DNA of 64,000 nucleotides from Thioalkalivibrio sp. ALJ3 (GTDB taxonomy: Bacteria > Pseudomonadota > Gammaproteobacteria > Ectothiorhodospirales > Ectothiorhodospiraceae): assembly GCF_000377205.1 (NCBI RefSeq), contig NZ_KB897906.1:30272-94271 (forward strand). Reading direction: 5' to 3'. Below, piece after piece: positions 1 to 64,000 of the stretch (its first letter is position 1; each line of letters begins with the position of its first letter). The notes under the pieces were generated by a model. It did not search any database and was not told where the DNA came from. It saw nothing but the letters and a program-made list of their open reading frames with translations. Position numbers and translations under genes: made by a program.

Positions 1-136
1 CCCCGAGGCTGGGCCCACCCGCTGTAGGAGGCGAGCCCTCTCGCCGATCGGGCGTGTCCAGCGCCCCATCGCCCAGAGGGCTGGGCTCCTACAAGAGAAA
101 GGCGTTGTGGCGGTATGTGAACAAGACGGGCGACTT
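1..136. repeat. BIME-like inverted REP repeat, copy A
   Basis: Two inverted arms, each beginning GTAGGAG, face each other at 24-92. Each arm contains its own small hairpin (GGCGAG/CTCGCC in the left arm, GCCCAG/CTGGGC in the right). A conserved tail rich in GTGGCGG and TGTGAACAAG follows. The same unit recurs at about 2871, 7004 and 7870. The layout matches paired REP sequences (BIMEs) of gammaproteobacteria. No REP-associated tyrosine transposase gene is present in the window. Confidence 0.8.
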
Positions 137-217
137 CTTCCGATAACGCGTCGGCCTGCTAATTCCGAAGGAAGACCCCGGGCGCCCCTGCGACTGAAGG
201 CACTACCGCACCGTGCG

Positions 218-2605
218 CTAGAACTCGATGTCGTAGCGCAGCTCTTCGTCCGGTTGGCGCAGGAAGTTGCCCTGCACCAGGTCGACCTGCGACTGCCACA
301 GCAGGGCCAGCCCGTCCACGTCCTCCACATAGGCCGCCATGGTGCGAGCACCGCTGGCACGAGCGATGTTCAGCAGCGGTTCCAGTCGGACAAGTTTGTC
401 CGCGGCATCGTGCAGCCCGTGGGTCAGTGGACGGGCGACTTTCACGTAGTCGGGCTGCAGGCTGCGCAGGAGCTGGGCCGGTTGCCTACTGGAAAGCCCG
501 AAGTGCTCCACGGCCACCCCGACCTGGATGTCACGCAGTGCCCCGGTGATGCGCTCGGCCTGTTCCGGATCCGCCACGATATCCTCCTCCGCCAGTTGCA
601 GCACCAGTGCCCGGGATGGCAGGGCTGCGCGTGCAAGTATGCGTCCGAGCCAGCCGGCCAGATCCTGGTCGCGCAGCGACCCGGGCGACAGTTTGACGAA
701 GAACACCGAGTCCGGATGGGTGCGCAGACGCGCGCCCAGGATGTCCACGGCATTGGCCAGTACCCAGCGGTCCAGCGCCCGGTCGAGGTCCAGGTGTCCG
801 GCCATGTTCACGAACGGGCCGGGTAGCTGGGTGTGGCCTTCCGGATCCCGAATGCGGAGCAGGACTTCGTAGCGTTCGGTCTTGTCGGAGCCGGCGATGT
901 TGGCGATGGGTTGATACACCAGAAAGAGGCGCTGCTCGTGGATTGCGCGGGTGATGACCTGGCGCCAGTGCTGTTGCTGGGCGACGCCACACTCCGGCGT
1001 GACCAGCGCGGGATCCAGCTGGATGCGGTTGCCGCCTTCCCGGCGGGCCTGTGCGCAAAGCGCCAGAGACTGGTCCACGGCATCCGCCGCAGGAATGTCG
1101 GCCAGTGCTGTGATGCCGATGCTCAGGCCTGGGGATGGTGCGTGACTCGGAGCACCATGCGGCGCCGGGACCTTCGCATAAAGGGCATCGCCCCAGTCCG
1201 ACAGGGCTTCCGCATCGGCCCGGTTCAGCAGCACCAGGATCGCGTTCTCGCTGAATCGGGTGATGCGCTCGCCCGCAGCAAGGCCCGCCGAGATTCGCCC
1301 CAGCAGACGCCGCTGAAGCAGCGAGAAACCGGTCACCCCCTGTTCCCGGAGCAGATTCGAGGCCTCGTCCCATTCAATACAGGCGAGTGCGACGATCCCG
1401 GGCTGCGTCGCCAGCCCCGTGCGCCAGTGGTCCAGCAGGGGCGTCAGATCACCGGAGCGCAGGGTGGTGGTGCCACGCCCAGCCCGGCGACGTCGTCGGC
1501 AGAGGCGCGCCTCGGCGCAGACGCGTTCGGGCGCCGCTTCCGGTGATATGTGGGAAAGCCCCGGACCCGGCGCGGCTACAGATCCTTCTGGTGACGTCAG
1601 CAGAACACATGGGATGTCGAACAGCGATGGATCCTGGGCCAGGAAGCGGGACAGGGCCGCAGCCCGGTCGGCCGCGATGTCCACGTCGATCACGATGGCC
1701 TCGGGCAGGCTCTCCACGGCGTGGCCGGGCACGTCGTCTTCCGGCGAAAGACGCTGGATGTCGAGCGCGGAGGATTCTTGCAGGGCGCGGGTAGGGGAGA
1801 CCGACTGCCCCGTGGTGACGAGCATGATCCGCAGCGGGTCCCACGGGCTGGAGTCCACCAGGCCCTCCAGTGTCGTGGCCATTTCGGAGGGAATCGTGGG
1901 CATGGTCAGGATCGCGTCCCAGTCGCCCGACGTGGTCGGCTGTTCTCCACTTTGGGCTTCCTGTAGGACTAGGATGTTGGGCAGGCGGTGTTCGTCATCA
2001 GGGGTCGGCGGACCCGGTGGCGCTGACAGGACGACGCGTGCATGAGGCGTTGCTGTCGATTCCGCATGTACCGCCTCCTGCAGGTTGGCGAAGGGGTCCA
2101 CCCGGAAGCCGCAGGCCACCAGTTGCAGTGCCAGTTCGTCGCGCGCCGCGCCGGCCGGCCCGAGCAACTGGACCCGCAGCCGGTCGGGAACCGGAGTACG
2201 CACATTCTCGGTTTCCGGAGCCGCCGGGAGCCCCTCCGAGGCATCGAGATCGCCTGGAAGCGTCCCCTGCAGCCGCAGAATCAGGGAGCCGATGGTCTCC
2301 TGTTCGTTTGAGGTGGGGGGCAGCGGGCTTTGCAGGTGCTGGGCCACGCGCTCGTCAATGCGCCGGGCCGTGTTCAGCGCCTCCTTCAGCGATGTCCCGG
2401 CCAGGCCTCCGGCGATCACCCGGGTCAGCGCGCGGATGTCCCCCAGGTCCACATGGCGGCAGCCGCGCTGCCGGATCATGTACCAGCGGTCGGCCAGGTC
2501 GGCGACCATCCGTGGCAGGCCCCTGACAAACTCCCGGCTGGTGGTGTGGTCTGGTGTGTCGGGAGAGGACTTCGCCTGCGGGGTGCTGCCAGAAGCATCG
2601 GCCAT
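218..2605 (-). CDS. FimX-like protein with degenerate GGDEF and EAL (EVL) domains
   Basis: This 795-residue cytoplasmic protein looks like a cyclic-di-GMP receptor rather than an enzyme. The N-terminal ~110 residues are unassigned, and two receiver-like segments follow (about 140-390). A GGDEF-type domain (about 395-545) has RFSENA where RxGGDEF is expected, so cyclase activity is unlikely. The C-terminal EAL-type domain (from about 560) has EVL near residue 580 instead of EAL. It has VKLSPG where the metal-binding Asn is expected and EHFG in place of DDFG, so phosphodiesterase activity is also unlikely. FimX of Pseudomonas likewise has an EVL motif and binds c-di-GMP without hydrolysing it; FimX controls type IV pili. 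The start is ATG 2605, behind an AAGGAC site; an in-frame TTG at 2614 sits too close to that site. It stands alone, with an inverted repeat of the REP family on each side. Confidence 0.8.
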   Translation of the reverse strand: MADASGSTPQAKSSPDTPDHTTSREFVRGLPRMVADLADRWYMIRQRGCRHVDLGDIRALTRVIAGGLAGTSLKEALNTARRIDERVAQHLQSPLPPTSNEQETIGSLILRLQGTLPGDLDASEGLPAAPETENVRTPVPDRLRVQLLGPAGAARDELALQLVACGFRVDPFANLQEAVHAESTATPHARVVLSAPPGPPTPDDEHRLPNILVLQEAQSGEQPTTSGDWDAILTMPTIPSEMATTLEGLVDSSPWDPLRIMLVTTGQSVSPTRALQESSALDIQRLSPEDDVPGHAVESLPEAIVIDVDIAADRAAALSRFLAQDPSLFDIPCVLLTSPEGSVAAPGPGLSHISPEAAPERVCAEARLCRRRRRAGRGTTTLRSGDLTPLLDHWRTGLATQPGIVALACIEWDEASNLLREQGVTGFSLLQRRLLGRISAGLAAGERITRFSENAILVLLNRADAEALSDWGDALYAKVPAPHGAPSHAPSPGLSIGITALADIPAADAVDQSLALCAQARREGGNRIQLDPALVTPECGVAQQQHWRQVITRAIHEQRLFLVYQPIANIAGSDKTERYEVLLRIRDPEGHTQLPGPFVNMAGHLDLDRALDRWVLANAVDILGARLRTHPDSVFFVKLSPGSLRDQDLAGWLGRILARAALPSRALVLQLAEEDIVADPEQAERITGALRDIQVGVAVEHFGLSSRQPAQLLRSLQPDYVKVARPLTHGLHDAADKLVRLEPLLNIARASGARTMAAYVEDVDGLALLWQSQVDLVQGNFLRQPDEELRYDIEF

Positions 2606-2783
2606 GAAGTTCAAAGTCCTTTTTGGAAAGTGCTTTGTGAACTATAGACAACCCTTCCAAGGATGGCTGAGTTTTTTGGTACTGCCTCGATACCTTAGCG
2701 ATCTGTGCTGGGGTCCAGCCCCCAGCGAAACGGCGATACCGCCCCAAAGCGCTTGAGTTTGGAGCCTTACACGAACGGGGCTG

Positions 2784-2800
2784 TCGATCCTGAGGATCGA
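2784..2800. other. Short perfect inverted repeat upstream of the FimX-like gene
   Basis: TCGATCC and GGATCGA flank the three bases TGA. It lies about 180 bases before the start of the FimX-like gene, in a 2606-2870 stretch with no credible gene. It could be an operator or a small hairpin. No T-run follows, so it is not an obvious terminator. Confidence 0.3.
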
Positions 2801-2870
2801 TATCCTGAAGCTCCAATGCGGCCGGAATGGCGGCATGAAGCCGGAGGAGGGTGGGCTTCTCCATTCTCAC

Positions 2871-3027
2871 GCCCCCGAGGCTGGGGGCCAACCCACTGTA
2901 GGAGGCGAGCCCTCTCGCCGATCGGGCCTGTCCAGCTCCCCATCGCCCAGAGGGCTGGGCTCCTACGAGAGGAGAGGGCTGTGGCGGCATGTGAACAAGA
3001 TGGGTGTCCTCTTTCTCCTCTTTCTCG
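2871..3027. repeat. BIME-like inverted REP repeat, copy B
   Basis: The palindromic pair of GTAGGAG arms spans 2898-2966, and the conserved tail includes GTGAACAAGATGGGTGTCC. It is very close to copies A, C and D. It sits between the 3' end of the YoeB-like gene and the upstream region of the FimX-like gene. The hairpins could stabilise or end transcripts. Confidence 0.8.
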
Positions 3028-3077
3028 CGCTTTCTCGCGTAAACCGTGCAGGGGCTGTCCGGGATCGTGTAGCCGGG

Positions 3078-3341
3078 TTACTCGTAGTGGCTCCATAAAC
3101 GAATCACCTTGACGACTCCCTCGTCTTCAAGCACCTGGTACACAAGCCGGTGTTGAATATTGATGCGCCGCGAGTATGCGCCGGAGAGATCACCCACCAG
3201 CTTCTCGAAAGGTGGGGGCTTTCGATACGGATCTTCCGCGATCAGCGTCAGCAGTTCCTGTGCCTTCGGCTTCAGGCCGCTGGTCGCCAGCTTCTTCGCA
3301 TCCTTCTGAGCCTGCCGGGTGTAGACCAACTTCCATGTCAC
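3078..3341 (-). CDS. yoeB: YoeB/Txe-family mRNA interferase toxin
   Basis: This 87-residue protein has the RelE-fold YoeB signature: N-terminal TWKLVYT followed by QAQKDAKKL, central NIQHRLVYQV, and a C-terminal LWSHYE close to the usual SHY ending. YoeB toxins cut mRNA at the ribosome. The GTG start at 3341 overlaps the antitoxin stop by four bases (GTGA), which indicates translational coupling; an upstream in-frame ATG would extend into the antitoxin. Family length is about 84-90 residues, so the gene appears intact. Confidence 0.9.
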   Translation of the reverse strand: MTWKLVYTRQAQKDAKKLATSGLKPKAQELLTLIAEDPYRKPPPFEKLVGDLSGAYSRRINIQHRLVYQVLEDEGVVKVIRLWSHYE

Positions 3342-3580
3342 CAATCCAGCTCCTCGTGGCATTCATCCGTTGGAGTATCCATGCCCTCGCGGATCGATTC
3401 CCGCATACCCGGCACCGATAGCAGGTACAGGGTCTCCTGAATGGCCGACCAGTCCGATTCGGATAGCAGGACTGCGTTGTTCCGCTTGCCGGTGATCACA
3501 ATCGGCTCGTGGGATTCCGCCGCTTCGTCGATCAGCCGGTAGAGGTTACTGCGCGCCTCTGTAGCCGTAATTCCCGTCAT
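3338..3580 (-). CDS. yefM: YefM/Phd-family antitoxin
   Basis: This 80-residue protein has the Phd/YefM fold: ITATEARSNLYRLIDEA at the N-terminus, then EPIVITGKRNNAVLLSESDW. The acidic C-terminus would wrap the toxin. The start is ATG 3580, with GAGG six bases upstream; longer in-frame starts run into a repeat region and lack a site. It is first in a two-gene operon with the YoeB-like toxin. By family precedent the complex represses its own promoter. Confidence 0.9.
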   Translation of the reverse strand: MTGITATEARSNLYRLIDEAAESHEPIVITGKRNNAVLLSESDWSAIQETLYLLSVPGMRESIREGMDTPTDECHEELDW

Positions 3581-3701
3581 GGCGCACCTCGCAAGTGTGT
3601 GGGCTTCGACCAAGAGTACGCCTTCGCGTACGTCCCGTAAACCGTACGGGTATTCCGTCACCGCCAGACACCGCAGAAACTGCGGTAACAGTTCGGATCA
3701 T

Positions 3702-3843
3702 TCCCGGAAACCGCGCAGCGGTTATACGGGATCTCGGGCGCCGGGGCAGGGCTGGCCGTCAGTGATCACGGCTCTCCGCCTCGGTTCCGTAGGGATGACG
3801 CCGTGGCGCTCGGAAGAAGATGGGTGTCCTCTTCCTTGCTCTT
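3702..3843. repeat. Dispersed ~130 bp repeat, family 2, copy 1
   Basis: The segment starts TCCCGGAAACCGC and runs through CAGCGGTTA, GGCTCTCC and GATGACG to GAAGAAGATGGGTG. The same order of blocks recurs at 6746-6875. This copy is more decayed, and its inner inverted repeat is imperfect. Its 3' block AAGATGGGTGTCCTCTT is shared with the tail of the BIME-like family. Bases 3581-3890 hold this repeat and no credible gene. Confidence 0.65.
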
Positions 3844-3890
3844 CCTTTGCGACCTGCGGGGTACGCCGGCCCATCGCGCCCTTGCCGGCG

Positions 3891-4385
3891 CTACTCGGTG
3901 TCGGTTGGCGGTGCCTGGCCCGGGCGCCACTTCGCCTGGGCCGCGTACAGCTCTGTCAGCGTCCGGGCGTGCCGGTCGTCGCAGCCGTGTTCGTCAATGT
4001 AGGCCGACACCTGGGACTGGATATCTTCCTGCGCGCGCTTGAGAACGTTCGCGATCTGCTCGTCCGTCCAGTCCGGTCGGTGGTCCTGCAGCGCCATGGT
4101 CGAGCGGAGGTAGACCGTCTGTTGATTGGCTAGAAAGGCCACCATCTGGTCCTGGTCGATCTCGGCACAGCGCGATGCGGCCGTGCTGGAGGCGATGAAC
4201 TGACTCAGGATGTTCAGGATTCCCGGCGGCTCGTCCGCGCCCGCCGGAGCGGCGAGGCAAAGGACAAGGAGCAAGGTCCCGAACGCCGCGGTGAACGGCC
4301 GGCGCGACAAGCGGCGTCGGCCCGGGCCAGAGTCCGGGTCAAGTACGCGGCCCAAGCGGGCCGTGGCGGTGTATCCGTTCTGCAT
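3891..4385 (-). CDS. Small secreted protein of unknown function
   Basis: I do not recognise this 164-residue protein. After about 25 basic residues (RRRLSRRPF) comes a hydrophobic stretch, TLLLVLCLAAPAGA, which looks like a signal peptide cut near AGA-DEP. The mature part is about 115 residues, mostly helical and acidic. It has two cysteines (SRCAEID and EHGCDDRH) that could pair in the periplasm. The start is ATG 4385, with GGGAGGAACAC directly upstream. It lies downstream of the radical SAM gene on the same strand, with a 283-base gap holding a REP, so an operon link is uncertain. Confidence 0.6.
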   Translation of the reverse strand: MQNGYTATARLGRVLDPDSGPGRRRLSRRPFTAAFGTLLLVLCLAAPAGADEPPGILNILSQFIASSTAASRCAEIDQDQMVAFLANQQTVYLRSTMALQDHRPDWTDEQIANVLKRAQEDIQSQVSAYIDEHGCDDRHARTLTELYAAQAKWRPGQAPPTDTE

Positions 4386-4570
4386 GTGTTCCTCCCTGAA
4401 AGAATTACGTGCCCGGAACTCTGGGCCCACCCAGAATCTAGCCCCCAGCGTCCTCGAACGGGCCATTTCCGGCCTCGCCATCGTTGCTCCCCTGGAACAC
4501 CGAGGGTGCCGATAAGAGCCGTACTTTGGTGCTGAAATGCCTCATTGAAGGTCTTGTGATGGACTTTTAA

Positions 4571-4592
4571 GGCACGAAAGTCGTGCTCCTAC
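4571..4592. repeat. Single REP-like element
   Basis: On the minus strand it reads GTAGGAG followed by the hairpin CACGA/TCGTG. This is the usual REP layout of GTAGGAG head plus short hairpin. It differs in hairpin sequence from the BIME-like family. It lies in the 4386-4668 gap, which has no credible gene. The nearby CGTGGTCCGACCCC at 4603-4616 recurs with small changes at 6577 and 11146. Confidence 0.6.
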
Positions 4593-4668
4593 AGAGAGTT
4601 AGCGTGGTCCGACCCCGTCATGACCGACCCGGTCCGGCCCCGCGACTCCTTGCGTTGGGTGGACTGTG

Positions 4669-5913
4669 TCAGCTTGGGAATTGCTTCTGGGAGCGTGCGA
4701 TTTTCGCTTTCATCAACTCGGCCGGATAGCCGTTATGGACCAGCGTGTCGCGGATGTGGCCATAGTAACGGTGGTAGCCCTTGCAGTAGATCGAGGGATT
4801 GTCGAAGCCATTTTCCGCAGAGTACCGGTTCTCGATGTCGCCACCCCTGCAGATGCCGCGCCACTCGCAGGATAGACATTCGTCAGCTGCGCTAGCCTGG
4901 ATGCGCTGGACGTCCTCGAAAATGGGGTCATCCAGGAACTCCCGCAGGCTGTGCTGGTGGATGGAGTAGCGGGGAGTACGCGAATACCAGTCCAGCGCCG
5001 GGAGAAAGGAATCGTTCACCGAAACGCTGCCGTCGCTGTGCATCACCACGACCTGGAAGCCTTCCCGTCGGCCCCCCGCGCTGGGGTCTCCCTCCACGTC
5101 GTTGTCCTCGCGGACCTGCAGGTGTTGAAGGATCTCGCTGATCTGGCGCACGAAGATGCTCTTGTCGTCCTCTTCCAGCCAGGCCTGGAACAGCTCCGCC
5201 AGGCGCTCACCGTAGCGTTCGCTGCTTTCGCCTGGCTCGCTGAAGCCGTCATCCCGGTTCCGGTCAGGCAAGAGGAAGCTCATCTGCCGCACGCCAAGGG
5301 AGCGCAGGTAGCGGTAGACCTCGGCGTAGTCGTTGCGGTGATCCATCACCGAGATGGTCGATACCCCGCGTCCGTTGCCCGCATCGGCCCATGCGAGAAA
5401 CCGCCGGAGGTTGTTCTCCACCTGTCGGAAGGTGGAGCGGCCTTGATGATCGAGCCGGAAACGATCGTTGGCGGTGTGGTCGCCGTCGATGCTCAGGCCC
5501 ACGTGAACCCCGTATTCGTGGAACAAAGCCAACCATTCTTCGGTGAGCACGGTCCCATTGGTCTGGATCGTGAGTCCCATCGGTACCTGCGGTTCAATCC
5601 GTTGACGGAACGTTTCGCAGATTTGTTCGAACTCTCGCGGCTTGACCAGCATCGGTTCGCCACCATGGAAGGCGATAAGCACACGGCGGAAGCCAAGTTC
5701 CTGGCAACCCTGGGTGATCCAGTCCGCCATGGCCTCCACAGTCTCGGGTGTGGCCTTCACCGGTCGGTCGAAGGGGGTCTTGTCCCCCATGTTGAAGTAG
5801 TAACAGTAGGAGCAGTTGATGTTGCAGCGCTCCACGAGTTTGAAAACCACCTGGAGCGTGGTTCCCGCGAAGCGTCTTTCCGTCGTCTCGGATTGCACCC
5901 AGGCTTCCTGCAT
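4669..5913 (-). CDS. Radical SAM/SPASM peptide maturase (GRRM/cyclophane-type)
   Basis: This 414-residue enzyme has the radical SAM cluster motif CxxxCxxC at C30, C34 and C37 (CNINCSYCYYFN), then FHGGEP, TIQTNGT and GLSIDG, as in the anSME/XYE/FxsB/GRRM peptide-maturase group. The C-terminal SPASM-type region has CLSCEWRGIC, then NRYS, FDNPS and one more Cys. Only four cysteines are visible, where a full SPASM domain has seven, so it may hold one auxiliary cluster or use other ligands. It lies just downstream of an 83-residue repeat peptide on the same strand. By family precedent it should crosslink side chains in that peptide. The start is ATG 5913, with AGGAGG nine bases upstream; an in-frame ATG at 5979 has no such site. 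Confidence 0.85.
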   Translation of the reverse strand: MQEAWVQSETTERRFAGTTLQVVFKLVERCNINCSYCYYFNMGDKTPFDRPVKATPETVEAMADWITQGCQELGFRRVLIAFHGGEPMLVKPREFEQICETFRQRIEPQVPMGLTIQTNGTVLTEEWLALFHEYGVHVGLSIDGDHTANDRFRLDHQGRSTFRQVENNLRRFLAWADAGNGRGVSTISVMDHRNDYAEVYRYLRSLGVRQMSFLLPDRNRDDGFSEPGESSERYGERLAELFQAWLEEDDKSIFVRQISEILQHLQVREDNDVEGDPSAGGRREGFQVVVMHSDGSVSVNDSFLPALDWYSRTPRYSIHQHSLREFLDDPIFEDVQRIQASAADECLSCEWRGICRGGDIENRYSAENGFDNPSIYCKGYHRYYGHIRDTLVHNGYPAELMKAKIARSQKQFPS

Positions 5914-6030
5914 GTGGGGCTTCCTCCTGTGGCAAACGCCATACACGCCGCAACGGCCGACCCACGGCAACGCCTGCATGTGTCACCTGCAGGCACGGCA
6001 GTGTCCGTGCGTGGATGGTTGGGAATGTGA

Positions 6031-6060
6031 ACAGCCCCGCCAGCGGAGACTGGCGGGGCT
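6031..6060 (-). promoter_or_regulatory. Strong hairpin between precursor and maturase genes
   Basis: A perfect 11-bp stem, AGCCCCGCCAG with CTGGCGGGGCT around a six-base loop, lies right after the precursor stop codon. No T-run follows on the minus strand. It therefore looks like an attenuator or mRNA-stabilising hairpin that would yield more precursor than enzyme, rather than a full terminator. Confidence 0.65.
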
Positions 6061-6066
6061 GAGAGG

Positions 6067-6318
6067 CTAGCGGGGCAGTTCCGACGACTGGGTGTAGTCA
6101 CCCCCGCCGGACTGCGAGTAATCCCCGCCACCGCTCTGGCTATAGCTGCCACCGCCGCTTTGCCGGTAGTTGCCACCCTGGCCATGGTTCTGCAGGAGGT
6201 CGCCAATCCCGGGGAGGATCTCCGGACGCAACAGTCCGTCGATAATGGATTGGCCTATGAAGTCCTGGTAACGCTTCTGGAAAGCTTCCTGCTTGCGCGG
6301 GTCAAAACTGTCGTCCAT
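6067..6318 (-). CDS. Ribosomal-peptide (RiPP) precursor with four Y-x-Q repeats
   Basis: This 83-residue peptide has two parts. Residues 1-47 form a leader predicted helical (DPRKQEAFQKRYQDFIGQ, then LRPEILPGIGDLL). Residues 48-83 form four near-identical 8-residue units with core Y-x-Q-S-G-G-G: Y51-R-Q53, Y59-S-Q61, Y67-S-Q69 and Y75-T-Q77. The DNA repeats every 24 bases. Glycine-rich cores with a repeated aromatic residue are typical substrates of GRRM-type radical SAM enzymes, which join an aromatic ring to the side chain two residues on. The matching product here would be four three-residue cyclophanes on Y-x-Q; this is inference. The start is ATG 6318, preceded by AAGGAAACCGGC. No protease or exporter gene is adjacent. 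Confidence 0.8.
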   Translation of the reverse strand: MDDSFDPRKQEAFQKRYQDFIGQSIIDGLLRPEILPGIGDLLQNHGQGGNYRQSGGGSYSQSGGGDYSQSGGGDYTQSSELPR

Positions 6319-6638
6319 GCCGGTTTCCTTATCCTTGGATTAACCTGTCGAGATGTTGTCGCTGTGAGTCGCCCGTCCGGGACTTCCGAGTCTCGCGCGG
6401 GCCAGCAAGGTCGAGCGTAGACGTTGACCAGGGCCGAATCAATAGACGACTCCTGCCAACACGCCATGGCATCCTGAAACGAAGAACATGCGTTGCCATT
6501 TCGGGGGCGAAATGCCTTGCCTAAGGCTCAGAAGCCGTCCTTTCGCTGAAGGATCCCCGTTGACCCAGGGGCTTACCGTGGTTCGACCCCGCTATTCGAC
6601 TATACGCTGAAGGCAAGGTCTGACTCCGGAGCCCTCGC
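6319..6638. other. Intergenic region upstream of the peptide locus
   Basis: I see no credible gene in either strand here. It should contain the promoter of the precursor gene, but I could not pick a convincing -35/-10 pair. CGTGGTTCGACCCC at 6577-6590 and GGCAAGGTCTGACTCC at 6612-6627 are members of short dispersed motif families also found elsewhere in the window. Confidence 0.5.
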
Positions 6639-6715
6639 GTAGGAGCGTGCTTGCAAGCGAAGCTCCTGCTCGCGTCCGGCTTTGGCTGGGGCTTCGCGTG
6701 CAAGCAAGCTCATAC
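6639..6715. repeat. Inverted pair of REP elements with CTTGCAAG-type hairpin
   Basis: GTAGGAGCGTGCTTGCAAGC at the left faces an arm ending GCAAGCTCATAC at the right, about 30 bases apart. It is a second type of REP pair, with a hairpin different from the four BIME-like copies. The 6319-7195 interval is packed with such repeats and carries no gene. Confidence 0.65.
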
Positions 6716-6745
6716 AGGGCTTTCGTTGTTCTTAATCGGCCGCCG

Positions 6746-6875
6746 TCCCGGAAACCGCCCAGCGGTTATCCGGCATCTCGGGGGTGGGGCAGGCGTTGGC
6801 GTCAGAGATCCCGGCTCTCCACTTTACTGCGGCCGGGATGATGGCGTGGCACCTGGAAGAAGATGGGTGCCCACC
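6746..6875. repeat. Dispersed ~130 bp repeat, family 2, copy 2
   Basis: Same block order as at 3702: TCCCGGAAACCGC, CAGCGGTTA, CATCTCGGG, GGCTCTCC, GATGATGGCGTGG, GAAGAAGATGGGTG. This copy keeps an inner inverted repeat, ATCCCGGC to GCCGGGAT (about 6808-6840), that is decayed in copy 1. No coding potential is evident. Confidence 0.65.
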
Positions 6876-6890
6876 TTCTCGTCAGCTATT

Positions 6891-6955
6891 GGGGGTGCAG
6901 ACCTTGCCTTTTGCTTCTCCCTTGATGCCGGGGGCAACAGGCAAGGTCTGACCCC
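6891..6955. repeat. Imperfect palindrome with GCAGACCTTGCC / GGCAAGGTCTG arms
   Basis: GGGGGTGCAGACCTTGCC (6891-6908) faces GGCAAGGTCTGACCCC (6940-6955). A single arm recurs at 6612-6627. The arrangement looks like the ends of a small non-autonomous element or a REP variant. I see no gene inside it. Confidence 0.5.
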
Positions 6956-7003
6956 TGCGGCCATTTGTAGCAACGGAGATTGTCCCACGTCGGTTGGTCG
7001 CCG

Positions 7004-7135
7004 AGGCTGCGGCCAACCCACTGCAGGAGGCGAGCCCTCTCGCCGATCGGGCGTGTCCAGCGCCCCATCGCCCAGAGGGCTGGGCTCCTACCGGAGAAAG
7101 GGCCTGTGGCGGCATGTGAACAAGGTGGGACTCCG
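7004..7135. repeat. BIME-like inverted REP repeat, copy C
   Basis: The palindromic arms span 7023-7091, with the left head changed to GCAGGAG. The tail with GTGGCGGCATGTGAACAAG follows. It ends just before the promoter region of the HigBA module. Confidence 0.75.
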
Positions 7136-7160
7136 CCTTCTCGCCGCGCTAGTTAGCATA

Positions 7161-7195
7161 TTGACACGTGTCACGTGATACGAGACATTGGTTTT
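7161..7195 (+). promoter_or_regulatory. Probable promoter/operator of higBA
   Basis: TTGACA at 7161-7166 is a good -35 box. It overlaps the perfect palindrome GACACGTGTC, and CACGTG repeats a few bases on. A weak -10 (GACATT) lies 17 bases downstream. The overlap of palindrome and promoter suggests autorepression by the antitoxin, as in other higBA modules. Confidence 0.5.
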
Positions 7196-7477
7196 ATGAT
7201 CAAGACGTTCGCGGATCGGCGTACGCAAGAGTTGTACGCGACAGGGAAGTCGAAGCGGATCCCGCCGGATGTTGCCAGAAGGGCGGTCCGCAAGTTGGAC
7301 TATCTCTCGGTAGCCGAGCAGCTTGATGACTTGCGGGTTCCACCCGGCAATCGGCTGCACGCGCTGGAAGGAGATCGCAAGGGTCAGTATGCAATCTCCG
7401 TCAATGACCAGTGGCGGCTCTGCTTCCGGTTCGAGGACGGCGACGCCTTCGATGTCGAAATCACGGATTATCACTAG
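7196..7477 (+). CDS. higB: HigB-family mRNA interferase toxin
   Basis: This 93-residue RelE/HigB-type protein starts MIKTFADRRTQELY, the family N-terminus. It has PPGNRLHALEGDRKGQYAI and QWRLCFRF in the core and ends VEITDYH; the W-R-L-C-F and C-terminal D-Y-H are family hallmarks. HigB toxins cleave mRNA on the ribosome. ATG 7196 matches the family N-terminus; an earlier in-frame start would run into the palindromic operator. The toxin precedes the antitoxin, the reverse of most modules but normal for higBA. Confidence 0.92.
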   Translation: MIKTFADRRTQELYATGKSKRIPPDVARRAVRKLDYLSVAEQLDDLRVPPGNRLHALEGDRKGQYAISVNDQWRLCFRFEDGDAFDVEITDYH

Positions 7478-7486
7478 GAGGCAATA

Positions 7487-7804
7487 GTGGTGAGCATCCC
7501 CAACACTACCGGTCTGAAGCGGCGGCCGACCCATCCGGGTGAAATGCTGCGCGAGGACTTTCTCCCGGATTTTGGCCTGAGCACCGCGGAGTTGGCCAAG
7601 GCGGCAGGCGTATCGCGCCAGTCCATCAACGAACTGCTGCGCGAACGTCGAGCTCTAAGTCCGGAGATGGCACTGCGGCTCGCACGGCTGTTCGGGACTA
7701 CCCCGGAGTACTGGATGAATGCCCAACGTGCCGTGGACCTCTGGGACGCCGCCCAGGCCATTCAGGACGACATAAACCGCATCCACCCACTAGACGCCGC
7801 CTGA
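7487..7804 (+). CDS. higA: HigA-family antitoxin
   Basis: This 105-residue helix-turn-helix protein has the HigA signature RRPTHPGEMLREDFL. An HTH follows (STAELAKAAGVSRQSINELLRERR), then SPEMALRLARLFGTTPEYWMNAQ. It should neutralise HigB and repress the higBA promoter. The start is GTG 7487 behind AGGAGG; the next codon, GTG 7490, is also possible. It lies nine bases after higB. Confidence 0.92.
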   Translation: MVSIPNTTGLKRRPTHPGEMLREDFLPDFGLSTAELAKAAGVSRQSINELLRERRALSPEMALRLARLFGTTPEYWMNAQRAVDLWDAAQAIQDDINRIHPLDAA

Positions 7805-7869
7805 CCCAGCGCCCCAAGGGGCATGTCCGTAGCCTGTAGCAACGGAAATCGCCCCACGCCCGTTCCCTG

Positions 7870-8083
7870 CTGAGACTGGGTCCTACCACTGTAGGAGGCG
7901 AGCCCTCTCGCCGATCGGGCATGTCCAGCGCCCCATCGCCCAGAGGGCTGGGCTCCTACGAGAGGAGAGGGCTGTGGCGGCATGTGAACAAGATGGGTGT
8001 CCTCTTTCTCCTCCAGGGCTCCTACGAGAGGAGAGGGCTGTGGCGGCATGTGAACAAGATGGGTGTCCTCTTTCTCCTTGTCC
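7870..8083. repeat. BIME-like inverted REP repeat, copy D, with tandem 66 bp duplication
   Basis: The palindromic arms span 7891-7959. The right half plus tail is then repeated in tandem with a 66-base period (7950-8015 and 8016-8078); the two units match over about their first 63 bases. This is the only copy here with a duplication. It suggests slippage or unequal recombination within the repeat. Confidence 0.8.
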
Positions 8084-8129
8084 TCGAGGCGTTGTGGGCT
8101 CAATCCGAAGGTAGATTCCCCGGACGCCT

Positions 8130-8412
8130 AGGGAAACACTGATCAATGGACACACTCGCGTTGGTATGCCAGGTTTTCCGAGGCAAGGCGCGTCGTGCAG
8201 CGGGTAGTGGTTCTACCCGCAAGCGGCGCAACGCAGGATCGGGGAACCTGGGATACCAACCCCACAACTTAATGAACGAAGGGGCTCGGCCGCTTTTTCG
8301 CGGGAAGGGCGTTGCGGCTTCCTTGTGCAGAATGCTGCAAGGCGGTCACCGCGTCTTGTTCCCACGCAAAAGCGACTCGAGCGCGAGGGTGTCCATTGAT
8401 CAGTGTTTCCCT
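8130..8412. mobile_element. MITE-like element with 31 bp terminal inverted repeats
   Basis: AGGGAAACACTGATCAATGG at the left end is matched in inverse orientation at the right end (8382-8412); the 31-base ends differ at about one position. Inside are two long nested hairpins: about 8161-8260 (TTGGTAT...ATACCAA, with GCGGGTAG/CTACCCGC at the tip) and about 8292-8376. No transposase is encoded. I see no clear target-site duplication. The right end supplies the stop codon of the neighbouring minus-strand gene, which points to insertion into its 3' end. Confidence 0.75.
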
Positions 8413-9345
8413 GGGGATTGCGGGCGTTCGTGCTCTTCCCCGGAGCCCAGCCAGAAGTCCAGGCGTTTGGCGAGAAACTCCTGCCCGCTCATGTAGTGGG
8501 ACCCGTCACAGGAAAAGTTGAGGCCAACCATGCCGTTGAAGATATTGAGGGAGCCGGAGCGCAGGTAGATCGTGTCGTCCATGAAGCGCAGCTCCCGGAA
8601 GGTACGGAACACCGCTGCTACCTGCTCCGTGGAGAGTACGGCCTCCTCGGGGTAGGACCGCTGGGGATAGGCGAGACAGATCCCGGGATCCGTGAGGTCC
8701 TCGTAGTCCAGCAAGCGGTAGCGGAATGGGTCGTCGCGCAGCCACAAGGTGGCCCGGGAACTGGAGAAATGCAGCTTGCCGTGGAATACGCCGTGGGCGA
8801 CCACCAGCTCGGTCAGGAGATCCAGTACCTCATCGATCCGGGTGTCGAGCGGGCTATCCACCCGATGCTGGTTGAACAAACCCCTGCGGATTGCTGGATC
8901 CCCCTTCAGCTGCATCCATTGGTCCGGTTGCTGATAGAGGTCGCGGGTCAGAGGCAGCTCCCGCAGGTCGAAGTCCGCTCCCAGGAATCCCAGCAAGGTG
9001 CCGTCGCTTTGGGTCAGACGTTGCACGGCCGTCAGGGTCGGGCGGCGCCGATTGCGGCTGATGTAGGCCGACGACATGGAGAACTCGGCACCGGCCAGGG
9101 CATCGGCCAGGTAGGGCCGGGTGCTGCGATCCCGTCCGGCCTGGTCCGGCAAGGGGCCTTCCGGGGACACGTTGGCGGTCACCTGGTGGCAGCGCGCTCA
9201 GAGCCACCGAGAGCCGCTGCTCCAGGGCCTCGCGCTCACCCCATCTCTCGGCGCAGGCGCCCACCAGCCGCGCCAGGGCGGTCGATAGCTGCCCCTGGAG
9301 CAGCAGTCGCTGCCGGGCCACCGCCGTCATTGTCGCTTCACTCAT
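8400..9345 (-). pseudogene. PDC/Cache-type sensor protein, frameshifted and 3'-altered
   Basis: Two overlapping frames together resemble one Cache/PDC-domain protein. The first begins MSEATMTAVARQRLLLQ at 9345 and reads as a helical N-terminus up to about 9190. The second carries the rest from about 9182: VTANVSPEG, RPYLADAL, AYISRNRRRPTLTAVQRL, LGFLGADFDL, then GKLHFSSSRATLWL and a C-terminal FNGMVGLNFSCDGSHYM. The join lacks residues expected before VTANV, so a small out-of-frame deletion is likely. A GTG at 9182 could still start a shorter product. The last residues and the stop lie in the MITE end. The ancestral role was probably ligand sensing; this copy is likely non-functional. Confidence 0.65.
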
Positions 9346-9546
9346 GGCCTTCGCTCGGAGGATTCTGTTGGGAACGCGCCCGCCAGGGGCGGTCGACTCG
9401 CGAGGGTGCCGCAGGACCGGCGGTGGCGCAACAATCGACTTCATGCGTCCTTCCCCAGCCTTCAAGCTCAGTCTGAAATTAGTCCCATTGGTGCGAGAGT
9501 TCGGCTAGACTTCGCGCTCTTACTGTCACCATAAGGAAATGGGATT

Positions 9547-9900
9547 GTGCTCGTTCCAATTGACGTTCTTGGCTACGCGTTGGTTGCCTCGATCGGGATC
9601 GCAGGACCAGCAGGTGCACGCTTGAATAACACCGGCGAGGTTCGGGTGGCCGCAAGATCAATGCCGGTGCTCATTACGGTCTTGACCATTCTATACGGGG
9701 CCTCAGGTTTGGCCGCAGTGTTCTACTTTTCATGGGCGCACCTGAACTGGATTCAGATCGTTTCGTTCTTTTTAGTGTGGTTCTTGATTGGCGATCGTCT
9801 GGCCAGAGCTAGTAGCCGGGCTGTGGTGTGGACCGCTTTTGTCGTGTCTGTTCTGGTGGCTGTGCTTGTTCAAATTCTGATCGTCGTTGGGCCAGGCTAG
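9547..9900 (+). CDS. Small membrane protein of unknown function
   Basis: This 117-residue hydrophobic protein has about three or four membrane segments (near residues 5-22, 40-60, 68-82 and 93-114). Only short polar turns separate them (GARLNNTGEVR, GDRLARASSR). I recognise no family. The start is GTG 9547, with AAGGA about ten bases upstream. Its base composition is lower in GC than the motility genes. It is isolated and convergent with the NERD protein. Confidence 0.5.
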   Translation: MLVPIDVLGYALVASIGIAGPAGARLNNTGEVRVAARSMPVLITVLTILYGASGLAAVFYFSWAHLNWIQIVSFFLVWFLIGDRLARASSRAVVWTAFVVSVLVAVLVQILIVVGPG

Positions 9901-9953
9901 GCCTGCGCTCGCACCCGCTTTTCAGGAGCCGTGAATTAGTCGAAGTCAGGATG

Positions 9954-10988
9954 CTATTGCTCGGCGGAATTGCCAGGCTGCTCGAATACCACCCATCCGT
10001 GGGCGCAGTCCTGGCAGGTGCTGGTGTAGGTCGGGCCGGATTTGGTCACTCGGACCTTGCGGGATTGGCAGGCCGGGCAGGGCAGCTTCATTGAGGTGTT
10101 CGTGCCGCAGGAGTCGCAGCGCACGTAGTAGCCGTATTTGCCGTACATGCCGGTCAGCTGGTCTTGCTCGCCGCATTTCTTGCAGGCGAGAGTGGAGGCC
10201 TGACTCGGGCTCGTAGCAGGCGAGGGCGCGGTTTGGCTGGGCTGCGGTTTCGGCATTGACGGTCGCTGCGCGTTTGGTGCTGGCTCGGGGTTGGCGGAAA
10301 CGGGCGGTTCCTGGACCCGCGGGGCCGGCTCGGCCACGGCCGAAGCATTCACGCTTGGCCCGAGGTGGTTCTGGAGCAGGAAGTCGCCGATGCCTTCGAT
10401 TTCCTTCTGACTGAATCGTGGCCGGGCCGTGACCAGCCCCTTGGCCCGTGAGCCGACCAGTTCGCGTACCTTTTCCGCGACGAACTCGCTCTTCACCACG
10501 CGGTTCGCGATCGCACGGGGCATCTCATCGCGATGCAGGATCGCGCTGCTGGATACGGCGCAGAGCGTCTCCCATTCACGGTTGCCAATCTGGGTCTGGA
10601 TGCCCAGCAGTCGACCGAGGAACTTCTCCACGTTCTGGCGAAGAAGATCCTTGACCAGGGCCTCCTGCAGCTCTGCCTGCCGCACAGGGGAGGGCATGCC
10701 GTACCAGTCGCCGCGGTAGCTACGCGACCACTCCCCATGGCCGTTCACCTTCACCTCGCCGTAGATGCTTTTTGACTCGATGAGGACGAGCCCATAGGGA
10801 TGCACCACCAGGTGGTCGATCTGCGCGCGCTCCCCGTTATGCTCGATGCGCAGGTCGTTGATGATCCGCACGGTCTCATCGTCGCCAAATTCGCGCCGCA
10901 GGTAGAACGCTACGTCCTGTTCCTGCTGGTGCCCGGCCTTCGAGCGTTCATCTTGGCCGCTTAGGCCGTCCTTCTCCTTAAGAATCAT
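9954..10988 (-). CDS. NERD nuclease-related domain protein with C-terminal zinc ribbons
   Basis: This 344-residue protein has an N-terminal NERD domain (about residues 20-130). It shows the nuclease-like core GERAQIDHLVVHPYGLVLIESKS, with Asp and E-x-K residues in the expected places. A proline/serine/alanine-rich linker follows (about 215-270). The C-terminus has CxxC pairs (CKKCGEQD, CDSCGTN, CPACQS, CQDC) forming topoisomerase-type zinc ribbons. NERD proteins are predicted DNA-processing factors and often lie in defence or mobile regions. ATG 10988 has AGGAG in front. The P-loop ATPase lies 183 bases upstream on the same strand. Confidence 0.8.
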   Translation of the reverse strand: MILKEKDGLSGQDERSKAGHQQEQDVAFYLRREFGDDETVRIINDLRIEHNGERAQIDHLVVHPYGLVLIESKSIYGEVKVNGHGEWSRSYRGDWYGMPSPVRQAELQEALVKDLLRQNVEKFLGRLLGIQTQIGNREWETLCAVSSSAILHRDEMPRAIANRVVKSEFVAEKVRELVGSRAKGLVTARPRFSQKEIEGIGDFLLQNHLGPSVNASAVAEPAPRVQEPPVSANPEPAPNAQRPSMPKPQPSQTAPSPATSPSQASTLACKKCGEQDQLTGMYGKYGYYVRCDSCGTNTSMKLPCPACQSRKVRVTKSGPTYTSTCQDCAHGWVVFEQPGNSAEQ

Positions 10989-11171
10989 CGAATCTCCTGA
11001 GTTGAGCCGTACAGCCTCTCCGTCGTCGCCTTACACGATTTTCGCCAAATTCCCCCAGCGGCGGATTGCAGCGTCGAAATGGGCACTTTAAGTGCGTTGA
11101 AGAAGCCTTCACGGGACGTTAATCGCCTGCAATACATCTGATTACCGTGGTCCTACCCCATCATGGAAGCG

Positions 11172-12473
11172 TTAAATCTCGTCGACCGGATTGGGGATGT
11201 CCTCAAGAATTTCCTCACGATCACAATGCCGGAGAAAGAAGTAAAGCGATGAATCAATAATCTTCAACACTTTTCCTCCGCGATCGTAATCGACAAATGG
11301 CGGTTGGATCTTCTTCGTGACTTGGTGCTGAGTGATGTTGTGAAGAAACTGCCCAAGATCACTCGAGCGAACATCTTCTGGGCGATGATGAATATTGCGA
11401 ATTTCCTCTAGCAACTTTCCTCTCGAGAGGCCGCGCTCGATATCGGAGAACTCATGGGTAAGAAGCAGGCGGATAAAGTAGTACGGGTAGGCGAGCGATG
11501 GCTTCCCACTCTGAGAGCTCTTACGAACTCTGACATCTACAAACGACTCGAAGTTACGAACGTGCCTCACACCGTATTCGTTCGCTTTCGCTTCCATTGC
11601 AGATTCCAAATGTTCCGGGGTTATTGATACCTTCGTTTGCGAAGTTGCATCTACACCTGCCTCTAAGCAGCAAAACTTACATAATTCCTGCACGACCCCG
11701 ACACTGTCGAAGGATTCGGCGACAATTCTGTCACGCACTTGAGAGAAGTCCACGTTAAGTAATTCCTCGCCCTTCCCAATGACGGCAAGGAAATCTTCGG
11801 CGCTCCATGGCTCAACTGGGACCTCGGTAACGCGGTCCAGAAGGTCACCATTGAATTGGACTAAGCGATTTGCCTCCCGCCAAATACCTAGAACAACAAA
11901 AATCAAATGGTGATCTTGAAAGATTCGCAGATCATAAGCTAGCGACTCTTGCACTTCATGAGGGAGATAGTGAAAGTTTTCTAGAACAACGAACCTGTCG
12001 AATGTTTTTGCATGCAATAGCTCTGAGACGTCCTGTGCTAGAGCTAGGTTGTATTCAATGTGTGTTTCCGTTCTTCCGCTTGAATCACCCCTCCGCTCAT
12101 CTGCTTCGGTATTGACGCCAGCGTCGCCAAAGAACGGCACTTTCGCCATGAATCCGCCGCCCACCTTGGCGCCGGATTCGTAGGTTGCTTCTAGGCTTTC
12201 CGACTCGATGAAGGTGACGCCCAGTTGCCTCAGAATAGATTTGTAAATATCTACAGTAGTCGTTTGCGGTGAACATTCGACCTTTACATATTGGGCGGGC
12301 TCCAGGTGTCGAAGGATCAGCGAAGTCTTGCCTTGTTTGGACGAGCCATAGACAATAACTTCGTTTCCGCTGCCAAGCGCATCTTGGAAGCGTTTATCAA
12401 CGGCTTCCCGCTCGATATATGACTTGATGAGAGTGCTCTTTACGCCGAACACGTCAGTTGTCTTATACGTCAA
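11172..12473 (-). CDS. P-loop ATPase of unknown family, possible defence protein
   Basis: This 433-residue protein has a Walker A motif in YGSSKQGKTSLILRHL (about residues 43-58). A hydrophobic strand ending in an acidic residue, RFVVLENFHYLP, is a probable Walker B. AAA+/STAND-like helices follow. The C-terminal half has no domain I recognise. It begins at TTG 12473, behind AGGGAGAGCAAA. The coding sequence is clearly AT-richer than its neighbours, a sign of transfer. It is divergent in style but parallel in strand to the NERD gene and the restriction-modification gene, so it may belong to a defence island. It could also be a regulator or part of a mobile element. Confidence 0.6.
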   Translation of the reverse strand: MTYKTTDVFGVKSTLIKSYIEREAVDKRFQDALGSGNEVIVYGSSKQGKTSLILRHLEPAQYVKVECSPQTTTVDIYKSILRQLGVTFIESESLEATYESGAKVGGGFMAKVPFFGDAGVNTEADERRGDSSGRTETHIEYNLALAQDVSELLHAKTFDRFVVLENFHYLPHEVQESLAYDLRIFQDHHLIFVVLGIWREANRLVQFNGDLLDRVTEVPVEPWSAEDFLAVIGKGEELLNVDFSQVRDRIVAESFDSVGVVQELCKFCCLEAGVDATSQTKVSITPEHLESAMEAKANEYGVRHVRNFESFVDVRVRKSSQSGKPSLAYPYYFIRLLLTHEFSDIERGLSRGKLLEEIRNIHHRPEDVRSSDLGQFLHNITQHQVTKKIQPPFVDYDRGGKVLKIIDSSLYFFLRHCDREEILEDIPNPVDEI

Positions 12474-12703
12474 TTTGCTCTCCCTAGAGATCTAGCTGTG
12501 AATGGGTAGCGGGCACGGATATCGGATGGACCTTCGCGCTTGTTCAATTAGATAATGGACCGGCTGTCCAATGTATGAAAAGGACATGGAATTAGGTGGG
12601 TGCTTGGGCCGAGAGGGTTTTAGTCCGGTGTTATCTCGCGCGGTTATAGATGCGGTTTGGTGCCATGGCCGTTCGCTGAACTCGTGATACTGCGGGTCGA
12701 TTG
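12474..12703. other. Intergenic region upstream of the P-loop ATPase
   Basis: This 230-base stretch is AT-rich in its left half and should contain the promoter of the ATPase gene. I see no gene, repeat or clear terminator. It marks the composition switch between the AT-richer ATPase gene and the GC-rich restriction-modification gene. Confidence 0.4.
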
Positions 12704-15700
12704 TCATGTCAGGCGCCAATGGTCGTTGTCTGTGGTGGCCTGGCCGAGGATTTGGAGGGCGGCGAGGACCTGGGTGATCGATTTTGTCGGTTTGCGCTTG
12801 AAGTGGCTGGCCAGGGCTTCCGGGGTTTGGGGGCCGATGGCGAGGAGGCGGCGGACGGCTTCGACCTGGTCGGGCATGGATTTGGGCCAGGTTGGCTTTT
12901 TGGCCGGTTCGGTCGGGGTCTCGGCGGCGGCCTCGGGTTTGGCTTCCAGGGTGGCGGTGGTCTGGGTGGCTTCGGGGGCCTGGTATTCGGGGCGCAGCCA
13001 GCGGATGTGGCCCTGGGCTTCTTCGGCGGCGCGTTCGGCGTTGAGCGCGACGAGGCGGCTGAGGAGTTCTTCCTCGGCTTCGGCCTGGTCGGCGGGCTTG
13101 TCCGGCAGCGGGGTGGTGGCGCCGGGTCGGGCGACGAGGCGGTCGGCGAGGTCGTGCCAGCCGTAGGCGTCGAAGGCGGCGCGGTCGAGGTCGTCGTGCA
13201 GTTCGCGCAGCAGGGAGACGAGGCCCTGTTCGTGGATGGTGCGTTCCTTGGCGGTCAGCGGTTCTTCGGCGCGCAGTTTTTCCAGCACGTTGTACATGCC
13301 GGTGAGGGTGAGGTCCGGGTGTTCGGCCTGACGCTCCTTGCGGTGGGCGTCGATGCGTTCGGCGAGGTCGCCGATGGTGGCGGCCTGCTGGTCGTCGAGT
13401 TCCGGGAAGGGGAAGGTCTCGAAGCAGCGGGTCTTGTTGTAGCGGGCATCGTTGCCCATGCCCAGACGCCCACCTGCGGCGAGCGCCCATGCTGCATGGA
13501 TGCGGCTGGACAGGACACCCAAAATGGCAGGCTTGTCGATGGCGATGTTCACCAGCATGTTGTCGGGCAGGATGTCCGCGTCGAGGAACTGGAAGGCGCG
13601 GTGCTTGGTGGTCTCTACGGTGGCGATGTAGCACGGGAGGCCTGCGGCCATGTTTCGCCAGTCCTTTCGGGGTTCACCGAAGAGCCACCATTTCTCACGG
13701 TATCCAGTCCGATTGTTCTGATCTCGCTCAGGTTTGACGCGTTCCAGAACCCATTGATAGATCGCAGGGAAACGACCTTTTACGTCTTCGATCGTGAGGC
13801 CAAACAGGTCTATGACCATAACGTTGCGTGGTGTCTGGGTTAGATCGCGCCCGTTTCGATACTGGCGAATGACCTGCGAGGTCGGGGCGTCCGCGTCCCA
13901 ACCGAGTTCGACAGCCTGCTCGATCGTGACGATAAAACCAGAGCCGATGAGCTGGACACCACGTGACGCGAGATTCGCGTTGGCCGCCAGAGGCGCACTT
14001 CCTGCCACGTTCGCCCCGACCGTGATATCCGCAAACAGCTTGCCCGCTCGTTGGTTCAGTTCGACTGAACGGGCATCGTCGTCCGTATCGCGTTCGTTGA
14101 CGACGTGTCGCAGTGTTCCGGGCTGTTCCCCGGCTACGCCGACGGTCATGGCGATGCGCACGGCGGCGCCGTCGGCGCTGTCCACCCAGGGGTGGTCGGG
14201 GATGGCGAACGCCAGCGACAGGGGCTTCTTGCTGTCGTTCAGGTGCGGTTCGAGTACGCGCCGGTTGAAGGTCTGGCGCAGGCTGTTGGTGGTGATGAAG
14301 CCGAAGCGTCGGGCCTCACCCTTGCGGACCTTCTCGGCGGCGATGTGCCACCAGTACATGACGAAGTCGGCGGAGTCCGGGACGATGCCTTTGAAGACCT
14401 TGCGCACGGCATCCACGTAGCCGTCGCCCAGTGCGCGGCGCATGGTGGCGGCGCCGATAAACGGCGGGTTGCCGACGATGTAGTCGGCTTCGGGCCATTC
14501 GGCGCGGCGCGGGTTGCTGTAGTGGTAGACGGGGGTGCGGGCGGTCTCGTCGGGGATGAGTTCGCCGGTGACGGGGCTTTTCTTGTAGCTGATGCCGTCC
14601 CAGATGGTCACGGGCTGGCCGTGGTCGTCGGTCATGGGTTCGCGGGCATCAAAGTCGATCAGCGCGTCGCGGCATTCGATGTTGTGGAAGTCGCGCAGGA
14701 TGGGTTCGGGCAGGCTGAGGCGGCCGTGCAGGCGGTAGTGCCATTGCAGGTAGCCGATCCACAGGACGATCTCGGCGATGGCGGCGGCGCGTGGGTTGAT
14801 CTCCAGCCCGAGAAACTGGTGCGGGTCGACGGTGAGGCCTTCGGTGTCGAAGGTGCTCTGCCCGGCGCTCAGGTCGCGGATGAGGTTGAGCACTTCGCCT
14901 TCGAGGCGCTTGAGGTGTTCCAGCGCCACGTAGAGGAAGTTGCCGGAGCCGCAGGCGGGGTCGAGCACGCGCACTTCGCGCAGGCGCTGGTGGAAACGGT
15001 GCAGTTCGTCCAGGGCCTTGTCGGGCTTGTTCTGCTGCAGCCAGGCCTCGGCAGCGACCTGCACGGTGTTCCATTCGGCGCGCAGGGGCTCGATGAGCGT
15101 GGGCATGACCAGGCGTTCCACGTAGGCGCGCGGGGTGTAGTGGGCGCCGAGCTTGTGGCGTTCGCGCGGGTCCAGCGCGCGTTCCAGCAGGGTGCCGAAG
15201 ATGGCGGGTTCGACGAAGCGCCAGTCGGCCTTGCCGGCCTGGATGAGCAGGCCGATCTGGTCGGCGTTGAGCGGGATGGGGTCGATGTTCTGGAACAGGC
15301 CGCCGTTGAAGCGCTGCAGCTTGTGCATCAGCTGGCCTTCATAGCCGCCGGTGTTCATCGTCTCCCACAGCGAGCGCATGGCGTCGGGGAAGTGTTCGGG
15401 GTTCTGCTGCAGGCGTTCCAGCAGGGCGGTGAAGCTGCCCTTGGGCAGGAGTTCGACGTCCTCGCTGAACATGGTGAACAGGCAGCGCTTGAGGAAGTGG
15501 GCGACGCGCTCGACATCAAAGCCGTGCTGTTCCAGGGATTTGGCCAGTTCGGCCAGGCGCGCGCTGACCTCGCGGGTGACGCGGGCGGCGTGCTTGCTGG
15601 CGTCGAGCTGGTCGGGCGCCAGCCACAGGTGGTGCAGGCGCTGCTGAATCTCGGGGTCGCGCAGGTCTTCCAGGCGGATGCGGTGGCGGCTCGGGTCCGG

Positions 15701-16204
15701 GTAGGGGACGTAGGTGCCGCCGGAGCGGGAGAACTCGGCGTAGAGCTCGAGGCTGCGGCCGACATCGGTGACCACGATGAACGGCGGGCGGCCTTCGTCT
15801 TCCGGCAGGGCGCGCACGTACTGGTCGGCCTGGTTCTGCGCGGCGAGCATGGCCTTGTCCCAGCCCTGGGTGTGCAGGCCCTTGCCGGTCTGCTTGGCCT
15901 CCAGCACGAAGCAGCCGCGGCGGTAGAGGTCGATGTAGCCGCGGTTCTCGCTGCCGTCCGGGTTGCGGATCGTCACGCGGCGTTCGAAGACGTAGGCGTT
16001 GTCTGCGGTGTCGTCGCTGGCCGGGTCGGGCTGGGGCAGGTCCAGCAGTTTGCACAGCTCGGTGAGGAAGAGCTGGTAGTTGGCGCGCTCGCTGCCGCCG
16101 GCCTCCTGCCAGCGGTCGAGGAAGGCCTCGACCTGCTCCGGCGGGGCAATGGGGGCGGGGCCGGATTCTTCGGCGTGGGCCGGGCGGGCCGCGAGTCCAT
16201 CCAT
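12704..16204 (-). CDS. Fused restriction endonuclease / DNA methyltransferase (type IIG/IIL-like)
   Basis: This 1166-residue protein carries cutting and methylation parts. Near the N-terminus, D92 and E102-A-K104 (GYIDLYRRGCFVLEAKQ) fit a PD-(D/E)xK nuclease. The methyltransferase has the SAM motif DPACGSGNF near residue 418 and the catalytic NPPF near 577, typical of N6-adenine methyltransferases. A target-recognition region follows. A C-terminal winged-helix-like segment starts at about residue 1100. The layout resembles MmeI/Eco57I-type enzymes; BREX PglX is similar in size but lacks the nuclease motif. GC content is high. The start ATG 16204 has no good ribosome site, so a different start is possible. 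Confidence 0.8.
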   Translation of the reverse strand: MDGLAARPAHAEESGPAPIAPPEQVEAFLDRWQEAGGSERANYQLFLTELCKLLDLPQPDPASDDTADNAYVFERRVTIRNPDGSENRGYIDLYRRGCFVLEAKQTGKGLHTQGWDKAMLAAQNQADQYVRALPEDEGRPPFIVVTDVGRSLELYAEFSRSGGTYVPYPDPSRHRIRLEDLRDPEIQQRLHHLWLAPDQLDASKHAARVTREVSARLAELAKSLEQHGFDVERVAHFLKRCLFTMFSEDVELLPKGSFTALLERLQQNPEHFPDAMRSLWETMNTGGYEGQLMHKLQRFNGGLFQNIDPIPLNADQIGLLIQAGKADWRFVEPAIFGTLLERALDPRERHKLGAHYTPRAYVERLVMPTLIEPLRAEWNTVQVAAEAWLQQNKPDKALDELHRFHQRLREVRVLDPACGSGNFLYVALEHLKRLEGEVLNLIRDLSAGQSTFDTEGLTVDPHQFLGLEINPRAAAIAEIVLWIGYLQWHYRLHGRLSLPEPILRDFHNIECRDALIDFDAREPMTDDHGQPVTIWDGISYKKSPVTGELIPDETARTPVYHYSNPRRAEWPEADYIVGNPPFIGAATMRRALGDGYVDAVRKVFKGIVPDSADFVMYWWHIAAEKVRKGEARRFGFITTNSLRQTFNRRVLEPHLNDSKKPLSLAFAIPDHPWVDSADGAAVRIAMTVGVAGEQPGTLRHVVNERDTDDDARSVELNQRAGKLFADITVGANVAGSAPLAANANLASRGVQLIGSGFIVTIEQAVELGWDADAPTSQVIRQYRNGRDLTQTPRNVMVIDLFGLTIEDVKGRFPAIYQWVLERVKPERDQNNRTGYREKWWLFGEPRKDWRNMAAGLPCYIATVETTKHRAFQFLDADILPDNMLVNIAIDKPAILGVLSSRIHAAWALAAGGRLGMGNDARYNKTRCFETFPFPELDDQQAATIGDLAERIDAHRKERQAEHPDLTLTGMYNVLEKLRAEEPLTAKERTIHEQGLVSLLRELHDDLDRAAFDAYGWHDLADRLVARPGATTPLPDKPADQAEAEEELLSRLVALNAERAAEEAQGHIRWLRPEYQAPEATQTTATLEAKPEAAAETPTEPAKKPTWPKSMPDQVEAVRRLLAIGPQTPEALASHFKRKPTKSITQVLAALQILGQATTDNDHWRLT

Positions 16205-16280
16205 GTGACGTAAGTCCGTTTTCGTTCTGTGGAAACCTTACCGATTCCGGCCGCGGTTGTCCTGTCTGGGTTGGTTGGGA

Positions 16281-17183
16281 TTACCTGGCTGGGAGGCAGT
16301 TGGGGAGGGATTGTTCGAACGAGTGGGGTGTGAGGCCCAGGTCGGCGAAGGTGCCGAAGGTGGGGTTGGCGATGTTGTCCTGTTGCATCAGATAGAGCTG
16401 ATCGCGGGTTAGGGGTGGGTTGGGGAGTAGCGATCCCACGGCGGCCAGGGCGTGCCAGACGGTGAATGGTATGGGCAGCATGGGGCGTTTGCGGCCCAGG
16501 TGCGTGAGGACCAGGCGCACGATCTGGCGATAGGTGAGGATGTCCGGGCCGCCGAGTTCGAAGGTTTGGTGCGTGGGCGGATCGTCTGCACACAGGCTTG
16601 CGAGGGCACGGGCGATGTCGGTGACGTGTACCGGTTGCAGGCGGGTGGTGCCGCGGCCGAACAGGGGGATCACCGGCAGCGGAGCGAGGCCGGCGAGGTT
16701 GCGCACAAAGGCGTCGCCCGGGCCGAAGAGGACGCTGGGGCGCACGATGATGGCGTTGGGGTATTCGCGGAGGACGGCGGCTTCGCCTTCGGCTCGGGCG
16801 CGGATGTACGGCGATGGCGAGTGGCTGTCGGCGCCGATGCCGGAGATCTGGATGACTCGCTCCAGGCCCGCTTTGTGGGCAGCGCGGGCGAGGCGCGCGG
16901 CGCCTTCGACGTGGATGGTGGTGAAGCGCAGGTCGCGTTGCTCCACGTACAGGCTGACGGCGTTGATGACGCCCCTGGCGCCTTCTAGGGCGCGGGCGAC
17001 ATCGGCTTCGTCCCGGATGTCGGCGCGGTAGTGTTCCAGGCGGGCGTGGTCTTGCAAGGAGGCGGGTAGCGCCGTGTGGCGCGAGGCAATGCGCACGGGG
17101 TGTCCGGCGTTGAGCAGTTCGTGCACGGTTGTGCGGCCGAGAAAGCCGGTGCCGCCGAATACCGTGATTAGGTTCGGGCGCAT
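16281..17183 (-). CDS. NAD(P)-binding NDUFA9-like epimerase/dehydratase
   Basis: This 300-residue short-chain-type protein begins MRPNLITVFGGTGFLGRT, giving the GxxGxxG Rossmann motif at about residues 10-15. It continues with RYRADI-type strand ends, VIQISGIGAD and IVRPSVLFGPGD. It resembles atypical SDRs related to complex I subunit NDUFA9. ATG 17183 has a GAGGGGG site upstream; the frame is open far upstream but crosses the tRNA gene. Its substrate cannot be told from sequence. It is divergent from tRNA-Val. Confidence 0.8.
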   Translation of the reverse strand: MRPNLITVFGGTGFLGRTTVHELLNAGHPVRIASRHTALPASLQDHARLEHYRADIRDEADVARALEGARGVINAVSLYVEQRDLRFTTIHVEGAARLARAAHKAGLERVIQISGIGADSHSPSPYIRARAEGEAAVLREYPNAIIVRPSVLFGPGDAFVRNLAGLAPLPVIPLFGRGTTRLQPVHVTDIARALASLCADDPPTHQTFELGGPDILTYRQIVRLVLTHLGRKRPMLPIPFTVWHALAAVGSLLPNPPLTRDQLYLMQQDNIANPTFGTFADLGLTPHSFEQSLPNCLPAR

Positions 17184-17404
17184 GATGAGCCCCCTCTGGG
17201 CGAATCCGATCGTTACGGGATGTGGATGGTTGTCGATCCGTCTGGCAAATGGCCTATAGGTAAGACTGGGGTGAAGGGAGAATGATCCCCGTGGGGGATG
17301 GTATCTCCGGGCGAAGCAATGACCGTCAAGGTGCCGGGCGGTTGCATCGTTCGCTATGGCTGGAGATGGGATGGTGGCGGGAAGACAATGCGTTACGATG
17401 GGCT

Positions 17405-17432
17405 TTGACAGGGGGCAGGGAGCGCGTAGAAT
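17405..17432 (+). promoter_or_regulatory. Sigma-70 promoter of tRNA-Val
   Basis: A perfect -35 TTGACA (17405-17410) and -10 TAGAAT (17427-17432) are separated by 16 bases. The mature tRNA starts 18 bases after the -10, leaving room for a short leader. Confidence 0.85.
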
Positions 17433-17450
17433 ACGCGGCTCGAAGACGAC

Positions 17451-17527
17451 AGGCGCGTAGCTCAGTTGGTTAGAGCACCACCTTGACATGGTGGGGGTCG
17501 TTGGTTCGAGTCCAATCGCGCCTACCA
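17451..17527 (+). tRNA. tRNA-Val (anticodon GAC)
   Basis: The acceptor arms AGGCGCG and CGCGCCT pair fully. The anticodon arm CCACC-TTGACAT-GGTGG places GAC at the anticodon, and the T-arm has GTTCGAGTC. The 3' CCA is encoded. A strong promoter precedes it and a terminator follows, so it is a single-tRNA unit. Confidence 0.97.
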
Positions 17528-17538
17528 GTATCTGAAAG

Positions 17539-17571
17539 AAAGCGAGCCCGGGTGTCCTGGCTCGCTTTTTT
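17539..17571 (+). terminator. Intrinsic terminator after tRNA-Val
   Basis: AAGCGAGCC pairs with GGCTCGCTT across a ten-base loop and is followed by a run of six T. It ends the tRNA transcript before the phospholipase gene. Confidence 0.9.
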
Positions 17572-17665
17572 GTTTTGGGGGAGACGGACCATGGAATGGT
17601 TCGCACGGGCGGTACATGCTGTAGGCATTGGGGCTTGGGTGGGAGCAGAGGTCGAACGTCTGCGA

Positions 17666-19228
17666 ATGAACACGCGCGCGTTGCTTCAGCCGCTCGTCGC
17701 GGCGTTGCTGGTTGCAGTTCTGGCGGCGTGTGCGCCGATGCAGCCTGCCCCGGACCGCATGGACCGCGCCCCTCAGGCGCCGGCGGCGCAGGGCGAGTTG
17801 GCCGCCTGGCTGGATACGTTGCCGGCGGTGGAGGAAGGGCAGACGGGGTTCCGGTTGCTGGATACCGGGGCGGAGGCCTTCCAGTGGCGGGTGCAGAGTG
17901 CGCGCAAGGCGCAGGAGCGCATCCATATCCAGTACTACATCTGGCGCGATGACGTGGCCGGTCGCACGCTGCTCGGGGAGCTGCTGGATGCGGCGGACCG
18001 GGGCGTGGCGGTGTCGCTGTTGCTGGACGACATGGATGTGCGTGGCAGCGATGACCTGCTGGCGGCGGTCAATCAGCATCCCAATATCGAGGTTCGCGTG
18101 TTTAACCCGTTTCGTACGCGCCGGGGTGCGGTGCGTGCGGGGGTGGAGTTTGTCTTTCGTGGCAGCGATCTGAACCGCCGCATGCACAACAAGGCCTGGG
18201 TGGTCGACGGGCATCTGGCAATCATCGGCGGACGCAATATCGGGGACGAGTACTTCGAGGTCAGCCCGCACTACAACTTTACGGATCTGGATCTGGTGAT
18301 GGTTGGGCCGCTGGCGACGGAGGTGGACCATTCGTTCGTGGAGTATTGGAACAGCCGGGCGGCGATCGACTTAAGACGCATGCGCCGGGTGGAACAGGAC
18401 CCGGGGAGGCTCGCACGCCATCGGGAGAAGCTTGATGCCTGGCGTGCCGAGCACCTGGAACATCCGCTGCTGACGCTGGAACCACTGAATGGCGTGCCCC
18501 TCGCCCAGCCGATTGATGATGCCGGGGTGTACACCTGGACCGATCGGGCGAAGCTGGTCGTGGATGACGTCGGCAAGGCCAAGGGACATGAAGACATCCG
18601 CGAAGGCGTGGCCGAGGCGGTGGCGCGTCGTCTGGATGCGGTCGAGCACGAGTTGTTGATGATCTCGCCGTACTTTGTGCCGCGGCGGGACGGCACGGCG
18701 CAGCTGATCGCGATGCGTGAGCGCGGGGTCCGGGTGAGTGTGCTGACAAACTCCCTGGCGGCCAACGATGTGGCCTTTACGCACAGCGGGTACTCGCGTC
18801 GCCGTCCTGCATTGCTGCAGGCCGGGGTGGAGCTGCACGAGCTGCGCCCGACCGCATTGCCGCCGCGCGCGGCCGAGGATCGCGAGATGGGGATCGGCTC
18901 GTCGCACGCGAGCCTGCATACCAAGGCGCTGATCATCGATCGCGAGGAGGGGTTCGTCGGGTCGTTCAATCTGGACCCGCGCTCACGCTACACCAACACC
19001 GAGCTGGGGGTGTTCCTGCGCGAGCCGGAGATCGTCCAGGAGTTGCTGGAACTGTACGAGCACAGCACCCGGCCGGAGCTGGCGTATCAGGTTCGGCTGG
19101 ATGACGAGGGCTGGCCGATCTGGACGGACGACGAGGGCAGACTTTACCGCACCGATCCGAAGGCCGGTATCTGGCGGCGCTTTTTGTCCGGGGTAACGCG
19201 ACTGGCGCCGGTGGAGCCGCTCCTGTAA
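17666..19228 (+). CDS. Phospholipase D-family lipoprotein (cardiolipin synthase C-like)
   Basis: This 520-residue protein carries two HKD motifs: HNKAWVVD near residue 172 and HTKALIID near 416. These are the paired catalytic centres of phospholipase D/cardiolipin synthases. The N-terminus MNTRALLQPLVAALLVAVL followed by AAC is a lipoprotein signal with the lipobox Cys, so the enzyme should be anchored on the periplasmic face. ClsC-type enzymes make cardiolipin from phosphatidylglycerol and phosphatidylethanolamine. I chose ATG 17666 because it puts the lipobox at the normal place. ATG 17591 has a slightly better ribosome site but would bury the signal. Confidence 0.85.
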   Translation: MNTRALLQPLVAALLVAVLAACAPMQPAPDRMDRAPQAPAAQGELAAWLDTLPAVEEGQTGFRLLDTGAEAFQWRVQSARKAQERIHIQYYIWRDDVAGRTLLGELLDAADRGVAVSLLLDDMDVRGSDDLLAAVNQHPNIEVRVFNPFRTRRGAVRAGVEFVFRGSDLNRRMHNKAWVVDGHLAIIGGRNIGDEYFEVSPHYNFTDLDLVMVGPLATEVDHSFVEYWNSRAAIDLRRMRRVEQDPGRLARHREKLDAWRAEHLEHPLLTLEPLNGVPLAQPIDDAGVYTWTDRAKLVVDDVGKAKGHEDIREGVAEAVARRLDAVEHELLMISPYFVPRRDGTAQLIAMRERGVRVSVLTNSLAANDVAFTHSGYSRRRPALLQAGVELHELRPTALPPRAAEDREMGIGSSHASLHTKALIIDREEGFVGSFNLDPRSRYTNTELGVFLREPEIVQELLELYEHSTRPELAYQVRLDDEGWPIWTDDEGRLYRTDPKAGIWRRFLSGVTRLAPVEPLL

Positions 19229-19266
19229 ACAGGGACCCTGTGTTGGCGTTCACTATTGGAGTTGTC

Positions 19267-19737
19267 ATGTCCAGGAAACTGCTCTCGCTTCTCGCACTGC
19301 CGCTGGCCGCGCTGATCTCCACCGCAGGTGCCGATGAAGGTGAAATCCAGCGCATCCTGGAGGCCAAGGAGGCCGCCTGGGAAGCCGGCGATGGCGAGGC
19401 CTGGGCGCGTGATTATCAGGAAGACGCGGGGCTCGTGAATCTGTTCGGGACGCGCTTTGATGATCGTGCGACGAATGCCAAGCGGCATGCCGAGGTCCTG
19501 CAGGGGCCGTTTGCGGGCAGCTCGTTGAGCGTGGATGTCCAGGATATTTCGATGCTGAGCGAAGACACGGCGTTTGCCGAGGCCGTGCTGCGGGTATCGG
19601 AGATCGAGTCCATGCCAGCCGGGCTGCCGGATCGCGGGGATGGCGTGCTGTACACGCGTATGAGCTTTCTGCTCGAGCGGGACGATCACCACGGCTGGCA
19701 GATCCGGTTCGGGCATAACACGGTCGTGCATCCGTAG
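19267..19737 (+). CDS. Secreted SnoaL/DUF4440-like protein
   Basis: This 156-residue protein has a clear signal peptide (MSRKLLSLLALPLAALISTAGA). The mature domain begins EIQRILEAKEAAWEAGDGEAWARDY, the usual opening of SnoaL-like / SgcJ-EcaC family folds. Members range from small-molecule isomerases to binding proteins, and the ligand here is unknown. ATG 19267 has GGAG six bases upstream; ATG 19240 would add a poor extension to the signal. It follows the phospholipase gene by 38 bases and may be co-transcribed. Confidence 0.75.
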   Translation: MSRKLLSLLALPLAALISTAGADEGEIQRILEAKEAAWEAGDGEAWARDYQEDAGLVNLFGTRFDDRATNAKRHAEVLQGPFAGSSLSVDVQDISMLSEDTAFAEAVLRVSEIESMPAGLPDRGDGVLYTRMSFLLERDDHHGWQIRFGHNTVVHP

Positions 19738-19769
19738 GGCTGCAGTATCAGGGACGAAAAGGGGTTTAC

Positions 19770-20327
19770 ATGGAATGTAAGGCATGCGGGCGGGACAACC
19801 CGCCCGAGGCGCGCTACTGCAATGGCTGTGGAGCGGATCTGGTCGAGGTGGCCGTAGCGTCGCCGGCGCACGCCGGGCCGCCGGAGGATCGCGCCGCCTT
19901 TGGCGGGTTCTGGCGGCGTGTGCTGGCCACCCTGGTCGACATGGTGGTGATCGGGGTGCCGCAGATCGTGGCGCAGATGGTGATCAGCCCGGAGACGATG
20001 GCACCCAAGGGGCCGGAACCCGAGCTGATGGCGGCCGATATTGCCTGGATGCTGATCAACATCCTGGTGGCCTGGCTGTACTGGGCGGGGATGCACAGCT
20101 CCCGCTACCAGGCGACGGTGGGCAAGATGGCGGTGGGGCTGCGCGTGGTCGACTATCACGGCGAGCGCATCACCTTTATGCGCGCCACGGGGCGTTATCT
20201 CGCGGAGATCCTCTCGGGGCTGCTGTTCGGCATCGGCTACCTGATGGTGGCCTTTACCCGCCGCCGCCAGGCGCTGCACGACCTGATCGCGGAGACGTTC
20301 GTCGTGCGCAAGGAGTGGCTGAACTAA
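19770..20327 (+). CDS. RDD-family membrane protein with N-terminal zinc ribbon
   Basis: This 185-residue protein opens with a zinc ribbon (CKACGRDNPPEARYCNGCG, residues 3-21). The RDD membrane domain follows: FGGFWRRVLATLVDMVVIG with the R...D pair, a second segment near residues 90-110, and GKMAVGLRVVDYHGERI. It ends RRRQALHDLIAETFVVR, the RDD C-terminal signature. RDD proteins are thought to move ions or solutes, but the substrate is unknown. AAGGGG precedes ATG 19770. Confidence 0.85.
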   Translation: MECKACGRDNPPEARYCNGCGADLVEVAVASPAHAGPPEDRAAFGGFWRRVLATLVDMVVIGVPQIVAQMVISPETMAPKGPEPELMAADIAWMLINILVAWLYWAGMHSSRYQATVGKMAVGLRVVDYHGERITFMRATGRYLAEILSGLLFGIGYLMVAFTRRRQALHDLIAETFVVRKEWLN

Positions 20328-20470
20328 GTCGGGGGCGCGTCGTTGCGTGCCATAGAAACCACTGTTTGTGAACTGCGCCCGGGCGTTGGGAGTCCGTATG
20401 GAAGAACCGCAGGTGGGGAGCTACTCTCCAACGGAAATCCATTCGGGCATACCGACCCCAAGGAGCAGAC

Positions 20471-21475
20471 ATGAAAATCGACACCCTGATCGAGACGGCC
20501 GAAGCCATGGTCGCCCCCGGCAAGGGCATCATTGCGATCGACGAATCCACGGGCACGATCGGCAAGCGACTCAATGCCGTGGGCGTGGAGAATACCGAGG
20601 AGAATCGCCGGACCTATCGCGAACTCCTGCTTACAACCCCAAAGCTGAACGAGTACATCTCCGGCGCCATTCTCTATGACGAGACCCTGCGTCAGTCGAC
20701 GCGCGACGGCAAGCCGTTTGTCGATGTCATGCGCGAAGCGGGCATCCTGCCCGGCATCAAGGTGGATACGGGCGCCAAGGACCTGGCGGGGTTCCCCGGC
20801 GAGAAGGTCACCGAGGGTCTGGACGGGCTGCGCGAACGCCTGCAGGAATACGCCAAGATGGGGGCGAAATTCGCCAAGTGGCGAGCGGTGATCACCATTG
20901 GCGAGACCATGCCGACCGATACCTGTATCGAGGCCAATGCCCATGCGCTGGCGCGCTATGCGGCGCTTTGTCAGGAGCAGGGGCTGGTACCGATTGTGGA
21001 GCCCGAGGTCTTGATGGACGGCGATCACGACATCGAAACCTGTTATGGCGTGACCGAAGCGACCCAGCGGGCCGTGTTCAGTGCGCTATACGAGCATCAT
21101 GTCCTGCTGGAAGGCACGATCCTCAAGGCCAGCATGGTCATCCCCGGCAAGGATTGCCCGGAGCAGGCCAGTGTCGAGGACGTGGCCCATGCGACCTTGC
21201 GCTGCCTGGCCTCTGCGGTGCCCGCCATACTTCCCGGCGTCGTGTTTCTCTCGGGTGGACAAAACGATGCCGACGCCACCGCACATCTGGATGCGATGAA
21301 CCGTATTGGCGGCACGCCCTGGCCGCTGTCGTTCTCGTATGGGCGCGGCATGCAGCAGGCGGCGATGCAGCTGTGGGGTCAGGACATGCAGGCGAATTTC
21401 GAGGGCGCACAGAAGACGGTCTACGAGCGTGCACGTGACAATGGACTGGCCGCGGAAGGCAAATACGCGGCCTAG
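20471..21475 (+). CDS. fba: Class I fructose-bisphosphate aldolase
   Basis: This 334-residue cytoplasmic enzyme cleaves fructose-1,6-bisphosphate, and runs in reverse for gluconeogenesis and the Calvin cycle. It matches eukaryote-type class I aldolase: GKGIIAIDESTGTIGKR at the N-terminus, KFAKWRAV in the core, the Schiff-base lysine in LEGTILKASMV, and FLSGGQND. It is metal-independent. AAGGAGCAGAC precedes ATG 20471. It forms its own transcription unit. For an autotroph it would serve carbon fixation as well as glycolysis. Confidence 0.93.
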   Translation: MKIDTLIETAEAMVAPGKGIIAIDESTGTIGKRLNAVGVENTEENRRTYRELLLTTPKLNEYISGAILYDETLRQSTRDGKPFVDVMREAGILPGIKVDTGAKDLAGFPGEKVTEGLDGLRERLQEYAKMGAKFAKWRAVITIGETMPTDTCIEANAHALARYAALCQEQGLVPIVEPEVLMDGDHDIETCYGVTEATQRAVFSALYEHHVLLEGTILKASMVIPGKDCPEQASVEDVAHATLRCLASAVPAILPGVVFLSGGQNDADATAHLDAMNRIGGTPWPLSFSYGRGMQQAAMQLWGQDMQANFEGAQKTVYERARDNGLAAEGKYAA

Positions 21476-21665
21476 GCGGCGCGGACTACGATCAGTGGAT
21501 GTGATCACCAACTCGAGGGTTCGTTGATCTGAATCAATTTCCACTGGTCGAGGTATTTGTAGGCTGTAGCTGCCGGGTACGGACCGATCGGCGAGGGCAC
21601 AGCGATCAGCGCTAGCGGCGCAGTGCTCCCCGCATCGAGTCCTCTGGCGGTGTATGTCGCGTCTT
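21476..21665. other. Intergenic stretch after aldolase
   Basis: I see no gene I can support here. A short minus-strand frame has no family resemblance and no ribosome site. The following bases 21699-21951 should hold the soxB promoter; no clear -35/-10 pair stands out. Confidence 0.4.
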
Positions 21666-21698
21666 GGCCTGTTACCCCCAGGGTGACAGGCCTTTTTT
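21666..21698 (+). terminator. Intrinsic terminator between aldolase and soxB
   Basis: GGCCTGT pairs with ACAGGCC around a 13-base loop that has its own CCC/GGG pairing. A run of six T follows. Confidence 0.85.
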
Positions 21699-21951
21699 GT
21701 GAACTGCGTGGTGGCTCTGGCACGCTCCTGGCGCAATCTTTTGTCTCCGCTGATCGGAAGGGAACAGGCTTGTTTCGAGTCCGATCCCGCGCGAAATCTC
21801 AGCAACTCCAGTAGCCCGCGCGTCCGGGAACGGCTTTGCCGATGGAACAAAACTGGCGGATGCACGTCCGGAATAACCGGGAAGAGGGCCGGGACAGGCC
21901 CAGCTAGAAATTGCATTAAATCCAACTCAAACCACCAATAGGAGCCAGTCA

Positions 21952-23685
21952 ATGAATCTGACTCGGAGAGAATTCCTCGAAGCCATGGTCGCGGCGAGTG
22001 CCGCCGGCTTCTCGATGAATGCCTGGGCCGGCGAGAAGGGGTCCTGGAAGCCCCTGAGCAGCGAGATGTACGACATTCCGAAGTTCGGGAACGTCTCGTT
22101 CATGCACTACACCGACTGCCATGCACAACTGAAGCCGATCTACTTTCGCGAGCCGAACGTGAACATTGGCGTGGGCGACATGCAGGGCAAGCCGCCGGTG
22201 CTGGTGGGCAAGGATCTGCTCGAGTGGTTCGACATCAAGCCCGGCACCCCGATGGCCCATGCCATTACGCACCTGGACTATGTGGATGCAGCGGAGAAGT
22301 ACGGCCGCATGGGAGGGTTCTCCCATCTGTCCACGCTGGTCAAGAAGCTGCGCGCCGACCGGCCGAACTCGCTGCTGCTGGACGGCGGTGACACCTGGCA
22401 CGGCACGGCTGTGTCGCTGTGGGATGATGGGCAGGACATGGTCGATGCACAGAAACTGCTGGGTATCGACATCATGGTCGGCCACTGGGAGTTCACCTTT
22501 GGCGACGAGCGCGTGCTCGAGATCATCGAGAACGACTTCAAGCCGAACGACATCGACTTCCTGGCGCAGAACATCGAGGACCGCGATTGGGGCGATCCGG
22601 TGTTCGAGCCGTACACCATCCGCGAGATGAATGGTGTGCCGGTGGCGGTCATTGGCCAGGCCTTCCCCTACACGTCGGTTGCCAACCCGAGCTACATGTT
22701 CCCGGACTGGAGCTTCGGCATCCGCGACGAAAACATGCAGCGCATGATCAACGAGTGCCGCGAGAAGGGCGCGAAGGTGGTCGCGATCCTGTCGCACAAC
22801 GGCATGGTCACGGACATGGAAATGGCCCGCAATCTGGAAGGCGTGGACGTGATCATGGGTGGTCACACCCACGACGCCATTCCGGGTGCGATCGAGATCG
22901 AGAACGCCGGCGGCGACATCACCCTGGTGACCAACGCGGGCTCGAACGGCAAGTTCCTGGGCCTGCTGGACCTGGATGTGGGCGACAACGGCGTGCGCGA
23001 CTACAAGTTCCACATGCTGCCGGTGTTCTCCAACCTGCTGGACGCCGATCCGGAGATGGAAGAGCACGTGAAGAAGGTCCACGAGCCCTACCAGGACAAA
23101 CTGAACGAAGAGCTGGCCGTGACCGAGGGTGTGCTGTATCGCCGCGGCAACTTTAACGGCACGTTCGACGAAGTCATCCTGGATGCCCTGCGCGAAAAAC
23201 TGGATGCCGAGATTGCGCTGTCGCCGGGCTTCCGCTGGGGTGTGAGTGTCCTGCCGGGTCAGCCGATCACCTTCGAGGAGGTGATGACCCAGACCGTGAC
23301 CACGTACTCCGAGGTCCAGCGTAACGAGATGACCGGCGAACAGTTGAAGAACACGCTGGAAGACGTGGCCAACTCGATCTTCAACCAGAACCCGTACCAC
23401 CATCGTGGCGGCGACATGGTTCGCACCGGCGGGATCAAGTACACCATCGACCCGCACGAGTCGATGGGTTCGCGTATCAGCGACCTGGAGATCAATGGCG
23501 AGCCGATCGACATGGACAAGAAGTACGTGGTCGCCGGCTGGGCGAACGTGCACGAGCCGCTGGATTCCGAACCGGTCTGGGAACTGGTCGCGGACTATCT
23601 GCGCGAAAAGGGCTCGGTCGAGGTCAGCAAGCCCTACGTGCCGAAGCTGAAGAACGTCGAAGGAGATCCGGGCCTGGATCTGTAA
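21952..23685 (+). CDS. soxB: Thiosulfohydrolase SoxB
   Basis: This 577-residue periplasmic enzyme hydrolyses the sulfate group from the SoxYZ-bound thiosulfate adduct. Family features are visible: MHYTDCHAQL near residue 51, LLLDGGDTWHGTA with the metal ligands near 143-150, GHWEF, SHNGMVTDMEMA and GGHTHD near 304. The 5'-nucleotidase-type C-terminal domain follows. The N-terminus TRREFLEAMVA is a Tat-like signal, expected for an enzyme that folds with two Mn ions before export. AGGAGCC precedes ATG. No soxAXYZ gene is next to it, and it has its own terminator. Confidence 0.95.
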   Translation: MNLTRREFLEAMVAASAAGFSMNAWAGEKGSWKPLSSEMYDIPKFGNVSFMHYTDCHAQLKPIYFREPNVNIGVGDMQGKPPVLVGKDLLEWFDIKPGTPMAHAITHLDYVDAAEKYGRMGGFSHLSTLVKKLRADRPNSLLLDGGDTWHGTAVSLWDDGQDMVDAQKLLGIDIMVGHWEFTFGDERVLEIIENDFKPNDIDFLAQNIEDRDWGDPVFEPYTIREMNGVPVAVIGQAFPYTSVANPSYMFPDWSFGIRDENMQRMINECREKGAKVVAILSHNGMVTDMEMARNLEGVDVIMGGHTHDAIPGAIEIENAGGDITLVTNAGSNGKFLGLLDLDVGDNGVRDYKFHMLPVFSNLLDADPEMEEHVKKVHEPYQDKLNEELAVTEGVLYRRGNFNGTFDEVILDALREKLDAEIALSPGFRWGVSVLPGQPITFEEVMTQTVTTYSEVQRNEMTGEQLKNTLEDVANSIFNQNPYHHRGGDMVRTGGIKYTIDPHESMGSRISDLEINGEPIDMDKKYVVAGWANVHEPLDSEPVWELVADYLREKGSVEVSKPYVPKLKNVEGDPGLDL

Positions 23686-23731
23686 TTCGACCGTTCCGTG
23701 GTGGCCCGGAGGTCATCGTCCGGGTACCCTC

Positions 23732-23768
23732 GAAGCCGCCTCACCCCCTCGGGTGTGGCGGCTTTTTT
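23732..23768 (+). terminator. Intrinsic terminator after soxB
   Basis: GAAGCCGCC-x-CACCC pairs with GGGTG-x-GGCGGCTT around a four-base loop and runs into TTTTTT. Confidence 0.92.
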
Positions 23769-23780
23769 CATGGAGGGGAC

Positions 23781-24875
23781 ATGGTGTCGATTGAGGCGAC
23801 GGCGTCCGAACTGCTGTTTTACTGCCGCCCGGGCTTCGAGCCGGACCTGATTGCCGAGTTGACGGAGCGGGCGGCGGACGCGGGTCTGGGTGCCTATCCA
23901 CGTTCGAAGCCGGATACCGGTTACGTACGCTTTGTCCCGGCGGATGGTGATCTGATGGGGCTGGCCGCGGCCCTGCCGTTGGATGGATTGGTTTTTGCCC
24001 GCCAGCGCGTGCTGGCCCTGCACCCGCTGGAACGACTGGGTCGGGAGGATCGGGTAACGCCGATCCTTGATCAGCTCCAATTGACGGGAATCCGCTTCGA
24101 CTCGCTGTGGCACGAGTGCCCGGACACTAACGAAGGTCAGTCGCTGGTCCGGTTGGCGCGAGCACTGGATCGGCCGCTGCAGGCCGTGTTGCGCAAGCGC
24201 GACCTGCTGGTGACCGATGCAGCAGGCGTGCGGGCACACCTGTTCTGGTCCGCCGGCGATTGTGTGCAGATCGCGTTTTCCAGTCGGGGCGAGCGCAGCG
24301 AGTGGCCGGAAGGGAAGCCGCGCCTGCGGGCGGCGTCCGACGCGCCCAGTCGTTCGGCGTTGAAGCTGGAGGAGGCCTGGCACACGTTCATTCCGGCGGA
24401 TCAGTGGCCCGAGCGGCTGGCCGAGGGGATGCAGGCCGTGGACCTCGGAGCCGCTCCGGGTGGATGGACCTGGCAGTTGGTCCGTCGGGGCATGTATGTG
24501 CATGCCGTGGATAACGGTCCGATGGACGAGCGCCTGATGGCCACCACACAGGTGGAACATCACCGCGAGGATGCCTTTTTCTGGGAACCGCCCAACCCCG
24601 TGACCTGGCTGGTCTGCGACATCGTCGACAAGCCGGCGCGTGTCGCGGCCCGCATGGGTGACTGGCTGGAAAGGCGCTGGTGTCGCGAGGCGGTGTTCAA
24701 CCTGAAATTGCCAATGAAGAAACGCTGGCAGACCGTGCGGGACTGCCTGGTGCATCTTGTACAGCGGTTGGAAGTGGCGGGAATCCCTTGCGAATGCAGG
24801 GCGCGGCAGCTCTATCACGACCGAGAGGAGGTGACCGTGCATATTCAACTGGCCGGGGAACCTCGGGCGCGCTAG
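23781..24875 (+). CDS. rlmM: 23S rRNA (cytidine-2498-2'-O)-methyltransferase RlmM
   Basis: This 364-residue enzyme 2'-O-methylates C2498 of 23S rRNA using SAM. The N-terminal half has the ferredoxin-like/THUMP region (LLFYCRPGFEPDLIAEL). The catalytic domain follows: SRSALKLEEAWHTF, the SAM-binding AVDLGAAPGGWTWQL near residue 225, WLVCDIVDKP and NLKLPMKKRW. K, D, K and E of the 2'-O-methyltransferase tetrad are all present. GGAGGGGAC precedes ATG 23781. It lies 19 bases before the tmRNA gene. Confidence 0.93.
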   Translation: MVSIEATASELLFYCRPGFEPDLIAELTERAADAGLGAYPRSKPDTGYVRFVPADGDLMGLAAALPLDGLVFARQRVLALHPLERLGREDRVTPILDQLQLTGIRFDSLWHECPDTNEGQSLVRLARALDRPLQAVLRKRDLLVTDAAGVRAHLFWSAGDCVQIAFSSRGERSEWPEGKPRLRAASDAPSRSALKLEEAWHTFIPADQWPERLAEGMQAVDLGAAPGGWTWQLVRRGMYVHAVDNGPMDERLMATTQVEHHREDAFFWEPPNPVTWLVCDIVDKPARVAARMGDWLERRWCREAVFNLKLPMKKRWQTVRDCLVHLVQRLEVAGIPCECRARQLYHDREEVTVHIQLAGEPRAR

Positions 24876-24893
24876 ACTGTCTGTGTACTGCAA

Positions 24894-25254
24894 GGGGGCG
24901 ACTTGGATTCGACGCGGGTCGCGAAACCTGAGGTGCATGCCGAGGATGTGGTGAGCCTCGTAAAAATCACTGCAAAAAAATAGTTGCCAACGACGACAAC
25001 TACGCACTCGCCGCTTAAAAACCGGTAGATGCCGTCCGACTGGAGCCGTGCTTGTGCGTCCAGTATCGGGCGTCGACTCTCACAAGCTCGTGGTGAAGCG
25101 CGCCCGGCGTGGATCCATTAAAACTAAACCGGGATCGCCAGTTGTTTTCCCTGCCTGTCGGGTAGCGGCTGGTTAAACTCAAAGACAGAATAAGCATGTA
25201 GAGCCGAGGGCGGAGGGCCTGCGGACGCGGGTTCGATTCCCGCCGCCTCCACCA
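24894..25254 (+). ncRNA. ssrA: Transfer-messenger RNA (tmRNA)
   Basis: The 5' GGGGGCG pairs with CGCCTCC at the 3' end to form the tRNA-like acceptor, and CCA is encoded. GACTTGGATTCGACG near the start and GGTTCGATTCCC near the end are conserved. The tag reading frame encodes ANDDNYALAA followed by TAA, close to the E. coli tag ending. tmRNA frees stalled ribosomes and tags the product for proteolysis. Confidence 0.96.
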
Positions 25255-25271
25255 AGTTAGCAAGTCCAATC

Positions 25272-25294
25272 AAGCGCCTTCGGGCGCTTTTTTG
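25272..25294 (+). terminator. Intrinsic terminator after tmRNA
   Basis: AAGCGCC-TTC-GGGCGCTT forms a tight stem followed by T residues. Confidence 0.9.
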
Positions 25295-25308
25295 TTGGGG
25301 AGACGGGT

Positions 25309-25728
25309 ATGGCCGTGCATCAGGACACCTTTCGCGTACGTACCGAGGGGCGGGGCACCATCAACATCACGCGCCAGATCGACGAGATCGTGGCTGCCAG
25401 CGGGATCACCACCGGTACCTGTCATATCTTCCAGCACCACACCAGCGCCTCGCTGCTGGTGACCGAGAACGCCGATGCCGATGTGCGCCATGACCTGGAG
25501 ACCCTGATTGCGCGCATGGCACCGGACGCCGATCCGGCCTACCGGCACGATATGGAAGGCGACGACGACATGGCCGCCCATGCCCGCGCGATGCTGACCC
25601 ACAACGACCTGACCGTGCCGGTCGGGCGCGGCCGGCTGGTCCTGGGGACCTGGCAGGGCCTGTTCCTGTGGGAGCACCGCTACGCCGCGCACACCCGCAC
25701 GCTGACGGTAACGGTCCACGGAGAGTGA
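25309..25728 (+). CDS. yjbQ: YjbQ (UPF0047) protein
   Basis: This 139-residue protein belongs to the YjbQ family, some members of which have weak thiamine-phosphate synthase activity. HTSASLLVTENAD, the His/Asp-rich HDMEGDDDMAAHARAML and the C-terminal GTWQGLFLWEHR are family hallmarks. Its true role in the cell is not settled. GGGAGACGGGT precedes ATG. Confidence 0.92.
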   Translation: MAVHQDTFRVRTEGRGTINITRQIDEIVAASGITTGTCHIFQHHTSASLLVTENADADVRHDLETLIARMAPDADPAYRHDMEGDDDMAAHARAMLTHNDLTVPVGRGRLVLGTWQGLFLWEHRYAAHTRTLTVTVHGE

Positions 25729-25814
25729 TCCAGTAGGCGAGTAGCGGTCCCGGCCCGGCGTCGGGTCCGGTACAATGCGCAGCCTTTGTCATCTCCGGGT
25801 ATCGAGGAAGCGCA

Positions 25815-28800
25815 ATGCGGTTTGTGGAAGGGGGTATCGCCGTCTCGCCATTTCGGCTCCGGGCACTGGAAGCCGGCCTGCGGGCGAGTGTTCCTGAGGC
25901 GGGCCCACTGACGGCGCGTTTTGTCTACTTCATCGAACCCCGACGCCGCCTGACGGCGGAAGAAGACGCGATCCTGGACCGCCTGTTGCGCGAGGGCGAG
26001 GCCTGGCGCGAGCCGGACTTCGAGATTCAGCGCGAGCTGGTGGTGATTCCCCGTTTCGGCACGATTAGCCCGTGGTCGTCCAAGGCCACCGAGATCGCGC
26101 ACCACGCCGGTCTGGAAGAGGCCGTCGGGCGGATCGAACGCGGCATCCACTGGCAGATTGGCGGGCAGGGGGCCAAAGGCGCATCCCTCGAGGCACTGGG
26201 CGATGTTCTGCACGACCGGATGACCGAAACCGTGATCGAGGATCCGGCGGAGGCGGCGCGGCTGTTCCAGTCCGAGACGCCGCGCTCGCTGGGGCGTGTG
26301 GAGCTGGGCGACGACCCGCACCGGGCACTGAAAGCCGCCAATGTCGATCTGGGCCTCGCGCTCTCGCCGGACGAGATCGAGTATCTGGCGGAGGGCTACG
26401 CGGCGCTCGGGCGGGCACCCACCGATGCCGAACTGATGATGTTCGCCCAGGCGAACTCTGAACACTGCCGCCACAAGATCTTCAACGCCGCCTGGATCCT
26501 GGATGGCGAGGCGGACGAACGCACCCTGTTCGGGATGATCCGCAGTACCCACCAGAAGCATCCGGAGCGTGTGCTGTCCGCCTACAGTGACAATGCCTCG
26601 GTGATCGCCGGGCATTCGGGCATCCGCCTGATGCCGGACGCGATCACCGGCGAATATCAGCGTGAATCGCTGGATCTGCCGATCCTGATGAAGGTGGAAA
26701 CCCACAACCACCCGACCGCGATTTCTCCGTTCCCGGGCGCCGCCACCGGCTCGGGGGGCGAGATCCGCGACGAGGGGGCCACCGGCCAGGGCTCGAAGCC
26801 CAAGGCGGGGCTGACCGGCTTTACCGTCTCCAATCTCCAGATCCCCGAGCTGCCGCAGCCGTGGGAGCGTGACTTCGGACGCCCGCAGCGGATCGAGAGT
26901 GCGCGCCAGATCATGCTGGACGGCCCGATCGGCGCCGCCGCATTCAACAACGAATTCGGCCGCCCGGCGCTGGCCGGATACTTCCGCACCTTCGAGATGG
27001 CGCTGCCGCGCCCGGACGGAAGCGACGCCCTGTACGGCTACCACAAGCCGATCATGCTGGCCGGCGGGCTGGGATCGATCCGGGGCGAACACGTGCACAA
27101 GCAGGATGTGCCCCCGGGCACGCCGATCGTGGTGCTGGGTGGGCCCGCGATGCTGATCGGCCTGGGCGGCGGGGCGGCCTCGTCGATGGCGAGTGGCGCC
27201 AGTGCGGAGCAGCTCGATTTCGCCTCGGTGCAGCGGGGTAACCCGGAGATGGAGCGGCGTTGCCAAGAGGTGATCGACCGCTGCACCGCGCTGGGTACGC
27301 AGAACCCGATTCGGTCAATCCATGACGTGGGTGCGGGCGGCCTTTCCAACGCCATCCCCGAAATCCTCGACGATGCCGGGCGGGGCGGTGTGATCGAGAT
27401 GCGGGAGGTCCCAACCGCCGAGCCGGGTCTGTCGCCGATGGAGCTGTGGTGCAACGAGGCACAGGAACGCTATGTGCTGGCCGTGGACGACGGCCGCCTG
27501 GAGACCTTCCGCATGCTGGCGGAGCGCGAGCGGGCCCCGTTCGCAGTGGTGGGACGAGCGACCGAGGAAGGCCACCTGAAGGTCGAGGACCGGCTGTTCC
27601 ACGAGCCGCCGGTGGACATGCCGATGGGCATGCTGCTCGGCAAGACGCCGCGCATGACGCGCGAGGACCGTCGCGCAACACCACCCACCACTGATTTTGA
27701 CGCGGGCGCCTGCCCCCTGGATGAAGCGGTGCATCGCGTGCTGCAGATGCCGGCGGTAGCCGCCAAGCACTTTCTGATCACGATCGGCGATCGCAGCGTG
27801 GGCGGGCTGGTCGCGCGCGACCAGATGGTCGGCCCGTGGCAGGTGCCGGTCGCCGATTGTGCCGTGACGCTGACCGACTTCGAGGGCTATACCGGCGAGG
27901 CGATGGCTATGGGCGAGCGCACGCCCCTGGCCGTGCTCTCCGGCCCGGCCTCGGGGCGCATGGCCATTGGCGAGGTCGTGACGAACATGGCCGCCGCCGA
28001 TATCGACAGTACCGAGATGATCCGGCTGTCGGCCAACTGGATGGCCGCCGCCGGCGTCCCCGGCGAGGATGCAAACCTGTTCGATACGGTGCGCGCGGTG
28101 GCCGAGGACGTTTGCCCGGGCCTGGGCATCTCCATCCCGGTCGGCAAGGACTCGCTGTCGATGCGGACTGTCTGGGAGACCGCCGATGGCGAGGCGCGCG
28201 ACATGTACTCGCCGATCTCGCTGATCGTCTCGGGCTTTGCCCCGGTCGCCGATGTTCGTCGTAGCGTGACACCCGAGCTGAACCCGGGTGCGGATCCGGC
28301 TTTGTGGCTGATTGACCTGGGCGAGGGGAACACCCGCATAGGCGGTTCGGCACTGGCCCAGGCCTGGGGGCATATCGGGTGCGAGACACCGGATCTGGTC
28401 GATGTGGCACGTCTGCGCGGATTTTTTGACGTGATCACGGGGCTGCGCCGCAAGGGCCTGCTGGCCGCGTATCACGATCGCTCCGATGGTGGTCTGTTCA
28501 CGACCCTTGCGGAGATGGCGTTCGCCGGTCGTTGCGGGCTGGAGATCACGGTGCCCGACGATCATCGTGCGCAGGAGTGGCTGTTCAACGAGGAATTGGG
28601 TGCGGTCGTGCAGCTGGCCCCGGGGGCAGAGGCTGCGCTTCGTGACGGACTGAACGCTGTCGGTCTGGGCGCGCATCTACACCGGGTTGCAACCTTGCGC
28701 ATTGATGAACGCATCCTCGTGCGCCAGGGACCAGAAGACTTGCTGGATTCCACCCGTGCGCAGCTGCAGGGAACATGGCAGGCGACCTCGGCCGCCATGC

Positions 28801-29690
28801 AACGGCTGCGTGATGATCCGGATTGTGCCAACGAGGAGTTCGCGCGTGTCGAAGCGGACGGCGGACTGGTCGTCCGTTTGGGCTTCGATCCGGAGGAGGA
28901 CCTCGTGGCCCCGTTGATCGCGACCGGCGCTCGTCCACGCGTGGCGATTCTGCGTGAACAGGGGGTGAACGGGCAGCTGGAGATGGCGGCTGCGTTCGAG
29001 CGTGCGGGTTTTCAGCCCGTGGATGTTCACATGACCGATCTTCTGTCAGGGCGCCGGGCGCTCGACGAGATGCAGGGCCTCGCTGTTTGTGGCGGCTTTT
29101 CCTACGGTGATGTGCTCGGGGCCGGTGGTGGCTGGGCGCAGACCATCCTGAATCACGCGGAGTTGCGCGATCAGTTTCAGGCCTTCTTCGAGCGTGGAGA
29201 CAGCTTTACGCTCGGGGTCTGCAATGGCTGCCAGATGTTGTCCCATCTGGCCCCGCTGATCCCCGGGGCGGACCACTGGCCGCGTTTTGTGCGCAACCGT
29301 TCGGAGCAGTTCGAGGCGCGGCTGTCACTGGTCCGCGTGGAACCAGGGCCCTCGGTACTGCTGGACGGTATGGGCGGATCGCTGCTTCCGGTGGTGGTGT
29401 CGCACGGGGAGGGCCGCGTGCGTTACGCCGACGAGGTGCCGGTGCACGACCAGGCGGCGCTGCGCTACGTGGAGGCGGACGACAAGCCGGCCACGCACTA
29501 CCCGGCAAACCCCAATGGTTCCCCAGGGGGCGCCACGGGTTTCACCACGCAGGATGGGCGCGCCACGATCATGATGCCGCATCCCGAACGGGTCTTCCGG
29601 ACCGTACAGCACAGCTGGCACCCGCGTGACTGGGGCGAGGATGGGCCCTGGATGCGACTGTTCCGCAATGCGCGCGTGTTTGTTGGCTGA
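25815..29690 (+). CDS. purL: Phosphoribosylformylglycinamidine synthase
   Basis: This 1291-residue enzyme performs the fourth step of purine synthesis, turning FGAR, glutamine and ATP into FGAM. It is the large single-chain form, close to the usual ~1295 residues. Visible parts include [10 protein letters not shown] near residue 215, a phosphate/ATP-binding [19 protein letters not shown] near 312, [10 protein letters not shown], and [11 protein letters not shown]. The C-terminal glutaminase domain has the nucleophile Cys in GVCNGCQML and ends with the His-containing [21 protein letters not shown] precedes ATG 25815. It forms the border of the motility cluster. Confidence 0.96.
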
Positions 29691-29759
29691 TCGTCGCGTG
29701 ACGGTCTATAGGCTTCGGAACAGGGCGCGATTCCTGCCTGTGCATGACCTGGAGGTCCA

Positions 29760-30293
29760 ATGACGACCGGTGAATGGGACGAGTATCTGGGCGACGATCT
29801 GCGAGTGACCAGCGCGCTGTCGATTGGGCCCTCGGAGCGAGCATTGACCGACCCGGGGCTCGCACAACGCCTGATCGAGAGCCTGGATCTTTTCGACGAT
29901 ACCCACCCACGTTCGATCCCGCACGAAGACGAATCCGCCCCCGAGATCCAGCGTCTCGAGCACAAGCTGGACCTGCTGCTGCACCTGGTCGCCGAGTCGC
30001 TGCATCCGCAGCGACCCGACCCGGTGGAGGTGACCTTGTCGCGGAACGGGATTGTGCTGCCGGCGGAGACCGTTCCGGAGAATTGCGACCGCCTGGAGAT
30101 CTACCTCAGCCGGCTTCTGCCGCAGCCTTGCGTGCTGGGTGTCGAGACTCCGACTACCGCCGGAAACGTCCAGCTGATGCGGTGGGCGGGCATGGAAGGC
30201 AGCCTCCGGGAGGCACTCGCGCGCTGGATTTTTCGACTCCACCGACGCGAGATTGCCGACAAACGACAGAAAGTTGACGCCAGTCACAACTAG
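29760..30293 (+). CDS. PilZ-like protein upstream of fleQ
   Basis: This 177-residue protein has a helical N-terminus and a beta-rich centre (DPVEVTLSRNGIVLPAE, then DRLEIYLSRLLPQPCVLGV). Its C-terminus, LARWIFRLHRREI, resembles the closing helix of many PilZ proteins. The usual c-di-GMP motifs RxxxR and D/NxSxxG are not clear, so it may be an atypical, non-binding PilZ. Its position just before fleQ suggests a role in motility control. GGAGGTCCA precedes ATG 29760. The assignment is moderate. Confidence 0.55.
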   Translation: MTTGEWDEYLGDDLRVTSALSIGPSERALTDPGLAQRLIESLDLFDDTHPRSIPHEDESAPEIQRLEHKLDLLLHLVAESLHPQRPDPVEVTLSRNGIVLPAETVPENCDRLEIYLSRLLPQPCVLGVETPTTAGNVQLMRWAGMEGSLREALARWIFRLHRREIADKRQKVDASHN

Positions 30294-30323
30294 CCGGATA
30301 CTGAGACGCACATCACACATTCG

Positions 30324-30347
30324 TATGGGTCCCTCGCGAGTCCCATA
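30324..30347. promoter_or_regulatory. Palindrome at the fleQ start
   Basis: TATGGG and CCCATA flank twelve bases, and the right arm touches the first candidate ATG of fleQ. If fleQ actually starts at 30380, this lies in its leader and could be an operator. No sigma-54 box is visible here, as expected for the top regulator. Confidence 0.3.
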
Positions 30348-31768
30348 TGAGTCAACTCAGTCTGCGAGCGGTGGCCGGTATGACGGATCTGAACGGACGC
30401 AATCAGGAACTACGGATAGCTCTCACCGGTGAACCAGGCGCCGCCCGCGACACGCAGGCCATCCTGAGTTGTCTTGGCTGCGAGACCGAGCCTCACCAGA
30501 CAGCCGAGGCGTTAATTGACGGCGGTTCCGATGCCGCCGCGGTATGGTGGTGCGGCCCGGCAGCGGAACTAGACCAGCGCCTGCTCGAGGGACTGAACAA
30601 CCAGACGCCGGTGGTCGTACAGCCAACCGATGGCGAGAAAATCACCGCTCCGGGGTCGGGTTGCGTGGTCGAGCATCCGCTGTCGATCGCCCAGGTCAGC
30701 CAGGTGTTGCAGTGGCTCCGCTATGGCCGCGAGCCCGGCCATGACGACATGCCGGGTCTGGTTGGGGTGCACCCGACCATGCTGGCGGTCAAGCGTCTGG
30801 TGGCGCAGGTGGCGCGCACCGATGCCACTGCGCTGATCCTGGGTGAGACCGGATCCGGCAAGGAAGTGATCGCACGTGCGATTCACGCCGCTTCCGATCG
30901 TGCGGACAAGCCCTTCGTGGCCGTCAACTGCGGAGCGATCCCGGCGGATCTGCTCGAAAGCGAACTGTTCGGGCACGAGAAGGGGGCCTTTACCGGGGCT
31001 TTCACGGCGCGCACCGGTCGTTTTGAACTGGCGGGTGATGGCACGCTGTTCCTCGACGAGATCGGCGACATGCCGTTGCCTATGCAGGTTAAGCTGCTCC
31101 GCGTGCTGCAGGAGCGGGTGTTCGAGCGTGTCGGTTCGAACAAGTCGATCTCCACCAATGCTCGCATCATCGCCGCTACTCATCGCGACCTGGATGACGC
31201 AGTGACCGAAGGCAGTTTCCGGCAGGATCTGTTCTTCCGGTTGAGTGTATTCCCCATCGAGCTGCCGCCGCTGCGCGAGCGTGCCAGTGACATCCCGTCG
31301 CTGGTGTCCGCGCTGGAGGAAAGGCTGCGGGATCAGGGGATGACACCGGCCCACCTGACCCCGGCCGTGATGGCCCATCTGAGTCAGCTGGAATGGAAGG
31401 GGAATATCCGCGAACTGGCGAACCTGCTGGAGCAGCTGGCCATCATGTATCCGGACCTTCCGGTGGACCTCGGGCAGCTTCCGCCACGCGTCCGGCCGGA
31501 GGGAATCGAGGACCTGAGCATGCTGCCCCAGGGTGATGCGAACGGCCAGGTTGCGGGTTCGACGGCCCCAGCCCTGGGGTTGCCCCGCGAGGGACTCCCG
31601 CCCGAGGGGGTGGATCTACGGGGCTATCTGAACGATCTGGAACGAGAAATGATCGTGGCGGCATTGAACGAAACCGGGCAGGTAGTCGCCCGTGCGGCGC
31701 GGCGGCTCGGGATGCGCCGCACCACCCTGGTCGAGCGCATGCGCAAGTTCGGGTTGGGCAAAGCCTGA
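30347..31768 (+). CDS. fleQ: Sigma-54-dependent flagellar master activator FleQ
   Basis: This 473-residue bacterial enhancer-binding protein heads the flagellar hierarchy. The N-terminus is a short receiver-like FleQ domain without the phosphorylation residues. The AAA+ domain has Walker A GETGSGKE near residue 167, the sigma-54-contacting GAFTGAF, and the Walker B region [12 protein letters not shown]. The C-terminal Fis-type HTH is [23 protein letters not shown]. In Pseudomonas FleQ also binds c-di-GMP and FleN. ATG 30347 has a weak ribosome site; ATG 30380 is an alternative. FleQ should act on the sigma-54 promoter of fleR downstream. Confidence 0.92.
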
Positions 31769-31903
31769 CGCGGCGTTTCGTCGGGCTCCATCGTCGGGAA
31801 GCCGTCAGATGGGGAGCGTTCCGGGAGTGAATCGCCTGACGAGGATTTGACGATGAGCGTTCGCTTCCAGTCCTAACTCGCTGTATCCCTTTTATTTATC
31901 TTT

Positions 31904-31921
31904 TCTGGCTTGGTTTTTGCT
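31904..31921 (+). promoter_or_regulatory. Sigma-54 promoter of fleR-like gene
   Basis: CTGGCTTGGTTTTTGCT has the -24 GG (31907-31908) and -12 GC (31919-31920) with exactly ten bases between. It lies 33 bases before the start codon. Confidence 0.8.
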
Positions 31922-31953
31922 GGTTGCCTCTTGAACTTTCGAGGAACCGGTTT

Positions 31954-33327
31954 ATGTCCAGAGCAACCATTCTGCTTGTCGATGCACAGCCCGCGTTGCG
32001 CGAGGCGGTCGTGCGTGTGTTGGCGACGATTCCGCGTGTGCGTCTGGAGTCCTGCCAGAGTGATGCCTTCGCGGCTGCGCTGGAGACACATCGCCCGAGG
32101 GTCGTACTGGTAGCCAGTGGTGATGCCCAGGGTGACTGGAATGCTCTCGGCGAGCAGGTTCCGGTGGCCGCTGTTGGGTCTGACGCAGCGCACGAAGATG
32201 AAATCCGGGCGTTTCGTCAGGGGTTGGCCGCACACTTCGCACTCCCGAGCATGGCGGATGCCATGGGCGAATGGCTACGGACGATCGTCAAGCCTTCGCC
32301 TGGCATCGTGATTCCCCGGATGGTGGCGCAAAGCGTCTCGATGCAGTTGCTCGATGCCTTCGTGTCACGGATCGCCGCGAGCCCGGCGACTGTGTTTGTT
32401 ACCGGTGAGTCGGGCGTGGGCAAGGAAGTACTGGCCCGCCAGGTGCACGCGCGTTCTCCCCGTGCACATGGCCCGTTCGAGGCGGTCAACTGCGCGGCCC
32501 TTCCGGAAACCATGCTGGAGGCGCTGCTGTTCGGGCACGCCAAGGGCGCGTTCACCGGCGCCCTGGAGGCCCGTGCGGGCAAGTTTGCACAGGCCCACGG
32601 TGGGACGCTTTTGCTCGACGAGGTCACCGAAATTCCGGTGAATCTGCAAGCCAAGCTGCTGCGCGTACTGCAGGAGCGCGAGGTGGAACCGCTAGGGGGG
32701 CGACAGGCTCGCCGAGTGGACGTACGGGTCATTGCGACCTCGAACCGCGATCTGCGCGAGGCGCTGGCGGAGGGTGTGCTGCGCGATGACCTGTACTACC
32801 GCCTGAATGTTTTTCCCGTCTGGATCCCGCCCCTGCGCGAGCGGCCGGAGGACATTGTGCCGTTGGCGCGCGCGTTGTTGCGGCGTCTAAGCAGCAACGT
32901 TCTGACCGATCTCGATGCGTCTGCACAGAAACGGCTGGTGGAGCACGACTGGCCGGGGAACGTACGCGAGCTCGCGAATGTGATGGAGCGCGCCGTGACC
33001 CTGCACGATACGGAACGGGGTTCGGTTATCGGGGGGGAAGCGATCTGGCTGGACCTGGACATGCTGATGCCCTGGGGTACGCATGAGCGTCAGGCATTGG
33101 ACGCCACGGATCAGGATTCCAGTGACCTGGTCGACGAGAACTCGACGCCCATGTTGGAGCAGACCCTGCAGACGCAGGAGAGCCGAGTGATTCTCAATGT
33201 GCTGCGCGAGTCGGGTGGGCGTCGCAAGGAGGCGGCGGAACGACTCGGAATCAGCCCCAGAACATTGCGTTACAAGATCGCGCGCCTGCGAGAGTCGGGA
33301 TTCGCGGTGCCTTCCGCTGGAAACTAG
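31954..33327 (+). CDS. fleR: FleR/FlrC-like sigma-54 activator with degenerate receiver
   Basis: This 457-residue activator would turn on the middle flagellar operons. The receiver (1-115) is degenerate: ILLVDA keeps one acid, VVLVASGD has Ala or Ser where the phosphate-accepting Asp is expected, and HFALP replaces the conserved Lys-Pro. The AAA+ domain is intact: Walker A GESGVGKE near residue 152, GAFTGAL, and [13 protein letters not shown] Fis-type HTH ([22 protein letters not shown]) ends the protein. In Pseudomonas the kinase FleS is encoded between fleQ and fleR; here the gene is missing, in line with a phosphorylation-independent regulator. ATG 31954 follows GAGGAACCGG. Confidence 0.9.
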
Positions 33328-33334
33328 CGGAGTT

Positions 33335-33352
33335 ACTGGCACGTGCCTTGCA
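33335..33352 (+). promoter_or_regulatory. Sigma-54 promoter of fliE operon
   Basis: CTGGCACGTGCCTTGCA matches the consensus TGGCACG-N4-TTGCA exactly. GG is at 33338-33339 and GC at 33350-33351. It sits about 120 bases before fliE and should drive fliE to at least fliJ. Confidence 0.93.
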
Positions 33353-33474
33353 TTGGCTGCATTGGAGTATTCCGGGCACACCGGCCACATGCCCTGGGGG
33401 TCCACGCCTGGCTAGGGCCGAGGCTGACCGACGGTTGCCGGGCGCCTGGATGGTGGAAGAGGGGAGTCTAGATC

Positions 33475-33804
33475 ATGAGCGAGTTGCAGATTCAGAACGT
33501 GCTGGCCCAGATGCGCCAGCTGACCCAGAACTCTGGCGTGGAGGGGACCAATCCCACCCAGCAGCCAAGTCAGGTCGGCGGGGCGGACTTCCAGAACGTG
33601 CTGCGCGACTCGCTGCGCGGGGTGAATCAGGTGCAACAGGATGCGAGCGATCTGCAGACGCGCTTCGAGCTTGGCGACGAGAATGTCAGTCTGCCCCAGG
33701 TGATGGTAGCCATGAACAAGTCCAGCATCGCGTTCGAGGCCACGAACCAGGTGCGCAATCGGTTGTTGAATGCCTATCAGGAAATCATGCGGATGCAGGT
33801 CTGA
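33475..33804 (+). CDS. fliE: Flagellar MS-ring/rod junction protein FliE
   Basis: This 109-residue protein links the MS-ring to the proximal rod and is among the first exported by the flagellar secretion system. The C-terminal DVSLPQVMVAMNKSSIAFEATNQVRNRLLNAYQEIMRMQV is the family signature (shown here as ENVSLPQVMVAMNKS then the AYQEIMRM ending). The N-terminus is glutamine-rich and flexible. GAGGGGAG precedes ATG. It is the first gene after a strong sigma-54 promoter. Confidence 0.95.
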   Translation: MSELQIQNVLAQMRQLTQNSGVEGTNPTQQPSQVGGADFQNVLRDSLRGVNQVQQDASDLQTRFELGDENVSLPQVMVAMNKSSIAFEATNQVRNRLLNAYQEIMRMQV

Positions 33805-33833
33805 TGCCCGGATCCCACGGAGAATAAGGACTC

Positions 33834-35492
33834 ATGGCCGAGAACGCACAATCCCTGCCCGCCGTGCTCAGTGGCGGAATCCGGGACTTCAATGGGATGC
33901 CGGCGGGTCGCCAGCTTGCGCTTCTGGGCATGCTGGCCGGCGCGATCGTGGTGATCGTGGCCGTCCTGTACTGGGCTTTCCGTCCGACCTATGTGCCCCT
34001 GTTTCCCCGCATGGAAAGCGAGGAAGCGGCAGAAGTCGTGCAGGCGCTCTCCCAGGCGGGTATCTCGTATCAGGTGGATGCCACCACGGGACAGGTGAAG
34101 GTCCCGCAGGGAGACGTGGCCGAGGCTCGTTTGCAGTTGGCGTCGGAAGGCCTGCCACGCTCCGGCGATGTCGGCTTTGAGTTGCTGCAGGAAGATACAG
34201 GGCTGGGTACCAGCCGTATGGTCGAGGGCGCGCGTTTCCATCGTGCGATGGAAGGCGAACTGGCACGTACGGTCTCGTCGCTGGACGCGGTCGAGCGGGC
34301 GCGTGTGCATATCGCGCAGGCCGAGCAGTCGGTCTTCGTGCGGGATCGGCGACCTGCCAGCGCCTCGGTGGTGGTGCATTTGCGTGGCGGCCGTTCGCTT
34401 TCCGAGTCGCAGGTTGCTGCGATCGTCCATCTGGTTGCCTCGAGCACTTCCGACCTGGAGGCAGAACGGGTAACCGTGGTGGATCAGCGCGGTCGCCTGC
34501 TGACGCAGGATGGCGCCGAGCGGGGTGGTATGGCCAGCAGTGACCGTCTGTCGTTCTCGCGCGAGGTGGAACAGCGCTATGCCGAGCGGATCCATAACCT
34601 GCTGGCACCCATCGTTGGTGCAGACAAGGTGCGCGTCCAGGTCAACGCCGATATTGATTTCTCTCAGGTCGAGCGCACCGAGGAGTTGTACGACCCGGAA
34701 ACCATTGCGTTGCGTTCCGAGCAAACACGCGAAGACGAGCGCAGCGGGCTGGATGGTGGGCCGGCCGGCGTCCCTGGCGCGCTGACCAATCAGCCGCCGG
34801 AGGGCGGTGCAGTGGAAGGCCCGGATGGCGAGGCGGCACCGGCACCAATACCCACGAGCCGGAGCACCAATGTCACCCGTAACTTTGAAGTCGACCGGCG
34901 CATCAACCATATCCGTGAGGCACCCGGTGGCATTCGCCGGGTCTCGACCGCGGTAGTGGTGGACTTTCGCGAGCAGGTTGGCGACGACGGCGCGACCGAG
35001 AGCGTGGCCCGCGATGCGGAAGAGCTCGAGCGGATCGAGGCACTGGTGCGCGAGGCCGTTGGCTTCTCCGAGGCGCGGGGCGATACGCTGAACGTGGTCA
35101 CCGCGCCATTCGAGGCGCCCGTGGAGGAGATGGTCGAGGAGGAGGTGCCGTTCTGGTCGCAACCCTGGTTCCTCGAGATGGTCAAGATTGGTGCGGGCCT
35201 GATATTGGCGCTGATCCTGTTGCTGACAGTGGTGCGCCCGGCGCTGAAGCAACTGATGGCCCGGCCGCCGCGCGAGCGACGGGTCGAACAGCAACAGGCG
35301 CTGACGGACGAGTCGGGTGTCGGCCCCGCTGGCGGACCGGCGGGGGGAGGATCCGCGGTGGCGGCCCTGACCGGGCCCAAGGGGCCGGACCAGCAGGAGA
35401 TGGATCTGGAGGCTGTACGCGACATGGTGCGCGAGGATCCGAAGCGCGTGGCACAGGTAATGAAGTCGTGGTTGGGTGACGATGGCCGCTGA
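33834..35492 (+). CDS. fliF: Flagellar MS-ring protein FliF
   Basis: This 552-residue inner-membrane protein forms the base of the motor. There is a membrane segment near residues 26-47 (LALLGMLAGAIVVIVAVLYWA). A large periplasmic YscJ-like region begins YVPLFPRMESEEAAEVV, a second membrane segment lies near 450-470, and the cytoplasmic tail binds FliG. The tail ends VREDPKRVAQVMKSWLGDD, the FliG-binding helix. It overlaps the fliG start by 11 bases. Confidence 0.95.
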   Translation: MAENAQSLPAVLSGGIRDFNGMPAGRQLALLGMLAGAIVVIVAVLYWAFRPTYVPLFPRMESEEAAEVVQALSQAGISYQVDATTGQVKVPQGDVAEARLQLASEGLPRSGDVGFELLQEDTGLGTSRMVEGARFHRAMEGELARTVSSLDAVERARVHIAQAEQSVFVRDRRPASASVVVHLRGGRSLSESQVAAIVHLVASSTSDLEAERVTVVDQRGRLLTQDGAERGGMASSDRLSFSREVEQRYAERIHNLLAPIVGADKVRVQVNADIDFSQVERTEELYDPETIALRSEQTREDERSGLDGGPAGVPGALTNQPPEGGAVEGPDGEAAPAPIPTSRSTNVTRNFEVDRRINHIREAPGGIRRVSTAVVVDFREQVGDDGATESVARDAEELERIEALVREAVGFSEARGDTLNVVTAPFEAPVEEMVEEEVPFWSQPWFLEMVKIGAGLILALILLLTVVRPALKQLMARPPRERRVEQQQALTDESGVGPAGGPAGGGSAVAALTGPKGPDQQEMDLEAVRDMVREDPKRVAQVMKSWLGDDGR

Positions 35493-36495
35493 CAAGCAAG
35501 CAAGAAAGCTCGATGGTGCAGAGCGCGCCGCGGTGTTCATGATGAGTCTCGGCGAGGATGCCGCTGCCGAAGTCATGCGCCACATGGGGCCGAAAGAGGT
35601 GCAGAAGATCGGGACCGCCATGGCCTCGATGGACCGTATCTCGCGCGCCGATGTCGATTCCGCGCTGCATGAGTTCTCCACGCATGTGCAGGAACAGACG
35701 GCACTGGGCGTGGGTGCGGACGAATACGTGCGCAGCGTGCTGGAGAACGCACTGGGCGAAAAGGCCTCGGGGGTGATTGACCGGATCCTGCTCGGGCGAA
35801 ATTCCAAGGGGATCGATGCGCTCAAGTGGCTGGATCCGCGGGCGATCGCCGACATGCTGCGCAACGAGCATCCGCAGATTGTCGCGATCGTGCTGTCGCA
35901 CCTGGATTCCGATCAGGCGTCGGACACGCTGCAATACCTGCCCTCGCGTGTGCAGACCGACATCGTCATGCGCATTGCAACCCTGGATGGCATCCAGCCG
36001 CAGGCATTGCAGGAGCTGGATGAAATCCTCGACCGCCAGTTGTCGGGCAATGCCGCGAGCAAGACCTCGATGCTGGGGGGCGTTCGCACAGCCGCCAACA
36101 TCATGAACTTGATGGAGAGCGCACGCGAGGCAGAGATCATGGAGTCCATCAAGGAGTCGGACTCGGATCTTGGTGGCCGCATCGAAGAAGAGATGTTCGT
36201 GTTCGAGAACCTGGTCGATATTGACGATCGCGGTATTCAGACGTTGCTGCGCGAGATCTCGACGGACTCCCTGGTGCTGGCGATGAAGGGAGCCGACGAG
36301 GACCTCAAGGACAAGATCTTCCGCAACATGTCCAAGCGTGCGGCCGAAATGCTGCGCGAGGATCTGGAAGCCAAGGGCCCGGTCCGCGTGAGCGAGGTCG
36401 AGGCGGCGCAGAAGGAAATCCTGGCGGTCGCCCGCCGCCTGGCCGAGAACGGCGAGATTGTGCTCGGCGGGCAGGGTAGCGAGGCGATGTTGTGA
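35482..36495 (+). CDS. fliG: Flagellar motor switch protein FliG
   Basis: This 337-residue C-ring protein contacts the stator and sets rotation direction. AAVFMMSLGEDAAAEV at the N-terminus, EHPQIVAIVLSHL in the middle domain with an EHPQ motif, and the charged C-terminal part (LKDKIFRNMSKRAAEML) are all present. ATG 35482 lies inside the end of fliF; a GTG two codons earlier is also possible. The stop overlaps the fliH GTG. Confidence 0.95.
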   Translation: MAADKQARKLDGAERAAVFMMSLGEDAAAEVMRHMGPKEVQKIGTAMASMDRISRADVDSALHEFSTHVQEQTALGVGADEYVRSVLENALGEKASGVIDRILLGRNSKGIDALKWLDPRAIADMLRNEHPQIVAIVLSHLDSDQASDTLQYLPSRVQTDIVMRIATLDGIQPQALQELDEILDRQLSGNAASKTSMLGGVRTAANIMNLMESAREAEIMESIKESDSDLGGRIEEEMFVFENLVDIDDRGIQTLLREISTDSLVLAMKGADEDLKDKIFRNMSKRAAEMLREDLEAKGPVRVSEVEAAQKEILAVARRLAENGEIVLGGQGSEAML

Positions 36496-37196
36496 CCTCG
36501 GGTTCCGGCGCCCAAACGCGGGTGCATGACCCGGATGCGTCGGTATGGGAGCCACCGGAGATCGGTGAGGGCGGAGTGCGTCCGGCGCGGCGCCTGCCAA
36601 CGGCGGCCGAGATCGAGGCCATCGAGGACCAGGCGCGTCAGAATGGATTCGAGGCTGGCTACGCCGAAGGCCATGCGCTCGGAAAGCAGGAAGCCGAGAA
36701 GGCCGCACGAGCCAAGGCCGACAAACAGCTTCGCGAGACGGTGGCCAAGCTGGAGTCCCTTGGGCGTGGACTGATCGATCCCCTGGCCGAGGCGGCCGAT
36801 CAGCTGGAACCCGAACTCCTCGAATTGACCGTCGCGATCGCCCGCAAGGTGCTGGCGGCAGAACTAAAGACTCGCCCCGAGCTGATCGAGCAGGTCCTGC
36901 ACCGGGCGCTGGCGCAGCTACCCGGCCGGCATCAGGAAGTGCGGGTGCATGTTCACCCTGCGGATCGCGCCCTGCTCGAGGACTATGCCCAGGGGCTGGA
37001 TGCCGGGGTGCATTGGGTATCCGATACCAAGCTGGCGCGCGGTGGCTGCCGTGTAGAGGCGGGCGCGGCGCTGGTCGATGCCTCGCTGGAACATCGTCTG
37101 CAGCAGGCGGTCGAGGCGATCTGGGGCGAGCTGGAGGCCTCTGCGTCCGCCTCGCAACAACCGGAAGATGGTTCGGCACCGGGAGACGGGACGTGA
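36492..37196 (+). CDS. fliH: Flagellar export regulator FliH
   Basis: This 234-residue protein binds and inhibits the FliI ATPase and carries it to the export gate. A variable N-terminus is followed by a helix with GxxxG-like spacing ([20 protein letters not shown]), then the C-terminal FliI-binding domain ([13 protein letters not shown] to ARGGCRVE). GTG start in GTGA overlap with fliG. The stop overlaps the fliI GTG in the same way, so the three are translationally coupled. Confidence 0.92.
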
Positions 37197-38569
37197 GCTC
37201 GCGGCTGGACACACTGCATCAGCGGGGACAGGAGCGGCTGGCCTCGGGCCTTCTGGAACGCCTGCAACAGTCACGTGGCCGGCTGGAACGGGTTCATCCC
37301 GTGCAGTCCGAGGGGCGGCTATCGCGCCTGACCGGCCTGACCTTCGAGGCCGAGGGGCTGCGTCTGCCGATGGGTGGGCGGGCGCTGATCCACGGCGAGA
37401 ACGGCGCGTCGGTCCCGGCGGAGGTGGTCGGATTCCAGAACGATCGCACCTTTCTGATGCCGGAGGAACTGGCCTCGGGCCTGACACCCGGTGCGCGCAT
37501 TGAGCCCCTCGATACCCAACGCGAGATCCCGGTCGGGGATGCGCTGCTCGGGCGGGTGATCGATGCCAATGGCCAGCCGCTGGATGGCAAGGGCCCTTTG
37601 CGCGCGCGTGACCACAGCCCGCTTTCGGGGCGCCCGATCAACCCGCTGCAGCGCGCGCCGGTGCGGGAACCGCTGGATGTCGGGATCCGGTCGATCAACG
37701 GGCTGCTTTGTGTTGGCCGGGGGCAGCGGCTTGGCCTGTTTGCCGGTTCCGGGGTCGGGAAGAGCGTTCTGCTCGGAATGATGACGCGCAATACCAACGC
37801 GGACGTGATCGTAGTCGGGTTGATCGGCGAGCGTGGGCGCGAAGTGAATGAATTCATCCACGAGATCCTGGACGAGGAGTCCCGCCAGCGGACTGTCGTA
37901 GTGGCCGTCCCGGCCGATCAGTCGCCGTTGCTTCGCCAGCATGGGGCCTGGGTAGCCACCACTGTGGCGGAATCGTTTCGGGACCGTGGACTGAATGTGC
38001 TTCTGCTGATGGATTCGCTCACGCGCTTTGCCCAGGGCGCGCGCGAGATCGCGATGGCGATTGGCGAACCGCCGGCGTCGAAAGGCTATGCCGCTTCGGT
38101 GTTTGCGCGCCTCCCGCAGCTCGTGGAGCGAGCGGGGAACGGAGATGTGGGCGGTGGTTCGATCACGGCGTTCTATACGGTGCTGGCCGAGGGGGATGAC
38201 CAGAATGACCCGATCGTGGATGCGGCGCGCGCGATCCTTGACGGGCACGTGGTCCTCTCGCGCGAGATCGCGGAAACCGGGCGCTATCCTGCGATCGACG
38301 TGTCGGCGTCGGTTTCGCGAGTGATGAGCGCGCTGATCACGTCCGAACACGAGCAGGCGGCCCGGCGTTTCCGTGATCTGGCCTCGACCTATATGCGAAA
38401 CCGCGACCTGATCGCCGTGGGTGCGTACCGCAAGGGGGCGGATCCGCACCTGGACGAAGCGGTGGCGATGCACGAGCGGCTGGAGGCGTACCTTGGGCAG
38501 GGTCGAGACGAGGCGATTGGGTTTGATCAGGCGCGTGATGAGCTGCTGGCGCTGACCGGAGCCGTGTGA
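37193..38569 (+). CDS. fliI: Flagellar export ATPase FliI
   Basis: This 458-residue ATPase energises export and is related to the F1 beta subunit. The Walker A motif is [17 protein letters not shown] near residue 182. [15 protein letters not shown] and [18 protein letters not shown] (Walker B) follow. The start is GTG 37193, behind GGGAGACGGGAC and overlapping fliH; the frame is open upstream but that part lies inside fliH. It is followed after one base by fliJ. Confidence 0.95.
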
Positions 38570-38570
38570 G

Positions 38571-39023
38571 GTGGATTCGCGTCGGCTGCAACGCCTTTTG
38601 CGACTGCGACGCATTGAGGAGAGCGAGGCGACCCGCCAGCTGGGCGCCCGGTTGCAGCAACTGGACGCGGTGGAGACCCAGCGGACCCAACTGGAGGGCT
38701 ATCAGCTGGAATACCTCCGCGCACCGTTGCCCGACGATACGAATCAACTCAAATGGCTTTCCGGGATGCGGGACAAGCTGCGGCACGCGCTGGAGCAACA
38801 GGACTTGCGTGCTCAGGCGGCTGGAGCTCAGGCCGAGCAGGCGCGGCAGGAGTGGCTCGAACGACATCGTGCCGTGATGTCCCTTGAGAAGCTCCTGGAA
38901 CGGCGAATCGCCGAACAGGAACGGGAAGCCGACCGCCGACGCCAGCATGAGCAGGACATGTGGGCAACGCGCCAGGTGCATGCCCGTACTCAGGACACCA
39001 ATGGCGACTGGCAAGGTTCTTGA
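38571..39023 (+). CDS. fliJ: Flagellar export chaperone FliJ
   Basis: This 150-residue, almost wholly helical protein is predicted to form an antiparallel coiled coil, rich in Q, E and R. It starts MDSRRLQRLLRLRRIEE, close to the usual FliJ opening. FliJ sits in the FliI ring and helps substrate transfer to FlhA. GTG start directly after fliI. Confidence 0.88.
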   Translation: MDSRRLQRLLRLRRIEESEATRQLGARLQQLDAVETQRTQLEGYQLEYLRAPLPDDTNQLKWLSGMRDKLRHALEQQDLRAQAAGAQAEQARQEWLERHRAVMSLEKLLERRIAEQEREADRRRQHEQDMWATRQVHARTQDTNGDWQGS

Positions 39024-39087
39024 ATGGGAATGATCGGGAATGCCCAACGGGGCATGTGACTCGGGCGATGAATCAGAGGACCCAGGA

Positions 39088-40167
39088 ATGATCGCAACAA
39101 ATAGTTCCAGCCAGGGGATGATGCCTCTGCTTCAGCTTTTGGGAGGAGCTGGCGACCTCAAGGATCTTCATGCGCTTGAGGGTCTGGAAGGCCTTAAGGA
39201 CCTCAAGACCGCCGACGGCAAAGGTTTCCTCGATATCCTCCGGCCCCAGCTTGAGGCGCTTCTTGCCGATCTTGGCGTGGGCGAGGATGAGCTCGAGGGG
39301 CTGGATCTGGAAGCGATGCTGGCGCGGCTTCAGGCCATGGTGGACGAGGAGAAACTTGCCGCCGCGGATAATCCGGGCGGCAAGGAATTGCCGCTGGCGG
39401 CCCTGATGAAGGCCGCTGATGATCGGGCCGGCATGGGCGGAAAGGGGACAGATGGACGTGAGGCTGGCGGCAGCGCCCGCGACATCAAGCCGCTGCCCGC
39501 TGCGGTTATGCGCCTGTTCCTCGAGTCCAGCCAGAATGGGACGGGCGCGGGCACTGACCTGCTCGGCTCGAACAGCCGGCTTTCACGCGAAAATGTGCTG
39601 GATCTGCTCGCGCAATGGATGGCCCAGGGGTCAGACCCGCATCGAGCTCAGGCACGTGCGGCCGAGCCTCTGGCCGGTATTCTGCCAGCGCATGCCCAGG
39701 CCGCGGAAGGCAGCGAAGGCACACGCAACCCGGTTCGCCTCGACCTCACACGCCTGCTGCAGCCCGGGGGTGAACGCGAACTGACCGATCAGATTCGCAT
39801 GCTGGCGCGCGCGCAGGGTGGCCGCACCGAAATCAAGCTGCATCCGCCGCAACTGGGGACGCTGGATGTTCGCGTGAACGTGGATGGCGATCGCGCGACG
39901 GTTCAATTTATCAGCGCCAACCCGGTGACACGCGAAGTGCTGGAGGCCGCGATGCCTCGGTTGCGCGAGAGTCTTGCGCAAAGTGGCCTGACGCTTGAGG
40001 ACGCCACGGTTTCGGATCAGGCGGACGAAGAGCGTGAGGGACAGCAGACGCTGGCGGACGGAACGATACTGCCTGAAGACGAAGCCGATGGGCTTGAGCC
40101 AGACGACGAGCAGGGTGCGGACAGCACGCTCTCGATCCTGAGTCGCCGGCTCGATCTGTTCGCTTGA
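39088..40167 (+). CDS. fliK: Flagellar hook-length control protein FliK
   Basis: This 359-residue exported ruler protein measures the hook and flips FlhB specificity. The N-terminal two thirds are variable and rich in G, L and acidic residues. The C-terminal domain carries the family core, GGRTEIKLHPPQLGTLDVRV and then VQFISANPVTREVLEAAMPRLRE. ATG 39088 with upstream GAGGA is preferred; ATG 39040 in the same frame is possible. A second FliK-like gene lies at 60581. Confidence 0.88.
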   Translation: MIATNSSSQGMMPLLQLLGGAGDLKDLHALEGLEGLKDLKTADGKGFLDILRPQLEALLADLGVGEDELEGLDLEAMLARLQAMVDEEKLAAADNPGGKELPLAALMKAADDRAGMGGKGTDGREAGGSARDIKPLPAAVMRLFLESSQNGTGAGTDLLGSNSRLSRENVLDLLAQWMAQGSDPHRAQARAAEPLAGILPAHAQAAEGSEGTRNPVRLDLTRLLQPGGERELTDQIRMLARAQGGRTEIKLHPPQLGTLDVRVNVDGDRATVQFISANPVTREVLEAAMPRLRESLAQSGLTLEDATVSDQADEEREGQQTLADGTILPEDEADGLEPDDEQGADSTLSILSRRLDLFA

Positions 40168-40357
40168 TGGTTCGACGGCCGGGGCTGCGAGGCCCTGGCC
40201 TTTGCCCGCAATCTCCCCGTATTGCCCCGCCAAGATCCCGTCTTCCACTCCGTGGTGGGCGGCTGAATCTTGACGATTCTCGACCTTGCCCCCCGTCTCG
40301 CATCCCCCGATGCCTTGATCGGGTTCCGTAACTTGCGGAAATAACGACTAAAATGGA

Positions 40358-40376
40358 CATTGGCACTGGCTTTGCT
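40358..40376 (+). promoter_or_regulatory. Sigma-54 promoter of fliL operon
   Basis: TTGGCACTGGCTTTGCT has GG (40362-40363) and GC (40374-40375) with ten bases between and near-consensus flanks. It lies about 75 bases before fliL and could drive fliL through flhA. Confidence 0.88.
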
Positions 40377-40449
40377 ACTGGTTCAGTCAATAGCCAGAGC
40401 GGTCCAGTGTGTTCAGTATGGTCGCAGGTACGAATGTCGAGGGCGGAAA

Positions 40450-40959
40450 ATGGCGGATAAGGAAGTCGAACTGAGTGAAGAAGACACCGGGGACACCGAG
40501 GACACCGGAGGAAAGGGCAAGAAAGGACGCCTCCTGCTGGTGGTACTGCTGGTGCTGGTGTTCGTGGGAGCGGGGGGCGCTGCCGCGTGGTTCTTCCTGG
40601 CCGACAGCGGGGAGGCGGACGAAACGGCCGAAGACCGCCCCGCGCAGCGCCATTACCACGGTCTCGCGCCCATGACCGTGAACATCGAAGCGCCCGGGCG
40701 CATCCGTTACCTGCGGGTAGAGCTGAGCGTCGTGACGACCGACCCCGAGGTGGTCAGTGCGGTCGAACGGCATGCGCCGGCGATTCGCAATGATGTACTG
40801 GGTCTGCTCGCGGAAAAGCATTACGACGAACTCAATACCCGCAGGGGCAAGGAGTCTCTCGCCGACGAGTTGCGCGAGGTGATTGCGTCCATTCTCCAGC
40901 AGCGTGACGCCCCGCATGATGTCGAAGCGGTGCGTTTCAACGAACTGGTCATGCAGTAG
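40450..40959 (+). CDS. fliL: Flagellar basal-body-associated protein FliL
   Basis: This 169-residue inner-membrane protein surrounds the stator and supports torque. A charged cytoplasmic tail of about 30 residues (EEDTGDTEDTGGKGKKGR) precedes one membrane segment (LLLVVLLVLVFVGAGGAAAWFFL). The periplasmic domain begins HGLAPMTVNIE and includes RYLRVELSVVTTD. ATG 40450 follows GAGGGCGGAAA. Confidence 0.92.
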   Translation: MADKEVELSEEDTGDTEDTGGKGKKGRLLLVVLLVLVFVGAGGAAAWFFLADSGEADETAEDRPAQRHYHGLAPMTVNIEAPGRIRYLRVELSVVTTDPEVVSAVERHAPAIRNDVLGLLAEKHYDELNTRRGKESLADELREVIASILQQRDAPHDVEAVRFNELVMQ

Positions 40960-40967
40960 GCACAACC

Positions 40968-41942
40968 ATGGCGCAGACCGACATTCTCAGCCAGGACGAG
41001 ATCGACGCCCTCCTGCATGGCGTCGATGACGGTGATATCGAGACCGAAGATCCGTTTCCGAATGACGGGCAGGCGCGGGAATTCAACTTCGCCACGCAGG
41101 ATCGGATCGTCCGTGGGCGCATGCCCACGCTGGAGATGATCAACGAGCGCTTTGCGCGCCATCTACGGGTTCGACTGTTCAATCTGCTGCGCCGCTCCGC
41201 CGAGATCTCGGTGGTCGGGACACGCATCTCGAAGTTCTCGGAGTACATGCACTCCCTGTTTGTCCCCACCAGCCTGAACCTGGTGCGCGCGCATCCGTTG
41301 CACGGGACTGGTCTGTTCGTGTTTGACCCGAAGCTGGTGTTCATCCTGGTCGACAATTTCTTTGGCGGGGATGGTCGTTATTACACCCGCATCGAGGGCC
41401 GTGACTTCACGCCGATGGAGATGCGGGTGGTCCACGGAATCCTCGAAGGCGCATTCGAGGACATGGTGAAGGCCTGGCAGCCGGTCATGGATCTGCGTTT
41501 CGAGTTTCTGAACTCGGAGGTCAACCCGCAGTTCGCCAACATCGTGTCCCCGACCGAGATTGTGGTGATCAGCGAGTTTCACATCGAGCTCGATGGTGGT
41601 GGAGGCAATCTGCACTTCACCCTGCCGTATTCGATGATCGAGCCCATCCGTGAGCAGCTGGATACCGGGCTGCAATCGGACCGTTCGGATGTGGATCAGC
41701 GCTGGATGAAGGCGCTGGAAGAAGAAATTCAGGACGCGGAAGTCGAGGTGAGCTCGATCCTGACCGAGACCGAGGTAACCGTGCAGGAACTGCTCGACAT
41801 TCAGCCGGGCGACATCATTCCGATCGACCTCCCTGAGGTTGTGACATTAAAAGTCGAAGACATCCCATTGTTTCGAGGGAAGTTTGGCGTATCCGATGGC
41901 CTGAATGCGATCCAGGTGACGGACCGCATCATCAAGCGATAG
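40968..41942 (+). CDS. fliM: Flagellar motor switch protein FliM
   Basis: This 324-residue C-ring protein binds phosphorylated CheY through its N-terminal peptide ILSQDEIDALLHGV. The middle domain follows (MPTLEMINERFARHLRVRLFNLLRRSAEI), and the C-terminal FliN-like domain runs from about residue 245. All family parts are present and the length is normal. It is nine bases after fliL. Confidence 0.95.
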   Translation: MAQTDILSQDEIDALLHGVDDGDIETEDPFPNDGQAREFNFATQDRIVRGRMPTLEMINERFARHLRVRLFNLLRRSAEISVVGTRISKFSEYMHSLFVPTSLNLVRAHPLHGTGLFVFDPKLVFILVDNFFGGDGRYYTRIEGRDFTPMEMRVVHGILEGAFEDMVKAWQPVMDLRFEFLNSEVNPQFANIVSPTEIVVISEFHIELDGGGGNLHFTLPYSMIEPIREQLDTGLQSDRSDVDQRWMKALEEEIQDAEVEVSSILTETEVTVQELLDIQPGDIIPIDLPEVVTLKVEDIPLFRGKFGVSDGLNAIQVTDRIIKR

Positions 41943-41954
41943 AGGGCTGCACCC

Positions 41955-42566
41955 ATGGCAGACACCGACGACCACAAGAAAGACGACGAGAATCAGGCCT
42001 CCGAGGAGGAGGGCGATGTGACGACCGAGACGACCGAGCAAGCCGAGTCGAGTGAAGCCGAAGACGATCAGGACGCCCTGGCGGATGAGTGGGCCGCGGC
42101 GCTGGCCGAGCAGAAGGATACCGATGGCGAGCCGGCGGCTGATCCGGACGAGCTGCTGAACGAGGCTCAAGGCAGCAGCGGTGCAGGTGAGTCGGCCGAT
42201 GCATTGATGGGCGCCGAGAAGAGGGAGCGCAGGCACAAGCCCGACCCCGATGCAGAACCCCTGAAACCGGAGGAGCTGGCGGCATCGGCGGGGATGTCGG
42301 CCGAGGACATCAACCTGCAGATGGTGCTGGATGTACCGGTCACCATCTCGATGGAGATCGGTCGCAGCCGGATTCCGATCCGCAATCTGCTGCAACTGAA
42401 TCAGGGGTCGGTGGTGGAGCTGGACCGGCTCGCGGGGGAGCCGCTGGACGTGCTGGTCAATGGAACACTGATCGCGCATGGAGAGGTGGTCGTGGTCAAT
42501 GAAAAATTCGGCATACGGCTGACCGACGTGATCAGCCCAAGTGAACGTATCCGAAAGCTCAAGTAA
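41955..42566 (+). CDS. fliN: Flagellar motor switch protein FliN
   Basis: This 203-residue protein has the SpoA/FliN domain at its C-terminus: [20 protein letters not shown], then [20 protein letters not shown] and [14 protein letters not shown]. The first ~110 residues are acidic and low in complexity, longer than in E. coli (137 residues in total) but like those of Pseudomonas. It builds the lower C-ring with FliM. Confidence 0.93.
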
Positions 42567-42569
42567 CTG

Positions 42570-43013
42570 ATGAAACAGCATTTTTCGCATTGGCTGGCAG
42601 TCTTTGGACTGGCCGGCACAGGGGGGCTCTGGCCTGCGCTCGCGCTTGCCGAGGAATCGGGAGGCGGGATTTCGGCTGCCGCTCACCTGACGCAAATGAT
42701 TGGCGGCCTGGTCATTGTGATCATTGCCATCGTGGTTCTGGGCTGGATCCTGCGTCGTACACAGGGGGGCTTGAGCCGGGGTTCGCAGGCTATAGAACTG
42801 GTGGCCGTGCGCTCGGTGGGCACGCGCGAGCGCCTGATGCTGGTCCAGGTTGGGGAGGAGCAGGTGTTGATCGGTGTGGCGCCCTCCGGCATGCGGACCC
42901 TGCATACCATGCGCGAGCCGGTGGCTGTCGAAGAGGCCAGCACGGCAGACTTTTCCAGCGCACTTCGCCGGGCCGTCTCGGGACGGCGCGAGACGGGAGG
43001 GGAGCGGTCGTGA
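42570..43013 (+). CDS. fliO: Flagellar export apparatus protein FliO
   Basis: This 147-residue protein has an N-terminal signal-like segment ([20 protein letters not shown]), one membrane segment near residues 48-65 ([18 protein letters not shown]) and a cytoplasmic SpoA-like tail with [21 protein letters not shown]. FliO assists assembly of the FliP ring. Its stop overlaps the fliP start. Confidence 0.9.
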
Positions 43014-43780
43014 TGGCGGGCGGGCTCAGGCACCTGCCACGCGCCTTTCTGGCGCTGGCGCTTTTGCTGCTCCCGGGCCTGGCCTGGGGCCAGTTTGGCG
43101 GTGAGGGGATCGAAGCGCTGACGGTGACTTCCGACGGCGACGGGGGCGAGACCTACTCCGTCACCCTGCAGATCCTGCTGCTGATGACGCTGCTGACGCT
43201 GTTGCCGGCGGCGCTGATCATGATGACGGCCTTTACCCGCATCCTCGTCGTGCTGGCGATCCTGCGCCAGGGGTTGGGGACGACGCAGACCCCGTCGAAC
43301 CAGATTCTCATTGGCCTGGCGTTCTTTCTCACGCTGTTCGTGATGGCCCCGGTATTCGACGAGATCTACGAGACGGCGGTCGTCCCGTACATGAACGAGG
43401 AGATGGGGACCGAAGAGGTCCTGCAGGCGGGTGTGCAGCCGCTTCGCGAATTTATGCTCGCGCACACCCGCGAAAGTGACATCCGCATGTTTGCCGAGAT
43501 CAACGGAATCGACGGCTTCGAGGACGCCGACGACATCCCGTTGCGCCTGCTGGTGCCGGCCTTCGTGACCAGCGAGCTGAAGACAGCCTTCCAGATCGGG
43601 TTCCTGATCCTGATTCCGTTTCTGATTATCGACCTGGTGGTGGCCTCGGTCCTGATGTCGATGGGTATGGTCATGCTGTCGCCGCTGATCATCTCGCTGC
43701 CCTTCAAGGTGATGCTTTTCGTTCTCGTCGATGGCTGGGCCCTGATGATGAACACGCTCGCCACCAGCTTTTTTGTCTAG
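43013..43780 (+). CDS. fliP: Flagellar export gate protein FliP
   Basis: This 255-residue gate protein has a cleavable signal ([16 protein letters not shown]). Its membrane helices include [21 protein letters not shown] and a C-terminal pair. [20 protein letters not shown] and [20 protein letters not shown] are family signatures. ATG 43013 overlaps the fliO stop (ATGA); GTG 43010 is also possible. It forms the core gate with FliQ and FliR. Confidence 0.94.
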
Positions 43781-43789
43781 GGAGAAACG

Positions 43790-44059
43790 ATGACACCCGA
43801 AATGGTGGTCGATGTCGGGCGCGAGACGCTCACCGTGGTGGTCCTGCTGGCCGCGCCGCCGCTGCTGACGGCCCTGGCCGTGGGCCTGGCGATCGGGATG
43901 CTGCAGGCCGCGACGCAGATCCAGGAGATGACGCTGTCCTTCATCCCCAAGCTGCTGGCGATGTTCGCGGCCTTGCTGGTGGCCGGGCACTGGATGCTTG
44001 CGCTGATCATCGAATACACCGAGCGGCTATATGACGCCGCGCCGGGGATGGTGGGGTAG
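43790..44059 (+). CDS. fliQ: Flagellar export gate protein FliQ
   Basis: This 89-residue protein has two membrane helices (VVLLAAPPLLTALAVGLAIG and MFAALLVAGHWMLALI) joined by the conserved TQIQEMTLSFIPK. Normal family length. GGGAGAAACG precedes ATG. Confidence 0.95.
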   Translation: MTPEMVVDVGRETLTVVVLLAAPPLLTALAVGLAIGMLQAATQIQEMTLSFIPKLLAMFAALLVAGHWMLALIIEYTERLYDAAPGMVG

Positions 44060-44065
44060 GCAGCC

Positions 44066-44839
44066 GTGAACCTCGCCATGGAGCAGATCCTCGTGTGGGT
44101 GGGAGCGGTCATGTGGCCGTTTGCCCGCATTGGGGCGATGCTCCTGGTGATGCCCATTTTTGGCGGTGATCAACTGACGGCGACCGTGCGCATCCTGTTT
44201 GCCCTGGTACTGGCGATCTTCGTGGCCATGCAGGGACCGGCACTTCCGGCGGTGGACCCGATCAGCATCGAGGGGGTGGTGGTCACAGTGCACCAGATCC
44301 TGATTGGGCTGGTGATGGGTTTCATCCTGCAGATGGTGTTCTCCGCGCTGACGCAGGCCGGCGAGGTGATCGCACTGTCGATGGGCCTTGGTTTTGCCTC
44401 GATTGTGGATCCGGCGCAGGGGGTTCAGGTGCCGGTGGTGTCCACGATCTTCGTAATCATGTCCACGCTGATTTTTCTGGCGATGAACGGGCACCTGATC
44501 GCGCTGGAGCTGCTGCTGACCAGCTTCGAGACGTTGCCGGTGGCGCCGTCGGGGCTGGACGCGGAGGCCCTGGCCTCTCTCCTGGCCTTTGGCAGCGCGA
44601 TGTTCCAGGGCGCTGTTCTGGTCGCGATCCCGGCGGTTGCCTCGCTGTTGCTGGTCAACCTCTCGATGGGCGTGATCACGCGTGCCTCGCCGCAGCTGAA
44701 CATCTTCGCGGTGGGTTTCCCGATGATGATCCTGATGGGCTTCATCCTGCTGCTGCTGACCATGCCCGGTCTGCCGGAGCGGCTCGGGGATCTGATGTTC
44801 GACGGTTTTGGCCTGATGCAAGCGATGCTGGGGTTCTAG
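44066..44839 (+). CDS. fliR: Flagellar export gate protein FliR
   Basis: This 257-residue protein has about six membrane helices. FARIGAMLLVMPIFGG at the N-terminus, GEVIALSMGLGFASIVDP in the middle and RASPQLNIFAVGFP near residue 212 are family marks. GTG start six bases after fliQ. flhB starts two bases after its stop. Confidence 0.94.
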   Translation: MNLAMEQILVWVGAVMWPFARIGAMLLVMPIFGGDQLTATVRILFALVLAIFVAMQGPALPAVDPISIEGVVVTVHQILIGLVMGFILQMVFSALTQAGEVIALSMGLGFASIVDPAQGVQVPVVSTIFVIMSTLIFLAMNGHLIALELLLTSFETLPVAPSGLDAEALASLLAFGSAMFQGAVLVAIPAVASLLLVNLSMGVITRASPQLNIFAVGFPMMILMGFILLLLTMPGLPERLGDLMFDGFGLMQAMLGF

Positions 44840-44840
44840 A

Positions 44841-45992
44841 ATGGCCGAGAACGAGAACGGACAAGAGAAAACCGAACAGCCGACTCCGAAACGCCTGCGC
44901 GAGGCGAAGGAGAAGGGTCAGGTCCCGCGTTCGCGGGAGCTGTCGACGTTCCTGGTGCTGATGGCGGCCGGTGGTTTCATGACGTTTTTCGGCCCGACGC
45001 TGGGCGGCCAGCTGGCCGAGCAGACGGCCGGGCGTTTCGATATAGAGCGCGAACTGGCCTACGACAGCTCGCTGTTACTGCCCTACCTGTCCGAGCAGAT
45101 GTTTGCCACCTTGCGCACGCTGCTACCACTGTTTGGTGTGTTGATGGTGGCAGCCGTACTCGCGCCCTTCCTGATCGGCGGGGCAAACTTCTCGTGGCAG
45201 GCAGCCAAGCCAAAGGCCTCCAAGCTCAACCCGCTCAAGGGTCTCAAACGCATCTTCTCCTGGCAGGGCCTGATGGAGTTTGGCAAGACCTTTGCCAAGT
45301 TCGTGCTGGTGGCCGGCGTGGCCATATCGGTGCTGTGGACGTTCTCGGACCGACTCCTGATGCTGGGCTACGAGCCCCTGGAGCAGGCGATCGCCCACGC
45401 CGCGCAACTGGCGCTGGGCACCTTCGTGGCGGTCTCGGCCGCGCTGATCCTGGTCGCCGCGATCGATGCACCGTTCCAGATGTGGAATCACCAGAAACAG
45501 CTGCGCATGACGCGCCAGGAACTGAAGGACGAATACAAGGAGACCGACGGTAAACCCGAGGTCAAGCAGAAAATCCGTCAGTTGCAGCAGGAAATGGCTC
45601 AGCGTCGGATGATGGAGGAGGTGCCGAAGGCGGATGTGGTGATCACCAACCCGACCCGTTTCGCGGTGGCGATCGTGTACGAGGCCTCGCGAATGGCGGC
45701 CCCGAAGCTGGTGGCCAAGGGCGTAGACGAGGTTGCTGCCTCGATCCGGGCGGTCGCGGACGAACACAAGATCATTCGCGTCGAGGCACCCCGTGTGGCC
45801 CGAGCGATCTATTTCACCACGGACCTGAACCAGGAGATCCCGAACGGGCTGTTCGTCGCCGTCGCGCGCATCCTCGCCTACGTCTATCAGTTGAAGCGCT
45901 CGGATGCGGACGTCGCCATGCCGGATGATCTGCCGGTGCCGGATGACTATCTCGATCCGCAGCGGCAGCGCGGCCGTCGGAGGAACCGCTAA
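44841..45992 (+). CDS. flhB: Flagellar export switch protein FlhB (NPTR variant)
   Basis: This 383-residue protein has an N-terminal membrane part (EKTEQPTPKRLREAKEKGQVPRS opening, four helices) and a cytoplasmic autocleaving domain. The cleavage site reads N-P-T-R (ITNPTRFAVAIVY) where nearly all FlhB have N-P-T-H. Cleavage falls between N and P, and the neighbouring AAPKLVAKG and IPNGLFVAVARILAYVYQL are kept, so the protein is likely functional. Substrate switching with FliK may differ slightly. Its TAA overlaps the flhA start. Confidence 0.94.
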   Translation: MAENENGQEKTEQPTPKRLREAKEKGQVPRSRELSTFLVLMAAGGFMTFFGPTLGGQLAEQTAGRFDIERELAYDSSLLLPYLSEQMFATLRTLLPLFGVLMVAAVLAPFLIGGANFSWQAAKPKASKLNPLKGLKRIFSWQGLMEFGKTFAKFVLVAGVAISVLWTFSDRLLMLGYEPLEQAIAHAAQLALGTFVAVSAALILVAAIDAPFQMWNHQKQLRMTRQELKDEYKETDGKPEVKQKIRQLQQEMAQRRMMEEVPKADVVITNPTRFAVAIVYEASRMAAPKLVAKGVDEVAASIRAVADEHKIIRVEAPRVARAIYFTTDLNQEIPNGLFVAVARILAYVYQLKRSDADVAMPDDLPVPDDYLDPQRQRGRRRNR

Positions 45993-48103
45993 TGGCCTTC
46001 TTCGACCGCTTGGGGACTGTCGGCAAATGGGGCCTGGGGGCGCCGATCCTGCTGATCGCGATGCTCTCGATGATGGTGCTGCCGCTGCCGCCCATCGCCC
46101 TGGATGTCCTGTTCACCTTCAACATCGCGCTGTCGCTGGTCGTGATCATGGTCGCGGTGTACACGCCACGGCCGCTGGAGTTCGCGGTGTTTCCCACGGT
46201 GCTGCTGGTCGCCACGTTGCTGCGTCTGGCGCTGAACGTGGCCTCCACGCGCGTCATCCTGCTGGAGGGCCACACCGGTACCGATGCAGCCGGTCAGGTG
46301 ATCCAGGCCTTCGGCGATTTCGTCGTGGGCGGCAACTACACCGTGGGCCTGGTGGTGTTCGCGATCCTGATCATCATCAACTTCGTGGTGGTGACCAAGG
46401 GCGCGGGGCGCGTTTCCGAGGTCAGCGCCCGGTTCACCCTGGATTCCATGCCGGGCAAGCAGATGGCGATCGATGCCGATCTGAATGCCGGAATTCTGAC
46501 TCAGGAAGAGGCGCGCAAACGCCGCGAGGACATTGCCAGCGAAGCCGACTTCTACGGCTCGATGGACGGTGCCTCGAAGTTTGTGCGCGGGGACGCCATC
46601 GCCGGGATCCTGATCCTGTTCGTCAATATCATCGGCGGCCTGACTATCGGTACGCTGCAGCACGGCATGTCGATGGGCGATGCCGCGACCAACTACGTGC
46701 TGCTGACCATCGGCGATGGACTGGTCGCGCAAATCCCGTCGCTGGTGCTGTCGTCGGCCACGGCCATCATCGTGACCCGCGTCTCCAGCACGCAGGACAT
46801 GGGGCAACAGGTGTTCGGCCAGATGTTCTCCAACCCGCGCGTGCTGTACGTAGCCGGCGGCGTGATCGCTGTGCTGGGGTTGGTGCCGGGCATGCCCAAT
46901 GCCGTGTTCCTGGGCCTGGCCTCGCTGGCCATCGGCTCGGCCTATCTGATGCAGCGGCGTGAGCGCGAACAGGCGTTGGAGGTGGAACGCGTGCCGGACG
47001 AGCCAGCCGAAACCAGCCCGGAAAACCGCGACCTGACCTGGGACGACGTCCCGCCGATTGATCTGGTTTCCCTGGAGGTGGGTTATCGGCTGATCCCGCT
47101 GGTGGATCGTACTCAGGACGGTCAGCTGATGGGGCGGATCAAGGGCGTTCGCCGCAAGCTTTCCCAGGAGCTCGGTTTCCTGCTGCAGCCGGTCCATATC
47201 CGCGACAACCTGGAGCTCACTCCGAATGCGTACCGGATCTCCCTGCTGGGTGTCACTGTGGCGGAGGCCGAGGTCTTCCCGGATCGCGAACTGGCGATCA
47301 ACCCGGGCGAGGTGTTCGGCACTGTGCCGGGCACGCCGACCAAGGATCCGACCTTCAATCTCGACGCCCTGTGGATCGACCCGGCGGATCGCGATCAGGC
47401 CCAGGGGGCCGGCTACACCGTGGTGGACTGCGCCACCGTGATCGCCACGCATCTGTCTCAGGTGTTCCGCGAGAACGCGCATCGTCTGATTGGTCACGAA
47501 GAGGCGCAGCATCTGCTGGATCAGCTCGCGCGGCATTCGCCGAAACTGGTCGAGAACCTGGTGCCGAAGACGCTCTCGCTGTCGGTAATCCTGAAGGTCC
47601 TGCAGAACCTGCTGGCCGAGCAGGTATCGATCCGCGATCTGCGCACAATCGCCGAAACCCTGGCAGAGGAGGGAGTCAAGAGTCAGGATCCCGGCACTTT
47701 GACCGCGGCGGTCAGGGTGGCCCTGTCACGCTCGATCGTTCAGGACCTTGTGGGACCGGACGACGAGCTGCCTTTGATCGCGTTGGATCCATCGTTGGAA
47801 CAGCTTTTGCATAAGTCTCTGCAGGGCAGTAACGGCGAGACGGTGGGACTGGAGCCGGGCCTGGCGGAGCGCCTGCAGCGTTCGGTCTCCGAGGCGGCAC
47901 AGCGTCAGGAAGCCAGTGGCCAGCCGGCCATCCTGGTGGTGGCCCCGGAGATCCGTTCCTGGATTGCCGGATGGCTGCGGGGCGCCGTGCGCAATCTGGC
48001 AGTACTGGCCTTCACCGAGATCCCCGACAACCGGCGGATCCGTGTGGTGGCCACGGTCGGACAGGAAGATTCGGCCCGGCAGGCAGCACCTGCGAGCGCC
48101 TGA
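45992..48103 (+). CDS. flhA: Flagellar export platform protein FlhA
   Basis: This 703-residue protein has about eight membrane helices, the conserved cytoplasmic FHIPEP-type loop (TKGAGRVSEVSARFTLDSMPGKQMAIDADLNAG, positions about 130-170), and a cytoplasmic C-terminal ring domain from about residue 340 that receives substrates and chaperones. CGGAGGAACCGCT precedes ATG. Normal family length. Confidence 0.96.
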   Translation: MAFFDRLGTVGKWGLGAPILLIAMLSMMVLPLPPIALDVLFTFNIALSLVVIMVAVYTPRPLEFAVFPTVLLVATLLRLALNVASTRVILLEGHTGTDAAGQVIQAFGDFVVGGNYTVGLVVFAILIIINFVVVTKGAGRVSEVSARFTLDSMPGKQMAIDADLNAGILTQEEARKRREDIASEADFYGSMDGASKFVRGDAIAGILILFVNIIGGLTIGTLQHGMSMGDAATNYVLLTIGDGLVAQIPSLVLSSATAIIVTRVSSTQDMGQQVFGQMFSNPRVLYVAGGVIAVLGLVPGMPNAVFLGLASLAIGSAYLMQRREREQALEVERVPDEPAETSPENRDLTWDDVPPIDLVSLEVGYRLIPLVDRTQDGQLMGRIKGVRRKLSQELGFLLQPVHIRDNLELTPNAYRISLLGVTVAEAEVFPDRELAINPGEVFGTVPGTPTKDPTFNLDALWIDPADRDQAQGAGYTVVDCATVIATHLSQVFRENAHRLIGHEEAQHLLDQLARHSPKLVENLVPKTLSLSVILKVLQNLLAEQVSIRDLRTIAETLAEEGVKSQDPGTLTAAVRVALSRSIVQDLVGPDDELPLIALDPSLEQLLHKSLQGSNGETVGLEPGLAERLQRSVSEAAQRQEASGQPAILVVAPEIRSWIAGWLRGAVRNLAVLAFTEIPDNRRIRVVATVGQEDSARQAAPASA

Positions 48104-48151
48104 GGCAAACAGTAGCGAGCGGCTCCGCCAGGGCAAAACGGGAGAAGAGCG

Positions 48152-49426
48152 ATGAATGTGAGACGGTACCGGGCACGCGACATGCGCGACGCGATGCGGC
48201 AGGTGCGCGAACAGCAGGGCGACGAGGCGGTTATCCTGTCGAGCCGGCGTGTGGATGGCTGGCTGGAGGTGGTCGCGGCGCTGGAAGATGGCGACGCAGG
48301 AGTCTCCGAACGCGAGCAGCAGGCCGCCGTGAATGCAGTCCATGCCCCGCGAGAGGCGCCGGCATCGGGGTCGCGTGCCCCGGCTGCTTCGGCCTGGCCG
48401 GCCGATCCGGAACTGGTCGCGATGCGCCAGGAGCTGCGAGACCTGCGCAGTCTTCTGACGCGTCAGCACAGCGACAATGAGGCCGCACAATGGGCGGCGC
48501 GGCATCCGCTTGCGGCGGAATGCAAGGCGCGCCTGATGGACCGGGGCTTCAGCGAATCACTGGCGCGCAGCCTCGCCGGGAGCATCCTCGACGACAGCAC
48601 CGTGGAACAGGCGTGGGAGCGCCTGCGCGCCAGGCTCTCGGGGGCGATTGCCACCCGCCACCCGGATATCCTGGACGAGGGGGGTGTGCTGGCACTGGTG
48701 GGTCCTACGGGAGTGGGCAAGACCACCACACTCGCGCGCATCGCCCTGCGGCAAATCCGCCGCATGGGCGCGGATTCGGTTACGCTGGTCACACTGGATT
48801 CACAGCGTATTGGGGCGACCCGTCAATTGCAGGCCTTTGCGACTATGGCAGGGGTGTCGCTGCGGGTGTTGCAGGGCGTGCGCGAGTTGCGGGACATGAC
48901 CGCGCGTTTGGATGATGGACATCTGGTCCTGGTCGACACCGCGGGTCAGGCGCCCTCGACGGTGGGAGACGAGTCGCTGTTCGCCGGCTGGCCGGGTCGC
49001 GTGCGTTGCGAGAGCTGGCTGGTCGTCTCCGCGACGACCCAGGCCGCGGCGCTGCGTCGGGTGCTGGATGCTTTTCGCAAGACGGAGCCGACGGCGCTCG
49101 TACTGACTAAACTGGATGAAGCCGAACAGTTGGGGGAGACGTTGTCGGTATTGCTCGATCAGCATCTGGGACTCACCTTTGTCAGTGATGGCCAGCGGAT
49201 CGCGGAAGACTTCCATCGGGTCGAGACGGGTGATCTGACTCGGCGGGCGCTCGGCGAAGAGCGTCGGGCCGCGCGCGGAATGTCACGCGATGAACGATGG
49301 ACCGACGAAACCCTTGCGGACTTTACCAGCGCGCCTCGCAGCGAGGCGGCAAGGCGCACCAGCCGGGATGCGGGTGTCCTGGAAATGATCCATCCGGTGG
49401 GAAAGGGACGTTATGCCACGCACTAA
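48152..49426 (+). CDS. flhF: SRP-like GTPase FlhF
   Basis: This 424-residue GTPase places the flagellum at the pole. A basic N-terminus (MNVRRYRARDMRDAMRQVRE) and a linker precede the SRP-type G domain: LVGPTGVGKTTTLARIA near residue 188, VTLDSQRIGATRQL, VLVDTAGQ and LTKLDEAEQLG. GGGAGAAGAGCG precedes ATG. It overlaps fleN by 14 bases. Confidence 0.95.
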   Translation: MNVRRYRARDMRDAMRQVREQQGDEAVILSSRRVDGWLEVVAALEDGDAGVSEREQQAAVNAVHAPREAPASGSRAPAASAWPADPELVAMRQELRDLRSLLTRQHSDNEAAQWAARHPLAAECKARLMDRGFSESLARSLAGSILDDSTVEQAWERLRARLSGAIATRHPDILDEGGVLALVGPTGVGKTTTLARIALRQIRRMGADSVTLVTLDSQRIGATRQLQAFATMAGVSLRVLQGVRELRDMTARLDDGHLVLVDTAGQAPSTVGDESLFAGWPGRVRCESWLVVSATTQAAALRRVLDAFRKTEPTALVLTKLDEAEQLGETLSVLLDQHLGLTFVSDGQRIAEDFHRVETGDLTRRALGEERRAARGMSRDERWTDETLADFTSAPRSEAARRTSRDAGVLEMIHPVGKGRYATH

Positions 49427-50237
49427 TTCGCCGCTGAAGGTCATCGCGGTCGCCTCCGGCAAGGGCGGGGTTGGCAAGACCAACGTTTCGGTCAACCTGT
49501 CCGTCGCGCTCGCACGGCTGGGGCGCGAGGTGATGCTGTTCGATGCCGATCTGGGGCTGGCAAATGCCGACGTCTTGCTCGGACTGCGGCCCGAGCGAAC
49601 CCTGCACGATCTGGTGACCGGACAAGTCGAGGATCTGCAGGACATCCTGATCGACGGTCCCGAGGGGATCAAGGTCATCCCTTCGGCCTCGGGGATTGCT
49701 TCGATGGCCAACCTTTCCGAAGTCGAGCACAACGGGTTGATCCACGCGTTCAGTGCCTATTCCAAACCGCTGGATGTACTCGTGGTCGACACCGCGGCCG
49801 GATTGCAGGAATCGGTCACGACCTTTTGCCGCGCGGTCCAGGAGACCCTGGTGGTGGTCTGTGACGAGCCTGCCTCGATTACCGATGCGTACGCCCTGAT
49901 CAAGGTGCTGCACCGAGATCATGGCATTCGGCGCTTCCGTCTGGTTACGAACATGGTGCAGGATCGCGCTGGTGCCGAGCGATTGCTGCAGAAACTTGCA
50001 ACCGTTTGTGGCAACTATCTGCCGGAAGTCATCCTGGACTTGGCCGGGTACATCCCGATGGACGAGAATCTGCGCAAGGCCGTGCAGAAGCGGGCACCAG
50101 TCGTGCAGCAGTATCCCGGTAGCCCCGCGGCCAAGGCCTTCACCGAACTCGCGCGCACCGTCGATCGCTGGCCCGTGGCGCGGGGCGTTGATGGCGGCGT
50201 CGGGTTTTTCGTCGAGCGAATGCTGCAGAGTGCATGA
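49413..50237 (+). CDS. fleN: Flagellar number regulator FleN (FlhG)
   Basis: This 274-residue MinD/ParA-type ATPase limits flagellar number, in Pseudomonas by restraining FleQ. The deviant Walker A ASGKGGVGKTNVSVNL is near residue 14, followed by LFDADLGLANADVLLGL and VVDTAAGLQ. A C-terminal amphipathic helix (VGFFVERML) may bind membrane. Its stop overlaps the fliA start. Confidence 0.95.
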   Translation: MPRTNSPLKVIAVASGKGGVGKTNVSVNLSVALARLGREVMLFDADLGLANADVLLGLRPERTLHDLVTGQVEDLQDILIDGPEGIKVIPSASGIASMANLSEVEHNGLIHAFSAYSKPLDVLVVDTAAGLQESVTTFCRAVQETLVVVCDEPASITDAYALIKVLHRDHGIRRFRLVTNMVQDRAGAERLLQKLATVCGNYLPEVILDLAGYIPMDENLRKAVQKRAPVVQQYPGSPAAKAFTELARTVDRWPVARGVDGGVGFFVERMLQSA

Positions 50238-50995
50238 TGTCGTCGCGTAATCGCCTCCCCGGATACGAGAGCGTGGCCGCAACCGGCCACGAGCAGCGCG
50301 TCGCGGAGCACATCGAGCTGGTGCATCGCATCGCACATCATCTGATGGCGCGACTGCCGGCTTCGGTGCAGGTGGACGATCTGATCCAGGCGGGGATGAT
50401 CGGGTTGCTGGAGGCTGCACGGCAGTTCGAGGGCGGGCAGGGCGCAACCTTTGCCACCTATGCCGGTATTCGCATCCGCGGCGCGATGATCGACGAGTTG
50501 CGGCGCTGCGACTGGACGCCACGCTCCGTTCACCGGAACAGTCGCAAGATCGCCGAGGCCATTCAGGCGGTCGAGGCCCGGGAGGGGCGCGCGGCCCGCG
50601 GTAGCGAGGTCGCCGAGGTCCTCGAGGTGCCGATCGACGAGTACTACGCAATGCTGCAGGACCATGCGGGCGCACACTTGTTTGCACTGGATGATCTGGG
50701 CGGCACCGATGGCGATGCCGACCGGGTGGTTGAAGGGCAGGAGGCCTCGCCCGCGAGAGCGATGGAGGCGGGGGCTTTCCGCGAGGAGTTGGCCGCTGCG
50801 TTGGGGGATCTGCCCGAACGCGAGCGCCTGGTGCTCTCGCTTTATTACATTGAGGAGCTCAACTTACGCGAGATTGGCGCGGTTCTGGGTGTGACGGAGT
50901 CGCGCGTCAGCCAGATTCGCAGTCAGGCCGTGATCCGGCTGCGCGCTCGCATGGGATCCTGGCTCGAAGACGGTGAGGCTTTGCAGTTATTCTGA
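50234..50995 (+). CDS. fliA: Flagellar sigma factor FliA (sigma-28)
   Basis: This 253-residue sigma factor drives late flagellar genes. Region 2 (HLMARLPASVQVDDLIQAGMIGLLEAARQF, with ATYAGIRIRGAMIDELR) and region 4 (LPERERLVLSLYYIEELNLREIGAVLGVTESRVSQI) are intact. No flgM is in this window. ATG overlaps the fleN stop. Confidence 0.96.
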   Translation: MMSSRNRLPGYESVAATGHEQRVAEHIELVHRIAHHLMARLPASVQVDDLIQAGMIGLLEAARQFEGGQGATFATYAGIRIRGAMIDELRRCDWTPRSVHRNSRKIAEAIQAVEAREGRAARGSEVAEVLEVPIDEYYAMLQDHAGAHLFALDDLGGTDGDADRVVEGQEASPARAMEAGAFREELAAALGDLPERERLVLSLYYIEELNLREIGAVLGVTESRVSQIRSQAVIRLRARMGSWLEDGEALQLF

Positions 50996-51040
50996 CAGCC
51001 ACGCCATTGGTACCCACAAAAATTTATCCCGGAGTGACCT

Positions 51041-51433
51041 GTGGACAAGGGAATGAAAATTCTCATCGTGGATGACTTCTCCACGATGCGGCGGATCATC
51101 AAGAACCTGTTGCGTGATCTCGGCTTCAACAATACGCAAGAGGCCGACGATGGCAGCACGGCACTGCCGATGCTCCAGAACGGTGACTTCGATTTTCTGA
51201 TTACCGACTGGAACATGCCCAATATGCCGGGCATCGATCTGTTGCGGGCGGTGCGTGCGGACGACAAGCTGAAGACGATGCCGGTGCTGATGGTGACGGC
51301 GGAGGCCAAGCGTGATCAGATTGTCGAGGCGGCCGAGGCGGGTGTGAACGGCTACGTGGTGAAACCATTTACCGCGGAAACCCTCAGGGAAAAGATCGAC
51401 AAAATATTCGAACGCATTGAATCCCAAGGGTAA
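51041..51433 (+). CDS. cheY: Chemotaxis response regulator CheY
   Basis: This 130-residue single receiver keeps all key residues: the acidic pair in [12 protein letters not shown], the phosphate-accepting Asp in [13 protein letters not shown], the Thr in LMVTAEA and the Lys in YVVKPF. Phospho-CheY binds FliM to switch rotation. GTG 51041, behind GGAGTGACCT, is chosen; ATG 51053 is possible. Confidence 0.96.
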
Positions 51434-51534
51434 TTGGGGTCTTGAATGCGGTACCCGCGGTCCGCGCAGCGCCGTGGCCAAGGGGTAGATCCCGGTCAGC
51501 ACGCCCGGGGTAGGGAGCGAGCAAGGGGCTTTGG

Positions 51535-52311
51535 ATGACCAAACAAGAAAAATCGGTGGAGGAGCAGCAGCTTGCACGCGCACGCGAGCTTGTCCAGGTT
51601 CTGGAAGCAGGCGATGACGTTGCCGCCCGGGGGCTGATTCAGGATCTGGCGCGGCCATACGATCGCGAGCTGTTTGACGAGCTGGGCAAGCTGACCCGTG
51701 ATCTCCACGAGGCCCTGCAAAGCTTCCGCGGTGATTCGCGACTGGTCGAGCTGACCCAGGCCGAGATCCCGGATGCGCGTGAACGCCTGAATTATGTGGT
51801 CACGATGACGGAAAAGGCCGCTCACGAGACGTTGACCGCTATCGAGACGAGCCTCCCGATCGCCGAGTCTTTCAGCCAGCAGGCGGGTGTGCTGACGGCC
51901 AAGTGGACGCGCTTTCGCAATCGCCAGCTCTCGGTGGACGAGTTCCGCGAGTTCGCCCGCGATCTCGATGAGTTCTTCGCCCAGGCGAACAACGACACCG
52001 AGGAACTGCGGCGCCTGTTGTCCGAGGTGCTGATGGCACAGAGCTACCAGGACATTACCGGTCAGGTGATTCGTCGGGTGATTCAGCTGGTGACGGATCT
52101 CGAGGAGAATCTGGTTTCGTTGATCCGGCTGTCGAGCGGGCGCATGGAGACGGTGGAGGCCGCCGAGAAGAAGATGGGGGGCGACCCGGAGCAGCGTGAA
52201 GCGGACCGGCGTGGACATGGCCCGGCAGTGCCGAAGACTCAAGATTCCGGCCAAGATGTCGTTCAAGGACAAGACGAGGTGGACGATCTGTTGTCCAGTC
52301 TGGGCTTCTAG
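51535..52311 (+). CDS. cheZ: CheY phosphatase CheZ
   Basis: This 258-residue helical protein removes phosphate from CheY. The active-site segment QSYQDITGQVIRRVI carries the catalytic Asp and Gln. The C-terminal peptide QDEVDDLLSSLGF is the CheY-binding tail. The 100 bases before it are GC-rich without a clear promoter. AAGGGG precedes ATG. Confidence 0.94.
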   Translation: MTKQEKSVEEQQLARARELVQVLEAGDDVAARGLIQDLARPYDRELFDELGKLTRDLHEALQSFRGDSRLVELTQAEIPDARERLNYVVTMTEKAAHETLTAIETSLPIAESFSQQAGVLTAKWTRFRNRQLSVDEFREFARDLDEFFAQANNDTEELRRLLSEVLMAQSYQDITGQVIRRVIQLVTDLEENLVSLIRLSSGRMETVEAAEKKMGGDPEQREADRRGHGPAVPKTQDSGQDVVQGQDEVDDLLSSLGF

Positions 52312-52392
52312 GGGATGCCGATTCGATAATCGGCATCGCTTTCCCTGGACCCATCCCTTAAACGGCAAGCCTCACCGGAATGGAGAGACCGA

Positions 52393-54525
52393 ATGGCCAT
52401 CGACCCCAACGACGAAATCCTTCAGGACTTCCTGATTGAGGCCGGGGAACTGCTCGAAGGGCTCAACGAGCAGCTGATTGATCTGGAGCAGCATCCCGAT
52501 GACCGGGATCTGCTCAACGCAGTATTTCGCAGCTTCCACACGATCAAGGGCGGCGCGGGCTTTCTCAGCCTGGATGCGCTGGTGACGGTCTGTCATCACG
52601 CGGAAGACGTCTTCAACCTGCTGCGCAATGGCGAGCGGCGTGTCGATAGCCACTTGATGGATACTATGCTTCGGGTGCTCGACACGCTGAACGTAATGTT
52701 CGGCGACCTGCGTTCCGGGGTGGAGCCTACTCCGGCCGAGGCGGATCTGGTCGAAGACCTGCGGAAGATGGCCAACAACGAGGACGTGGCTGGTGACTCC
52801 GAATCCGAGGCAGCCCCGACCGCAGATGTACCCCCTGAGCCTGAGCCGGCGCCCCCCGCCGAGGTGGAAGCCACCTCCACGGCCGCAGGTGACGATGCAG
52901 GCGATGATTCGGGGCTGGTGGGCGCGGATGACGAAATCACCGATGACGAGTTCGAAGCCCTGCTCGATACGCTGCATGGCGATGGCACCCCGCAGGCGGT
53001 CGAAGCGGCGAGCGGCTCCGGGGAGCCGACTGGCGCGGAATCCGGTGAGGGTGGGGCCACCGATGGTGGCGGAGACCTGATCTCGGACGACGAGTTCGAG
53101 AACTTGCTGGACGAACTGCAGGCGCGTGGGAATGGACCCCCCGCCAGTGCGTCGCCGGCATCTTCACCTGCAAAAGCCAGCGATGCCGAAGCCCCCGAAG
53201 AGTCGAGCGCGAAGCGCGAACCTGCCGACGATCCCAAACCGTCTTCAGTGCCGGAACCCGCCAAGGAGCCGGCCAAGCCGGCGGCTGCGGGCGGCTCCCG
53301 ACAGGCTTCTCAGGGTGAGACCTCGGTGCGCGTGAATACCGAGCGACTGGACGAGATCATGAATCTGGTCGGCGAACTGGTGCTGGTCCGCAACCGCCTG
53401 AGCATGTTGCGCAGCCAGCATGTGGACGACGAGCTGGGCAAGGCCATCAGCTCGCTGGCGTTGGTGACCTCGGATCTTCAGACGTCGGTGATGAAGACCC
53501 GCATGCAGCCGGTCAACAAGGTCTTCAATCGTTTTCCGCGCGTGATCCGGGACTTGTCGCGCAGCCTCGGCAAGGAGATCGAACTGGAGATCTTTGGCGA
53601 GGACACCGACCTCGACAAGAATCTGGTGGAGGCTTTGTCGGATCCGCTGGTCCACCTGGTGCGCAACGCGGTGGACCACGGCATCGAAACCCCCGAAGTG
53701 CGCGAAAAGGCGGGCAAGCCGCGCAAGGGTACGGTCGTACTGGGTGCCGCACAGGAAGGCGATCACATCGCGCTGCTGATCAAGGACGACGGCGGCGGCA
53801 TGGACCCGCAGGCCCTTCGGCGCAAGGTGGTAGAGAAGGGCCTGATGGAGCCGGTCATGGCAGAGCGAATGACCGATCGCGAGGCCTTCAACGTGATCTT
53901 CATGGCCGGTTTTTCCACCAAGACCGAGATCTCGGATGTTTCCGGGCGCGGGGTGGGGATGGACGTCGTCAAGACCAAGATCTCGCAGCTCAATGGCACC
54001 ATCGAGATCGATTCGGAGATTGGCGTCGGGACCACGCTGCGGGTCAAGCTGCCACTGACTCTGGCGATTCTCCCTGCATTGATGGTCATCCTCGACGGGC
54101 GGCGATTCGCGATCCCGCTGGCGTCCGTCTCGGAGATCCTGGACCTGGATCTGACCAAGACCCATTACGTGGACGATCAGGAAGTCATTGTAGTGAGAAA
54201 TCAAGCGCTTCCAATTCATTATCTCAAGCGTTGGTTGAAGCCCGGATTTATCCCCGAAGCGAAACCGGAATCGCATGTGGTCGTGGTGCATACCGCAGAC
54301 CGCAAGGTGGGGCTGGTGGTCGATGATCTGGTGGGACAGGAAGAGGTGGTCATCAAGCCACTGGGGCAGAATCTGCAGGGCGTCAAGGGTTTGGCGGGTG
54401 CCACGATCACGGGTGACGGTGGGATCGCGCTGATCCTGGATGTCGCCGATCTGGTGGGCCTGCTGACGCACAAGCTCCCGTCGGCGGGCCGCACCCGGCG
54501 TCCCGCACAAACGGTCGAGGGCTAA
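52393..54525 (+). CDS. cheA: Chemotaxis histidine kinase CheA
   Basis: This 710-residue kinase phosphorylates CheY and CheB. The HPt domain has the phospho-accepting His in FHTIKGGAGFL near residue 48. A long acidic linker (about 135-310) carries two similar motifs, DDEFEALLDTLHGDG and DDEFENLLDELQARG. Dimerisation, ATPase (HLVRNAVDHGIE, DDGGGMDP, GRGVGMDVV) and CheW-like domains follow. GGAGAGACCGA precedes ATG. Confidence 0.96.
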   Translation: MAIDPNDEILQDFLIEAGELLEGLNEQLIDLEQHPDDRDLLNAVFRSFHTIKGGAGFLSLDALVTVCHHAEDVFNLLRNGERRVDSHLMDTMLRVLDTLNVMFGDLRSGVEPTPAEADLVEDLRKMANNEDVAGDSESEAAPTADVPPEPEPAPPAEVEATSTAAGDDAGDDSGLVGADDEITDDEFEALLDTLHGDGTPQAVEAASGSGEPTGAESGEGGATDGGGDLISDDEFENLLDELQARGNGPPASASPASSPAKASDAEAPEESSAKREPADDPKPSSVPEPAKEPAKPAAAGGSRQASQGETSVRVNTERLDEIMNLVGELVLVRNRLSMLRSQHVDDELGKAISSLALVTSDLQTSVMKTRMQPVNKVFNRFPRVIRDLSRSLGKEIELEIFGEDTDLDKNLVEALSDPLVHLVRNAVDHGIETPEVREKAGKPRKGTVVLGAAQEGDHIALLIKDDGGGMDPQALRRKVVEKGLMEPVMAERMTDREAFNVIFMAGFSTKTEISDVSGRGVGMDVVKTKISQLNGTIEIDSEIGVGTTLRVKLPLTLAILPALMVILDGRRFAIPLASVSEILDLDLTKTHYVDDQEVIVVRNQALPIHYLKRWLKPGFIPEAKPESHVVVVHTADRKVGLVVDDLVGQEEVVIKPLGQNLQGVKGLAGATITGDGGIALILDVADLVGLLTHKLPSAGRTRRPAQTVEG

Positions 54526-54527
54526 GA

Positions 54528-55634
54528 ATGCCAGTAAAGGTACTGGTGGTGGACGACTCCGGGTTCTTCCGCCGTCGCATCGCCGAGATTCTGGATTCCG
54601 ACGCGGGTATTGAAGTCGTCGGCAGCGCGGAAAACGGCGAGGAGGCGATTCGCAAGGTCAAGGAACTGGATCCCGATGTCGTGACCATGGACATCGAGAT
54701 GCCGGTAATGGATGGCATTACCGCTGTGCGCAGGATCATGGCGGAAAATCCCCGCCCGGTGTTGATGTTCTCGAGCCTGACGATCGAAGGTGCTCAGGCG
54801 ACGCTGGATGCGCTGGAGGCCGGGGCGGTCGATTTTCTACCGAAGCGCTTCAGCGATATCGCGTCCGACGAAGACAGCGCCCGCATGTTGTTGCGCCGAC
54901 GGGTGCGCAGCCTTTCGCGCAGCCGGGCCCGCTCGGCCAGCGAACCCGGAAGCGTGCGGCCGGCGGTGGAGGCTCGGCCGTCGGCGCGCCGCGAAGAGGC
55001 GGACCGCAAGGCCGCCGAGGTGCAGCGTCAGGCGCCGCCGGTCAGCCGCCCGGCGGTACCGTTGCGCCAGGTTCGCGCCGTGCTGATCGGGACGTCCACG
55101 GGGGGGCCGGTGGCTCTGCAGGAGGTCCTTAAAGGGCTACCCGCGAATTTTCCGCAGCCGATTTTGCTGGTCCAGCATATGCCTGCGAGCTTTACGCCCG
55201 CGTTTGCCGAACGCCTGGATGCAATGTGCCAGATCCGGGTCAAGCAGGCCGAGGACGGAGATGTGATGCGTCCGGGGGTCGCCCTGCTGGCTCCCGGGGG
55301 GATGCAAACCACCCTGGAGCGCGGTAGCCAAACCACGGTGCGGGTGAGCGAGAGCCCGTTGGGTACGATCTACAAGCCCAGCGTGGATGCCGCGTTCAGT
55401 TCGGCGGTGGAGGCTTTGCGTGGTCAGGTGTTGGCCGTGGTGCTGACCGGAATGGGTGCGGACGGTCGCGAGGGTGCGCGGGCACTGAAGGCCGCCGGTG
55501 CGCAGGTCTGGGCACAGGACGCCGCGACGTCGGTCGTGTATGGCATGCCCGCCGCAGTTGCAGAGGCTGGGCTGGTGGACCAGGTGTACCCGTTGCCGGA
55601 GGTTGGCCCGGCACTGGTGAAGGGGTTTTGCTAG
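54528..55634 (+). CDS. cheB: Chemoreceptor methylesterase CheB
   Basis: This 368-residue protein has a receiver (VLVVDDSGFFRR, Asp in VVTMDIEMPVMDG, Lys in PKRF) and a C-terminal methylesterase with Ser in LIGTSTGGP, His in LVQHMP and Asp in TGMGADGREG. It demethylates or deamidates chemoreceptors when phosphorylated by CheA. No cheR is in this window. It starts two bases after cheA. Confidence 0.95.
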   Translation: MPVKVLVVDDSGFFRRRIAEILDSDAGIEVVGSAENGEEAIRKVKELDPDVVTMDIEMPVMDGITAVRRIMAENPRPVLMFSSLTIEGAQATLDALEAGAVDFLPKRFSDIASDEDSARMLLRRRVRSLSRSRARSASEPGSVRPAVEARPSARREEADRKAAEVQRQAPPVSRPAVPLRQVRAVLIGTSTGGPVALQEVLKGLPANFPQPILLVQHMPASFTPAFAERLDAMCQIRVKQAEDGDVMRPGVALLAPGGMQTTLERGSQTTVRVSESPLGTIYKPSVDAAFSSAVEALRGQVLAVVLTGMGADGREGARALKAAGAQVWAQDAATSVVYGMPAAVAEAGLVDQVYPLPEVGPALVKGFC

Positions 55635-56378
55635 ATGGATATCCTGAGCCTCATCGGGGTCACCCTGGGGCTCGTCGCGGTGCTCGGGGGGAGCATCGCG
55701 AAAGGGAGTGGTCTGGGTGCACTCTGGAATGCGGCCGCGTTCGTGATCGTGGTGCTCGGGACGCTCGGGGCCACCCTGGTACAGGCCCGGATGGCGGTTT
55801 TCCTGCACGGGATGCGGATCCTGCCCTGGGCCTTCAAGCCTCCTCGGATCGACAACGAGGCGATGCTGGAACGCATCGTGGAATGGTCCAACGTGGCACG
55901 CAAGGAGGGGCTTCTCGGCCTTGAAACCCTGGCCGACGAAGAGAACGACGAGTTTGCCCGCAAGGGACTCCAGCTACTGGTTGATGGCTCCGAACCGCAG
56001 ACGATCCGCCAGATTCTCGAGGCGGACCTGGACAATCGCGAGCACTTCGATACCCAGGGCGCCAAGGTATTCGAGAGCATGGGGGTCTACGCCCCGACGC
56101 TGGGTATTGTGGGCGCCGTGATGGGGTTGATGGCGGTCATGCAGAACCTCGCGGATCCGAGCAAGCTCGGGGCGGGGATTGCCGCGGCCTTTGTCGCCAC
56201 CATCTACGGGATCGCTTCGGCGAATCTGCTGTTCCTTCCGGTGGCGAACAAGCTGAAGTCGATTATCCAGAAGCGCTCCCAGCATCAGCTGATGCTGATG
56301 GAAGGGCTGATCTCCATCGCCGAGGGGGAAAACCCGCGCAATATCGAAAGCAAGCTTAGCGGCTTCATCCGCGAGTGA
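55635..56378 (+). CDS. motC: Flagellar stator protein MotC (MotA family)
   Basis: This 247-residue stator subunit has four membrane helices. ERIVEWSNVARKEGLLGLE and the pore segment GIVGAVMGLMAVMQNL match proton-channel MotA/PomA types. It pairs with the next gene. The position after cheB is as in Pseudomonas motCD. ATG follows the cheB stop directly. Confidence 0.92.
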   Translation: MDILSLIGVTLGLVAVLGGSIAKGSGLGALWNAAAFVIVVLGTLGATLVQARMAVFLHGMRILPWAFKPPRIDNEAMLERIVEWSNVARKEGLLGLETLADEENDEFARKGLQLLVDGSEPQTIRQILEADLDNREHFDTQGAKVFESMGVYAPTLGIVGAVMGLMAVMQNLADPSKLGAGIAAAFVATIYGIASANLLFLPVANKLKSIIQKRSQHQLMLMEGLISIAEGENPRNIESKLSGFIRE

Positions 56379-56385
56379 GGTCGCA

Positions 56386-57303
56386 ATGGCTCGGCGCAAA
56401 CGCCACGAAGAAGCAGAGAACCATGAGGCCTGGGCGATTCCGTATGGCGACCTGGTCACGCTGCTGCTCGCGTTCTTTGTGGTGATGTACGCCATCTCCT
56501 CGGTGGATGACGGCAAGTATCGGGTGCTGTCGGAATCACTGGTCGATGCGTTCCGTGCCCCGGCCCAGACCGATCCGATTCAGGTCGGTGAACCCACCGT
56601 GTCACGCGATCATTCCCTTGACGAGATGCGCGCGCTGGTACCGATCGAGGTACAGCCCGGCATTATGGAGGAGGGTGTGGCACCCATCGACATGGCCTTC
56701 TCCGGTCTGCTCGACGACGCGGGCACGGATGACGAGCTTCAGGAATTCCTGGAGGCACTGGCCGATGTGGCGGACGAGCTGGAGATGGCGATGGCGCCAC
56801 TGATCGAGGATGGCGATCTCCGTGTCAGTCGCGAGGCGTACTGGCTGGAAATCGAGATTACCAGCCGACTGCTGTTCGGGAGTGGCTCGGCCACACTGAA
56901 TCCTGAGGCCCGGGCCTTGCTGGACGAGGTCGGGGCGATTCTCGCGCCTCGTGTCTCGCGAGTGCACGTCGAGGGCCATACGGACAATGTTCCAATCCAG
57001 ACGGCGGTCTATCCTTCCAACTGGGAGCTCTCGTCGGGGCGTGCAGCGGCCGTGGTGAGCGTGTTCGAAGATGCGGGCATCGAACCGCAGAATCTGGTGG
57101 CCCTCGGTTACGGGGAACATCGGCCGGTAGCCAGCAACGACACGGAACAAGGGCGGGCGGAGAATCGGCGAGTGGCCATCGTGGTTCTCCCTGGTGCTCG
57201 GCCGCGCGAGGATGGCACGCAGGAGCCCGAGCAGCTGCGAGAGGACCTGCCTTTGTCGCTGCAGTCACCGACGATGGATGGAAACGGGGGGAGTTCCGAG
57301 TGA
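56386..57303 (+). CDS. motD: Flagellar stator protein MotD (MotB family)
   Basis: This 305-residue stator subunit has one membrane helix near residues 20-40 (IPYGDLVTLLLAFFVVMYAIS) with the ion-binding Asp in YGDLVT. The OmpA-like peptidoglycan-binding domain includes VHVEGHTDNVPIQT and NWELSSGRAAAVV. It overlaps the next start (GTGA). Confidence 0.93.
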   Translation: MARRKRHEEAENHEAWAIPYGDLVTLLLAFFVVMYAISSVDDGKYRVLSESLVDAFRAPAQTDPIQVGEPTVSRDHSLDEMRALVPIEVQPGIMEEGVAPIDMAFSGLLDDAGTDDELQEFLEALADVADELEMAMAPLIEDGDLRVSREAYWLEIEITSRLLFGSGSATLNPEARALLDEVGAILAPRVSRVHVEGHTDNVPIQTAVYPSNWELSSGRAAAVVSVFEDAGIEPQNLVALGYGEHRPVASNDTEQGRAENRRVAIVVLPGARPREDGTQEPEQLREDLPLSLQSPTMDGNGGSSE

Positions 57304-58100
57304 AAATCTGGGCGGTTGCCAACCAGAAAGGTGGGGTCGGCAAGACCACGACAACGGTGACCCTGAGTGGGTTGCTGTCTGGACCGGAACAGCGCGTTCT
57401 GATGGTCGACGTCGACCCGCATGGGTCGCTGACGGCCTATTTTGGGCATGACCCTGAAACGGCCACGCGCGGGGTGTACGAACTGTTCAGCCAGTGTGCG
57501 GAGGGCAAGCGCCCGGATCCGCGTGGATTGATCCGCGAGACCCGTTTCCCGGGTCTGGACCTGCTGACGGCCAGCACGGCACTGGCCACGCTCGATCGGC
57601 AACTGGGTACGCGCAGTGGCATGGGCCTGGTGCTGCGCCAGGCGCTGGAGCAGGTCGCAGACCAGTACGACTATGTGCTGATGGACTGCCCGCCCATGCT
57701 GGGAGTGTTGATGGTGAATGCACTGGCCGCCTGTGATGAGCTCCTGGTTCCGGTGCAGACGGAGTTTCTCGCGCTCAAGGGGCTCGAACGCATGATCAAC
57801 ACCTTGAAAATGGTTCAGAAATCGCGCAAGGCCGAGCTTCACTACCGGATTATTCCCACCCTGTTTGACCGGCGCACACGTGCCGCCCACGAGGCGCTCG
57901 CGGAGTTGCGGCGCCTCTACGGAGATGAGGTGTGGCCCGGCGTGATTCCGGTCGATACCAAATTCCGCGATGCATCGAGTGCGGGGCAGCCGCTTTGCTT
58001 CATGATCCCGGATGCCCGGGGCGTGCTGGCCTATTCGGACTTGCTGGAGGCGATTGGCGGGCGGCTGTCGGAGCCGCATGCCAGGAGGCAAAAGGGATGA
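57300..58100 (+). CDS. ParA-family ATPase of the chemotaxis cluster
   Basis: This 266-residue ParA/Soj-type ATPase has the deviant Walker A NQKGGVGKTTTTV near residue 8, VDVDPHGSLT and VLMDCPPMLG. In Pseudomonas and Vibrio the same position holds ParC/ParP-linked proteins that place chemoreceptor arrays at the pole. GTG start in overlap with motD, and its stop overlaps the CheW-like gene. Confidence 0.9.
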   Translation: MKIWAVANQKGGVGKTTTTVTLSGLLSGPEQRVLMVDVDPHGSLTAYFGHDPETATRGVYELFSQCAEGKRPDPRGLIRETRFPGLDLLTASTALATLDRQLGTRSGMGLVLRQALEQVADQYDYVLMDCPPMLGVLMVNALAACDELLVPVQTEFLALKGLERMINTLKMVQKSRKAELHYRIIPTLFDRRTRAAHEALAELRRLYGDEVWPGVIPVDTKFRDASSAGQPLCFMIPDARGVLAYSDLLEAIGGRLSEPHARRQKG

Positions 58101-58816
58101 ACCGTTCCCGGGAAGACAATCTGGCACTGAAGGCGGAGCCCGAGGCGCTGAACGACTATTTCGGCAGCTTGCTGGACGAGCCCGCGCCGACGGCCCCGGC
58201 CCATCTTCTGCGAGCGGATATTCTGGAGCCTCGACCGGCTCCCACAGAGCCCGAACCCGCACTGGAAGTCGATGCGCCCACGACTGCGCAACCGGTGGCA
58301 CCGCCCGCTCCGCCGCGTACGGTAATCGAGAGCGACGAGTATCCCCGCCCGTCCGATCGATTCTCGGCCTTGGTGCTGGAGGCCGGGAATCTGACCCTGT
58401 TGGCGCCGCTGGCCTCGCTGGGAGGTGTAGCCCCGCTGGCAGAGCTGGACGTTCGGCCTACACCCAACCATTCGGTCTGGTATCTGGGTCTGGCCGATAC
58501 CAAGCAGGGCCGGGTACAGCTGATCGATCTGGCGGCGGTGGTGACGCCCGAAGATCGGGAATATGAGCCGGATACGGCCCGACACGTCGTGTTCCTGGCG
58601 GGTTCGCGCTTTGCGCTGGCTTGCCGCTCGATTCAGGGAACGCGCGTCATTGATCCGCAAAATCTGCGCTGGCGGAGTCACCGCAAACGGCTACCCTGGC
58701 TGGCCGGGGTGGAGCGCGAGCAGATGGCGACACTGCTGGATTTGGAGGCCCTGGATCGTACCCTGGACCAGGGCAATTGGGAGATGGGCTCAAGCCAGGG
58801 CGAGCGCGGCCGATAA
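58097..58816 (+). CDS. CheW-like protein with N-terminal extension (ParP-like)
   Basis: This 239-residue protein has a proline-rich N-terminus (about 1-90, with EALNDYFGSLLDEP near residue 18) and a divergent CheW-like domain (RFSALVLEAGNLTLLAPLASL, then NHSVWYLGLADT and GRVQLIDLAAVV). This layout, next to ParA, resembles ParP, which ties ParC to chemoreceptor arrays. The identification is by context and fold. Confidence 0.75.
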   Translation: MNRSREDNLALKAEPEALNDYFGSLLDEPAPTAPAHLLRADILEPRPAPTEPEPALEVDAPTTAQPVAPPAPPRTVIESDEYPRPSDRFSALVLEAGNLTLLAPLASLGGVAPLAELDVRPTPNHSVWYLGLADTKQGRVQLIDLAAVVTPEDREYEPDTARHVVFLAGSRFALACRSIQGTRVIDPQNLRWRSHRKRLPWLAGVEREQMATLLDLEALDRTLDQGNWEMGSSQGERGR

Positions 58817-58874
58817 CGTATTCAGGAACTGAACACCGGGCCCGCAGCAAGGGCTCGCGAGCGACGAGGAAGAC

Positions 58875-59360
58875 ATGAGCAGCGCACAAGACGTAGAAGC
58901 CATGGCCAAGGCCGATACCGCCCCGTATGTGACGTTCAGTCTCGCGGAGGAAACCTACGCGATTGATGTCCTGCAGGTGCAGGAGGTACTGAAGGTTACG
59001 GAGATCGCGCCGGTTCCCGGTGTTCCGGACTATATCCTCGGCATCATCAATCTGCGTGGCAATGTCGTGACGGTGATTGATGCGCGCCGGCGCATGGGGC
59101 TCGAGGATCGCGAGCCGGACGAGGCTTCGCGCATCGTGATTATTGATGTGGACAATCAGAATGTCGGCATTCTGGTGGATTCCGTCTCGGAGGTCGTACG
59201 GATCTCACTGGATTCGGTCGAGCCCGCACCGGAGGTAGGCAACGACGACAGTTCCCGCTTCATACAGGGGGTGACCAGCACAGAGCAGGGGCTCACCATT
59301 CTGGTCGATCTGAACAAGCTGCTGTCCGACGAGGAATGGGCGCAGTTGCGGGAGCTGTAG
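58875..59360 (+). CDS. cheW: Chemotaxis coupling protein CheW
   Basis: This 161-residue protein links chemoreceptors to CheA. The family motifs YVTFSLAEETYAIDVLQVQEVL, PVPGVPDYILGIINLRGNVVTVID and VGILVDSVSEVV are clear. GAGGAAGAC precedes ATG. Confidence 0.95.
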   Translation: MSSAQDVEAMAKADTAPYVTFSLAEETYAIDVLQVQEVLKVTEIAPVPGVPDYILGIINLRGNVVTVIDARRRMGLEDREPDEASRIVIIDVDNQNVGILVDSVSEVVRISLDSVEPAPEVGNDDSSRFIQGVTSTEQGLTILVDLNKLLSDEEWAQLREL

Positions 59361-59456
59361 GACACACAGACGAATCGGCGAACGGGAACCCCCACCCATT
59401 CGGGAGGACCAAACAAGCAGGTTCCCGAAAACGCGTCACTGGCGGGAGGTGGGATC

Positions 59457-59681
59457 ATGGTGGATGAGCTGCAGCCGGACCGCTCGGTTCGGCCGATCAA
59501 ACCCTCGACCACGACCAATCCCACTGTGCGTCCGGTTCATACGACCGTGCCGGGCCGGACCCTCAGTGACGACCATGATCGTGACCCGTTGCTGCGCCCG
59601 GCTGTCAAGCCCGCGCAACAGCGTTCCCCGCGTGACTCCGGCAAGCGCCCCCGCAAGGGGCTGATTGACGATTACGCCTGA
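59457..59681 (+). CDS. Small basic protein of unknown function
   Basis: This 74-residue, proline-rich and basic protein has no family I recognise. It ends GKRPRKGLIDDYA. A strong GGGAGGTGGGATC site before ATG 59457 and its place between cheW and the DUF2802-like gene support it as real. It may be a flexible adaptor in the motility cluster. Confidence 0.5.
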   Translation: MVDELQPDRSVRPIKPSTTTNPTVRPVHTTVPGRTLSDDHDRDPLLRPAVKPAQQRSPRDSGKRPRKGLIDDYA

Positions 59682-59775
59682 TCGGCGTCGCGCCAACAGG
59701 GGCCGAGCTGCCCGGCTGGTGTGCGAGGCCGTTTCACGCGACAATCGCCACTGATTCGTTTGGAGTGCATCGCCG

Positions 59776-60195
59776 ATGGGGGAAGGCATACTGGTGTGGA
59801 TCGTCGCGGCAATCGCCTTGGTGGCGAGCGTCGTTGCGGTGCTGGCCGTCTCCCTGGTGCTGACCCTGCGCCGCCAGCTTGCAGCCTTGCGTCAGGACTA
59901 TCAGCGTCAGGCCACGTCGGTGATGGCGCTGCAAGGTGCAATGAAGGTTATCTCCCAAGGGGTGGTCAACCACAGTCAGGCGCAGTCCGCCGTACAGCGC
60001 GCACTGGAACGACTCAATGACCAGCAAAGCGAGTTGCGCGCGCGGGATGCCGATGACGGTGCCTACCAACAGGCGATCGAACTCATCCGGCAGGGGCGCG
60101 AGCGGGAAGAGGTGCGCCGGATGTGCGGCCTGACCACCACCGAGCTGGACCTCCTGTACAGCTTGCACGCCCCGGGTTCCGCCAACCGTCGCTGA
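59776..60195 (+). CDS. DUF2802-like membrane-anchored protein
   Basis: This 139-residue protein has one N-terminal membrane helix (ILVWIVAAIALVASVVAVLAV), a coiled-coil region and a C-terminal EEVRRMCGLTTTELDLL that looks like a small helix-turn-helix. It matches DUF2802 proteins found after cheW in Pseudomonas (near PA1465). Function unknown. GGAG lies ten bases before ATG. Confidence 0.75.
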   Translation: MGEGILVWIVAAIALVASVVAVLAVSLVLTLRRQLAALRQDYQRQATSVMALQGAMKVISQGVVNHSQAQSAVQRALERLNDQQSELRARDADDGAYQQAIELIRQGREREEVRRMCGLTTTELDLLYSLHAPGSANRR

Positions 60196-60212
60196 TTTCC
60201 GGTTGCCAGCCC

Positions 60213-60572
60213 TTATTCATCCGGGCTGGAGTCATCGTGACGGTACCCCCGGTCGCGATCCTCGGGCGTGATGCCGGCCAGAATGAACACGAATGCCAGA
60301 ACTTCGGCTACCGCGATATAGAGGCTTTCCGGGATTTCATCACCAAGGGGTACCTGCGCAAGTGCCTCGCTCAGTCCGGGGTCCTGATGCAGCGGGATCC
60401 CGTGCTCCTCGGCAATACGCAGGATCTGTTCGGCCGTTACCCCGCTGCCGCTGGCCGTGATCCGTGGTGCCCGTTGCCTGTCCCATTCCAGCGCAACCGC
60501 GCGCGGCGGGCGCGGATCTCGCGGCTCGACGGTTGGTTCCTCGTGGTGGTAGGGGCCTCGGCGCTTGCTCAT
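60213..60572 (-). CDS. Orphan FlhB C-terminal domain protein
   Basis: This 119-residue protein resembles the cytoplasmic end of FlhB/YscU only: AVALEWDRQRAPRITASG, EEHGIPLHQDPGLSEAL and IPESLYIAVAEVLAFVFIL. The autocleavage NPTH site and membrane part are absent. Such FlhB-like proteins occur beside flagellar genes in many bacteria and can substitute for the cleaved C-terminal part of FlhB. It follows a second FliK-like gene with only eight bases between, so the two likely work together. Confidence 0.85.
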   Translation of the reverse strand: MSKRRGPYHHEEPTVEPRDPRPPRAVALEWDRQRAPRITASGSGVTAEQILRIAEEHGIPLHQDPGLSEALAQVPLGDEIPESLYIAVAEVLAFVFILAGITPEDRDRGYRHDDSSPDE

Positions 60573-60580
60573 GTGTTCAC

Positions 60581-61897
60581 TCAGGCCCGTTCGTCCAGAA
60601 GGCCTTCCCGGAGCGTAACGCTCGCGGGGTCTCGCGGCTCCACCCGAGCTTCGCGCACCGACACGGATCCGATGTGCAGTTCGCGCCCGATCAGGCGCTG
60701 CCGCAGTTCCGGAGTCCCGGAATGCAGGCGTTCGGCGGTTTCCGGCCGTTCGGCCGTGAAATGCACGGAAACGCGACCATCCCTCAGCGCAATGGCGACG
60801 CGGGTCGGCCCCAGGGCCTGCAGGTCGAGGTCCAGCACGAGTGTCCATCCTTCCGGACGTTCCGGGGGACGTCCTTCTTCACGCTGTAATTGACCGGCCA
60901 GCGCATGTATCCCCTGCGGGCTGCGAAAGGGGAGTTCGAAAAACCACCGAGGGTGGCCTTCATCGTCACCCTGCACGCTGGGTTGCAGGGAGTGTATTTG
61001 CAGCGTCGTGATGCGCTTCAGCATTCCTTCGATCAGCCCTGTTAATGGCCCGAGAGGTAGTAGTGCTGCCGTGCCTGGCGGGGGAGGGGGCGGGGTGCTG
61101 GTCTGCGCCGGAGAGGGGATGCGCGTTTCGCCTGCCTGGCGCAGATGTTCGGCCACTCGCAGTAACTGGGCCTTGAGATCCTGGGAGGGTGTACCGGAGG
61201 TGTTAGAGCGTGCCCCCTGCGCCAGCATGGCTTCCAGCCACAGCCCGGACTGCTGAATGTGCCGGTTGACCCCTTCCGGGGTAACAAGGCGCACGGCAGG
61301 CGGTGTCAGTTCGAGCAGGCGGTTCATGGCCGGCAGGATCTGGCCTTCGCTCGCTGCGGGCTGCACACCAGAGGACGGGACGGCGGCCAGTGTGGCCTGG
61401 AGCGTCTGCATGCCAGTGGCGAGCCCGCGTGCCCCGGGAATCTGGTGGCGCAGCTCGCGCAAAAGCCACTGTGTTGGGTCCTGTGGACCAGTTGCCGGTT
61501 GACCCGCAGTCGCCTGGCCGGCCCCCTGGCTTGTGGCAGGCGCCGTCGCCGAGGTCCCGCTCGGAAGGGCCGATGCGGGCAGGGGCATCAGGCGTACCTC
61601 AAGGCGTGGTTCCGTTCGAACCACCTCGGCCAGAGCCACGTGCGGCCCGGCCTGGCTGCCCGGGAGCAAGGCGCTGGGCAGCGGTGTTGCCAGTTGCGCG
61701 TTGAATGCGGGCGCACGGGCCTCACCGGAAGGCGCTATCGGACGCAGTTGTACACTGCGTTCGGCGAGTTGGCCGACGATCTGGACCTGAAGGCGGGTGC
61801 CGGTTTCCAGCGCCGGCATCCCGCCCTGACGCGAGCCTGCGCGCTCGACGCCTGTCGTGGGCAATCCGGTCGGGCGGGGGCCGGTAAAGTCGGGCAT
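60581..61897 (-). CDS. Second FliK-like hook-length control protein
   Basis: This 438-residue protein has a long alanine/proline/threonine-rich N-terminus and a C-terminal FliK-like domain (WFFELPFRSPQGIHALAGQL, LVLDLDLQALGPTRVAIAL and RVSVHFTAERPETAERL). It shares little with the FliK at 39088 except the domain. It lies before an orphan FlhB C-terminal gene on the same strand and points the opposite way to the main cluster. Confidence 0.8.
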   Translation of the reverse strand: MPDFTGPRPTGLPTTGVERAGSRQGGMPALETGTRLQVQIVGQLAERSVQLRPIAPSGEARAPAFNAQLATPLPSALLPGSQAGPHVALAEVVRTEPRLEVRLMPLPASALPSGTSATAPATSQGAGQATAGQPATGPQDPTQWLLRELRHQIPGARGLATGMQTLQATLAAVPSSGVQPAASEGQILPAMNRLLELTPPAVRLVTPEGVNRHIQQSGLWLEAMLAQGARSNTSGTPSQDLKAQLLRVAEHLRQAGETRIPSPAQTSTPPPPPPGTAALLPLGPLTGLIEGMLKRITTLQIHSLQPSVQGDDEGHPRWFFELPFRSPQGIHALAGQLQREEGRPPERPEGWTLVLDLDLQALGPTRVAIALRDGRVSVHFTAERPETAERLHSGTPELRQRLIGRELHIGSVSVREARVEPRDPASVTLREGLLDERA

Positions 61898-62043
61898 CGG
61901 GTCTCCGGGTGCGGTTTCGGAACGTACCTGCGGTCATAGTGGCATGGTTTCAGCATCGCATACCGCGCCGGTCGCGCCTATACGCGTGGCCAGAGGCGTG
62001 GCTTTGCTATGCTGTGCGTTCACTTTGCGAACATGAAGAAGGC

Positions 62044-62538
62044 ATGCAAAAGATTCGAGTGCTGATGGTTTGTCTGGGCAATATCTGTCGGTCGCCCATG
62101 GCTCACGGTGTCTTCCAGGCACGTGTCCGCGCGCATGGTCTGGAGTCGGCCATCGAGGTGGATTCGGCTGGTACCGCCGGGTATCACGTTGGGGCGCGAC
62201 CGGACCCGCGTGCACGCGAGGAGGCCCGCCGTCGAGGCTACGATCTAGACCCGTTGCGTGCGCGGCAGCTGGAGGCAGAGGACTTCGGGACGTTCGATTA
62301 CATCCTGACCATGGACGAGGCCAACTATCGCAATGCCCAGCAGATCCAGCCGGATGGCGCCCGTGCGCGGCTGCACCGTTTCCTGGAGTTCGCCCAGGAC
62401 CAGCCGGAACGCGAGGTACCGGACCCGTACTATGGCGGGCCGGATGGCTTCGTGCATGTGATGGATCTGGTCGAGGCCGCCAGCGATGGCTTGCTGGACC
62501 ATATATGCCGGGAACACGCGCTGGAGCGCGTATCCTGA
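62044..62538 (+). CDS. Low-molecular-weight protein tyrosine phosphatase
   Basis: This 164-residue enzyme has the active-site loop CLGNICRS (Cys and Arg of Cx5R) near residue 11 and the general acid in VPDPYYGG near 126. Members act on tyrosine kinases of polysaccharide export or on other targets; no kinase gene is adjacent here. ATG 62044 follows GAAGAAGGC; upstream in-frame starts are less likely. It ends at a strong terminator. Confidence 0.92.
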   Translation: MQKIRVLMVCLGNICRSPMAHGVFQARVRAHGLESAIEVDSAGTAGYHVGARPDPRAREEARRRGYDLDPLRARQLEAEDFGTFDYILTMDEANYRNAQQIQPDGARARLHRFLEFAQDQPEREVPDPYYGGPDGFVHVMDLVEAASDGLLDHICREHALERVS

Positions 62539-62570
62539 GGAACCCGGTCAGATGGCTCGGGCGTTTCCTG

Positions 62571-62613
62571 CCGGCCGATAACGGGATCGCCGTTATCGGC
62601 CGGTTTCTTTCTT
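62571..62613 (+). terminator. Intrinsic terminator between phosphatase gene and rne
   Basis: CCGGCCGATAACGG pairs perfectly with CCGTTATCGGCCGG around a five-base loop, followed by TTTCTTTCTT on the plus strand. It suits the phosphatase transcript. The tail is not T-rich on the minus strand. Confidence 0.9.
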
Positions 62614-64000
62614 AATCGCGCGTCTTGTCGTCCGGGTTGCCCGTAGACTCGGCCGCCGGTTCCGGTTTGCGGGGCGGCTTGTCGGCCTGAGGTGCCGAGT
62701 CTGGCTCGGAACGGGGAGCGCCGCTGACTTCGGCGGGCGACGGTTTCTCGGGTACCACCCCGGCATCGCTCTTCTTGTCGCGAGGGGCCTTCGACGCGGA
62801 ACCATCATCAGGCGTGGCGGACTCGGAGGGGCGTTTCTCGGTGCCCGACTCGGAATCCCCCTTGCCCTTGGCACCACCCGCTTTCGACGACTGAGCACTT
62901 CCCTTCGCCCGACGTGTACCGGATGAACCCTTTGGTGTGTCTCCCGTCGCTTTTTCGCCTGTTCCAGGCTCGCGGGATTTTTCTTCCTGGATCTTGGACT
63001 TTTTGCTTCCGGTGCCTTTTTCTTCAGGCGCTTTTGCGTCACTGCCGCCGGCTTCCTGGCCGGCGTCCTTGTCAGAGGATCTCGGCTTGGCGGCAGGCTT
63101 GGTCTCGCTGTCACCTGACTGGCTGCTATCGCCCTTGTCGGAACCCTTCACGGCCGACTGCTCAGGGGCCGCGCTCCCCGGGGGCGAGGAGGCAGACTTG
63201 GCGGTCTCCTTCTGGCTGGCGCCTTCCTGATGACTCCCGGAGTTGTCATGACCCGTGCTGTCGTCGCTGCTGCCGGAACGCCCGCGGCCACCCCGGCGAC
63301 GGCCACCCCGGCGCGAACGGCGCGAGCGGCTGCGGCCCTTGGCACTGTCGTCATCGCCCGTGGACATACCATCCCCGGATGGCGTTGGCTGTTCCTTGTC
63401 CTTCTTGGAGCTCTCTTCAGATTCCGCCTTCGGTTTTTCGGTTTTGGGTTCGGCTTCGCGGGTCTTGGCGGACGCGTCGCCGCCGCCACTGCCACGCCGT
63501 CGCGAACGACCCTTGCCGCCGCCATCGCCGCCGCTACCGCTACTGGAATCCTGACGGGTCTCGCTTTTGCCGTTGCCGGTACCCTTGGTTGCTTCGCGGT
63601 TGTCACTGCTTTCGTTTCGTGAACCCCGACGACGATTGGTTGCGCCGCCGCGGTTGTTGCTACCCCCGCGGCTGGAACGCTGCCCGCCTTTGCCTCGCTT
63701 TCGCCCCTCGTCCTGCTGCTCGGCTTCGACCTCCTGTTGGCGCCCGGCGTTGGGGAACAACGATGACCAGATTCGGGTAAAAAATCCGGGTTGCTGAACC
63801 GGTTCGCTCGGAGCTTGCGGGGCAGGGGAGTCGGCCATAGGGGCGGGGGCATTGACCTTTACGCCCTGAACCAGGGGTTTCTCCACCTTGCCCCGGCGTT
63901 CGCCGTGTGGGTCGGTGTCTTCTTCGACGGTCTCCACCAGTTCGTGCGAGCCGCGGCCACTGACCACTTCTTCACGCTCGTCCCCACGCACGCGCTGGAC
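62612..64000 (-). CDS. rne: Ribonuclease E, C-terminal part (partial)
   Basis: About 460 residues of the C-terminal, disordered scaffold of RNase E are in the window; the catalytic half lies beyond 64000. It is rich in R, G, S, K, D and E, with blocks such as KGRSRSRRSRRGGRRRGGRGR near the middle that bind RNA. It contains VQQPGFFTRIWSSLFP, a short hydrophobic helix that resembles the membrane- or partner-binding segments of this protein. Identification rests on composition and this layout; it is probable rather than certain. Confidence 0.75.
   Translation of the reverse strand, partial: VQRVRGDEREEVVSGRGSHELVETVEEDTDPHGERRGKVEKPLVQGVKVNAPAPMADSPAPQAPSEPVQQPGFFTRIWSSLFPNAGRQQEVEAEQQDEGRKRGKGGQRSSRGGSNNRGGATNRRRGSRNESSDNREATKGTGNGKSETRQDSSSGSGGDGGGKGRSRRRGSGGGDASAKTREAEPKTEKPKAESEESSKKDKEQPTPSGDGMSTGDDDSAKGRSRSRRSRRGGRRRGGRGRSGSSDDSTGHDNSGSHQEGASQKETAKSASSPPGSAAPEQSAVKGSDKGDSSQSGDSETKPAAKPRSSDKDAGQEAGGSDAKAPEEKGTGSKKSKIQEEKSREPGTGEKATGDTPKGSSGTRRAKGSAQSSKAGGAKGKGDSESGTEKRPSESATPDDGSASKAPRDKKSDAGVVPEKPSPAEVSGAPRSEPDSAPQADKPPRKPEPAAESTGNPDDKTRD

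Follow-up and report, generated by a model that had tools for sequence, protein, structure and literature searches.

Triceptide maturases bond an aromatic ring to the C-beta of the residue two positions on (i+2) (PMC11002830). Known pairings include Trp or Phe donors with Asn, Asp, Arg or Ser acceptors, a His donor with Ala or Arg, and a Tyr donor with Asp in YxdB or with Arg in YhhB (PMC11002830); PMC9055067 adds the Trp-Lys bond of darobactin. Compared by described chemistry, YxdB, a Tyr-x-Asp triceptide maturase that joins Tyr C3 to the C-beta at i+2 (PMC11002830), is closest to the locus presented here, but its acceptor is Asp. The YhhA/YhhB system, which forms Tyr-Arg and His-Arg cyclophanes, gives the locus its best NCBIfam score and resembles it in Tyr/His donors, an i+2 acceptor and a repeated motif. 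YhhB uses Arg as acceptor, not the Gln predicted here, and belongs to a different clade, and no YhhC oxygenase occurs at the Y-x-Q locus. XyeA/XyeB and XncB also produce i to i+2 cyclophanes, and the XyeB model scores 231 bits here and 289 bits for the Pseudoalteromonas member of the group; these systems differ in using Trp or Phe as donor and Asn or Arg as acceptor, and in having a short core, a leader of the GG type and an ABC exporter nearby.

Two further systems resemble the locus in their multiplicity. In ChlA/ChlB (crystal structures 9gm3 and 9gmc), a single ChlB enzyme installs several cyclophanes per precursor, as is predicted here, and a reference title cited in PMC12636437 names ChlB a 'multiple cyclophane synthase'. 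The radical SAM cluster and the four-Cys auxiliary site of ChlB align with those of the Y-x-Q maturase. However, the two enzymes share about 25-26% identity, the Y-x-Q locus has no fused or adjoining HExxH hydroxylase domain, and hydroxylation of the Chl product falls on His and Asp (PMC12636437), which means that the Chl substrate is unlike Tyr-x-Gln. TvgA/TvgB, acting on Thr-Val-Gly-Gly repeats, likewise combines a Gly-rich repeated core with one radical SAM enzyme that modifies several repeats, yet TvgB forms cyclopropylglycine within Val and makes no cross-link between residues (PMC9062424).

In a 64,000-nucleotide stretch of Thioalkalivibrio sp. ALJ3 DNA (the window), two adjacent genes probably constitute a minimal RiPP locus, which by analogy with these systems would represent a new subgroup of the three-residue cyclophane RiPPs, or triceptides, whose native motif is Tyr-x-Gln. 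The accessible triceptide literature, outside which key primary papers lie, contains no case of Gln as a native acceptor.

The precursor and maturase genes

The locus consists of the following features:

6067..6318, minus strand: precursor peptide gene, 83 aa (ORF call)
Precursor residues about 1-49: leader, motif IGQxIIxGLLxPExLPGI
6085..6171, minus strand: precursor core, N-YRQ-SGGGS-YSQ-SGGGD-YSQ-SGGGD-YTQ-S (from sequence)
6032..6061, minus strand: 13-bp perfect hairpin CAGCCCCGCCAGTCTCCGCTGGCGGGGCTG shortly 3' of the precursor stop, no T-run, -27.8 kcal/mol
4669..5913, minus strand: radical SAM/SPASM maturase (predicted cyclophane synthase), 414 aa (NCBIfam, tree, predicted fold)

The precursor (MDDSF...GQGGNYRQSGGGSYSQSGGGDYSQSGGGDYTQSSELPR) is indeed the 83-residue peptide of the initial annotation, with a leader and four 8-residue Y-x-Q units containing glycines. 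The four units start exactly 8 residues apart, each Gln is directly followed by Ser, and the peptide ends in SSELPR after the last Y-x-Q (core NYRQ...YTQ-SSELPR). Two glycines stand ahead of the first unit (GQGG-NY in the window, SISGG-NY in Pseudoalteromonas); the window residues before them do not match a classical GG leader. Searches of Pfam, NCBIfam, PHROGs and PADLOC gave no match to the precursor. Because it lacks Cys, thioether chemistry is excluded for the window precursor, which offers none of the core Cys donors that define sactipeptides and ranthipeptides.

Shuffling the 34-residue core of the window gave at least four Y-x-Q in 7 of 200,000 trials; the five-unit cores of an Alteromonadaceae genome (G926) and of Pseudoalteromonas gave none in 200,000. 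The codons of the units also differ (TAC/TAT for Tyr, CAA/CAG for Gln, AGC/TCC/TCG for Ser), so the repeat is not a fresh DNA duplication. Together with conservation across lineages, these results rule out both chance and a DNA-level tandem repeat.

The maturase gene follows the precursor on the same strand, as first described, while its start needed correction from 5979 to 5913. The start at 5913 is the most likely one: CAGGAGG, which contains a strong AGGAGG, lies just 5' of its ATG, and the close strain Thioalkalivibrio sp. ALJ16 carries a 1-nt indel in the stretch from 5979 to 5913. Both observations make the longer frame unlikely. The protein contains the expected CxxxCxxC motif (C30, C34 and C37) and the four-Cys C-terminal region (C346, C349, C355 and C377).

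A hairpin after a precursor gene is a common means of obtaining more precursor than enzyme. The hairpin at 6032-6061, which ALJ16 largely retains apart from a single G-U change and an altered terminal pair, may lower maturase expression relative to that of the precursor, and hairpins occupy the equivalent place after the precursor in the Pseudoalteromonas and G926 loci. No Rfam RNA family was detected in or near the gene pair, and promoter and terminator scans found none.

Conservation across four lineages

The pair recurs in relatives, in keeping with the original reading of a two-gene locus. Five distinct precursor-maturase pairs were found in four lineages: Thioalkalivibrio, a gammaproteobacterium (G219), G926 and Pseudoalteromonas. 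In ALJ16, the enzyme is 97% identical, and the precursor differs by one substitution in the leader, leaving a core identical to that of the window. The G219 enzyme aligns in two pieces (54% and 44% identity); in the assembly, its gene is disrupted by a frameshift as well as an in-frame stop. The G926 enzyme is about 43% identical, and its precursor has five units followed by a C-terminal extension. In Pseudoalteromonas sp. NC201 and P. piscicida, the pair lies on megaplasmids, with 35-36% enzyme identity and five units. The leader motif is clear in every locus but that of Pseudoalteromonas, where it is weaker.

Across the five pairs, Gln stands at i+2 of every core tyrosine (17/17), and one G219 unit has His in place of Tyr (THTQ) while retaining x-Gln. 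The middle residue, the residue after Gln and the unit spacing vary, although some glycine spacers are kept. Thus, the Tyr and Gln positions and the triplet itself are fixed as anticipated, whereas the 8-residue period is local to Thioalkalivibrio, spacing elsewhere being 6-10, and the unit count drifts between 4 and 5. A scan of the collected loci for small ORFs with at least three aromatic-x-Gln motifs found no such Gly-rich architecture outside the Y-x-Q loci; the remaining cases look like chance.

The Y-x-Q family is rare and very patchily distributed. Among 30 Thioalkalivibrio genomes, two encode a full-length enzyme, and full-length relatives occur in 1 of 6 genomes of the G926 genus. 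Two genomes carry the pair among 397 of the G926 family, taken as Alteromonadaceae from protein identity and its inclusion of the NC201 copy. Such scarcity, along with nearby toxin-antitoxin pairs and repeats and the broken G219 copy, could point to a dead or drifting accessory pair that yields no product in Thioalkalivibrio. This is very improbable, given that both genes are intact with SD-like sites. Moreover, pN/pS between the window and ALJ16 is 0.14 for the enzyme and 0.08 for the precursor (the latter from only 5 differences), so both genes look maintained.

Two local features of the relatives deserve mention. The 40-residue extension of the G926 precursor (L127 5455-5574), which ends in ERMIRAGVLNKG, is faintly leader-like and may be a follower peptide. 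In G219, two similar coding-like fragments (L026 1194-2144 and 4749-5426), in the same minus-strand reading, flank the pair, which adjoins a gene resembling ABC-transporter permeases; the arrangement looks as though a local duplication had brought the cassette in.

Maturase placement and proposed chemistry

Profile searches place the enzyme near several cyclophane maturases, with scores that reach none of the curated cut-offs tested: 249.1 bits against 445 for YhhB (NF041707), 230.7 against 450 for XyeB (TIGR04496), 220.2 against 370 for FxsB (TIGR04269), 88.9 against 310 for GrrM/OscB (TIGR04261) and 159.2 against 349 for the anaerobic sulfatase maturase (TIGR03942). The five Y-x-Q maturases reach 200-290 bits with three cyclophane-maturase models, all under the cut-offs, and the best E-values among YhhB, XyeB and FxsB matches go down to 6e-74. 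In a maximum-likelihood tree of 30 rows, the five form one clade (support 100/98), outside which lie the XyeB, MscB-type (F-x-S), YhhB and HaaB/FxsB rows, with the sulfatase maturase on a separate branch. The proposed kinship with cyclophane enzymes is supported: the nearest named families are YhhB, XyeB, FxsB and ChlB, and GrrM/OscB is more distant (89 bits).

Among solved proteins, ChlB is closest both by sequence (E 1.6e-33, or E 3.8e-86 with a profile) and by predicted fold. An AlphaFold2 model of the maturase (mean pLDDT 86.9, pTM 0.85) matches ChlB (9gmc/9gm3) with Z 41.8 and an rmsd of 2.0 Å over 360 residues, followed by an anaerobic sulfatase maturase at Z 35, while thioether and streptide enzymes give Z 20-29. 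The rank of the sulfatase maturase as second closest solved fold, its 159 bits and the Ser that follows Gln in all window units would suit an enzyme that oxidizes the Ser of Y-x-Q-S to formylglycine or otherwise modifies single residues. Such an activity is scarcely credible, since the Ser is not conserved (the Pseudoalteromonas units have C, N, R, G and R), no sulfatase or C/S-x-P/A-x-R motif is present, and the sulfatase maturase branches separately. Profiles, tree and predicted fold instead group the enzyme with peptide-modifying cyclophane maturases, as had been claimed.

At least 93% of 28 cyclophane-type enzymes conserve CxxxCxxC, the auxiliary site 346/349/355/377 and D301, whose counterpart in the sulfatase maturase is the CDFY Asp. 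Residues Q21, Y196, S212, Q287, D359 and E361 are constant in the Y-x-Q clade and rare or absent elsewhere. Position 212 is Ser in the clade and Asp in nearly all other cyclophane-type enzymes, and D359 occurs in 5/5 members and in 0/23 other cyclophane-type maturases. The proposed clade is marked by monophyly, the SPASM motif C[RG]GGD[ILM]ENR[YF]S and a Y-x-Q precursor, all three of which its members display. Both marks of the triceptide class are likewise found: homology of the maturase to XyeB/YhhB/FxsB/ChlB (220-249 bits, tree, ChlB fold) and an adjoining precursor with a conserved aromatic-x-acceptor (Y-x-Q at 17/17 core Tyr in four lineages).

These results suggest that the Y-x-Q pairs are a small, apparently unnamed branch of the cyclophane peptide family, covered by no curated model tested. 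As the maturases fall below all curated NCBI models, such loci are likely missed or unnamed at present. The cyclophane-type reading of the initial annotation gains support from gene co-occurrence, the fixed Tyr and Gln, and the enzyme grouping, while the bond itself is proposed by analogy.

Because a Gln acceptor does not appear in the accessible literature and all family cut-offs were missed, the enzyme might perform a different radical reaction on Tyr-x-Gln, such as linking Tyr-O or Tyr-N to Gln, bonding at Gln C-gamma or C-alpha, joining Tyr to Tyr between units, or causing epimerization or desaturation. The related maturase DarE makes, according to PMC9055067, an ether at one residue pair and a C-C bond at another, and S212, Y196, Q287 and D359 are rare or absent in other cyclophane maturases. 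Nevertheless, triceptide maturases make ring to C-beta bonds at i+2 (PMC11002830), and the tree and predicted fold put this enzyme among them, which renders a different reaction rather improbable; inter-unit links are further disfavoured because the unit spacing varies.

In the preferred cyclophane reading, the precursor would be made ribosomally, and its leader, with the conserved IGQ-type motif, would be bound by the maturase. A 5'-deoxyadenosyl radical would then allow the maturase to abstract a hydrogen from the C-beta of each core Gln, which would be joined to the ring, expectedly at C3, of the Tyr two residues before. The product would carry up to four separate Tyr-x-Gln cyclophanes on flexible Gly-rich linkers, with a loss of 2 Da each and 8 Da in total. 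We infer the Tyr ring to Gln C-beta C-C bond, its position and the number of modified units from the known triceptide systems. Leader removal and export, if they occur, would depend on enzymes encoded elsewhere.

If this is true, Gln would join Asn, Asp, Arg, Ser, Ala and Lys, the native acceptors of three-residue cyclophane enzymes in the accessible literature. The signature residues S212, D359 and E361 would then allow acceptor choice to be related, in a testable way, to the sequence of the active site, and the multi-unit, Gly-spaced core a simple system for studying how, and in which direction, one enzyme works along a repeat.

Other multi-unit precursors also appear in the collected loci. 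A genome of another class (G1691) encodes a precursor whose C-terminus consists of five SFDL units in tandem (SFDLSFDLSFDLSFDLSFDLSWSR; L142 4325-4522, minus strand), another unnamed multi-unit motif, next to an XyeB-like maturase (L142 3017-4285, minus strand) that scores 344 bits, below the cut-off. In G603, an XyeB-like maturase adjoins a small precursor (L039 3814-3993, plus strand) in which His-x-Ser occurs four times (HGS-AHGS-GHAS-GHLS), a possible His-x-Ser cyclophane substrate. Precursors with repeated GGNFVSAP units (Phe-x-Ser, an MscB-type motif) occur at L140 4776-5084 and L141 4278-4718, both minus-strand, and the maturases beside them clearly group as a separate clade in the tree.

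Genomic neighbourhood and possible role

Several features surround the pair in the window:

4593..6490, minus strand: 1.9 kb block common with ALJ16 (96% identity, blastn), a unit present or absent
3078-3583, minus strand: type II toxin-antitoxin pair, YoeB/ParE-type with Phd/YefM, on one side of the RiPP pair
7175-7804, plus strand: type II toxin-antitoxin pair, HigB with HTH antitoxin, on the other side
9954-16204, minus strand: defence-like cluster with a NERD-domain protein, an AAA protein and a type IIG restriction-methyltransferase

The absence of an adjoining exporter or protease was confirmed, and no transporter, protease or tailoring enzyme lies next to the pair in the window. Four C39 peptidase matches occur elsewhere in the genome, and two of them lie in frames long enough (719 and 774 codons) to fit peptidase-ABC exporters. 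In Pseudoalteromonas, the gene after the enzyme encodes a protein with a signal-like N-terminus, an HEVFHIW motif and a weak, below-cut-off likeness to M1 peptidases, and in G926 a JmjC_2 oxygenase gene is convergent to the maturase. Adjoining genes, including these two, are not common to different lineages.

A phage origin was rejected. Close patterns found no relative in IMG/VR, a profile scan returned only relatives of at most 31% identity over long stretches with no adjoining Y-x-Q precursor, and phage-record relatives reached at most about 24%. The single GGD-x-ENRYS match in viral contigs is a chance one that does not encode the enzyme. In plasmid records, the Pseudoalteromonas precursor is confined to two Pseudoalteromonas megaplasmid copies, and no other plasmid relative exceeds 36%.

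In the window's defence-like cluster, the AAA protein (ATPase) matches the PADLOC candidate PDC-S59 (E 4e-69), and the type IIG restriction-methyltransferase scores 1598 bits. The G926 neighbours show weak PADLOC matches to metallo-beta-lactamase-type and PDC-S05 models. The pair lies in an accessory, conflict-gene neighbourhood. With defence or toxin-antitoxin genes around it in two lineages or more, the pair may have a role in conflict. A fuller proposal, tentative and on present evidence unlikely, is a native Tyr-x-Gln RiPP class, carried as a two-gene accessory cassette, in which one enzyme would turn a Gly-rich repeat into four or five rigid Tyr-Gln rings in a row, acting in conflict and not as a conventional exported bacteriocin.

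The 1.9 kb block is flanked by two copies of a dispersed repeat, each about 135 nt long (3702-3836 and 6746-6879; D3/D4). ALJ16 likewise has repeat copies to either side of the pair, and the adjoining genes differ from those of the window. The flanking dispersed repeats are hairpin-rich, but inspection by eye revealed no attC-type core site of an integron array. Further repeats of about 130 nt (D1) occur in the window at 19-139, 2893-3027, 7018-7152, 7886-8020 and 8016-8086, and copies in locus L002 lie at 4208-4073, 7414-7280, 8540-8406 and 9389-9255. In both Thioalkalivibrio genomes, hairpin-rich repeats of about 130 nt separate small cassettes, namely toxin-antitoxin genes and the RiPP pair, within a variable region. 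These dispersed repeats resemble REP elements and could indicate a hotspot for insertion.
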